Positions 1-33,501 of a stretch of 33,501 bases of DNA are shown here, piece by piece (within the stretch, counting starts at the first letter, position 1; each line of letters begins with the position of its first letter). Source of the DNA: a virus. Location of the stretch: IMG/VR virus record IMGVR_UViG_3300033146_004341, positions 1 to 33,501 of that record; one strand, given 5' to 3'. The position numbers and the translations under genes are program-made. The notes below the pieces were generated by a model. That model made no database searches. It was not told the DNA's origin and worked only from the letters and a program-made list of their open reading frames with translations.

Positions 1-1
1 T

Positions 2-133
2 TTAGTTTTAGTAATACTTGCAGTTATAACATTTAATTGATTATGAATAGAAACTAAAGAGCCACTGATGAATATAAGTATAATGATAGTTACATTTTAT
101 TTTGGGCAAAAGTCTTTAACACCTAAAAAATAA
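2..133 (+). CDS. Holin-like small membrane protein (5' truncated)
   Basis: This reading frame enters from the left edge without a start codon and ends at a TAA. The visible 43 residues hold two hydrophobic stretches: the first about ten residues (LVLVILAVITF) and a second around PLMNISIMIVTFYFG, followed by a short basic tail ending PKK. Two TGA codons in the loop between them read as glycine. A short hydrophobic helix ending in FYFG and a charged tail is common in small phage membrane proteins of the holin type. The stop overlaps the start of the next gene (TAATG), so the two are translationally coupled. A holin beside a likely lytic enzyme is the usual lysis arrangement. Function is inferred from size, membrane segments and position; no specific holin family is recognised. 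Confidence 0.6.
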
Positions 134-744
134 TGAATTATTGAGCAAAAGAAAAATATTCAAGTAGGGATTTTCTAGCAAGTAATTTAGATTTGTCAAA
201 AATAGAACCAAGCAAGAATTGATTAGTAGAATATAACCAAGATGAATTTAAAGCGAATTCAAGCTATTGCACAGCTTATTGATGTTTTGCAAACTACAGT
301 AGATATACAGGTTTGGAAGTTCCTAAAGAATGGAGAAAAGAATTTATTGATTTATGCTTAGAAAAAAAGCTAATTATAAATTGAGTTGGTGGATATGTTT
401 TAGAAGTTGTAAAAGAATTTACTAAGTTTATTTCAATCAAAACAGAGATTGATTTTAGTTTTGCAAGGGCAGATAGTGATGATAAAGAAATGAGCAATAA
501 ATTTTGATTAGTTGGAGGGTTCAGATGAAATAGAGAATTTAAAAAAGACAGACAAGATAATTGTATAATTGATAATATAGATTATGGAGCAGGGACATTT
601 TGACATTGCACAATGGAATATGAATATAAATATACACAAGATAGTTATTTCCCTAGAAAATGTAATATATATGAAATAAAAGATTTTAAAAAATTTGTAA
701 ACTGAAAAAATCATTTTAGAAATTGATACTTTTTTTGAAAATAA
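133..744 (+). CDS. Putative papain-like cysteine peptidase, possible endolysin
   Basis: This is a 203-residue protein when TGA is read as Gly. A papain-like arrangement can be traced: C46 in SSYCTAYGCFAN would be the nucleophile, H158 in FGHCTMEY the histidine, and D170-S171 would occupy the place of the Asn-Ser of the usual NSWG motif. The asparagine is replaced by aspartate, so activity is not certain. The order Cys, then His about 110 residues later, then an acidic or amide residue, fits C1-type peptidases. No signal peptide is seen. The start ATG overlaps the stop of the upstream holin-like gene, and a hairpin and terminator region follows, so this looks like the end of the late or lysis operon. 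A role in cutting host peptides during lysis is inferred; a structural or accessory protein is possible. Confidence 0.5.
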
Positions 745-845
745 TAACTAAAGATGATGAGTTAAAAAAGGTAAAAGCAGGAATATATGATGTTGATGTA
801 AAAACTACATTAAAAATTATGAGAAGTAGGAGAATAAAAGAATAA
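735..845 (+). CDS. Small basic ORF, doubtful
   Basis: A 36-residue frame can start at a TTG (735) and runs to TAA at 843. It overlaps the end of the peptidase gene by ten bases and lies in its -1 frame. The sequence is rich in Lys, Asp and Arg (KIITKDDELKK at the start, RSRRIKE at the end) and has no recognisable motif. The junction contains a run of seven T residues (730-736), so it could also be reached from the upstream gene by -1 slippage, which would extend that protein. There is no Shine-Dalgarno sequence. Real status is uncertain; it may be non-coding. Confidence 0.25.
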   Translation: MKIITKDDELKKVKAGIYDVDVKTTLKIMRSRRIKE

Positions 846-929
846 TATTTGTTATAGTCAAAATGTTTATTAAATAACACATAAAATCATTTAAAGACCG
901 TTTAATGTTTAAAATGATTTATTATATGT

Positions 930-950
930 TTTGAATGATAACCATTCAAA
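930..950 (+). repeat. Perfect 8-bp inverted repeat
   Basis: The arms TTTGAATG (930-937) and CATTCAAA (943-950) flank a 5-base spacer, ATAAC. The repeat lies between the lysis genes and the early promoter, 119 bases upstream of its -35 box. There is no following T run. It could be a protein-binding site or an RNA hairpin at the end of the upstream transcript. Confidence 0.5.
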
Positions 951-981
951 TTTGATAAGTAAATATTAACTATATCACAAG

Positions 982-1028
982 AAAACATACTTTTTTATAA
1001 ACATATTATTTAATTAGTATGTTTTTTT
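982..1028 (+). terminator. Intrinsic terminator after the lysis genes
   Basis: The arms AAAACATAC (982-990) and GTATGTTTT (1017-1025) pair over nine bases, and the T run continues to 1028. The loop is long and AT-rich (26 nt). Its place just upstream of the early promoter fits insulation of the early operon from late transcription. Confidence 0.6.
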
Positions 1029-1068
1029 GTATAATCAAAAATAAAAGATAATAAAGTAAAAAAATGGG

Positions 1069-1096
1069 TTGATTTTTGATAATTAAAAGATATAAC
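1069..1096 (+). promoter_or_regulatory. Early promoter P1 (sigma70-like)
   Basis: The -35 box TTGATT (1069-1074) and -10 box TATAAC (1091-1096) are 16 bp apart. The surrounding sequence, an A run, then GGG, TTGATTTTTGA and GATATAA, recurs at 5249 and 8537. The -10 box ends 42 bases before the ArdC start. Unlike the other two copies this leader has no hairpin; it keeps only the TTTATTTATTACACACA stretch before ATG. Host RNA polymerase recognition is inferred from the hexamers. Confidence 0.75.
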
Positions 1097-1138
1097 TTCA
1101 ACACACATAAAAATATTTTATTTATTTATTACACACAA

Positions 1139-1951
1139 ATGATAAAAGCAGAAAATATAATTGTCAATCAGTTGATAAAGGGACTTGAAAAATGAAACAT
1201 TCCTTGGAGAAAAACTTGGATAACAAAATGACAAAAAAACTTTATTAGTCAGAAATTATATAAAGGTTTCAATCAAATGTTATTAAGTTATATTGCAGAT
1301 GAAAATAAACGAAGTGATTGTTGGGTTAGTTATAAACAAGCTATTGAATTATGATGAAATTTAAAAGATGAGAAATGAACAAAAATTGTTTTTTATAAAA
1401 AAATCACAAAAAAAGAAAAATGAAAAGAGGATAAAGATATATTTTTCTTGAAATATTATAATATATTTAATTTATCACAAGTTAAATGAATTGATTTACC
1501 AAAACAAGAAAAAATTGAAATAAAAGAAAATAAAAATATTAGTAAAGATATAAAAAATTATATGGTAAATGAAAAAATAAAACCATTAGATTGAGAACCT
1601 TGTTATTCTCCATCAAATGATTATATAAAAATGCCGAATATAAATTTGTTTGATAATTCAAAAAGTTATTATTCAACTTATTTCCACGAGATAATTCATT
1701 CAACAGGAAATAGTAAAAGATTAGATAGAAAAGTTGAAATAAAAAACGAAACTGAATATTCAAAAGAGGAACTTGTAGCTGAAATTGGTTCTGCTATATT
1801 AATGAATGAAAATTGATTAGAATATAATAAGAAAAATACACAAGCATACATAAACTGATGGATAAAATTATTAAAAGATAAACCAAAAACAATTATAACT
1901 GCTTCAAATAAAAGTTTTGAGGCTGTTAATTATTATTTAAATGCTTTATAA
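1139..1951 (+). CDS. ardC: ArdC-like antirestriction protein
   Basis: The protein is 270 residues. The N-terminal part (NQLIKGLEKGNIPWRKTW) matches the ssDNA-binding N-domain of ArdC-type proteins (DUF1738). The C-terminal part has a zinc-metallopeptidase signature: H183-E184 and H187 in FHEIIHSTG, then SKRLDR and EELVAEIG, where the glutamates supply the further ligand seen in this family. ArdC proteins shield incoming DNA from restriction. Its place as the first gene behind the first early promoter fits a protein needed right after entry. Many TGA codons read as Gly, for example in LEKGN and IELGGN. The start is the first ATG after the TTTATTTATTACACACA leader. Family assignment is strong; cleavage activity is not shown for this protein. 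Confidence 0.85.
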
Positions 1952-1966
1952 TTTAAAAAAAATATT

Positions 1967-2170
1967 ATGTATAAGTGCTCGCAATGTCAGAATACCTTTA
2001 GAAGACCAAAAACACATACCAAAGGTTCTATATTAATGGAGTTGATTTTATGGTTTATGATTGTTCCTTGAATGATGTATAGTTCTTGGAGGCATTCATC
2101 AAGATATAAACATTGTCCTCATTGTTGAAATAGATATTTTTATAAAGTAGACAAAAATAATCTTGAATAA
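1967..2170 (+). CDS. Zinc-ribbon protein with a membrane segment
   Basis: This 67-residue protein has a CxxC pair near the N-terminus (CSQC, residues 4-7) and a second CPHCG motif near residue 53, which together could bind one zinc ion. Between them lies a hydrophobic stretch, LMELILWFMIVPGMMY, long enough to be one membrane helix. Splitting a zinc ribbon with a membrane segment would place the metal site at the membrane face. It follows ArdC by 15 bases and ends just upstream of a separate promoter. Function unknown; superinfection exclusion or another membrane role is possible but nothing in the sequence proves it. Confidence 0.7.
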
Positions 2171-2174
2171 TGTA

Positions 2175-2202
2175 TTTACTTTTGGAAAAAAAAAGTTATA
2201 AA
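2175..2202 (+). promoter_or_regulatory. Candidate promoter for the structured RNA
   Basis: TTTACT (2175-2180) and TATAAA (2197-2202) are separated by 16 bp, the spacing of the three early promoters, and the -10 context GTTATAAAC resembles their GATATAAAC. The -35 box is weak. Transcription would start near 2209, about 32 bases before the RNA fold. Confidence 0.45.
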
Positions 2203-2240
2203 CCAATTGTGTAATAAATAAAGCATAAAAATTATATTAA

Positions 2241-2298
2241 GTTCTTACAGGCTCTTGGTATAATGAAGTCCTGTAAGACACCAAGGGTTTGTAGGGAC
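2241..2298 (+). ncRNA. Structured RNA with two competing folds
   Basis: This non-coding stretch holds three strong complementary segments. Fold 1 is nested: 2241-2249 with 2290-2298 (9 pairs including G-U) around 2252-2259 with 2280-2287 (8 pairs, one G-U), leaving a 20-nt loop. Fold 2 pairs CTTACAGG (2244-2251) with CCTGTAAG (2270-2277), which breaks the outer stem and would make a pseudoknot with the inner one. It lies between a candidate promoter (2175) and a terminator (2318), giving a transcript of about 135 nt. It could be a small RNA or an attenuator for the gene at 2365. I do not recognise it as a known riboswitch or ribozyme, and it is not a tRNA. Confidence 0.5.
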
Positions 2299-2317
2299 AA
2301 AATATAATTAAAAAAAG

Positions 2318-2344
2318 CCTGTTATTAATTTAATAGGTTTTTTT
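2318..2344 (+). terminator. Intrinsic terminator after the structured RNA
   Basis: CCTGTTA (2318-2324) pairs with TAATAGG (2331-2337) through seven pairs including one G-T, with a 6-nt loop, then seven T residues (2338-2344). The upstream A run can extend the stem against the T run. The next gene starts 21 bases later. Confidence 0.75.
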
Positions 2345-2364
2345 ATATCTTTATTATTAATTGA

Positions 2365-2670
2365 ATGGATAATTACAAAAAGTTAATGAATTTTATATTT
2401 AAAAAAGATTTAGAGGTTATAATTAAGCCTTGATATGCTATTCCTAGAGGGGAGGTAGAAATTTTTATTAAAAGAAAACTTAATTTAGATTATATAATAA
2501 AAATTAGGGATTGTTTACGTTTTTTTGAATATAGGTATAATTGACCAGAACAAGGGAAAGTAATATTGGAATATTTAGATTGTTATAATTATTGTATAAA
2601 TAATGATTTGAATTTAGATTATTATGGACTAATTCCTTTGGATAAACTTATAAATGAAATAAAAAAATAA
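2365..2670 (+). CDS. Hypothetical protein, 101 aa
   Basis: The product has mixed charge and is rich in aromatic residues. TGA encodes Gly in IIKPGYAIPRGE and RYNGPEQGK, where glycine beside proline looks like a turn. No catalytic or metal-binding motif is evident, and there is no membrane helix. It starts 21 bases after the terminator at 2318-2344, so its expression probably depends on read-through or on the RNA fold upstream. The replication initiator follows after 23 bases. I cannot name a family. A small early regulatory or host-takeover protein is a position-based guess only. Confidence 0.65.
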
Positions 2671-2693
2671 TTTTATATTTTAAATTAAATTAA

Positions 2694-3548
2694 ATGTTAT
2701 TAGAACAATTATCAGAACAGCAATTTTCAATACCATATAGACCGAATATTGCTAAAAAAATATGAGTAATTCCTGCAATTATACTTCAACAAATGATTTA
2801 TAGAGGGGGGAAATGAAAGTTTTATAAATTTACTGGAAATGTTAAACATAAATTATATAAAAATTGAGATAGTTGGAGCGAGGAATTATGATTAACATTA
2901 AAAGAATTTACATATAACCTTAAAAAAATAGCTTTTAAATTATGAAAAACAGCTAATACTATAAAAAAAGAAAATGCTTTAATTATTTATTATAAAGATA
3001 ATAATAATTTAACACGATATGAGATACAAAAGGACAATATAGAACAATTCCTTAGGACTTTACAAAATGTTTCTCCCTTAGGAAATGACAATTTGTCAGA
3101 ACCTAAGAGAGTTACAAATTGTAATAATCTATATACAGAGAATACTACAAAAAATACTACATATAATAAAATAAATATAAAAGAAAAACAATTTGATGAA
3201 TTCATAAAATTATATCCACTTAAAAAAAGTAAAGCTAAAGCTAAAATATATTATATGAGGAATAAAAATATAATTCATAATGAATTAATGGAGGCTGTAA
3301 AAAGAATGATAAAAGACCACGAATATAAAAAAGCTCAATGAATTTGGGTTGAAGATTATAAACACCCTAGCACACGACTTTACAATGAATGTTGGACAGA
3401 TGAGTATGAGGAAATTAATATAGACGAAATTAAAAAAAATGAATTAGAAACCGAATTAAAAGAAACCGGATGAAGTGAAAATTTTATCAAAAAATATTGA
3501 ATAAAAGAAAAACACAGAATAAAAGTTTTATTATCTAAAAAGAAATAA
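2694..3548 (+). CDS. Phage replication initiator or helicase-loader-like protein
   Basis: This 284-residue protein has a helix-rich N-terminal half that opens IPYRPNIAKKIGVIPAIILQQ, typical of winged-helix DNA-binding domains in phage replication proteins. A low-complexity Asn/Thr-rich linker follows (about residues 140-165), then a C-terminal domain ending near KHPSTRLYNECW. The pattern KHPSTxLNxxxW is a familiar ending of phage and plasmid replication proteins of the lambda O or primosomal DnaT-like type. It sits two bases upstream of a DnaB-type helicase gene, the usual partnership of origin binder or loader with helicase. Origin recognition is inferred; the binding site is not identified. 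Known family features: winged helix plus C-terminal helicase-interacting part. Confidence 0.7.
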
Positions 3549-3550
3549 AA

Positions 3551-4768
3551 ATGCAAAATATAAATTTACCACCACATAATATTGATGTAGAAAAGAAATT
3601 ATTATCTTGTATATTAAGCAATATTGAATTTATATATACAACTTGCTTAACTTCAGATGATTTCTATGATTGATTACATAAGAAAATATTTGAAACTATT
3701 TTGGAAAAAAAGACTGTTGATATAGTTATATTATCAGAAATAATTTGATTGAACAACCAAGATTATTTATTAGAATTAGCAGGAGATTTTTTTGTAAATT
3801 GACAAGAATATGAAGACATTATAAAAGAAAAATCATATAAAAGAAAAATACAAAAAAAAGTAAGAAATTTATATTGATTGATACATTGAGATAAAGAAAC
3901 CTCCTTTATTCAAGAGGAATTAAGAGGAATGCTTTGAATAGATACATTAGAAAAAGACAAGGGATTTGGGGTTTGAAATATTATGTTAGATACTGTTGAT
4001 TATATGTTTGAACCAAAAAATAAAATTAATACTTGATTTGATAAATTAGATGACATTCTAGGAGGGATGAATATTTGAGATTTGGTAACTGTTGCAGGTA
4101 GGGCTTCAATGTGAAAAAGTATTTTTTTAATGAGTGTTTGACTTAATTTAATTGAAAGACAATCAGTTTGCTTTATTTCATTAGAAATGGAGGAATACGA
4201 AATTACAAAAAGAATTATAAATAATAAAATATGAGGATTGAAAGGAAAAGACCACGACAAAGTTATGGAGGAATTGGGGGAAAGTTGAATAGATAAAGAT
4301 ATTATGAATAAATTTAAAATATATTCTACAAATACAAAATTAAATAATATTTTATCAATTATCAGATTAGAATATAATGAGGGAACAAAAGTTTTTATTA
4401 TAGATTATGTGCAATTGATGACTTCAAGCAATAAATTTCAAAATAGAGCTTTGGAATTATCAGATATAACAAGACAATTAAAAGCAATAGCTTTGGAGCT
4501 TAAAATAGTAATAATTATTTGAGCTCAAATCAACAGATGAGTTGAAAACAGAACAAGTAAAAAACCTTTGATGAGTGACTTAAAAGAAAGCTGAAGTATA
4601 GAGGAAGACTCTAGTATAGTATTAATGCTATATAGAGAAAAATACTACGACAAAGATTGTTCAGAACAAGAAAACACATTAGAGGTAATAGTTAGAAAAA
4701 ACAGGTCTGGGGCATTGGGAACAGCAGAATTTGACTACGATTTCAGTAAGATGAAAATATATAACTAA
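3551..4768 (+). CDS. dnaB: Replicative DNA helicase, DnaB family
   Basis: The protein is 405 residues, slightly shorter than bacterial DnaB (about 450-470). The N-domain starts LPPHNIDVEKKLLSCIL, as in DnaB. The RecA-like domain has TGFDKLDDILGGM, then the Walker A loop GRASMGKS (residues 183-190), in which G188 is a TGA codon. The Walker B segment is VFIIDYVQL (281-289) and is followed by the R-Q-L-K motif. The C-terminus carries GAQINRGVENR, SDLKESGSIEEDSSIV and a K-N-R-x-G motif, all standard for the family. It would unwind the replication fork as a hexamer. The initiator just upstream probably loads it. The family is secure. Gly 188 written as TGA supports code 25. Confidence 0.95.
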
Positions 4769-4795
4769 AAAAGTTTTATTAATAAAAAAAAACTA

Positions 4796-5239
4796 ATGAA
4801 AAAAAAAGAAAAATTAAATGCAGGGGTATTATCAAAAAGATACTTAAATGGCGAAAGATTATTTAAATATGAGGAGGACTATTTGAGAAAATTCTTAATA
4901 AGAAAAGCAGATGATTTATTTAGTAAGTTTATCAGAAATAGGGATAAATATAAAGATTGTATAAGTTATTGAGCAACTGGATGTCAAAATAAAATCCAAA
5001 ATGCTTGTCATTGGATTGGGAGATGATACTATTCACATAGACGAGATGAAGACAATGTTTATTGATGATGTGTTTCTTGTAATGCTTACCACCAACAAGA
5101 ACATTGAGCTTTTTTTGAAAGATTTCAGACAAAAAAGCACTGACAAAAATGGGTGGATGAACAATATTTTATGAGGAATAAAAGAAAACCCAAACTAAAT
5201 CAACTATTTGAGATAATAAATAAGTATAAAAAAAAGTAA
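4796..5239 (+). CDS. ninG: NinG-like recombination nuclease
   Basis: The 147-residue protein carries the cysteine and histidine pattern of the lambda NinG (Rap) family: C-ISYGATGC, then an A-C-H-W-IGRGYYS stretch, a basic and acidic run, and GGCVSCNAYHQQEHG. The central GRGYYSxRxDE segment and the later N and H residues correspond to the HNH-like metal site. NinG proteins act on branched DNA in phage recombination. TGA encodes Gly in ISYGA, IGRGYY and VYGGC. It follows DnaB by 27 bases and is the last gene before the second early promoter. The usual histidine of the AGH segment is replaced by a Cys-His pair (NACHW), a small deviation. Family call is good; the precise substrate is inferred. 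Confidence 0.8.
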
Positions 5240-5248
5240 AAAAAGGGG

Positions 5249-5276
5249 TTGATTTTTGAATTAAAAAAGATATAAA
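5249..5276 (+). promoter_or_regulatory. Early promoter P2 (sigma70-like)
   Basis: TTGATT (5249-5254) and TATAAA (5271-5276) are 16 bp apart in the same AAAAAAAGGGGTTGATTTTT context as the copy at 8537. The likely start is near 5283, exactly where the conserved hairpin begins. It should drive the recombination genes starting at 5366. Confidence 0.8.
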
Positions 5277-5282
5277 CTAATC

Positions 5283-5337
5283 AACCAATACAGGTAATTA
5301 TTAAATACGATATTTACACTGATTACCTTTATTGATT
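5283..5337 (+). ncRNA. Leader hairpin, copy 1 of a covarying pair
   Basis: Three stacked helices form one long hairpin at the predicted 5' end of the transcript: P1 5283-5290 with 5330-5337 (one C-A mismatch), P2 AGGTAAT 5292-5298 with ATTACCT 5322-5328, and P3 TAAAT 5302-5306 with ATTTA 5312-5316, closing loop ACGAT. A one-base internal loop separates P1 and P2. The second copy (8573-8625) keeps every helix, and the P3 closing pair changes from T-A to C-G. Possible roles are RNA protection, translation control or protein binding; none is shown. Confidence 0.65.
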
Positions 5338-5365
5338 ATCGCTTTTATTTATTACACACACAAAA

Positions 5366-5653
5366 ATGGATAGATTGAAAATATTACTTTTAACAGCAGG
5401 ATTAGGACTAAAAAAATATAAAGATTTAGTAAAACAAAATGAAAAATTATTTTGAGAAATATTGGAAAATAAAATTACAGAATATTTTGAGTTATGGTTT
5501 CAAGTAAATAAGGAAAAACTAGAAATTGAATATATTACAAAGTTAGAGGAAGATTGATACACAAATGAGGAGGCTTTGGCTTTTTATGAAACAATCAGAT
5601 GATATGATGATTATAAACAATGGGCAAGTGATAAGTGTATGGAAACAATTTAA
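5366..5653 (+). CDS. Hypothetical protein, 95 aa, first gene of the recombination operon
   Basis: It starts DRLKILLLTAGLG, a mildly hydrophobic stretch too short for a clear membrane anchor, and continues as an acidic, helix-prone protein rich in Glu, Lys and Tyr (NKEKLEIEYITKLEEDGY). Two GEI or DGY-type glycines and one RGY are TGA. There are no cysteine clusters or catalytic motifs. It is the first gene behind the structured leader of promoter P2 and precedes the ERF gene by 29 bases, which contain a GTTTTAT element. I do not recognise a family. Its leading position suggests an early accessory or regulatory role, by context only. Confidence 0.65.
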
Positions 5654-5682
5654 AAAGTTTTATTTATTTATAAAAAAATATT

Positions 5683-6183
5683 ATGTTAAAATTATATGCA
5701 AAGATGATGACAATTCAAAAAGAAAATTTGGCTATTAATAAGGACAGTAAAAATCCGTTCTACAAGTCAAATTACATTAGCTTAGATAATTTGGTTTCAG
5801 TATTAACTCCATTTCTTAATAAATTAGATTTATTTCTTTATCATAAAACAGAAAATAAAGAAGTAAAAACAACAATTGTTGATATAAAATCTGGGGAGGA
5901 AATAAGCTCATCTTTTCCAATGATAGATGACTTAACACCGCAAAAATTAGGAAGTTGTATATCATACTGAAAAAGATATAATATAGGACAATTATTTAAT
6001 ATAATCACAGATAGGGATGATGACTGAAATGTTGCTAGTGAAAAAGTAGAAAAAGCAGTAAAAAAAGATGTAAAAATAGAATGTAAAAAATGCAAAACAG
6101 AAGTTTCAAAACAAGTTGCAAGATTTAGTTATGATAAATATGGAAAAGTTTTATGCTTAAACTGTCAAAAATGAGAGAGATAA
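5683..6183 (+). CDS. erf: ERF-family ssDNA-annealing recombinase
   Basis: The product has 166 residues. The N-terminal domain carries ERF hallmarks: NPFYKSNYISLDNLV (near residue 25), PFLNKLDLFLYHK, a short strand pair with SGEEISSSFPM, then TPQKLGSCISYGKRYNIGQLF and DRDDDGN, matching the Q-x-x-G-S-x-x-x-Y-x-x-R-Y core. The glycine of SYGKRY and of DDDGN are TGA codons. The C-terminal tail has two CxxC pairs (CKKC and CLNC), a likely zinc finger, which some ERF proteins carry. It would anneal single strands in recombination-dependent replication. It overlaps the downstream PD-(D/E)XK nuclease by 13 bases, so exonuclease and annealing protein are co-translated as in Red-like systems. Confidence 0.88.
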
Positions 6184-6668
6184 AACACATATCTTGAAGT
6201 AACTTAAATTGATTTGATTTATATAAGGAACAACGATATAATAATTATGTATTATGAATAAAATGAGAAACAAACAAAGCTATGACATTTGGGAGTGAAT
6301 ACGAGGAAATAATGGGGCAAACATTATATAAATGAATGGAACAACAAATTAAAATAGAGGAATACATAGAGGGATACAAAATATTATGATTTGTTGATTT
6401 TGGGGATGATGATATGTGGATTGAATGTAAAACAAAAAGCTGATGGCGAACAGAAAAACAAATTAAAGAAAGTTGGCAATTTAGAATATATAATCATTTT
6501 AGATGAAAAAAAATGTTTTATATACATCAATATAATAAAAAACAAGATAAATATAGAGTTGAAAGTATTGGTTGGGATGATACATATTTTATCCCGGACA
6601 TATACAGTAAAATTAAAGAGGTTGAAAGGTGTTTGAATGAAAATAATGTGAGGCTTTTAAAATATTAA
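6171..6668 (+). CDS. PD-(D/E)XK nuclease, probable recombination exonuclease
   Basis: The protein is 165 residues. The core is visible: D76 in GFVDFGDDD, E85-C-K87 in WIECKTKSG, and Q103-x3-Y107 in WQFRIYNHF, which match motifs I-IV of RecB, Cas4 and lambda-exonuclease-type nucleases. The N-terminal part has S-x-S-x-L and TFGSEYEE, also found in such enzymes. Metal-dependent DNA cleavage is expected. It overlaps the end of the ERF gene (ATG at 6171 inside its last codons), so a coupled 5'-3' exonuclease plus annealing protein pair is the best reading. Several glycines of the core are TGA. The family is strong; direction and substrate are inferred. Confidence 0.8.
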
Positions 6669-6676
6669 AATAAATT

Positions 6677-7075
6677 ATGCATAAAGAATTATTAAATAAA
6701 TTAAAAAAATATTCAGATAAACAAGAGGTATGATTTGATAGACATAATCAACAAACATTAGAATTATTATGCTCCGATTTGAGAATAATTGTTTGAAAAC
6801 TGTTGATGAGGGTTAATAATTGACAGGCACGAAGAAAACAACAAGAGGCAATATATGTGGATACTTTGAAAAATGATACAACATATAAAAGCGATAAAAA
6901 ATGTAAAGATAAGTTTGAATTAGACAATGCAGATAAAATGATGGAGTTTAGACTTATGAGGGGAACACTTTTATTTTTAGAACAAGCATTGATTGCTTAC
7001 CAAAATAAAGCAAAAGCATATACTAATAATCATATTGCTTATATGCACGAAACAAATTTAATAAATAATAAATAA
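6677..7075 (+). CDS. Hypothetical helical protein, 132 aa
   Basis: The sequence is predicted mostly helical, with heptad-like patterns (LLNKLKKYSDKQE, LELLCSDLRIIVGKLLMRV) and a long charged middle (NDTTYKSDKKCKDKFELDNADKMMEF). A more hydrophobic helix, MRGTLLFLEQALIAYQ, lies near residues 92-107. No nuclease, zinc or nucleotide-binding motif is seen. It sits 8 bases behind the nuclease gene within the recombination operon. It could be an accessory partner of the ERF and nuclease pair, but that is from position only. Three TGA codons read as Gly. Confidence 0.65.
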
Positions 7076-7100
7076 GTTTTATATAAAAAAAAATAATATT

Positions 7101-7340
7101 ATGGAAACAAGATACAATGCAAGTGGGATGAAAATAGATTGAACTGATTTGTTGAAACAAATTGAGGACACAGTACATCAGATAAAAATGCAAGGAAAAA
7201 ATATGACAAGGCATAAATTGTGCAACAGTATTGATTTGACATATTCTTGAATAATAAGAGCAATGAAAACCGGAAAAATGAGGATAAAGACAATTAATAA
7301 GTTGAAAAGAGTTTGAATAAATGTTAAAATAATTGGTTAA
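7101..7340 (+). CDS. Small HTH DNA-binding protein
   Basis: This 79-residue protein contains a helix-turn-helix of the Cro or XRE kind: NMTRHKLCNSIDLTYSGIIR followed by AMKTGKMRIKTINKL, giving a first helix, turn, recognition helix and a final helix. TGA in TYSGIIR encodes the glycine just before the recognition helix. The basic surface fits DNA binding. It lies between the recombination genes and the ssDNA-binding protein, 25 bases behind the previous gene, with a GTTTTAT element in the gap. A role as an early transcription switch is likely but its operator is not identified. Confidence 0.65.
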
Positions 7341-7370
7341 AAAAGTTTTATATATTTAATAAATATTATT

Positions 7371-7691
7371 ATGAAATATAAAGGAAAGGTTGTAAAGGTT
7401 TGAGAAATTACACAGGTTGGAACAAAAAAGTTTGATAAACAAGATGTTATATTAGAGGAACTTACAGATAATGAGCATAAGGGTTGATTGATGGTTACAT
7501 TTTTTTGAGATAAAGTTGATGTTGTTGGAGTGAGTAAAATTCAAAAATGAGATGAGGTTGAAATTAGTTTGAATTGCAGAGTTAATGAGTATAATTGAAA
7601 ATATTATAATAATATAACAGGTTGGAAAATTGAGAGGTTAAGCCCAAAGACCGATGGGGATATTTCAGATTGAGATGATTTCCCATTCTAA
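7371..7691 (+). CDS. DUF3127-like single-stranded DNA-binding protein
   Basis: The product is 106 residues. It reads as one OB-fold: KYKGKVVKVGEITQVGTKKFDKQDVILEE, a loop, then LMVTFFGDKVD, KGDEVEISLNCRVNEYNGKYYNN and TGWKIERL, matching DUF3127 proteins. The tail ends in an acidic stretch, DGDDFPF. A C-terminal D-D-x-P-F is the protein-interaction tip of bacterial SSB, which recruits replication and repair enzymes. Glycines in VKVGE, FFGDK, NEYNGKYY and SDGDD are TGA. It follows ERF and nuclease genes and is closed by a strong terminator two bases after its stop. It should coat single strands during phage replication and recombination. Confidence 0.82.
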
Positions 7692-7692
7692 C

Positions 7693-7714
7693 AAAGGGCT
7701 TTCGCCCTTTTTTT
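7693..7714 (+). terminator. Strong intrinsic terminator after the SSB-like gene
   Basis: AAAGGGC (7693-7699), loop TTTC and GCCCTTT (7704-7710) form a 7-bp hairpin followed by more T residues to 7714. The following gene starts only 23 bases downstream with no room for a promoter, so some read-through is implied. Confidence 0.85.
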
Positions 7715-7736
7715 ATTAAATAAAATTTATTACACA

Positions 7737-8516
7737 ATGGAAAAAGATTTTGATATAAAGGCATTCAATCCAGTAATTAAGGAACTTAATGAATTAGCTA
7801 TGATTTATTGAAATATAACAATAAATTGAGTTGATGATGTTGAAAATTATGAGCTATGTAAAAAAGCTATAAAATTAATAAACAAAAAAAATAATGAAAT
7901 TAAAAAAGTATTAAAAGCAAAAAGAGAAGACGCAAAGAATTATCAAAAATTTATCATACAACAAGAAAAAAATATTATATGAATAACAACAGGGGTAAGC
8001 GATAATTTGAAAGCAGAGATAGAAAAAATCAACGAAGCAAAGGAGGAAATACAGAGAAAAGAATTACTTCCATATAGAAATAGAATACTAAAAATAAATA
8101 ATCTTACTTGTAGTGAGGAATTGTTGCTAAGTTTTTCAGAGGAGGACTTTTCATTTTGGATTATAGACCAAATAGAAATAGCTGAAAGAGAAAAAAAAGA
8201 ACAAGAAAAAAAAGAGGCTGAATTGGAAAAACAAAAAAAAGAAATAGAAAAAGCTAAACAAGAGGCAATAATTGAAACAGAAAAAAGATTGAAAAAAGAG
8301 GAACAAGAAAGAATATTAAATGAATGATTGCAAAAGAAAATAGATGAGGAGGACAGAATATTAGATAAAATGAAAAAAGAGGAACAAGAAAAAAAAGATA
8401 AAAAATATCAAGCTTGGTTAAAGAAAAACAAGTATAATAATGAAACAGATATAATAGAATATCTTGATTGAAAAAAGGCTATATTTCGTTTAATAGATAT
8501 ATATATTGAGGAATAA
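7737..8516 (+). CDS. DUF1351-like coiled-coil phage protein
   Basis: The protein is 259 residues. The N-terminal part, ITINGVDDVENYELCKKAIKL followed by INKKNNEIKKVLKAKRED, resembles DUF1351 proteins found beside phage recombinases. A central conserved-looking block is LPYRNRILKINNLTCSEELLLS and FSEEDFSFWI. Residues about 150-225 are a very charged coiled coil of Glu, Lys and Gln. The C-terminus ends TDIIEYLDGKKAIFRLIDIYIEE. In other phages such proteins sit next to ERF, SSB or nuclease genes, as here. It probably assists recombination or replication as a scaffold; no catalytic residue is seen. Its start lies 23 bases behind a terminator and after a TTTATTACACA leader. Confidence 0.6.
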
Positions 8517-8536
8517 AAAAAAAGTAAAAAAAGGGG

Positions 8537-8564
8537 TTGATTTTTGACTTTTAATAGATATAAA
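8537..8564 (+). promoter_or_regulatory. Early promoter P3 (sigma70-like)
   Basis: TTGATT (8537-8542) and TATAAA (8559-8564) are 16 bp apart in the same sequence block as P1 and P2. The transcript would begin near 8571, at the second copy of the leader hairpin, and serve the small-gene operon starting at 8660. Confidence 0.8.
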
Positions 8565-8572
8565 CTAAACAC

Positions 8573-8625
8573 ATCAATACAGGTAATAATCAAATACGAC
8601 ATTTGCTCTTATTACCTCTAATGAT
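8573..8625 (+). ncRNA. Leader hairpin, copy 2 of a covarying pair
   Basis: The helices are P1 ATCAATA 8573-8579 with TAATGAT 8619-8625 (one A-A mismatch), P2 AGGTAATAA 8581-8589 with TTATTACCT 8609-8617, and P3 CAAAT 8591-8595 with ATTTG 8601-8605, loop ACGAC. The one-base internal loop between P1 and P2 is kept from the first copy at 5283-5337. P2 is two pairs longer here and P3 has a compensatory pair, so the fold rather than the sequence is conserved. Confidence 0.65.
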
Positions 8626-8659
8626 TATATAGGTTTTATTTTATTTATTACACACTCAA

Positions 8660-8992
8660 ATGGAAACAACATTAAACAGGTTACAATTAGAAAAATCAAG
8701 GTTAGAACTGGTAAATGTAGAATTAAAGAAAAGGTTGCAAAAAGATTTATTAAATGAGGTTACTCGGGTATTGGAAGACTTATATAAAAATGAATTTAAA
8801 ATAAAAAGTTATACTGATATGATAAAAATACTTGAAACAGATTTAAATGCTAAAAAAGATTTCATATTAGAACTTTCAAATAACTTAGTAAATTGGCATA
8901 TTTCAAAATCAACTTGTAAGGTAACAAATTTGCAAAATTTACGAAATATGGAGGGAACACAAGAAGTATTGAACCTTTTAAAATCTATATAA
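8660..8992 (+). CDS. Hypothetical coiled-coil protein, 110 aa
   Basis: This 110-residue protein has no TGA codon. The N-terminal two thirds form a long amphipathic helix (ETTLNRLQLEKSRLELVNVE, then ELKKRLQKDLLNEVTRVLEDL) with a heptad leucine pattern. The C-terminal part, WHISKSTCKVTNLQNLRNMEG, is less regular. No catalytic motif is visible. It is the first gene behind promoter P3 and its leader hairpin, and a terminator follows four bases after its stop, so it may be its own short transcript. Function unknown; oligomerisation through the coiled coil is likely. Confidence 0.65.
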   Translation: METTLNRLQLEKSRLELVNVELKKRLQKDLLNEVTRVLEDLYKNEFKIKSYTDMIKILETDLNAKKDFILELSNNLVNWHISKSTCKVTNLQNLRNMEGTQEVLNLLKSI

Positions 8993-8995
8993 TAT

Positions 8996-9016
8996 GAGGG
9001 CTTGCCCTCTTTTTTA
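8996..9016 (+). terminator. Intrinsic terminator after the first P3 gene
   Basis: GAGGG (8996-9000), loop CTTG and CCCTC (9005-9009) are followed by seven T residues (9010-9016). The next gene starts 22 bases later behind a TTTTATTTATTATACACACA leader, again leaving no room for a new promoter. Confidence 0.75.
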
Positions 9017-9037
9017 TTTTATTTATTATACACACAA

Positions 9038-9424
9038 ATGAAAAAAAATCAATTAGTAGAAATTACATCGTTCGTTTTTATATTAATACTTATAGTTTTA
9101 ATTGTTTATTTAATATTTTGAAATTATATCAAAGATGTAAAAGATATAGACGAAATGACTGAAAGAGTTGAGGCACAAGAATATATTGATACACGAAATG
9201 ATGACCACTCAACATACGAGGATGTAAACGAAATTATAAAAAAATCAATGATAATAGGAGATGTTATTTCAAAAGAGATTGAGAGATTAGAAAATAAAGG
9301 ATTAGTTGTTTTAGATACATTCCCTTGAAAATGTAAGGGTATGCTACACGAACCAACACTAATAGCAATTACAAAAGAAATTTGAATAGATAAGGACGAA
9401 TACTGTTTTATTATTTCAAAATAA
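9038..9424 (+). CDS. Membrane-anchored hypothetical protein, 128 aa
   Basis: The N-terminus has a clear membrane helix (FVFILILIVLIVYLIF, residues about 12-27) after a short Lys-Lys start, so the remainder probably lies on one face of the host membrane. The soluble part is acidic and helical: DIDEMTERVEAQEYIDTRNDD, then KSMIIGDVISKEIERLENKG. A final domain follows, TFPGKCKGMLHEPTLIAITK. Two cysteines (in GKCKG and YCFI) could pair. No family is recognised. It opens a run of small, overlapping genes of the kind that often act on the host. A role at the membrane is inferred only from the anchor. Confidence 0.65.
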
Positions 9425-9428
9425 TCAA

Positions 9429-9671
9429 ATGAGAGCAAATTATAGTAAATTTTATACAAAAGTAAAAGATAATGGCTTTTTATCATCTACTGTAAAAAAG
9501 TTGAAATATACATTATCAGTTGATATATTTATTGAGAATAAAGAAGATACTTGAAGTATAGAACATATTGGAATTATTTCAATAGGGAGGTATGACAGTG
9601 ATGAGATTGAAATTATAAATGCTGATTTATTAGAATGTTTTACTTATTTTATAGCAAACAAAAAATGATAA
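9429..9671 (+). CDS. Hypothetical protein, 80 aa
   Basis: This frame begins four bases after the previous stop. The sequence alternates strands and turns (FLSSTVKKLKYTLSVDIFIE, then IEHIGIISIGRYDSDEIEII) and looks like a small beta-rich domain. The last residue before TAA is Gly from TGA. It overlaps the next gene by seven bases. No motif points to a function. Similar small unknown genes fill the phage region between recombination and packaging modules. Confidence 0.6.
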
Positions 9672-9877
9672 AAGAGATGAGGCAACTAAAAACACAAATT
9701 AAATATTGCAGACAAATGGAGAAAATAGACCCAACACGAAAAAATGAGAGAATAGAATTAGAACGAAAATTTAATGAATTGAAAAAAAATCACCCCTCCC
9801 CTACCCCAAAGAAAAGAAAAAAGAAAAAAACAAAATGCTTATTTGAAAAGGTTTTAGAACGATGTAAAATAAAATAA
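9665..9877 (+). CDS. Small basic coiled-coil protein, 70 aa
   Basis: The chosen start is ATG 9665 (MIKEM), which overlaps the end of the previous gene; a longer frame from 9635 is possible but would overlap more. The sequence is a charged helix (RQLKTQIKYCRQMEKIDPTR), then a Pro-rich hinge (HPSPTPKKRKKKKTK) and a short end. The strongly basic patch could bind nucleic acid. No Gly-TGA occurs. Its stop shares bases with the next start (TAATG). Function unknown. Confidence 0.6.
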   Translation: MIKEMRQLKTQIKYCRQMEKIDPTRKNERIELERKFNELKKNHPSPTPKKRKKKKTKCLFEKVLERCKIK

Positions 9878-10140
9878 TGTATTATATTAAAGAGGGGAGT
9901 GGTAGACAATATAAAATTGATTTAAAATATAAGTTAACTGGACAACAATTAGACAATATTATATTCCTTGTCAAGAATGAATGAAACATTGTTAAAAAAA
10001 TTCCAAAATGAATTCCTAAAGATTATTATACGACGACAGGAGTTCATCTACTAATAGAAAATTTATCAATACTAGATAAACTAAACATCTTTTTATTTAT
10101 TATTAACTTAATACTATGAATATCGCTTATTTTAAAATAG
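9877..10140 (+). CDS. Small membrane protein, 87 aa
   Basis: An N-terminal hydrophilic domain (MYYIKEGSGRQYKIDLKYK and GNIVKKIPKGIPKDYYTTTG) is followed by a C-terminal membrane segment, LNIFLFIINLILGISLILK, that runs to the end, so the protein is probably tail-anchored. The stop is TAG, rarer here than TAA. It overlaps the previous stop by one base and the next gene by 25 bases. No family is recognised. Confidence 0.6.
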
Positions 10141-10310
10141 TTTACAATTGGTATAATAAAATTAAAAATATGAATGCTGAAACTTATTCAGTTGAACGGA
10201 AAAAATTAAAACTTAGAAAAAGATTTTTTAAAGCATTAGATTATGTTTGAACTAATTTAGATGAATATACAGTTTGGAAAAAAGAAAATTATTTGACTAC
10301 TTCAGAATAA
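10116..10310 (+). CDS. Small basic protein, 64 aa
   Basis: The sequence is rich in Lys, Tyr and Asn (NWYNKIKNMNAETYSVERKK) and ends KENYLTTSE. A basic helix, LKLRKRFFKALDYV, is amphipathic. It lies in a chain of overlapping small genes: it begins inside the membrane protein gene and its last base is the first base of the next start. No motif is visible; one TGA gives Gly. Confidence 0.55.
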
Positions 10311-10711
10311 TGATAAACCACGAAAAAAGATTTAGACAATGAATTGATTTTGATTGAATTGTTGCAAGTGATATTGATGTATGTTTAGAATATGATAATA
10401 AATTCTTATTCTTATTTGAATTGAAATATAAAGGGGTTGATGTTCCAGTTTGACAACAATTATTATTATCAAGAATATGACACGCACGAGAAAGTTGCTG
10501 AAAAAAAGCATTTGTATTCTATTGTTATCATACGACAAAAGCAGAAAAAATTATTAATATATTTGATTGCACAATAAATATTATTATGTTATGAGAAAAA
10601 AAGTATGAATGAAACCGGAGTTTGTTTGGAATATTATTAAGGATTGCTAAAAAGTATGATATAAAAAAACTTTTACAAAACTTGGAAAAAATAAAATGAC
10701 AAAAAAATTAA
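10310..10711 (+). CDS. PD-(D/E)XK-type nuclease, possible resolvase
   Basis: This 133-residue protein shows the compact nuclease core: acidic residues D21 and D23 in ASDIDVCLEY, E37-L-K39 in LFELKYKGVD and Q49-Q50 in PVGQQLLLSR, then a strand (KAFVFYCYH) that completes the fold. Single-domain enzymes of this kind include VRR-type nucleases and Holliday-junction resolvases. Glycines in PVGQQ, RIGHARESCG and elsewhere are TGA. The C-terminus is a basic helix. It overlaps the following gene by 16 bases. It is distinct from the nuclease at 6171, which pairs with ERF. Resolution of DNA branches before packaging is a plausible role, inferred from the fold and phage context. Confidence 0.7.
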
Positions 10712-10920
10712 TGGATGAGTTGCATAGAATATTTAAAAAAAGCAAGAATTTTATCATAAAAATAAATGAAAAAAAAGAAGTATACAAAATAAATATAACT
10801 CATCCATCATTTGCAGAATTAGAGGCACACATTAAAAAAAAAGAAACATCAATATATAAGTTTTTAGGATATATAAATGATTTATATAGTAAACAATTAA
10901 AAAATGGAAAAAACAATTAA
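10696..10920 (+). CDS. Hypothetical protein, 74 aa
   Basis: A basic, helical product (MTKKLMDELHRIFKKSKNFI, then PSFAELEAHIKKKETSIYKF). It starts inside the upstream nuclease gene and ends inside the following membrane gene. There is no TGA codon and no catalytic motif. The length, charge and pair of helices would fit a small nucleic-acid- or protein-binding partner, but nothing more can be said from the sequence. Confidence 0.55.
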   Translation: MTKKLMDELHRIFKKSKNFIIKINEKKEVYKINITHPSFAELEAHIKKKETSIYKFLGYINDLYSKQLKNGKNN

Positions 10921-11146
10921 AATATTAGGATTTTCAGTTTGAATAGGAACAACAATACTGGCGAATATTTATTGGATTTGATGACTAGCAATGATATTAT
11001 TTTGTGCAATTATAATTTCAATTTGTTTTGATATGTGGGATGTATGAACTAAAAAAGAAAAATTATTAGTTGTAGAATATGCTTTATATTACATATATTG
11101 AGCATTAAGTATATCAGGATTATTTATTTTATTATTAATGATTTAA
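10904..11146 (+). CDS. Small membrane protein, 80 aa, three helices
   Basis: Three hydrophobic segments are visible: ILGFSVGIGTTILANIYWI near the start, LAMILFCAIIISICF in the middle, and ALSISGLFILLLMI at the end, separated by a short polar loop DMWDVGTKKEK. Five TGA codons encode glycines, two adjacent (WIGGLA). Small three-helix proteins occur as phage holins or membrane modulators. Here it lies among unknown early or middle genes, not beside a lysin. Role unknown. Confidence 0.6.
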
Positions 11147-11152
11147 AAAAAT

Positions 11153-11425
11153 ATGTTTTTAATTAATTATGGAACAAGTCAATATTTTGAGAAAGAAGTA
11201 TGAGATAAACATTACTGCAAAAGTATAACATCTGTAAAAAAACAATTAGAAAAATTAGCTGATTTAGATTTAGAAAATAATATAATATCAGAAGAAGAAT
11301 ATTTAAAAATTATGATAGAGTTTAGAGGTTGGGGGTTTGATAAAAAAACTTGCTTTAGTTGTTGAGATTTTCAAGTTTCAATAAATGATTTACATATTTC
11401 AGTAACTGAAATTAATTTAATTTAA
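11153..11425 (+). CDS. Hypothetical protein, 90 aa
   Basis: The product has a helical middle (SVKKQLEKLADLDLENNIIS) and two cysteines close together (CFSCGDFQVSI) plus another in HYCKSI, so a metal site is possible but incomplete. It starts six bases after the membrane protein. Its end is beta-like (SINDLHISVTEINLI). No family is recognised, and expression probably follows the P3 transcript. Confidence 0.55.
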
Positions 11426-11437
11426 AAAGAAATAAAA

Positions 11438-11632
11438 ATGATTGATAATATGCTAACAGAAACAAGAAATATATATAGAGAAATAGAGATGTTGGAAGAA
11501 AAAATCAATAATATATATATCAAGGCTAAAAAAAATATAGAGAATAAAAAATATGATGATGACTATGAAAAACAAGACGATTTAAACTCATTAGAATGTA
11601 TAGAAAGCTATGTTACAAATTTTAATATTTAA
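11438..11632 (+). CDS. Small helical protein, 64 aa
   Basis: The sequence is a single amphipathic helix (TETRNIYREIEMLEEKINNI) followed by an acidic and basic run (KKYDDDYEKQDDLNSLECIE). It has no TGA codon. It is the last small gene before the sugar-nucleotide cassette, which begins nine bases after its stop. A coiled-coil partner protein is possible; function unknown. Confidence 0.5.
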   Translation: MIDNMLTETRNIYREIEMLEEKINNIYIKAKKNIENKKYDDDYEKQDDLNSLECIESYVTNFNI

Positions 11633-11641
11633 TAAACAATA

Positions 11642-12580
11642 ATGAAAAAAATATTAATTACTGGATGAGCTTGATTTGTTGGCTCTAATTTATGTAGGAA
11701 ATTATTAAATGATTGATATTATGTAGTTTGTGTTGATAATCTTTCAACTTGAACATTTAAAAACATAAAAGATATACATAGTTTAAGTTTTACATTCAAA
11801 TGTATGGATATCGAAAAATTAACAGAATGAAAGTTTGATGAGATTTACAACCTCGCCTGCCCCGCCTCGCCGAAAAAATATCAATCAAGACCACTTAATA
11901 CAATACGAACAAATATATTATGAATAAAAAATTGTTTAGAGTTGTGACTAGAAAATGACGCAAAAGTATTGCAAGCCTCTACAAGTGAGGTCTATTGAGA
12001 TGCTGAACAACATCCGCAAAAAGAAACCTATTTTGGAAATGTAAATTCTGTTTGAATAAGAAGTTGTTATGATGAGGGGAAAAGAATTGCTGAAACTCTT
12101 TGTGTCGAGTATAACAGAGAATATTTTGTTAAAAGTAAAATAGTAAGAATATTTAACACTTATTGACCATATATGGATAAGGATGATGGTAGAGTTGTAA
12201 GTAATTTTATTTGTCAAGCACTACAAAATAAAGATATAACAATTTATGGTGATTGATTACAAACAAGGAGCTTTCAATATGTGGATGATTTGGTGGATTG
12301 ACTTATTGCGATGATGAATAAAGATAATTTTATGTGACCAGTAAATATTGGAACAAGTTTTGAATTTACTATTAAAGATTTTGCTGAAAAAATATTGTCA
12401 TTAATTCCGGAGAGTAAAAGTAAGTTGGTATATTTACCATTACCAAAAGATGACCCTAAGCAAAGGAGAGCTGATAATTCACTTGCTAAAAAGGAACTAA
12501 ATCGAGAACCAAAAGTATGATTGGACGAATGATTGCTAAAAACAATAAAATACTTCAAATCTGTCTTGAATATTAAATAA
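11642..12580 (+). CDS. UDP-glucuronate decarboxylase (UDP-xylose synthase)
   Basis: This 312-residue short-chain dehydrogenase has full family length. The NAD-binding loop GGAGFVG spans residues 8-14, with G9 and G11 as TGA. Catalytic residues align with ArnA and human UXS: STSEVYG with S115 and E116, the Y143-x3-K147 pair in CYDEGKR, and the later arginines in KQRRADN. Other family blocks are [47 protein letters not shown] and KDDPKQRR. The enzyme converts UDP-glucuronate to UDP-xylose with release of CO2. The UDP-glucose dehydrogenase gene two genes downstream would supply its substrate. Residues LACPASP are written with seven G- or C-ending codons, unlike the rest. The family is secure; the fate of the sugar is inferred. 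Confidence 0.93.
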
Positions 12581-12583
12581 TAA

Positions 12584-12613
12584 TTTGTATATTATAGTTA
12601 ATTTATATACAAA
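12584..12613 (+). repeat. Nine-base inverted repeat before the small HTH gene
   Basis: TTTGTATAT (12584-12592) and ATATACAAA (12605-12613) are perfect 9-bp arms around a 12-base spacer, four bases after the decarboxylase stop and eight bases before the HTH start. No T run follows on either strand, so it is not a standard terminator. It could be an operator for the HTH protein, or a hairpin that masks its start. Confidence 0.55.
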
Positions 12614-12620
12614 AAAATGA

Positions 12621-12806
12621 ATGAAAACAACAGATATTCAATATTTCAAATCTTTATCAGAATATGCTGTAAAAAAAAGCATAGATTATAGAACTGTAAA
12701 GACAAAAGTAAACAAAGGGGAACTTTTGTTTTTTTTGATAAGGAAAAAAAAGGTATTTGTTGAAAGCAAAGAGTTATGGAAAATTTTATATTCTAAAAAT
12801 ACATAA
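12621..12806 (+). CDS. Excisionase-like small winged-HTH protein
   Basis: The sequence SLSEYAVKKSIDYRTVKTKV is a helix-turn-helix, and NKGELLFFLIRKKKVFVESK looks like the wing and second helix seen in small MerR or Xis-type DNA-binding proteins (61 residues here, typical length). ATG 12621 is preferred because an ATG at 12617 opens a different frame that soon stops. There is no TGA. The gene sits between the two sugar-nucleotide genes, with its stop overlapping the start of the dehydrogenase (TAATG). A perfect inverted repeat lies just upstream. It may regulate this cassette. No integrase is visible, so a true excisionase role is less likely. Confidence 0.6.
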   Translation: MKTTDIQYFKSLSEYAVKKSIDYRTVKTKVNKGELLFFLIRKKKVFVESKELWKILYSKNT

Positions 12807-13633
12807 TGGAAGTAGTTTGATTTATTGGTACAGGTTTTATAGGTTGAAATATGGCACAAAACTTTAAAGAAAGATGATTTGATGTAATACAATATTCATT
12901 AAGCCCAAAATATAATTGAAATAAAGAGGCATTAAGTCAATGTGATAAAGTATTTGTTGCTGTTCCCACTCCAACAAAGAACAGAAAATTTGATGATAGT
13001 ATTTTATTAAGTGCAATTAAGGAGGCAACATATCCTTGACAAAAAATTATTATAAAATCAACTATTATTTGTTGAACGACTGAAAAACTACAAAAGATAT
13101 ATCCGGATAGATATTTTTTTCATAGTGCAGAATTCTTAACTGAAAAGAATGCTAAAAAAGATGTTGATAAACCAAGCAGAAATATTGTTTGATACACAGA
13201 ACTATCTAAACCATATGCACAATGAATAATGGATATTTTACCAAAATCAAAGCATAATATTTTATGTTCAGCAACTGAAAGTGAAATGTGAAAATATATG
13301 AGTAATTTCTTGCTAACATCTAAATTAATTATGGCTAATTTATTTTGGGAATTATGTAAAAAATACAATATAAGTTATGATATGGTAAGTTGAATTGCAG
13401 GAAAAGATAAAAGAATTTGAAATAGTCACTTACAAGTAGAAGATAAAAATAAGTGTAGATGAGCAAATGGGCATTGTTTTCCAAAGGATATGGCAACAGT
13501 TCACGAGATGTATGGTAATTATAGTAAATGTTGACATAATTTATTAGAGGGGTTGGAAATTTATAACCTTAATATTAATTTAAGAACCAAAAAACAAATA
13601 GAGATTATCACAAAAGTTTTTTGATTAGAATAG
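12806..13633 (+). CDS. UDP-glucose 6-dehydrogenase
   Basis: The protein is 275 residues, short compared with the usual 390-440, so one of the large C-terminal regions is reduced. The N-terminal Rossmann fold has GFIGTGFIGGNMA (residues 5-17). Further family blocks are FVAVPTPT, KSTIICGTT, SAEFLTEKNAKKD, SEMGKYMSNFLLTSKL and the catalytic-cysteine motif ANGHCFPKD, with C224. Most of these glycines are TGA. The enzyme oxidises UDP-glucose twice with NAD+ to UDP-glucuronate. With the decarboxylase upstream it forms a two-step route to UDP-xylose. It overlaps the small HTH gene by one base. Stop is TAG. Short versions occur in other phages; activity is inferred from the intact motifs. Confidence 0.9.
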
Positions 13634-13658
13634 TTTTATAATTTATTAAAAAAACACA

Positions 13659-14252
13659 ATGGAAAAAAAATTTATAAAGATTGATATTTCAAAGTTAAAA
13701 AACTATGAAAATAACAATAAAATTCATACGGATGAGGATATTAGTGAGATAGTAAAATCTATTGAAAAATGTGAGTATTTATCGCCTATTCTTATTGATG
13801 AAAAATTTGAGATTATAAATTGACATTGAAGGAAAGAGGCATTACTTAGATTATGATATAATGAAATAGATGTTATTCAAGTAAAATGATTGACTGAAAT
13901 TCAAAAAAAGAAAGCAAGATTATTAGATAACAAGATAACAGATATTGCTATTTATAATTTAGAAAATATCAAAATAGAATTAGAGGAATTAGATGATGTA
14001 GAAATAAAGGACTTATTTTCAGATATTATTTTTGAAAAGGTAGATTATGATGATATCTATAATGGAATGCCGGAATTTGAGCAAGAAGACTTAACAGCAG
14101 ACTATCAAATAAAAGTAAGTTTTTTAACAGTTCAAGATATACAAGATTTTGGGGAAAAAATAGGACAAAAACTTACAGAAAAAACAAGAAGTATTTGGTT
14201 TCCTGCACAAGGTAGAGCTGATTTACAATCTGAAAAAATTATAGATGAATAG
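13659..14252 (+). CDS. ParB-like nuclease-domain protein
   Basis: The 197-residue protein begins with a ParB/Srx-type domain: KIDISKLKNYENNNKIHTDE, then SIEKCEYLSPILIDE and EIINGHGRKEALLRLGY, the conserved G-H-x-R box. It continues VIQVKGLTEIQKKKARLLDN. ParB-like proteins in phages often accompany DNA methylases or base-modification enzymes, where they act on DNA or nucleotides; some members hydrolyse nucleotides. The C-terminal part (about residues 130-197) is unlike chromosomal ParB. The gene follows the dehydrogenase by 25 bases and overlaps the next gene by eight. No parA gene is present, so partition is unlikely. A role in DNA modification or targeting is inferred from its partner. Confidence 0.8.
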
Positions 14253-15102
14253 ATATCCTATTTATATAATCTCCAAAGGTAGGTGGGAAAAAAGACTTAC
14301 TGTAAAGGCATTAGAAAGGATGGGAATACCTTATAATATTGTAGTAGAACCAAATGAATATGATAAATATAAAAAAGTATGTAAGGGGAATGTAATAAAA
14401 CTTGATATGAATTACAAAGAAACCTACGACACATTTGATAATGTGTGACAAAAAATAAGTACTTGATGATGACCGGCAAGAAATTTTGTGTGGGATTTAT
14501 CAGTAAAGAATTGAGATAAAAGACACCGAATTATTGATGATAATATTAGAGATTTTCAAATGTTAAATAGAAATAGAAAGACTGAATGTTTATCGAGTAA
14601 GTTTTTTGACCCTATGGAAGATTTTGTTGATAGGTATGAGAACATAGCATTGGCTTGACCATATTATACGTTCTTTATTCCTAGAAAAGGGAAATATAGA
14701 CCAATTATATTAAACACAAGAGCTTTTAGTTGTATATTAATTCAAAATGATATACCATTAAGACGACGTTGTAGATATAATGAGGATATAGATTTATCAT
14801 TAAGAGCATTGAAATTAAAGTATTGTATAGTTCAGTTTAGATGATTTTTACAAACAAAATCAGCAACACAAACTTGCAAATGATGAAATACAGACGCATT
14901 TTATGCTGAATACTGAACATTACCCAAGTCTAAAATGCTTCAAAAGGCACATCCAGACGTTGTGAAAGTAGTTCTTAGATATGGAAGACGACATCATACG
15001 GTGGATAATACAAAATTCAAGAATAATCGTCTTATCTTAAAGAAAGGCATTGAAGTCAATAAGGGAGTAAATAATTATTGATTTACTAAAATAAAGGTTT
15101 AA
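14245..15102 (+). CDS. TET-associated-type glycosyltransferase (DNA-modifying candidate)
   Basis: The product is 285 residues. The N-terminus, YPIYIISKGRWEKRLTVKAL with GIPYNIVVEPNEYDKY, fits the TET-associated glycosyltransferase (TAGT) family. The GGGPARNFVWD segment follows, in which three successive TGA codons (14464-14472, residues 74-76) give Gly-Gly-Gly, and then RIIDDNIRDF, whose DD pair would bind metal and the UDP-sugar. A later YNEDIDLSLRAL block resembles the acceptor side. TAGT enzymes are known or predicted to put sugars on oxidised or hydroxymethylated bases in phage DNA. Here the neighbours make UDP-xylose, and the terminase follows 18 bases later. Xylose as donor and DNA as acceptor are inferences. 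The family call is firm but the target could instead be a protein or surface glycan. Confidence 0.8.
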
Positions 15103-15120
15103 TTTTTAATATAAATAATA

Positions 15121-15513
15121 ATGGCAAGACCAAGTAAAGATAATCCAAAATGAAAACAAAAAAGACAGGCTTATATAGAGGCAGTAGATAGCTGAAAAAT
15201 ACAAAAGTTGTTTAATGCTTTGAAATGATGAGTTAGTAGAGATTGAGCAATTGTATTAGCTTGATTATCAAGAACAAGTGTTTATGAGCGAATGAAAAAG
15301 ATTGAAAACTTCAGGACTAAAATAGAGGATAACGAAGAATTATGGGTGGCTTTTGTTGAGAATAAGTTGGTTTGACTTGTGAATAATGGATATTATCCAG
15401 CAATTGAAAAAGTGCTTAAAAGTAAAAAAAGAGATATTTATTGAGATAAAGTTGAAACAGATTTGAATGCGAAAATTGATTGAGATATAAAGATAAAATT
15501 ACCAAAAGCATAA
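15121..15513 (+). CDS. terS: Terminase small subunit
   Basis: This 130-residue protein has an N-terminal helix-turn-helix: GGVSRDGAIVLAGLSRTSVY, which ends in the recognition helix, then ERMKKIENFRTK. The C-terminal half is helical and acidic. That organisation and the position directly before the large subunit match phage TerS, which recognises the packaging site and feeds DNA to TerL. Most of its glycines are TGA. The gene follows the glycosyltransferase by 18 bases with an AAATAATAATGG start context. Family resemblance is by architecture; sequence conservation of TerS is always weak. Confidence 0.75.
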
Positions 15514-15573
15514 TTGTATGGGACGGCGAAAAAATATACAATGAATTGTGGGTTTTAAATGTAAAATATACAA

Positions 15574-16773
15574 ATGGAAATAGACTTTTCAGATAAAAAA
15601 CTTTATAACAAGAAATATATACCATTATTAAGAAATAATAAGAGGTATAATTTTTTGATGTGATGAGGTTGAAGTTGAAAAAGTGTATTTATTAGTCAAA
15701 AAGAAATAATAAAGAGCTTTCAGATAAAAGACAAAATAATGTGCGTTAGGAGAATTAAAGACACATTAAAAGATAGTTGTTTTGCTGAATTAAAATCAAG
15801 AATAAGGGAATGGGATTTGGAACAATATTTTAAAATAAAAACCTCCCCATTATCAATAAGAAATGTTTTGACTTGATGTGAATTCATTTTTAGATGATTA
15901 GATGATAGCGAGAAATTAAAATCTGTTGAATGAGTTGCAAGGATATGGATTGAGGAGGCAACAGAAATTAAAAGAGATGATTTTGACCAGTTAGATTTGA
16001 GGTTGAGGGGGAAAAAAGAAATGCAAATCACTGCTACTTTTAATCCTACGGACGCAGAACACCGACTAAATACAGACTTTTGGATGTTTTGAAATACTAA
16101 TCAATCAGAGTGCTTACATTCTACCTATACAGACAATGCTTTTGTATGAAAAGAATATAAAGAGGTAATGGATAGACTAATAATAACAAATAAAAATTAT
16201 TATAATATTTATGCTTTGGGAGAATGGGGGGTTTTAGAATGAATGATATTTGAGAATTGGGATACTGTGAAAGAAATACCAAAAGAGGCAAAACTATTGT
16301 GATATTGAAAAGATTTTGGATATACAAACGACCCAACAACATTGATTGCTTGATACTTATATAATAACGAGCTATATTTTGATGAGTTGATATTTGAAAG
16401 AGGTTTGACAAACCAAGATATTATTGAAAGATATGGAGAATTAGGGATAAGTATGGATGATGAAATATGGGCAGATAGTGCTGAACCAAAATCAATAGAG
16501 GAAATATACAGGGGTTGATATAATATCCATTGAGTTACTAAGTGAAAAGACAGTATAATGTATTGAATAGATATAATGAAACAATACTTTATTCATATAA
16601 CAGAAAAGAGCTGAAACTTACATAAGGAATTCAAAAAATATGTTTGGGCAAAAGATAAGACAGGAAAAACACTAAATAAACCAATAGATTTATATAATCA
16701 TTGAATTGATTGAGCAAGGTACTTGTGTATGATGACTATAAATCAATCTAGCGATAATGTTTCATTGTTTTAA
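15574..16773 (+). CDS. terL: Terminase large subunit
   Basis: The protein is 399 residues. The Walker A loop is MGGGGSGKSVF (residues 29-39), where four of the five glycines are TGA codons, which alone argues for UGA as glycine. Walker B is VARIWIEEATE, followed by the coupling motif TATFNPTD. The nuclease domain has GKDFGYTNDPT with the first catalytic Asp, an IWADSAEP segment with the second, and NHGIDGARY near the C-terminus with the last. The enzyme packages DNA with ATP and cuts concatemers. ATG 15574 is the first possible start because a TAA lies four codons upstream in this frame. It is shorter than many TerL proteins but complete. Confidence 0.95.
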
Positions 16774-16789
16774 TTATTTATCAACTAAA

Positions 16790-17263
16790 ATGCTAATCGT
16801 TAAAATTAAAGAATATTTGAACGGACACACCATACAAGAACTGTATAATAATACAGGGATAAGCACTGGTGTTTTTTATTCTTTGTTAAAAAGAGATTGG
16901 AAAAAATATAACAAAAATACATTAGATATTTTATATAGTTTTTTCAGATTAGATAGGGACGAATTTTACAATAATAATCTTAAAAAATGGTATCCAAAAA
17001 CATTATCTTTATTTGGGACATTAGTCAGATATAAAAGAGTAAGAAAAAATATAGATATTGATGAGTTGGCACGTATGATGAAAATTGAAAAAAGGGCTTT
17101 ATGTAGATTAGAAAGTTGAGACGCACTACCAACATTTGATAGTTGGACAATACAACATTTAATAATTGCTTTAGATTTCACAAAAGAGGAAATAGAAAAT
17201 ACAAAAAAATATATAGACAATATGAAACGATTGGAAAAAACAGTTAAGAAATATGAAATTTAA
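16790..17263 (+). CDS. Protein with two helix-turn-helix domains
   Basis: The 157-residue protein has two HTH units. The first is near residues 10-45 (GHTIQELYNNTGISTGVFYS, then LLKRDW). The second, near 70-105, is XRE-like (LVRYKRVRKNIDIDELARMM and KIEKRALCRLESG). The start ATG 16790 is chosen over an upstream in-frame ATG at 16757 that would overlap the terminase gene. It lies between the terminase and the portal genes, where phages rarely keep a regulator, and the first copy of the late repeat follows its stop directly. It is a good candidate for a regulator of late transcription, possibly acting at those repeats. That link is inference only. Confidence 0.7.
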
Positions 17264-17277
17264 AAGACATTGAATAA
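17263..17277 (+). promoter_or_regulatory. Late repeat AAAGACATTGAATAA, copy 1
   Basis: It overlaps the stop codon of the two-HTH gene and lies 51 bases upstream of the portal start. It is one of seven copies confined to the late module. It shows no consistent -10 box at 16-18 bp, so it is not a plain sigma70 promoter. Confidence 0.6.
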
Positions 17278-17327
17278 TTTAATTATTATGTTAAGTTGAA
17301 TATAATTTATTTTAAATAAAAAAATCA

Positions 17328-18602
17328 ATGACACAAATAGAAATAATCAAATCAATAGACCCAAGGAGCAAACAAGTTAAAAACGAGTCTTTGTCTGTAT
17401 GAGTAAGAACACCGGATATCCCATTTGAAACATTAATTAATTTATATTATGATAGTTTTATTGTAGGATGATTGACAGATAAAATTGCAACTGCTATTGC
17501 AAGTGGATTTGAAACACAAGACGAAAATTTATTATCAATATTGAATAATATTGACCAAGAATTTTTATCAAGAAATAAGATACTTTGTTGAAATGCTTTT
17601 GTTGAAGTGATAAGAGATGGAAGCTGAAAGGTTGTTGATTTACTACCAATATTGTGAAATACAATACTTGTTATGGAGGATTGAGATGGATATAAACAAC
17701 AAATAGGAACAAACACTGTTTATTTCAATAAGTTTACACCTATTGCAGAGAGGAGAGAAAAAATTTTGATATATGAACAATCTCCTGCAAAAGCTGATGA
17801 ATTAGTAAATACTTGAAAGGGTTGTGGTTTCAATCCAAACTTAAATGAGGTTTTTCAATTTAGAAATACATCATTAAAAACAATATACTATGGGAGTAGT
17901 TTTTATGAAAGTGTTATCCATCAATTAGTTTTAGTTGAGCAAATAGATAAATTTTATAGTTCCGGTTTCAATAATGGAATGATAAAAGCTAAAATGATTT
18001 ATCCAAAAAATGAGAAAAAGAAATTTTCAGAAAATGATAAAAAAGTATTAAAAGAATTTATAAAATCTAAAATGAAATGATTGGATAAATCTTTTTCAAC
18101 TGCTGTTATAGATTTAGAGATTTGACAGTTAGATTTAGAACACAATATTGACGCAAATGCTTTTATAGCTTATAGACAAGAACTATTAAAGAGTGTTTGA
18201 ATAGCTTTAAACGTTCCATACGATATGTTGATTAGTGATAATTCAAACAAGGCAACAAGTCAAACAAGCAAAGAAACATTTAATCAATATACAATTATTC
18301 CACTACAAAATCAATTAATAAAAGATTTTAAATTAATATTTTCAGAGGATTACAAAGTTGAGGATTTGACATATAAAATAATAGACACAAAAGATGAAAA
18401 AGAACAAATGGAGGTATATACAGGATATAAAAAAGCAGGGATAATGACACCAAACGAGGTAAGGCAAAAAATATGATTAGATATTATAGAGGGATGAGAT
18501 GAATTGAGAGTAAGCGATACAAAAACAGAAGTAATGAAAGAAGCAAACAATTTTTACCAAAAATTAACTGATTTAGAGAATGATTTATGACAAAATCTAT
18601 AA
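17328..18602 (+). CDS. Portal protein
   Basis: The protein is 424 residues, normal for siphovirus portals. Visible blocks are the opening VGVRTPDIPFETLINLYYDS, GLTDKIATAIASGF, then ILCGNAFVEVIRDG, LLPILGNTILV and, later, KTIYYGSSFYESVIH. The wing and stem region includes LKSVGIALNVPYDMLISDNS and TSKETFNQYTIIPLQNQLIKD, both typical of phage portals. The dodecamer would form the DNA entry vertex and dock the terminase. It overlaps the MuF-like gene by 23 bases. About two thirds of the glycines appear to be TGA. It is the first head gene behind late repeat copy 1, which suggests transcription starts there. Confidence 0.88.
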
Positions 18603-19371
18603 AATTAAATTAGAAAAAGACAAAAGAAAACTATTTGATTTGGGATGAGAAAAGTTGATAAAATTACAAATAAAATATATATGAGTAATAGAAAAAATAT
18701 TAAAGCAACAATATAGAAAAACAATTAAAGAGTTGAAAACAAATAGTGAGGTAAATTTCAATGATATTTTTATAGACCAAAAGCAATTCATAAAAAAAGA
18801 TTTTCAAGAAAATATTAATAAATTTGTGTTAATGATTTCAAGAGCTTTTAAAATATGAATAAAAGAACTAAATAATACAATGAAAGCAGAGGTTAAGGTT
18901 GATAGTTCTTTTTGATTAGACGCAGAATATTCAGTAAATTATGCTAAAAAATACTCGGCTGATTTAGTTACAAATATAGATGAATATACAAAAAAAAGTA
19001 TAAATAAAGTAATTGTTGATTGAATAGAAAAATGATATTGAACGAATAAAATAAAAGCAACTTTATTAGAAAACTATGCTTTCAGTAATTATAGAGCCTC
19101 GCTTATAGCAAGCAATGAGATATGAAAGGCTTATATTGAATGACAAGACCAACAATTTGATTATTATAGGCAAGAATATGGACAAACAGGACGAAAAAAC
19201 TGGATAAGTCACAGGGATGATAGAACTTCGGCAGGATGTTTAGAGAATGATAATCAAGGATGGATAGAACAAGACAGAGAGTTTCAATCGTGAAATATGT
19301 TACCACCAAGATTTCCTTGATGTAGATGTAGATTGACATATAGACTATTCAAACCAAAAGACATTGAATAA
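18580..19371 (+). CDS. MuF-like minor head protein
   Basis: The 263-residue product starts inside the portal gene (ATG 18580), as is common. The C-terminal part holds the Mu gpF / SPP1 gp7 signature: RASLIASNEIGKAYIEGQ, then GRKNWISHRDDRTSAGCLEN, and MLPPRFPGCRCRLTY, where the C-R-C near the end is characteristic. The N-terminal half is helical and charged. These proteins bind DNA near the portal and aid head assembly or DNA entry. The last codons (KDIE, stop) are formed by late repeat copy 2, so the repeat is partly coding here. Glycines in NEIGKAY, QSGNM and FPGCR are TGA. Confidence 0.82.
19357..19371 (+). promoter_or_regulatory. Late repeat, copy 2
   Basis: AAAGACATTGAATAA encodes the last three residues and the stop of the MuF-like protein in this copy. 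The next start (protease) is 51 bases downstream, behind one of the few AGGAG sequences in the window. Confidence 0.6.
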
Positions 19372-19421
19372 ATTTGAATAAATAAGTATAAAAAAGATAA
19401 TTTATTATTAATAAAGGAGAA

Positions 19422-19790
19422 ATGGAACAAGTAAAGATAATTAAAACAGATAATTCGTTCAATACAGTATTATTTGTTGCATTAGCACCGGACGAGGAAG
19501 ACAGAAATGGGGATGTAATAACAGAGGATGAAATAACTAAAACTGCACACGACTTTATCAGAAATTTAAATAAAAAAGCTGTAAATGTAGACCATAAAGA
19601 AAATACAGATATTGATAATGCAGAATTTGTTGAAAGTTTTGTTGCTCCAGTTGATATATCAGTATGAGATGAAACAATCCAAAAATGAAGTTGGATAATT
19701 TGAATTAAATTTGATGAAAAAACATATACTAATATAAAAAAATGAGAATACATTTGAATTAGTATAGAATGAAAATGAAACAGAGAATAA
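19422..19790 (+). CDS. XkdF-like prohead serine protease domain
   Basis: This 122-residue product matches the protease domain of XkdF-type proteins: NTVLFVALAPDEEDRNGDVI, then TAHDFIRNLNKKAVNVDHKE with the likely catalytic histidine, FVESFVAPVDISVG, KGSWIIGIKF and the final block GEYIGISIEGKGN, which holds the likely serine. In other phages this domain is the front of a longer protein. Here it ends at TAA and its usual C-terminal continuation seems to be the next gene. It would cleave scaffold and capsid proteins during maturation. An AAAGGAG sequence lies just before ATG, unusual in this phage, though very close to the start. Confidence 0.75.
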
Positions 19791-19813
19791 TTTATTATAT
19801 AAAAAAAATATTT

Positions 19814-20011
19814 ATGTTTAATATAAAAGATGTTATTGTAGATAAGATTAGTTTAATTACAAAAGGGAAAAGACCGGCTGTTGAAAAAGCTGAAACAAAA
19901 TTTAGTATATTTAAAATGGCTAAAGTAATTAATAAAGAACAGAATACAAAGTTGGATAAAATCATAAAGGGATATGATGAAACTTTAAAAGACATTGAAA
20001 ATAAAGATTAA
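19814..20011 (+). CDS. Possible C-terminal part of the XkdF protease, split
   Basis: Read from ATG 19814 this is a 65-residue product starting MFNIKDVIVDKISLITKGKR. The segment VDKISLITKGKRPAVEKAET resembles the short region that follows the protease domain in XkdF proteins, so the two genes may be one ancestral gene split by a stop and frame change. A longer version from ATG 19769 overlaps the protease gene and adds a basic hydrophobic stretch. The last residues (KDIENKD) are formed by late repeat copy 3. It precedes the scaffold gene, as expected for this position. Confidence 0.5.
   Translation: MFNIKDVIVDKISLITKGKRPAVEKAETKFSIFKMAKVINKEQNTKLDKIIKGYDETLKDIENKD
19988..20002 (+). promoter_or_regulatory. 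Late repeat, copy 3 (variant)
   Basis: AAAGACATTGAAAAT, with GAAAAT in place of GAATAA, is within the last codons of the gene ending at 20011. A TATAAT box (20028-20033) lies 25 bases further on without a good -35. The scaffold gene starts 72 bases after the repeat. Confidence 0.5.
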
Positions 20012-20074
20012 CTGGTTAATTATACAGTATAATGTAAAGGTCGCATACATTAATTTATATTTTAAAACAACTTA

Positions 20075-20506
20075 ATGAAAGAAAAGATACAAAAGTTGGT
20101 TGAGCTTAACAAAGAAGTTGCTGAACTAATTAAGGATGAAAAGATGGATGACGCTATTGCAAAACTTGATGAAGTTCAAGAATTGACAAAAACGTTTGAA
20201 GTTAAAAAGGAAGTTGAAAAAGAGGATAAAAAAGAAGTAGAGGACGTTAAAAAAGATGAGGAAAGCGAAGAAGTTAAAAAGACAATGGAGGAGATGAGTA
20301 AATACGTTAGTTTAAACATTACTGCTGAAAGTATAAAGGGACTAATGGAGGACTTTAATGAGTTGAAAACTACAATTACTAAAAATGAGGAAATATTGAA
20401 TGATAGATTGGAAAAAATTGAAAATGCTAAAAGTATTTCAAAACAATCTAAAGAGGAAAATATTTCAAAAGAAAATAGTGTTTGGGATGGGTTAGGTATT
20501 TTATAA
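20075..20506 (+). CDS. Probable capsid scaffold protein
   Basis: This 143-residue protein lies between protease and capsid genes, the usual scaffold position. It is a strongly acidic coiled coil: KIQKLVELNKEVAELIKDEK, DDAIAKLDEVQELTK, then a run of Glu, Lys and Val (EKEDKKEVEDVKKDEESEEV) and a second coiled coil with LNDRLEKIENAK. It ends ENSVWDGLGIL, a short hydrophobic tail that could bind capsid subunits. It contains no TGA codon at all. Scaffold proteins are removed by the protease as the head matures. The call rests on position and composition, not on a family signature. Confidence 0.65.
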   Translation: MKEKIQKLVELNKEVAELIKDEKMDDAIAKLDEVQELTKTFEVKKEVEKEDKKEVEDVKKDEESEEVKKTMEEMSKYVSLNITAESIKGLMEDFNELKTTITKNEEILNDRLEKIENAKSISKQSKEENISKENSVWDGLGIL

Positions 20507-20526
20507 TTTATTAATAATTAAAAACA

Positions 20527-21699
20527 ATGAGTGAAACAAAGGAACAAAAAATCAATAAGGTATTTAATGGATGAGATAGTTCATCATTAGTGCATTTAAA
20601 TACAAAACAAGCTGATAAATTTATTGATTACGTAGTTGACGAGTCGGTAATTTTGAAAGGTGCAAGGATTATTAGAATGAATACTCCAAAACAAGATATT
20701 GGAAAAATCGGGATATCAGATGAAATATTACATCCTGCAACACAAGGTTCAGCATTAAATAGTTCAAAAAGAACTACTGCAACACCAAGTAAAATTACAT
20801 TAACTACTAAAGAAGTTATTGGAGAAGTTAGATTATATGATGATGAATTAGAAGACAATATTGAATGAGTGAGCTTTAAAGAACATATGATGAGAATGGT
20901 TGCTAAAAAAGTTGCTAATCAATTAGAAAAAACATCTTTATATTCAAGAGCATTAGCAAATCCTACAACTTTGTTAGAAATGTTTGATGGTTTTGTTAAA
21001 AGAATTGAAAATAATTGAGTAGTAGTTGACGCAAATGATACTACATTATTTTCAGATAGATATATTGATAAAGACAAGTTGGCTAAATTAAGAAAAGGAA
21101 TTGAAACTAAATATAGAACTACTTTGAATAAAATGTATTTACCGGATGATTTAGCAATAGATTATGAAGTTAAATACGAAGCAAGTGCAAATTCAGTTAA
21201 TAAATATGGAGCTTTCGGAATTGAATTCACAAAAGCAAACTTATTAGGAACAGAAAGAGCAGTTGCAGTTGCAAGTTGATTTACTGCTACATTAACAGCG
21301 TCGCCTAGTGCAACAGATGTTGATATAGAGGTTGACGACACTACTGGAGCAACAGTAGGTGACCAAATAACATTGGCATTATGAGGAGATAAAGAGTTTA
21401 CTACTACTATTAAAACAGTAACAGATTGAACTCATCTTGAATTAAATGACGCTTTGTTGTATGATTATACATACACATTACCTACTGAAAATTCAGTAAT
21501 TGAAACTATTTCAAATGGTGTTGATGTAATACTTACACCAAGTTATAATTTCATTTATGGAATTCAAAGAGATATAACAATTGAACCGGACAGAGTTGCA
21601 AAAGAAAGAGCAACAGACTTCGTTATTACTATGAGGATTGATTTCCAAGTAGAAAATGAAGCAATGACAGGAATATTGAAAAACGTTCAAGCAAGATAA
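20527..21699 (+). CDS. Major capsid protein (HK97-like fold)
   Basis: The 390-residue protein follows the scaffold gene by 20 bases and is closed by a strong terminator. The N-domain has RIIRMNTPKQDIGKIG and TTKEVIGEVRLYDDELEDNI, and the C-terminus has ERATDFVITMRIDFQVENEA, all capsid-like. Residues about 252-325 (ASGFTATLTASPSATDVDIE and following) look like an inserted beta-sandwich decoration domain between two halves of the A-domain. Only 6 of 23 glycines are TGA by hand count, much less than in other genes, with GGA preferred. As the most abundant phage protein it may have been selected to avoid the reassigned codon. The fold is inferred from position and pattern. Confidence 0.8.
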
Positions 21700-21724
21700 T
21701 AGGAATATTATCAATAAATAAATT

Positions 21725-21751
21725 AACTAGTCAGAAATGGCTAGTTTTTTT
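21725..21751 (+). terminator. Strong terminator after the capsid gene
   Basis: AACTAGTCA (21725-21733) and TGGCTAGTT (21738-21746) pair over nine bases, including one G-T, across a GAAA tetraloop, and the T run continues to 21751. Late repeat copy 4 follows two bases later, so one transcript ends and the next may begin here. Confidence 0.85.
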
Positions 21752-21752
21752 A

Positions 21753-21767
21753 AAAGACATTGAATAA
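21753..21767 (+). promoter_or_regulatory. Late repeat, copy 4
   Basis: AAAGACATTGAATAA directly follows the capsid terminator and is 54 bases upstream of the next start. A terminator followed at once by this repeat is the best evidence that the repeat marks a transcription start. Confidence 0.65.
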
Positions 21768-21821
21768 AATGTTAGATAAATTAAAGTAGATAGTACTTTA
21801 TTATTTTATAAATAAAAAGAA

Positions 21822-22052
21822 ATGAAAATGACTAAACTAGTAAATATTAAAAAGAGAACTTTCAATGGAACAAAACATTTGGGAACTATTAATGTTGAGG
21901 AAAAAAATGTTGAATTTTTTATCAGAAATTGATTTGAAAAAGTAATTAAAACAGAAAAAATTGAAGAAATAATTGATGAAAAAAAAGAGGAAAAAAAAGA
22001 GAAAAAAAAAGTAGTAATTAAAAAGAAAAATAAAAAAAAAGGTAGAAAATAA
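21822..22052 (+). CDS. Small lysine-rich protein, 76 aa
   Basis: The N-terminal part (VNIKKRTFNGTKHLGTINVE, then FFIRNGFEKVIKTE) looks like a small fold of the kind seen in phage head or connector accessory proteins. The C-terminal third is a Lys- and Glu-rich tail (EEIIDEKKEEKKEKKKVV) that ends in KKKNKKKGRK and is strongly basic. It lies between the capsid gene and the first connector. One glycine of three is TGA. A DNA- or capsid-contacting role is possible. I cannot name a family. Confidence 0.6.
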
Positions 22053-22077
22053 AATTTAAATTATTTTACAAGAAATA

Positions 22078-22632
22078 ATGGAATATACAACATTAGATAA
22101 TTTAAAGGAATATTTGGGAATTGTTTGAAATGATAATAATACTTTCCTTGAAAAAATAATCAAAAAAACAACAGCACAATTTGACAAATATTTGTGAAGA
22201 AATTTAGAATTAAAGAGCTACACAGAATATATTCCAACAGATTATGATGATATTCTTATAACTGGAGTTTGACCTATTACTGATATAATAACTTTAAAAA
22301 CTGATGATGTAAATTGAGAATTGATAAATTATACAAGGACTGATTGAAATATCGTATTTCTTAAAAGTTCCAACGTAGGAATGGTATATATCGAATACAA
22401 TTCTGGTTATATTTTATCAGATATTTTAGATGTGGAACAATCTTGTTTGGAGGTTTGCAGTAATTTATGGAATTCAACCACTATGAGTTGAAACGAGGTA
22501 AATGTGAAAAATAAAAAGATTGAAACATTAAGCAAAACTTATTTTACACCGGAGGAGATGAATTGATGAAATAAAATAGATTTTAGAGAAACATTGGATA
22601 ATTATAAAACTTTAACACCTTATATTGTATAA
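22078..22632 (+). CDS. Head-tail connector (adaptor), HK97 gp6-like
   Basis: The 184-residue protein starts MEYTTLDNLKEYLGIVGNDN and has LEKIIKKTTAQFDKYLGRNL, which is the beginning of the small helical connector family. The stretch ITGVGPITDIITLKTDD and VYIEYNSGY, followed by helices with EQSCLEVCSNLWN, are typical. It comes directly after the head genes, as expected for the ring that joins the portal to the stopper. Glycines in YLGRN, VGPI, MSGNE and MNGGNK are TGA. It overlaps no gene and its stop is followed by the next ATG with zero spacing. Confidence 0.75.
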
Positions 22633-22989
22633 ATGAGCTTTCTTGATACTTTTTGAACTGATTTGAATAGGACAATATGAATATATCCTTTAATAAAGGA
22701 AATAAATTGAATTTGAGCAACTATTGATACACGACCAACAGTGTCTACTTCGTGAATAAAATGTTTTTTATCGTTAAAGTCGCAAAAATATAATCAATAT
22801 ATTGAAAATGAAGTTGAATATGTAAAAGCAACACACCAAGTAAGATTAGAACTATGAAATACAATAAATATAGGGGATAAAATCAAGGATGAATATAATA
22901 TAGATTATACAGTTAAATTTTTATCAAAAATACCTTGATTTGATTGAGTGGATGACCATTTGTTTTTATTGGTTGAGATTGTTACATAA
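22633..22989 (+). CDS. Head-closure (stopper)-like protein
   Basis: This 118-residue protein directly follows the adaptor gene. It has a short amphipathic N-terminus (LDTFGTDLNRTIGIYPLIKE) and a beta-rich body, including SGIKCFLSLKSQKYNQYIEN and ATHQVRLELGNTINIGDKIK, ending with VDDHLFLLVEIVT. The strand-rich, 110-120 residue form fits the stopper or head-closure proteins of siphoviruses. The assignment depends on gene order. It ends one base before the next start. Confidence 0.6.
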
Positions 22990-22990
22990 A

Positions 22991-23347
22991 ATGACTAAAT
23001 TGAAATTGAATACTGAAAAAATAAACAAAGCAATGTCTATGGCTTTATATGATAGCGTTTTATTATTACAGGAAAGAATAATTGAGATTACTCCAAGAGA
23101 TTTGAAAAGACCACCAAAAAATCCATCAGCAAAAGTAACTGGAAATTTAAAAAGAAGTATTGCATATCAAAAAATGTCAGAATTTCAATATAAAATAGGA
23201 ACAACACAATGAATGGCTGAATATTGAGCACATTTGGAGTTTGGAACAGTAAGAATGGAACCAAGAAGTTTTTTGAGAAAATGAATTGCAGATAATAAAA
23301 ATGATATTATAAAACATTTTGGTAAAATATTCAGTAGGTTGCTGTAA
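22991..23347 (+). CDS. Neck or tail-completion protein, HK97 gp10-like
   Basis: The product is 118 residues. The N-terminal helix (KINKAMSMALYDSVLLLQER) leads to the family pattern PSAKVTGNLKRSIAYQKMS, then KIGTTQGMAEYGAHLEFGTV and EPRSFLRKGIADN. The A-x-Y-G-A-x-x-E-F-G-T and R-x-F-L-R blocks are strong hallmarks of the gp10-like neck family. Glycines in TQGMAEYGA and RKGIAD are TGA. It should bind the connector to the tail. The stop overlaps late repeat copy 5. Confidence 0.82.
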
Positions 23348-23360
23348 AGACATTGAAAAT
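23346..23360 (+). promoter_or_regulatory. Late repeat, copy 5 (variant)
   Basis: AAAGACATTGAAAAT begins in the stop codon of the neck gene. The next start is only 27 bases downstream, nearer than for the other copies. A TATAAT box (23373-23378) follows. Confidence 0.5.
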
Positions 23361-23387
23361 AAACTTTATTAATATAATCATAAAAAT

Positions 23388-23762
23388 ATGATAAACGTAA
23401 AAGAATTTATTTATAATGAACTTATAAATAATGAGGAATTATCAGAACTTGTTTGAACTAGAATATATCCAAGTATTTCGCCGTTAAACACTGCTTGACC
23501 ATTGATTTTATATAATAGAGTTGCTAACTCAACCATTGATACGAAAGGGATAAGAAATGACCTCTTTCAAATCAGCGTTTGGGGTAAGGATATAAATATA
23601 AATGAAATGATAATGGGTGCGACCACTACTTTGTTTAATGGGTTGAAAAAACCACCAGTGAAATATTGTTATATAAAGGGGATAAATGAAACCTTTGATA
23701 AGGAAACTTGAATGTTTGGTCTACACATAACAATACATATAAAATTGTTTGATGTGGAATAA
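23388..23762 (+). CDS. Tail-terminator-like protein (DUF3168-like)
   Basis: The 124-residue product begins with a helix, VKEFIYNELINNEELSELVG, followed by RIYPSISPLNTAGPLILYNR and DLFQISVWGKDINI, which is the usual order of the small alpha-beta tail-completion proteins: helix, then strands with a P-L-I-x-Y pattern and a F-Q-I-S-V-W strand. The C-terminal strands include MFGLHITIHIKLFD. It lies between neck and tail tube genes, the place of the tail terminator. Glycines in LVGTR and TAGPL are TGA. The call combines pattern and order. Confidence 0.72.
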
Positions 23763-23786
23763 AAATTTATATTTTAAAAAGAGAAA

Positions 23787-24557
23787 ATGCAAAATTCAGT
23801 TCAAAAAATAAAGTCAGTTAGATTTTGAAGTGGGATATTATCTATTTCTGCTGATGATTGAGCAACTTGGGTAAACTTAGGAGCTTTAAAAGACGCAAAT
23901 TTAAATGTTTCAAAATCTATTTCAGAAATTGTCGTAGATAATGCAAAATTACCACCAAAAGTTAAAATAGACGAGGCAGTATTTAGTGCTAATTTATATG
24001 AAGTTGATTTGGAAAATTTTCAAACAATAGATTGATTAGCAACATATAGTTCTGTTGATACAACTCCAGTTGCAGTTGTAGGGGAAGCATTAGGAACAGG
24101 ATGGACAATAGATACACCAATAAAACTTGAAAATAAAAATTGAGATAACACAGAAGTTGCAAGTATAACTATTGATGAGGATTGAAGTGCTTTGGTATTA
24201 GATACTGATTATAGAGTTTATGTTGATTGAGGATATACTTATATATTACCAATGACAGCACAAACAGGAGTATTAGACGCAGATTATACATATACACCAA
24301 TTGTAAGTTCACAACAATTATTTCAAGATATTATCAAAACACTTGCAACAAATAGGTTCAAGTTTGAAAATACAGACGAAAATTGAAAGGTATTTGGGAT
24401 TGAATTTTATGAGGGATATAATAGAGCAGGAATTGAGGCAACATTCTTACCGGATGACACCACTGATGACGCAATGAATATTCCAATTGAAATAAAAGCA
24501 TATCCAGTAACGTGAAGTCAAAATTTATTTAGAATTTATGATGAACAAAACGTGTAA
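23787..24557 (+). CDS. Major tail (tube) protein
   Basis: The 256-residue, beta-rich protein follows the tail-terminator-like gene and precedes the chaperone-position genes. Visible stretches are VRFGSGILSISADDGATWV, NLGALKDANLNVSKSISEIV and a C-terminal half with KTLATNRFKFENTDENGK and IEFYEGYNRAGIEATFLP. The middle (residues about 110-175, with GTGWTIDTPIKLENKNG and an EDGSALVLDTDYRVYVD stretch) looks like an inserted Ig-like domain. Glycines are mixed TGA and GGA. It would stack as hexamers to form the tail. Late repeat copy 6 covers its stop. Confidence 0.78.
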
Positions 24558-24570
24558 AGACATTGAATAA
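24556..24570 (+). promoter_or_regulatory. Late repeat, copy 6
   Basis: AAAGACATTGAATAA begins in the tail-tube stop codon. A terminator (24583-24608) lies between this repeat and the next gene, 55 bases away, so if the repeat is a start site its RNA would meet the terminator at once. An RNA-level role must therefore also be considered. Confidence 0.55.
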
Positions 24571-24582
24571 TATTTTAGAAAG

Positions 24583-24608
24583 ACTATCTTGTAAGAGATA
24601 GTTTTTTT
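24583..24608 (+). terminator. Terminator after the tail-tube gene
   Basis: ACTATCT (24583-24589) pairs with AGATAGT (24596-24602), with a 6-nt loop, and the T run continues to 24608. It separates the strongly expressed tail-tube gene from the following tail-assembly genes. Confidence 0.75.
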
Positions 24609-24625
24609 ATACTTAAAAAATATTA

Positions 24626-24904
24626 ATGGAGTATAATTTAGATGAAAATGAGGAAATAGATAATATAAAAATAAATTGAATAAATTATGATGTTTGAGAT
24701 ATCCCTTTAACTATTTTGGAGGAGATTTTGGAAATAAAAACGGGATTATTTAGTAAAAGTTTGATGAACCAATGGAAACCAATTTGTAAAAAAATATTAG
24801 AGATAAGAAATAATAATATAAATATTGATAATTTAACAGAAAAGAAATTATTAGCTTTTATTCAATATATAAAAAATAAAATATCAAAATGACAACTTTG
24901 ATAA
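24626..24904 (+). CDS. Tail-assembly-chaperone-position protein, 92 aa
   Basis: This acidic, helical protein (EYNLDENEEIDNIKINGINY, LTILEEILEIKTGLFSKSLMN) sits between the tail tube and the gene that precedes the tape measure, the standard place for the G-type tail assembly chaperone. It overlaps the next gene by 16 bases. The two frames are related by -1, which is also the relation of G and T in lambda-like phages, but the downstream gene has its own ATG. No sequence signature is conserved in such proteins, so the call is positional. Four TGA codons encode glycine, one as the last residue. Confidence 0.55.
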
Positions 24905-25353
24905 GGCAAAAACATAGCTTTAAATATCATTGAAAGGAATTCTATTGTTGAGATTTGACATTAGAGGACTTTTTGTTATTAAATATAGATATAAAAGAGG
25001 GGTTGAATAAGGTTTTAGCAGAATTTAATGAGGATTTTCCGGTTTTAAATAATAGACAAACTCAATTGTTTATAAGTATATTATTTTGACAAGATAATTT
25101 ATTAAATAAATTAGATAAGAAAAAACAAAATAATGAGGATTTTTTAAATTCTTTTCATATAATTGAGGGTCAAGTTATGCACTTTTTGAACCAACCTTTA
25201 TCAGAAATAAGAAAACGACCATATAGATATTTTATCAAGCAATATGAGGACATAGTATATAGTATTTGACAGAAAAAATATGAATGAAAAGATGTAGAAC
25301 AGAAACCAAATAAAAAAGAATTCAAAAAAGAGCTTTGAGATTTTTATACTTAA
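24889..25353 (+). CDS. Second chaperone-position protein, 154 aa
   Basis: The protein begins MTTLIRQKHSFKYHGKEFYC and is helical and charged, with GQDNLLNKLDKKKQNNEDFL in its middle and RKRPYRYFIKQYEDIVYSI towards its end. It overlaps the previous gene by 16 bases and ends nine bases before the tape measure. In many siphoviruses the second chaperone is expressed by frameshift from the first. Here an independent ATG exists. It may still be read partly by -1 slippage. Function by position only: guiding tape measure and tube assembly. Confidence 0.5.
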
Positions 25354-25362
25354 AAAAAAACA

Positions 25363-28236
25363 ATGACAAATATATGAGAATTATCCATTGGGATTGAATT
25401 AGACAAACAATCGTTAAACAAGGCAACTAATTCAATAAAAACACAATTCAAAAAAACAGGAAATGTAATTGAAAAAGATTTTACCAAAAAAACAAATAAA
25501 GGAATAGGTGGGATTTGAAGTTCACTAAAAAAAGTTGGTTATTTAATGGCTTGAATATTTAGTATATGAGCAATTGTTTGATTTTCAAAAAAACTACTTT
25601 GATTAGGTTCAGATTTAGAGGAAGTGAGCAGTAAATTTAACGTTGTATTTAATAACTCAAAGGAAGTTAAAGATAATTTTGATAAATTAGCAAAGGCAAC
25701 AAATAGGAGTAGTCTTGATATGATTACATTTGGTTCAGATATTTGAGATGTATTGAAACCTTTGGGACTATTACAAGAGGATGTAGATAAACTTTCACCG
25801 GCAATAGTTAAATTAGCAGTAGATGTTGCAAGTTTCAATAATAAGTCAGACGCACAAGTTATAAATGCTTTTAGGTCGGCTTTAACTGGGGAAAGAGAGG
25901 CTTTGAAAAGTTTATGAATTGTTATCAATGAAGCAGATGTAAAACAAGAGGCTTTTAATTTATGATTAGTTAAACAGGGAGAACAATTAACAAAACAACA
26001 AAAAGCTTTGGCAACATATAATTTATTATTAGCAAATACTTCGGACGCACAAGGGGACGCAGTAAGAACGTCAAAAAGTTTTGCAAATCAATTAAAATGA
26101 TTACAAGGAGCAATAAAAGATACCTTTGCAAAAGTTTGAAAGGATGTTGCAGGGGAAACAGCTTGAATATTAAAACAAATAACAGTTTTTATATCAAGTT
26201 ATTGAGCAGGAATAATTAAAACAATAGCAGAAACTTGAAAAGTATTGTTTGTAACTATTGGGGAAATAATGAAAGCTTTTTGAAGTTTATTTAGTTTCAT
26301 CACAACTTGAACTAATCAGAATAAAGATGATGTTTGAAGTTTTGCTTTATTATTCCAAAAAGTAGTTCAATGATTAGGTGTTTGAATTAATTTAGTAAAA
26401 ACTATTATAAAAACATTAGTTAATGCTATTGCAATTCAACTTAATATGATTGTTAGATATTTTGTTGCTATGTCAGAAAGTATAGATGACGTGCGAAATA
26501 TAGTAAAAACAAGTTTTATTGGAACTTTTGAAACATTTTGAGATGTGGCAAAATTAGGGGTAAGGATAATTTGACAAGTTTTTGTATGAATGGCAGAGGC
26601 AATAGTTAATGTATTTAAAGGAATTGCAACAAATGTAGGTGTAGCAGTAAAAAAGGCAGGAAATATGGCTATCAGTGGTTTAAATAAAGTAATAGATACA
26701 GTTAATAAAATTCCGTGAGTAAATATAGGCAAATTGCTTTGATTTGATGACGCTGATTTTAAACCATTTGAATTAAAGATAAAAGATAATATTTCTTGAC
26801 TAAAAAAAGAATTCAAAGAATTTTGAAAAGATGTTAAATGAAATTACAAAGGAATATGAGAAAGTTTTAAGGAAGTTTGAAAAAATTTTGAAAAATCTGC
26901 AAAAGAAAGCAAGGGTTTCAATGAATTAATATTAAAAGAAGTTTGAAAAGATTGGCAAGATTTTGTAGATGTTACTGATGAGAGCAACAAAAGAATAACA
27001 AAAAGCATAAAAGAATGATGAGAGGCAGTTTGAGATAATGCAAAAAAATGGGATACTTGATATTTTGAAATAGCAAATATTTTAGATAAATATAAGTGAT
27101 GAGTAACCAAAGCAAATAAAAAAACAAAAGAACAAGGAGAAGTTGCAGAAAAAGCAATGGATAAAGTAAAAGATTTATACGAGGAATGGGAGGATAAAAT
27201 TGAGGATGTAAATAAAAAACAAGAAAAATTAAAGGATGATACTATAAAATATAATGATGAAATAAAAGACAGTATAAGATGAATTTGAAAAGAACTTTAC
27301 GACTTAGAAAATGATTATACAAAAACAATTAATAAAATACAATGAGGAACTTCGGTTGATTTGGCTGATAGAGGGGTTGAGGTAAACGATGAAATTGCAA
27401 ATATTGATAATGAACTAAAGAAATTAAAAAAAGAAAATTTAACAACTGAAGTTTATGAAAAACAAATAGAACTTCAAAAAGAAAAGAAAAAGCTATTGGA
27501 GGAACAAGCATTGATAGTTGAAAACACTACGGAAGCACAAAGAAATGAGGCAACAAGGGTTGCTTGATTGAATGAGGCACAACTTATAAAAGAGAATGCA
27601 GATAATGAGATTGCAGAACAAACAAGAATATTTGAGGCAGAAAAATTAAGGTTGGAAAATTTACAATTAATAAATGAAACCTTTTTAAATAAGAAAAATT
27701 TGGATATAGATGAGTTGAACAAATTAATGGAGGATAAAAGATTTCAAGAATTAGCAAAAGAAGAACAAGAACTGATAATCAAACTAGCAAAAGAAAAGAT
27801 TGCTTTAACAACTCAAAAGAATGAGGCTATTGCAATGCAAAAAGATATTGCTAATGCAACAAGAGAATTATCAAATAGCACAACAGCAATTCAGTTAACA
27901 AATATATGAAAAATAAAAAGTTCTTATGATAGTTTGATTGCTAAAATAAACTCGGCTTTATCAAAACAACGTCAATTGAATTGATTTGCTTGATGATGAT
28001 ACACAGGACAAGGATGAGCAAATGAAGTGGCAGGATTAGTTCATAAATGAGAACGAGTTGCTCCAAAACGAATGGTAAATAGTATGAAACCTTTATTTGA
28101 TAATCTGGAAAACTCAAGAGCAAAAGGATTTGAAAGTTGAGGTTATACAACAAATAAAACACAAACCAATAATATAACTGTAAATGATTGAATTGATTTG
28201 AGGGGGTTTTTGGATTATGCTAAATGGAAACTTTAA
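25363..28236 (+). CDS. Tail tape-measure protein
   Basis: At 957 residues it is the longest gene here. By the family rule of about 0.15 nm per residue this suggests a tail near 140 nm. The N-terminal domain has GIGGIGSSLKKVGYLMAGIF, a hydrophobic GFSKKLLGLGSDLEE stretch and the TP901-like block FNNSKEVKDNFDKLAKAT, then AFRSALTGEREALKSLGIVI. Middle parts have several hydrophobic helices (residues about 260-450). Residues about 587-846 are a long charged coiled coil. The C-terminus has GFAGGGYTGQGGANEVAGLV with VHKGERVAP, the usual end motif. Its GGG is three TGA codons in a row (27991-27999, residue 877 on). It measures tail length and acts in DNA ejection. Confidence 0.92.
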
Positions 28237-28254
28237 TTTTTTAAAAAAAATATA

Positions 28255-29127
28255 ATGATAGGAGGAAATTTTAAATATAGGGGGCAAAATATTTCAATAA
28301 TAACAGATGATTTTAGGATTTGACTTGATGTTGTTGGTTGGAAAAGTTTAAATGTTAGTGATAGTCAAAGCAATATTCAGTGATTTCATTGAGTAAAACT
28401 ATCCCCAACATATGCAAGAAGTAGAACAATCACAATTGAATGAGTGATTTTGGCTGATAATCACGAGGGATTGAGCAAATGAATAGAATATTTAGATAAT
28501 TTGTTCAGTTTGGAATGAATACCAACAACTGTTTGATTATATCCTTTTTTAGTTACGGATGAGCAAAGTAGAGAGCGAGAAATACAAGCAAAAATCAAGG
28601 AAGCATTATCAATAGATGTTTGAGATGATGACTATTTGCCAGGAGCAACAAGAAAATTTAGAGTTGTTTTGCAAAGTGAAGACCCAAGGTATTATAATAC
28701 CATTTTAAAGCAAGAAACTTGAATAGAGGGGATTTATGGGGGAACTCCTCTTTGAGTTGAGCTATGAGTTTCTTTGGATTGATACTTCAATGAAATGGAG
28801 GTAATTTCAGCAGGAAATAGTGAAACACCTTTAAAACTTACAATAACTACAATATGAGAAATTAATTCCCCATTAACAATTAAGAATTTAACAACTTGAA
28901 AATATTTTTGATTAGATATTACAGCAACAGTAGATGATATAATAATAATAGATAGTAGTAATTTGACAGCAACAAAAAATGGAATAAATATATTAGCAAA
29001 TAGGGTTTCCGGGTCTACACGACCAAGAATAAAGGGAACAAATGATTTATCAGTATATGATGTAGATTGAGGGATGAGCGTGAGCGATTTCACAATAGAA
29101 ATTGAATACAGGGATGTTTTACTTTAA
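28255..29127 (+). CDS. Distal tail protein (Dit)-like
   Basis: The 290-residue protein follows the tape measure by 18 bases, the place of Dit, the hexameric hub at the tail tip. It starts GGNFKYRGQNISIITDDFRI, followed by SLNVSDSQSNIQGFHGVKLS and PTYARSRTITIEGVI, all typical of phage tail-family proteins. The later EVISAGNSETPLKLTITTIG and NPLT-like INSPLTIKNLTTGKY blocks match the second, galectin-like part. Most glycines (RIGLDV, FHGVK, IEGVI, VELGVS) are TGA. The Dit call is well supported by order and by these motifs. Confidence 0.8.
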
Positions 29128-29138
29128 AATAAAAAAAA

Positions 29139-30194
29139 ATGTATATAATTTATTTGTATAATTCAAGCAATGAAGTAATTGCACAAGTTGAGGAAATTCT
29201 TGATTTGAATATTAATTTAAAATTAAATAATATTTGAAGTGGTTCTTTTTGATTATATCACAACAGCCAATATTGCAAAAGAGAATATTTGAAAAAATTC
29301 AAAAAAATCAAAATAGTTTTACAAGAAAATTTTGATGAAAAAGTAATGTTTGAATGAGTGATTAGATGATTTTGAATTGATTTAGAAAAAACAACCATCC
29401 AATTTTCAAGTTTTGAGTATTTATTTGACAGAAGACTTATATATTCCGACAAAACCTATACAACACAAAGCATTGATTACATTTTGAGTGATATTTTAGA
29501 TGATATTAATACAAGATATAATACAGGGATTAGTTTAGATTGTGATATAACAACCACTACATCAAAAACATATAAAAAATGACAAAGTTTTTATTCAATA
29601 ATAAAGGATTTAGCTTTAAATGGATATGAATACATAATTAATGATTGAGTTTTGGTTTTTAAAGAAAGCATTTGAACTGATAGAACGTCGTGAGATGAAT
29701 TTGTTGAATATAAATACAACATTGATGAGCCGGACGATAGGTCGATAAATAGTTTATCAGTTATAGAGGATTGAAAGGGATTATCCAATGGGATAATTTG
29801 AAAAAGTTGAAGTAATTATAGCGAACAAACTGATATAACAAGTATTAGTGAAAATTGATTGATAGAAAGTAGTATTACAAATAATTGAGATATAATAACA
29901 GGAGTTTCATCTTTTTTAGAAACTCACAAAGATTGAATTGTTGAATATTCTTTGGGAATAGTAAGTAATGATTTTTTTGAGGTGGGTATATGAGATTTAG
30001 TAAAAGTTTATATTTATGTTTGAAATGATATGATGTTTTTTGATTGAGAAATGGAGATTGTAGAAAAAAAATATAAAAGTTGAGATTTACCAACAATTAA
30101 TTTTAAATTAAATATAACAAAAGCACAGGATAAAGATATAATTGATGAAGTGAAAGAAATACAGGAAAGACTAAAAATAATAGAATTACAATAA
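29139..30194 (+). CDS. Tail-associated (Tal-like) baseplate protein
   Basis: The 351-residue protein follows Dit by 11 bases. It opens MYIIYLYNSSNEVIAQVEEI, with KLNNIGSGSFGLYHNSQYCK. It continues through strands and TTSKTYKKGQSFYSIIKDLA, KYNIDEPDDRSINSLSVIED and KSGSNYSEQTDITSISENGL. This layout resembles the N-terminal domain of Tal or ReqiPepy6-type hub proteins, but it lacks the long lysin extension. The C-terminus is a short coiled coil (EVKEIQERLKIIELQ), a likely joint with the fibre. Its last two bases before the repeat are in copy 7. The name is inferred from order and fold-like pattern. Confidence 0.65.
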
Positions 30195-30207
30195 AGACAT
30201 TGAATAA
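30193..30207 (+). promoter_or_regulatory. Late repeat, copy 7
   Basis: AAAGACATTGAATAA starts in the stop codon of the Tal-like gene and lies 51 bases before the fibre start, the same spacing as copies 1 and 2. This is the last copy in the window. Confidence 0.6.
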
Positions 30208-30258
30208 AATAAGATAAAAACTATTTTATGTTAAACTTTAATAAGTTAAAAAAATAAT

Positions 30259-32301
30259 ATGCAAAGGGTATGAATGCTAAATGGGACAAATATAAATTAT
30301 GACAAAGATTTTTCAGCTTCCGTTCTTGCAAGTTTGAATGATGGAGTTATAGAATGATTTGATATAGATGGGAGTAATATTGAAAGTTGAAAATGTTTGA
30401 TTGAATGTGAAAGGACTAATGGCGAAAAAATTATGGTGTTTTTTGAGAATACAGAAAATGTTGCAATGGATTTGACAGGAACTAAAAAAGTATATATTGA
30501 AATAGACCAAGCAAAAATAGATGATTGAAGTTTAAACAGTGTTAATGGAACAGGTATTGGAGAAATAACAACAGGAGCAAGTTATCCAACAAAAAACTAT
30601 GCACCATTATATAGTATAGTAAGTTGAAGTATTACAGATGAAAGAGTAAATATAATAATAAAAGATATATTAAATTTAGTATGATTGACACAAGACATAT
30701 CAACTACTGGAAATGTAGATATAACTGGAGAAATTGAGGCAAGTTGAAATATAACAGGGAATGAGTTCCATTGAAATTGAAGTAATTTAACAGGAATAAT
30801 TGCAGAAGTAAAAGCAACAAAAAGTATATTCACAGCAGGGGAGAATTTAACTGCTTGACAACCAGTATGTATATTAGAAGCAATAGATACAAGATATGAT
30901 GTTAGTTGATTAGATTATAATGGAGAAAATTTTACAACTACATCACAAGAGGGGGTTCCAGATTGAATAACCTTTAATCCTAGTTGAACAAAACTTTATA
31001 TAATAGGGGGTTCAAGTGATAGAATATATCAATATACATTATCCGTTCCACGATTAATTTCTACTGCTAGCTATGATAATAAAAGTTTTTCAACTTCAGC
31101 ACAAGATAATAACCCTTGATGATTAGAAATAAGCACTGATTGAACAAAATGTTATGTTGCTGGAAGCCAATATGATAGAATATGGCAATATAATTTATCA
31201 ACAGCTTGGGATATTTCTACTGCAAGTTATAGTAGTAAATATAAGTCTATGGGTGACGCTCCAGACTCGATAAACTTCAACACTAGTTGAACAATATGTT
31301 TTGCTGTTGCAAGAAATAATGATAGAATTGAGCAATATAATTTATCAACAGCTTGGGATATTTCTACTGCAAGCTCTGGTGGTAGTTTTTCAACTACATC
31401 TCAAATGAGTACCCCTAGATGAGCTTGTGTTTGAAAAAATTGAGAATACCTGCTTATTGTGTGAAGCACAAACGAAATCATATATCAATATACACTTTCA
31501 ACAGCTTGGGATATTTCTACTGTAAGTTATGATAGTAATTCAAAAGTAATTACTTCTGAAACAGAAAATCCTTTATGACTTTATATTTGAAAAGATGACT
31601 CACAGGTATATATGGTAGGTGATGGGAAGATTTTTCAATATTCTTGGGATTATATTCCTACTTCTTGATGTTATAAAACAAATGCTTCTGACTCAGATAG
31701 AGTAAATTTCCTTTGATTTGCAGATGAAACTAAAACAGCTTGAAATACAGTTAGAGTAAATACAGCTTGAATAGATGATAATCAAAGTTGATTAACAATT
31801 TGAAGTGATTATTATTTAAGTGATACGCCTTGAGCTATATCAACAACACCTTGAATAATTAAAAAATGTGTATGAAACGCTTCATCTACAACTACAATTA
31901 AAATAATAGAACCAACAACTTATGATGTAAATGTTTATAGTAGAGAAATGAACGACGCGGGAGCTACTGTATCATATACACATAATCTATGAAAAAAACC
32001 TAAATTTATAAAAATAACAGCTAATTATTGTAGATGAACTTCAAATTGACCTGAATTGTCTGTTAGTACTTGAATTTATAATAATTGAGATATAAATTGT
32101 GTATACAATACTTGAACGAGTAATTGAACATTTTGAAGTAATACAAGTACAACAAACATTATAGCTGTATATGAAGATACTATTGATTGACAAACTGGAG
32201 TTATTTGAAATATAACATCAATTTGATTTGATATAGTACGAACTAATGTTAGTTGAGCAAGTACAGGTTGAGATATAAAATATATGATTGAATGTAGTTA
32301 A
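30259..32301 (+). CDS. Tail fibre with beta-propeller repeats
   Basis: The 680-residue protein is probably the receptor-binding fibre. The N-terminal 190 residues are beta-rich, with a KVYIEIDQAKIDDGSLNSVN stretch. Residues about 254-464 form a propeller-like set of repeats of 49-51 residues with the recurring core YNLSTAWDISTASY, each preceded by a pattern like GxxSxDGTKxYVxG and DRIxQY. The C-terminal third (residues about 470-680) is strand-rich and turn-rich (STTTIKIIEPTTYDVNVYSR, SYTHNLGKKPKFIKITANYC) and ends KYMIECS, probably a head domain. About 45 of some 72 glycines are TGA by hand count. The repeats at DNA level suggest recent expansion. Host surface binding is inferred from position and repeat fold. 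Confidence 0.75.
31060..31640 (+). repeat. Tandem repeat block within the fibre gene
   Basis: Three near-identical copies of a 32-base core (ACAGCTTGGGATATTTCTAC is shared) lie at 31195, 31342 and 31495, spaced 147 and 153 bases, one propeller blade each. A diverged unit precedes and another follows. Low divergence in the core suggests recombination or recent duplication of blades. Confidence 0.75.
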
Positions 32302-32331
32302 ATAAAGTTTTAAAAAATTAAATAAATAATT

Positions 32332-32586
32332 ATGAAAAAAGTTAATATAATTACAACAGATGTTTGGCAAAAGGTAGAGGTTCAAAACTTTTCAGAAAAT
32401 TGCACAATTAAAGCAAATTGAATTATTGCATTTTCACATTTGAAAAATCCGTGAGTTGATGACCAAGTGAATTTATGAGATTGAGAAGCAATGAGTTTGT
32501 GAATGGCTAACTTAGTCCCTTTATGGATAAAATGAGAAGACACAGCTTTTATTGAAGTGTTTTATAATGTTAAGGGAATAGCTTAA
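32332..32586 (+). CDS. Small tail-tip protein A, 84 aa
   Basis: The sequence starts MKKVNIITTDVWQKVEVQNF and continues through NGIIAFSHLKNPGVDDQVNL to IKGEDTAFIEVFYNVKGIA. It is nearly all beta and is related to the first 82 residues of the next gene. TGA supplies most glycines. The family is not recognised. It lies behind the fibre gene and could be a fibre cap, a decoration protein or a chaperone. The pair probably arose by duplication. Confidence 0.65.
32527..32570 (+). repeat. Identical 44-base direct repeat, copy 1
   Basis: This stretch, coding IKGEDTAFIEVFYN in protein A, is base-for-base identical to 32810-32853 in protein B, although the flanks have diverged. That indicates gene conversion or a recent duplication. 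Confidence 0.85.
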
Positions 32587-32614
32587 TGTTTTTTTAAATA
32601 AAACTTAAAATAAT

Positions 32615-33103
32615 ATGAAAAGAATAAGTATAATTACAACAAATATTTGGCAAAAAGTAGATGTGCAAAACTTTTCAGAAAGTTGTGTTATTAGACCAAA
32701 TTGAGATGTAAAAATTAGTCACGTTAAAAATCCTTGAATTTATGATGAAGTAAATTTATTAGATTGACAAAGTATTAGTTTATGAAAAGCACATTTAATA
32801 GATTTGCGAATAAAATGAGAAGACACAGCTTTTATTGAAGTGTTTTATAATGTAAAAGAAATAGCAAACTTAAACAATGTTAGTGGTTTATTTGTAAGAA
32901 ACACTGAAACCAACACAATTAAACCGATAATTGATAATGATAATTTAAATATATGAGATTGAGTTTTTACTTGAAAATTAGTTGATTGAATTGAACTAGA
33001 AACAAGCACACCACCAACATTAGATACAGAAATTACCAACAAAAAATATATAGATGACAAGATGTGAGAAGCAATAGCATTTACATTTGCTTTATCTATG
33101 TAA
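32615..33103 (+). CDS. Small tail-tip protein B, 162 aa, paralogue of A
   Basis: The first 82 residues repeat the pattern of protein A (ISIITTNIWQKVDVQNFSE, KNPGIYDEVNLLDGQSISLG, then KGEDTAFIEVFYNV). The second half is new: ANLNNVSGLFVRNTETNTIK, then DGVFTGKLVDGIELETSTPP and a final helix, KKYIDDKMGEAIAFTFALSM. It may be a fibre accessory protein with a trimerising or collar domain. A 44-base stretch is identical to gene A. Function unknown. Confidence 0.65.
32810..32853 (+). repeat. Identical 44-base direct repeat, copy 2
   Basis: Second copy of the stretch at 32527-32570, in the same reading frame within protein B, 283 bases downstream. Confidence 0.85.
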
Positions 33104-33127
33104 TTTATTTATTAATAAAAAATTATT

Positions 33128-33460
33128 ATGACAAATACATTTAAAAGATTATGAGGGAGTAGACCAAGTGATACTAATAATACAACTTTATATACAGTCC
33201 CTGCTAGTACAACAACAATAGTTAAATCTATAAGAATTTGTAATACAACAAGTACAGAAGTATCTTGTAGATTTTTTTTAGTTCCTGATTGATGAACAGC
33301 AGACCAAACAACATCTATTTATTATGATTTTGATGTTCCTCCATATTCAACTTTATCTGATGATGGTTCACACATATTAGAAACAGAATGAACAATACAA
33401 GTAAGAACAGAAACAGCAAATGCTTTAACATTTACTTGTAGTTGATTAGAGATAACATAA
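33128..33460 (+). CDS. Small beta-rich structural protein, 110 aa
   Basis: The sequence (FKRLGGSRPSDTNNTTLYTV, then PASTTTIVKSIRICNTTSTE) contains the pattern LYTVPA-x-T-x-x-V-x-x-I-x-x-C-N, which is common in phage tail and fibre-linked small proteins of the jelly-roll kind. The later SDDGSHILETEGTIQVRTE and LTFTCSGLEI are further strands. Such proteins decorate tail tips. Glycines in RLGGS, PDGGT and SGLEI are TGA or mixed. It starts 24 bases behind protein B. Function is inferred from this pattern. Confidence 0.7.
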
Positions 33461-33481
33461 TTTATTATTTAATAATTTAAA

Positions 33482-33501
33482 ATGGCTATAACTTATTCAA
33501 G
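33482..33501 (+). CDS. Start of a further gene, cut by the window edge
   Basis: ATG at 33482 opens MAITYS and runs off the right edge. The spacing of 21 bases behind the previous stop and the AATTTAAAATGG context match the other tail genes. Only six codons are visible, so no product can be named; a further tail or lysis-module gene is likely. Confidence 0.5.

Follow-up and report, generated by a model that had tools for sequence, protein, structure and literature searches.

A repeated promoter and leader-hairpin cassette in a phage of genetic code 25

Genes and promoters of the window

The window analyzed here is a linear virus record of 33,501 bases. In the standard code its reading frames are interrupted by TGA; once TGA is read as Gly (code 25), a series of plus-strand genes emerges, encoding ArdC-like, replication initiation, DnaB, NinG, Erf, SSB-like, terminase, and portal proteins and, as judged from size and order, also capsid and tape-measure proteins. 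Code 25 is used by Gracilibacteria, Absconditabacteria, and their prophages (PMC10746230), and the host of this phage presumably belongs to these groups.

A pattern of the form GGGTTGATTTTTGA-N8/9-AGATATAA (30 bp) has exactly three copies in the window, all on the plus strand (at 1066, 5246, and 8534), and is found in none of 100 shuffled sequences. In each copy a TTGATT hexamer (starting at 1069, 5249, and 8537) stands 16 nt before TATAAA (TATAAC at promoter 1), as in sigma-70-type promoters, which have TTGACA-like and TATAAT-like hexamers 16-18 nt apart. The promoters that a first-pass annotation had placed at 5249 and 8537 are thus borne out. The repeated unit is wider than was stated there: The upstream A-rich tract, AAAAAAAAGTAAAAAAA, is also common to the copies. 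Promoters 2 and 3 show no difference at 45 positions outside the spacer and four differences at the 8 positions within it. Looser promoter-like sites occur upstream of starts in unrelated phages. The late genes have a candidate late promoter motif of their own, apparently distinct from the three-copy pattern.

The gene products next to promoters 2 and 3, those of ORF 5366 and ORF 8660 (Table 1), match no family above the cut-off and are unrelated to each other. Downstream of ORF 5366 lie genes for an Erf-like ssDNA annealing protein, more ORFs, and an SSB-like protein; it is from this replication and recombination gene content that we take the operons to be early. The start-site segment at 5343 is repeated at 1120, 8639, and 9017, and the 3′ end of the cassette (TTTTATTTATTACACACA) belongs to a genome-wide start signal rather than to the hairpin device. 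This UUUUA signal stands without a Shine-Dalgarno sequence.

Table 1. Positions of the promoters, hairpins, start segments, genes, and terminators discussed in the text
Feature	Position	Strand	Details
Promoter 1	1048-1097	+	A-rich upstream tract, GGGTTGATTTTTGA, AGATATAA; exact pattern match, aligned with promoters 2 and 3
ArdC-like gene	1139-1951	+	First gene of promoter-1 operon, after 41-nt leader
Terminator	2311-2344		Promoter-1 operon (no hairpin); 21 nt before a gene
Promoter 2	5228-5280	+	AAAAAAAAGTAAAAAAA + GGGGTTGATTTTTGA + 8-nt variable spacer + AGATATAAACTAA
Hairpin, copy 1	5284-5336	+	-14.1 kcal/mol, z = -5.8; RNA start predicted at ~5283
Start-site segment	5343-5365	+	TTTTATTTATTACACACACAAAA; directly before ORF 5366
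ORF 5366	5366-5653	+	First gene after hairpin copy 1; 95 aa in code 25
Intrinsic terminator	7693-7710	+	End of promoter-2 operon; 27 nt before next ATG (7737)
Promoter 3	8516-8568	+	Identical in plan to promoter 2
Hairpin, copy 2	8573-8625	+	-12.9 kcal/mol, z = -4.0; RNA start predicted at ~8571
Start-site segment	8639-8659	+	TTTTATTTATTACACACTCAA; directly before ORF 8660
ORF 8660	8660-8992	+	First gene after hairpin copy 2; 110 aa
Intrinsic terminator	8996-9009	+	GAGGGCTTGCCCTC-TTTTTT; directly behind ORF 8660; 28 nt before next ATG (9038)
HTH-like protein gene	16757-17263
Terminator	24576-24609		Late region; 17 nt before a gene

Two leader hairpins and the changes between them

Hairpins of ~53 nt, beginning 2-3 nt past the predicted RNA start, lie behind promoters 2 and 3, and the promoter-1 leader is unstructured (-0.1 kcal/mol), both as the first-pass annotation had described. 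Each hairpin folds better than every one of 200 dinucleotide shuffles; its stem contains a one-base mismatch and a 1x3 internal loop and is capped by a small end loop. Assuming that the RNA begins 7 nt past the -10 box, three nucleotides would be free at the 5′ end of copy 1 and two at that of copy 2. The hairpin is the sole structure in the first 56-60 nt of the leaders, and nothing else folds within 56-80 nt except a weak 3′ element in copy 2. By fold energy the two rank only about 20th within the window; they are distinguished by their position and repetition, not by fold energy alone. The strongest RNA fold of the whole window is found at 2241-2344. A reading of the hairpins as terminators was rejected, as no U-tract follows them, and with E values of up to 5 allowed, no Rfam covariance model matched the leaders.

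The two copies differ at eight of 54 bases (46 identical, 85% identity), and these changes comprise two compensated pairs, two broken pairs, and two changes among the unpaired positions, seven of nine of which are identical. One compensated pair, 17-31, closes P3 and changes from U-A to C-G, as had been reported; the other, 14-36, changes from U.G to A-U. The latter had been taken as part of an extension of P2 by two pairs, which appears only when G.U is left uncounted: As RNA, P2 has nine pairs in both copies, and 14-36 is a second co-change. The broken pairs are A3-U47 of copy 1, in P1, which becomes A.A in copy 2, and A22-U26, next to the end loop, which becomes A.C. Copy 2 has an additional outer pair (U-A) where copy 1 has C.A. 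The one-base internal loop is indeed kept (C.U in copy 1, C.C in copy 2), and conservation of the 1x3 internal loop and of the ACGA end loop equals that of the stems, with differences at position 33 in the internal loop and position 26 at the loop end.

We compared these changes with simulated ones. When eight random changes are placed on copy 1, at least two pairs are compensated in 0.8% of trials, and in 0.4% with no more broken pairs than observed; from copy 2, the corresponding figures are 0.6% and 0.03%. The fold of copy 2 is at least as good as that of 98% of copy-1 mutants bearing the same kinds of change. When the register is slid by one to three columns, 29%-47% of cells are paired, compared with 93% in the true register. 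Since random changes yield at least two compensated pairs in <1% of trials, selection is likely to act on base pairing, a conclusion drawn fairly but thinly from n = 2 paralogous copies; a generic pair-count shuffle control attains the observed score in 128 of 500 cases, and two sequences cannot discriminate here. The spacer has diverged more than the hairpin (4/8 compared with 8/54; P = 0.04, Fisher's test), the linker after the hairpin has diverged as well, and the flanks show indels.

The proposal of a covarying hairpin therefore stands insofar as the co-change exceeds that from random changes (0.6%-0.8%), but it is drawn from two paralogs that also carry two broken pairs. Likewise, the view that structure rather than sequence is conserved agrees with the two compensated pairs but not with the 46 identical bases, by which the sequence is equally kept. 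Uncompensated breaks, whose presence in further homologous leaders the first-pass annotation had named as evidence against conserved pairing, are seen even between these two copies, at two of 20 pairs. Unpaired cells number three of 44 in plus-strand RNA, two of 44 in minus-strand RNA, and four of 44 in Watson-Crick DNA; in copy 2, the minus strand gives a more stable fold than the plus strand. Pairing does not separate a plus-strand RNA, a minus-strand RNA, and a DNA palindrome; the main argument for RNA is how the hairpins are oriented and that they lie right at the predicted RNA start.

The covariance-model search that had been proposed for more copies of the hairpin gave no third copy in the window (next match, E = 0.23; copy 1 scores 79.9 bits, by construction) and no further hairpin over related loci. 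Among viral contigs, neither the exact promoter pattern nor the start segment has a match, and a looser promoter form has 38, none of which is followed by this hairpin or lies in a close relative; 24 matches to the hairpin core, none with this promoter or this fold, were read as chance. The terminase relatives (L004, L046, L047, and L048, at 61%, 58%, 53%, and 48% identity, respectively) have neither promoter nor hairpin. None has an early region in common with the phage, and since most of these fragments end before that region, the absence of the cassette from the nearest phages says little. The Erf protein has no relatives in the viral contigs, and the terminase and ArdC have none in the genome contigs. 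Matches of the cassette DNA to phage and plasmid records were weak only and were set aside as unrelated. Across viral contigs, phages, plasmids, and partial relatives, all of them distant, we find no homolog of the hairpin.

Candidate roles of the hairpins

The first-pass annotation had offered both mRNA protection and translational control as possible readings of the hairpin. We tentatively favor the former, as a possibility somewhat short of an even chance: a duplicated cassette of promoter, 5′-terminal hairpin, and start site, in which the hairpin would protect the mRNA 5′ end in cis. This reading builds on the observed sequence, its two copies, their fold in silico, and the statistical excess of compensated changes, from which we infer a start site, formation of the hairpin in the cell, selection on pairing, and a protective role. 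The two copies (each with A-rich tract, sigma-70-like promoter, 5′-terminal hairpin, and UUUUA-type start segment) would drive two operons; the first ~55 nt of the emerging RNA would close into the hairpin, with only 2-3 nt left free at the 5′ end, and the hairpin would keep 5′-end-dependent pyrophosphohydrolases and ribonucleases off the mRNA. In Escherichia coli, 5′ secondary structure stabilizes mRNA, because both RppH and RNase E require a single-stranded 5′ end (PMC3997798). Protection agrees with the hairpin being the first transcribed element at the predicted start, with its being kept while spacer and linker diverged, and with the unrelated genes that stand behind the two kept hairpins. 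However, the conserved 1x3 loop and ACGA would be needless for a mere protective stem, and there are two paralogous copies, with two broken pairs and with pairing about as good in the minus strand and in DNA.

The main mechanistic rival to protection is that the nascent hairpin, like a put or nut RNA, binds RNA polymerase, either itself or through a phage protein, and permits passage through the terminators of the two operons, which we consider rather unlikely. Both hairpin operons do meet an intrinsic terminator directly behind a stop codon; the next gene starts 27-28 nt further on, and the promoter motif does not recur in between. In HK022, too, a pair of structured RNAs of ~70 nt that resemble each other, putL and putR, follow early promoters (PMC9378689). 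But terminators precede genes in operons without a hairpin, too (Table 1), which weakens the general need for antitermination; the late genes appear to own a separate motif; and put has two stem-loops where the phage leader has one. A boxA reading of GCTCTTA, inside copy 2, was rejected, since the same place reads ACACTGA in copy 1. An extended form of this idea has a slim chance: The twin hairpins would be cis-acting polymerase-modifying RNAs, giving put-like read-through outside lambdoid phages by way of short terminators directly before the next start, with the hairpin-less operon under a separate switch-like RNA at 2241-2344. It is also unlikely, though with a modest chance, that the repeat is a DNA palindrome downstream of the promoter that serves as an operator for a phage regulator and folds in RNA incidentally. 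Watson-Crick pairing in 40 of 44 cells, with the minus strand equal to the plus strand, would fit an operator, as would the placement of the repeat close behind two of the three promoters, which otherwise equal one another, and the gene for an HTH-like protein. Usual dimer operators, however, are shorter than this 53-bp quasi-palindrome with 22 pairs, U14.G36 pairs in plus-strand RNA and not in DNA, and no more copies are found elsewhere in the genome.

That the hairpins are functionless, left by a recent duplication of the cassette with compensated changes due to chance or to template-switch (quasipalindrome) mutation during replication, we regard as distinctly unlikely. Template switching can yield paired changes without selection, and 85% hairpin identity, only two copies, two broken pairs, and the shuffle control are all in keeping with this origin; however, random changes rarely preserve the hairpin fold, and because the spacer has diverged at half its positions and the flanks have indels, the duplication is not that fresh. 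It is quite improbable that the RNA hairpin binds a phage or host protein that thereby controls translation of the first gene, whether by repression or by activation: An asymmetric 1x3 internal loop and an ACGA loop are present in both copies, but the start codons lie about 29-34 nt beyond the hairpin, the start segment is not part of it, the first genes of the two operons show no relation, and positions 33 and 26 differ. An imperfect helix of about 22 base pairs, with its asymmetric internal loop, might also form an RNase III processing site, and T7 early RNase III sites have two helices with an internal loop between; the location at the 5′ end leaves no upstream message for removal, and we regard this reading as highly improbable.

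Judged from its sequence, the promoter-hairpin cassette of this code-25 phage is real and repeated, with thin support for structural selection and a putative role. Structured phage leaders are already known; as far as our searches tell, the cassette is new to this lineage. Little is known about phage gene timing in Gracilibacteria and Absconditabacteria, and a paper on their phages treats the genetic code and does not mention promoters (PMC10746230). The window offers a concrete pattern for early promoters, a leader structure that recurs, a candidate motif for late genes, and a start signal, all of which can be sought in other code-25 phages and are testable in a laboratory host.

Comparison with known leader structures

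HK022 resembles the phage in that two structured RNAs, similar to each other, follow its early promoters, in early operons with terminators ahead of more genes. Its putL lies directly behind PL, and the put RNAs, each with two stem-loops within ~70 nt, enable polymerase to read through terminators (PMC9378689); the phage leader, compared here by predicted fold and position, has instead a single hairpin with internal loops, and the phage terminators also stand in hairpin-less operons. The lambda nut sites (boxA + boxB) likewise place a hairpin in the early leaders of two operons, but the phage hairpin is much longer than boxB, and no N-like protein was recognized in the phage. With the T7 early RNase III sites, it shares an imperfect hairpin with an internal loop in early RNA; those sites lie between genes, whereas the phage hairpin is 5′-terminal. 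Stabilizing stem-loops of the ompA/papA type differ in that the phage hairpin is long, with internal loops, present in two copies in one phage, and placed at a predicted 5′ end. They share with it a hairpin at most a few nucleotides from the (here predicted) 5′ end, a start site outside the hairpin, and unrelated genes downstream.

Translation start signal

TTTTA, 13-28 nt upstream of start codons, forms a genome-wide start signal lacking a Shine-Dalgarno sequence. Across the whole window, it lies at -28 to -13 of 31 of the 47 start codons, compared with 4% of other ATGs; a Shine-Dalgarno-like box accompanies only one of the 47.

Terminators, a possible switch, and other candidate elements

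Coordinates of the structured and repeated elements are collected in the table. The intergenic terminator-like hairpins beginning at 7693, 8996, and 24576 end just 17-28 nt ahead of the next start codon, so there is no space for a promoter after them.

The fold ranking first among RNA folds of the whole window comprises a hairpin of 19 bp (-27.6 kcal/mol, z -6) and, downstream of it, an intrinsic terminator; ORF 2365 starts 21 nt past this terminator. An alternative, shorter 5' hairpin (-14.4) is predicted to be able to form first, and the long hairpin would then displace it. The 5' arm ACAGGCU is also complementary to the terminator arm AGCCUGU, a predicted alternative pairing. No Rfam family reached its cut-off against this segment, which is a candidate attenuator or switch within the operon behind promoter 1.

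The motif AAAGACATTGAATAA has five exact copies, and 11 at ≤2 mismatches against 1.6 expected. Each exact copy lies in the structural region with the next start codon 65-70 nt downstream; the motif may be a promoter for late genes or an element of their leaders. The nested dyads (computed fold, -26 kcal/mol) could represent an origin of replication that lies inside the gene for the initiator.

Coordinates of structured and repeated elements
Feature	Position	Strand	Location or sequence
Terminator-like hairpins	979-1028, 7693-7710, 8996-9009, 21719-21752, 24576-24609	+	intergenic
Strongest fold	2241-2344		promoter-1 operon
Intrinsic terminator	2311-2344		within strongest fold
AAAGACATTGAATAA, exact copies	17263, 19357, 21753, 24556, 30193	+	structural region
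Nested dyads	3050-3130		inside replication initiation gene; TTACAAA..TTTGTAA, CTTAGG..CCTAAG, TGACAATTTGTCA

Occurrence in other genomes

The promoter-like sequence GGGGGTTGATTTTTGAAAATTAATCCCCATATAAATA is common to a set of viral contigs with GC ~0.35 (L064, L066, L067, L069, L070, L072, L073, L077, L078, and others). Their proteins gave no match to the window phage; structured leaders, e.g., AGTGATAGTTCAGTACTAAGCC, come after the shared sequence. Among contigs with related terminases, the TTTTA signal was found in neither L004 nor L046 and is present at six of eight starts in L047, a code-25 relative. Lineages in which Shine-Dalgarno sequences are scarce include the Absconditabacteria (PMC10783764).

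Follow-up and report, generated by a model that had tools for sequence, protein, structure and literature searches.

A viral gene cassette of UDP-xylose-type enzymes, a ParB-like protein and a TET-associated glycosyltransferase as a candidate DNA pentosylation system

INTRODUCTION

Directly in front of the terminase genes of one viral genome, two predicted nucleotide-sugar enzymes, a ParB-like protein and a glycosyltransferase are encoded one after another, which raises the question of what such a gene set would do for the virus. The original prediction for this locus was that UDP-xylose is made from UDP-glucose and that a pentose is transferred to the phage DNA before packaging, which would protect it from host restriction. 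A 2026 survey of 753 phage genomes found TET-associated glycosyltransferases (TAGTs) as solitary enzymes in 288 of them, with neither an alpha-GT nor a beta-GT present, and suggested that these are novel transferases (PMC13216743). In a paper on phages of hosts using genetic code 25, DNA hypermodification is not mentioned (PMC10746230).

Here, the window means the whole stretch of DNA analysed, which is the entire IMG/VR record of 33,501 bases with a GC content of 26%. No exact terminal repeats of at least 15 bases occur in it, and thus the record is possibly incomplete.

RESULTS

The four genes are intact under genetic code 25

All four genes were found where the original prediction had placed them, adjacent and on the plus strand: a UDP-glucuronate decarboxylase/UDP-xylose synthase (UXS, 312 aa, 11642..12580), a short UDP-glucose 6-dehydrogenase (UGD, 275 aa, 12806..13633), the ParB-like protein (13659..14252) and the TAGT (14245..15102), which overlaps the ParB gene by 8 nt. 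A small ORF of 73 aa with a TTG start and no family match lies between UXS and UGD (12585..12806, plus strand). As had also been predicted, the terminase comes next, with the small subunit TerS at 15121..15513 (phrog_4102) and the large subunit TerL at 15574..16773 (PF04466 and PF17288), both on the plus strand and used here as position markers outside the proposed pathway.

The four reading frames are collinear and run uninterrupted under translation table 25, and they do so only when TGA is read as glycine. Upon alignment, 9 of the 15 TGA codons of UXS fall on columns that are glycine in 6/6 standard-code phage homologues. The TAGT gene has 11 TGA codons, 9 of which lie on nearly all-glycine columns. 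These positions directly support code 25, which is well supported for the window at the sequence level. Moreover, at least half of the glycine codons in the cassette are TGA, which holds for most of the genome; hence the genes are adapted to code 25 and are no fresh arrivals.

The glycosyltransferase belongs to the TAGT family

The protein encoded at 14245..15102 scored 124.9 bits against PF20691 (cut-off 27.5) in the Pfam profile search called for by the original prediction, and it matched the PHROG family 'beta-glucosyl-HMC-alpha-glucosyltransferase' at 4e-41. The ISKGR and DDN motifs on which the TAGT assignment had been based are both present, and across 33 sequences the residues S10, R13, D98, D99, N100, N179, E180 and D181 of the SKGR, DDN and YNED motifs are invariant. 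A structural model (pLDDT 91.3) has a predicted GT-A fold, and annotated TAGTs are among its best viral fold matches, with A0A6J5QVW5 in BFVD at a TM of 0.88; its PDB matches are distant and are UDP-sugar GT-A glycosyltransferases. Assignment to the TAGTs, with glycosyl transfer to DNA as the predicted activity, is therefore supported by two profile libraries and the predicted fold. A check for better matches among surface-glycan enzymes left the idea standing. Of 380 genomes sampled from the phylum to which the CPR genome G048 belongs, just one had a TAGT above the cut-off, so TAGT is not a surface enzyme that hosts in this phylum usually have.

In its fold, the TAGT model also distantly resembles certain protein glycosyltransferases, COLGALT1 among them, which would suit a TAGT acting on something other than DNA, e.g. 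protein, RNA or free nucleotide. However, the likeness to COLGALT1 is limited to the GT-A fold, and the neighbours of TAGTs include DNA polymerase, clamp loader, DnaB and uracil-DNA-glycosylase (UDG)-like proteins.

In L009:9650-11290 a TAGT is fused to a UDG-like domain, and in L008 a UDG-like protein lies near TAGT. In Vibrio phage henriette 12B8 the TAGT region (L016:8001-8846) is interrupted by an in-frame stop, and no gene is annotated there.

A ParB/W-GMPEF partner precedes TAGT in front of the terminase

The gene upstream of TAGT encodes a ParB/Srx-like N-domain (aa 7-91). The GHGR sequence of the predicted G-H-x-R box is present, and the protein matches PHROG ParB families at 8e-36; with PF02195 it scored 23.4 bits against a gathering score of 26.3, and this model is matched by 14 of 25 aligned relatives. 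Its last 60 residues hold a module (~aa 134-186) that the original prediction had passed over and that we denote W-GMPEF, with the pattern W..MPEF...V.F...F..I.Q..T.KT.SIW.P and no Pfam model. Elsewhere, W-GMPEF either forms the N-terminal part of a TAGT, as in Vibrio phages and others, or stands alone as a protein of ~80-100 aa. A single-sequence fold of the ParB-like protein was discarded (pLDDT 30).

A ParB/W-GMPEF-type neighbour was found at 79 of 99 TAGT loci; nearly always it directly precedes TAGT in the same orientation, and the two genes usually overlap. When the pairs were sorted into types by protein length, 33 of the ParB type had enough downstream DNA, and 26 of these have TerL no more than 3.5 kb downstream. 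The window matches this arrangement exactly. Thus the partner and the place before the terminase, for which the original prediction had proposed a comparison of related genomes, recur in many phages.

The nearest code-25 relative, L183, has a TerL 65% identical to that of the window. In its slot before TerS/TerL, a ParB domain (116 aa) that shares 40% identity with that of the window is joined to an enzyme that, from its motifs, reads as an N6/N4 DNA methylase; this exchange was likewise absent from the original prediction. ParB-DNA methylases of phages and prophages, including those of L183 and the Streptococcus Javan phages, have N-domains homologous to that of the window, but a DNA methylase stands in place of W-GMPEF and TAGT. 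We take the methylase in the equivalent slot of L183 as the best evidence that the ParB-TAGT pair acts on DNA. With the ParB partner and the methylase exchange both speaking against a non-DNA acceptor, we regard such an acceptor as highly improbable. The L183 ParB-methylase is itself split across two overlapping frames (L183:4712-5972), and may be frameshifted or reflect an assembly error.

UXS and a short UGD could supply UDP-xylose

The protein encoded at 11642..12580 (PF01370) has human UDP-glucuronate decarboxylase 1 (UXS1) as its closest solved relative, at 308 bits compared with 132 bits for the next enzyme class. S115, E116, Y143 and K147, which the original prediction had listed as intact, are invariant in the alignment, and the TSE, Y143xxxK147 and RSF (QTRSF) motifs are present. 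It is thus clearly of the decarboxylating SDR type by its sequence, and is predicted to convert UDP-glucuronate to UDP-xylose. The nearest cellular copies include CPR genomes at 60-64% identity, none of them identified as code 25.

The 40-mer with the highest GC content in the window (24/40 bases, in a genome of 26% GC) lies within the UXS gene at 11833-11872, where it encodes a 10-residue motif with GC-rich codons. Gene conversion may have left this patch.

For the dehydrogenase, C224 had been predicted to be intact, and it is invariant in the alignment together with T86, E109, E113, K163, N167 and D228. The original prediction did not remark that this is a short form: the NAD-binding and central domains (PF03721 and PF00984) were found by profile search, whereas the C-terminal UDP-binding domain (PF03720, UDPG_MGDP_dh_C) is absent and the 275-aa protein stops after the central domain. 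The lack of this domain makes the substrate uncertain, and we call the protein UGD-like. The short form makes up a separate phage family: an alignment of three short forms was used as the query, and the protein encoded is short at 79 of the 80 loci found.

A sugar other than xylose might be placed on the DNA, namely glucose, glucuronate, or arabinose that a host epimerase derives from UDP-xylose. The T6 TAGT transfers glucose (PMC13216743), arabinose is the end sugar in RB69 and NP (PMC6024577, PMC13390438), and TAGT occurs with UGD and an SDR that is not UXS in L010, L012, Kuja, L199, L212, L228 and L262. In the window, however, UXS is the sole SDR/epimerase found among the proteins scanned, and it is of the decarboxylating type. 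We therefore think transfer of another sugar unlikely.

UXS and short UGD recur beside TAGT in unrelated phages

Scans with single UXS and TAGT proteins returned few loci, and alignment scans were required. Among the 80 viral loci with the UXS nearest to the window's, TAGT lies within 8 kb of UXS in six. These loci (L008, L139, L154, L163/L164 and L180) represent five lineages, L163 and L164 having the same TAGT. In L154 the order UXS, ParB/W-GMPEF, TAGT, TerS, TerL repeats that of the window; in L139 it is W-GMPEF, TAGT, a GT-B-like gene, UXS, short UGD, TAGT, and in L008 UXS, W-GMPEF with an FkbM methyltransferase, TAGT. Starting from the 80 short-UGD loci, TAGT is within 6 kb in seven, one of which, L260, has the order ParB, TAGT, TAGT, short UGD, TerS-like, TerL. 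In L010, L012 and Kuja, TAGT, a full UGD and another SDR are found in one genome. Thus the proposed comparison also places UXS and short UGD beside TAGT in several unrelated phages.

Linkage of this kind is not general. UXS was found in none (0/43) of the other TAGT records searched whole, which indicates that TAGTs generally need no UDP-xylose and that the xylose branch is an occasional addition. Five UXS-linked TAGT domains fall into one supported 9-row clade without ~10 residues before the ARN motif, and the window TAGT lies outside it. We rejected a single group of UXS-linked TAGTs, as their label clustering was not significant overall (218 of 500 shuffles were as low). Recruitment on two or more occasions is thus likely, and as judged from the sequences the TAGT tree probably gained the xylose branch repeatedly; any signature of donor specificity is no more than a lead.

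The same counts bear on whether UXS and UGD feed a surface or virion glycan and merely adjoin an independent ParB-TAGT pair that modifies DNA. Large phages often carry UXS without a TAGT nearby (74 of 80 loci), the cyanophage L004 has UXS and UGD inside a polysaccharide cluster, and the 0/43 result points the same way. Against this, UXS or short UGD is repeatedly and tightly linked to TAGT in different phages, and TAGT is the only glycosyltransferase found among the window proteins scanned, which leaves a separate glycan pathway distinctly improbable in our estimation.

In a large phage group (L103-L162, ~40 of the 80 UXS loci), UXS lies near apparent UvsE and QueD homologues with no TAGT in reach. 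Genes resembling UvsE were recognised by eye at 42 of 80 and genes resembling QueD at 38 of 80 UXS loci.

The window lacks a recognisable route to a hydroxylated base

To our knowledge, the sugar in glycosylated phage DNA is always carried by a hydroxylated base. The original prediction saw no oxidase or hydroxymethylase in the window, and profile searches bear this out for the possibly incomplete record: no thymidylate-synthase-like hydroxymethylase (PF00303), ThyX, TET/JBP or C5-methylase was found. The TET/JBP model works, since it matched phage C48C1 but no control genome. A thymidylate-synthase-family enzyme was missing from 27 of 28 other IMG/VR TAGT contigs searched, and in most small TAGT contigs neither a TET/JBP oxidase nor a dCMP hydroxymethylase was found, a pattern that by itself would favour the non-DNA acceptors considered above. 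Occurrence with either enzyme is an association of TAGTs and does not enter into how the family is defined by sequence. The large TAGT phages searched (Aeromonas, Vibrio, Tenacibaculum and Pectobacterium) have a thymidylate-synthase-family enzyme.

The characterised T6 TAGT transfers sugar from UDP-glucose onto glucosyl-hydroxymethylcytosine (PMC13216743). As this enzyme acts on glucosyl-hydroxymethylcytosine and the record shows no route to hydroxymethylcytosine, the acceptor gap is real. The host, a phage enzyme that escaped recognition or one encoded in a missing part of the genome might make the acceptor; otherwise TAGT would use an unmodified base. Carboxymethylation of the CmoX type (PMC12783734) was considered as an acceptor handle and set aside, the window having no C5-methylase. 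A ThyX-like sequence was seen by eye at L212:11684-12433, in a phage that also encodes TAGT, short UGD and an SDR.

DISCUSSION

The reading starts from what can be seen in the DNA: four enzyme identities as predicted from sequence, intact catalytic residues, the gene order, and a set that recurs in unrelated phages. From these we infer a pathway whose enzymes would act in sequence. Short UGD would oxidise UDP-glucose to UDP-glucuronate, which UXS would decarboxylate to UDP-xylose; ParB/W-GMPEF would guide TAGT to the phage DNA, TAGT would move the pentose, presumably xylose, onto a base, and the pentosylated DNA could resist host nucleases. Comparison has added weight to the DNA-pentosylation reading of the original prediction through TAGT identity, the ParB partner, the terminase slot, the methylase exchange and the UXS/UGD linkage, and we hold a DNA-directed pentosyl-transfer cassette to be the best explanation of the window genes, and a moderately probable one.

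These comparisons give solitary TAGTs a partner that recurs, ParB/W-GMPEF, frequently located immediately before the terminase; one subset also gains a predicted donor, UDP-xylose, together with homologues in which the prediction is testable. If true, a virus infecting code-25 bacteria of the Gracilibacteria/Absconditabacteria type would hypermodify its DNA. It is a doubtful but conceivable extension that phages with ParB/W-GMPEF and TAGT glycosylate an unmodified base, or a group set by an unrecognised enzyme, with no hydroxymethylase or oxidase of their own, and that the UGD-UXS subset, including the window virus, adds xylose by a new route.

The closest enzyme among known systems is the T2/T6 beta-glucosyl-HMC-alpha-glucosyltransferase, which has its Pfam (PF20691) and PHROG families in common with the window TAGT; the GT-A fold predicted for the latter is reported for T6 TAGT (PMC13216743). 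T6 TAGT adds glucose to glucosylated hydroxymethylcytosine and stands beside an alpha-GT and a dCMP hydroxymethylase, whereas the window has neither a first GT nor a hydroxymethylase, and has a ParB partner and UDP-xylose genes instead.

Pentosylated phage cytosine is already known from RB69, NP and Thanatos, with other enzymes. The Mosigvirus phages RB69 and NP have arabinosyl-cytosine DNA and resemble the proposed system in placing a pentose on phage cytosine with phage-encoded nucleotide-sugar genes (PMC6024577, PMC13390438). They differ in having a GT-B-type transferase candidate, a cluster of isomerase, epimerase, kinase and NTP-transferase genes, and a thymidylate-synthase-superfamily enzyme for 5-hydroxycytosine, with no phage UGD/UXS identified. 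Shewanella phage Thanatos has a putatively xylose-like pentose on cytosine and a UDP-xylose-making enzyme, TH1_063 (PMC12838424), but this is a pyrophosphorylase acting on xylose-1-phosphate and not UGD plus UXS; its transferase candidate is another one, and a hydroxymethylase-type gene is present. With PF00303 absent from this possibly incomplete record, the window does not group with the RB69/Thanatos pentosyl-cytosine systems.

UGD genes are also found in Thornevirus LIS04 (SP-15 group), in the TET/JBP-bearing phage C48C1 and in the TAGT phage Kuja. SP-15 DNA contains a thymine derivative with glucuronate. As in the window, the UGD of the SP-15 group and of C48C1 is phage-encoded, and it lies among genes for replication or DNA modification, but neither TAGT nor UXS was detected beside it. 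In C48C1 (L186, Kyanoviridae), TET/JBP, a DNA methyltransferase, an SDR and short UGD lie in or near the replication genes, and tblastn found no TAGT; this gene set is possibly another sugar-DNA system.

Finally, the window encodes an ArdC-like anti-restriction protein with ArdcN and zincin domains (1064-1951), which is a second candidate defence of this virus against host restriction.
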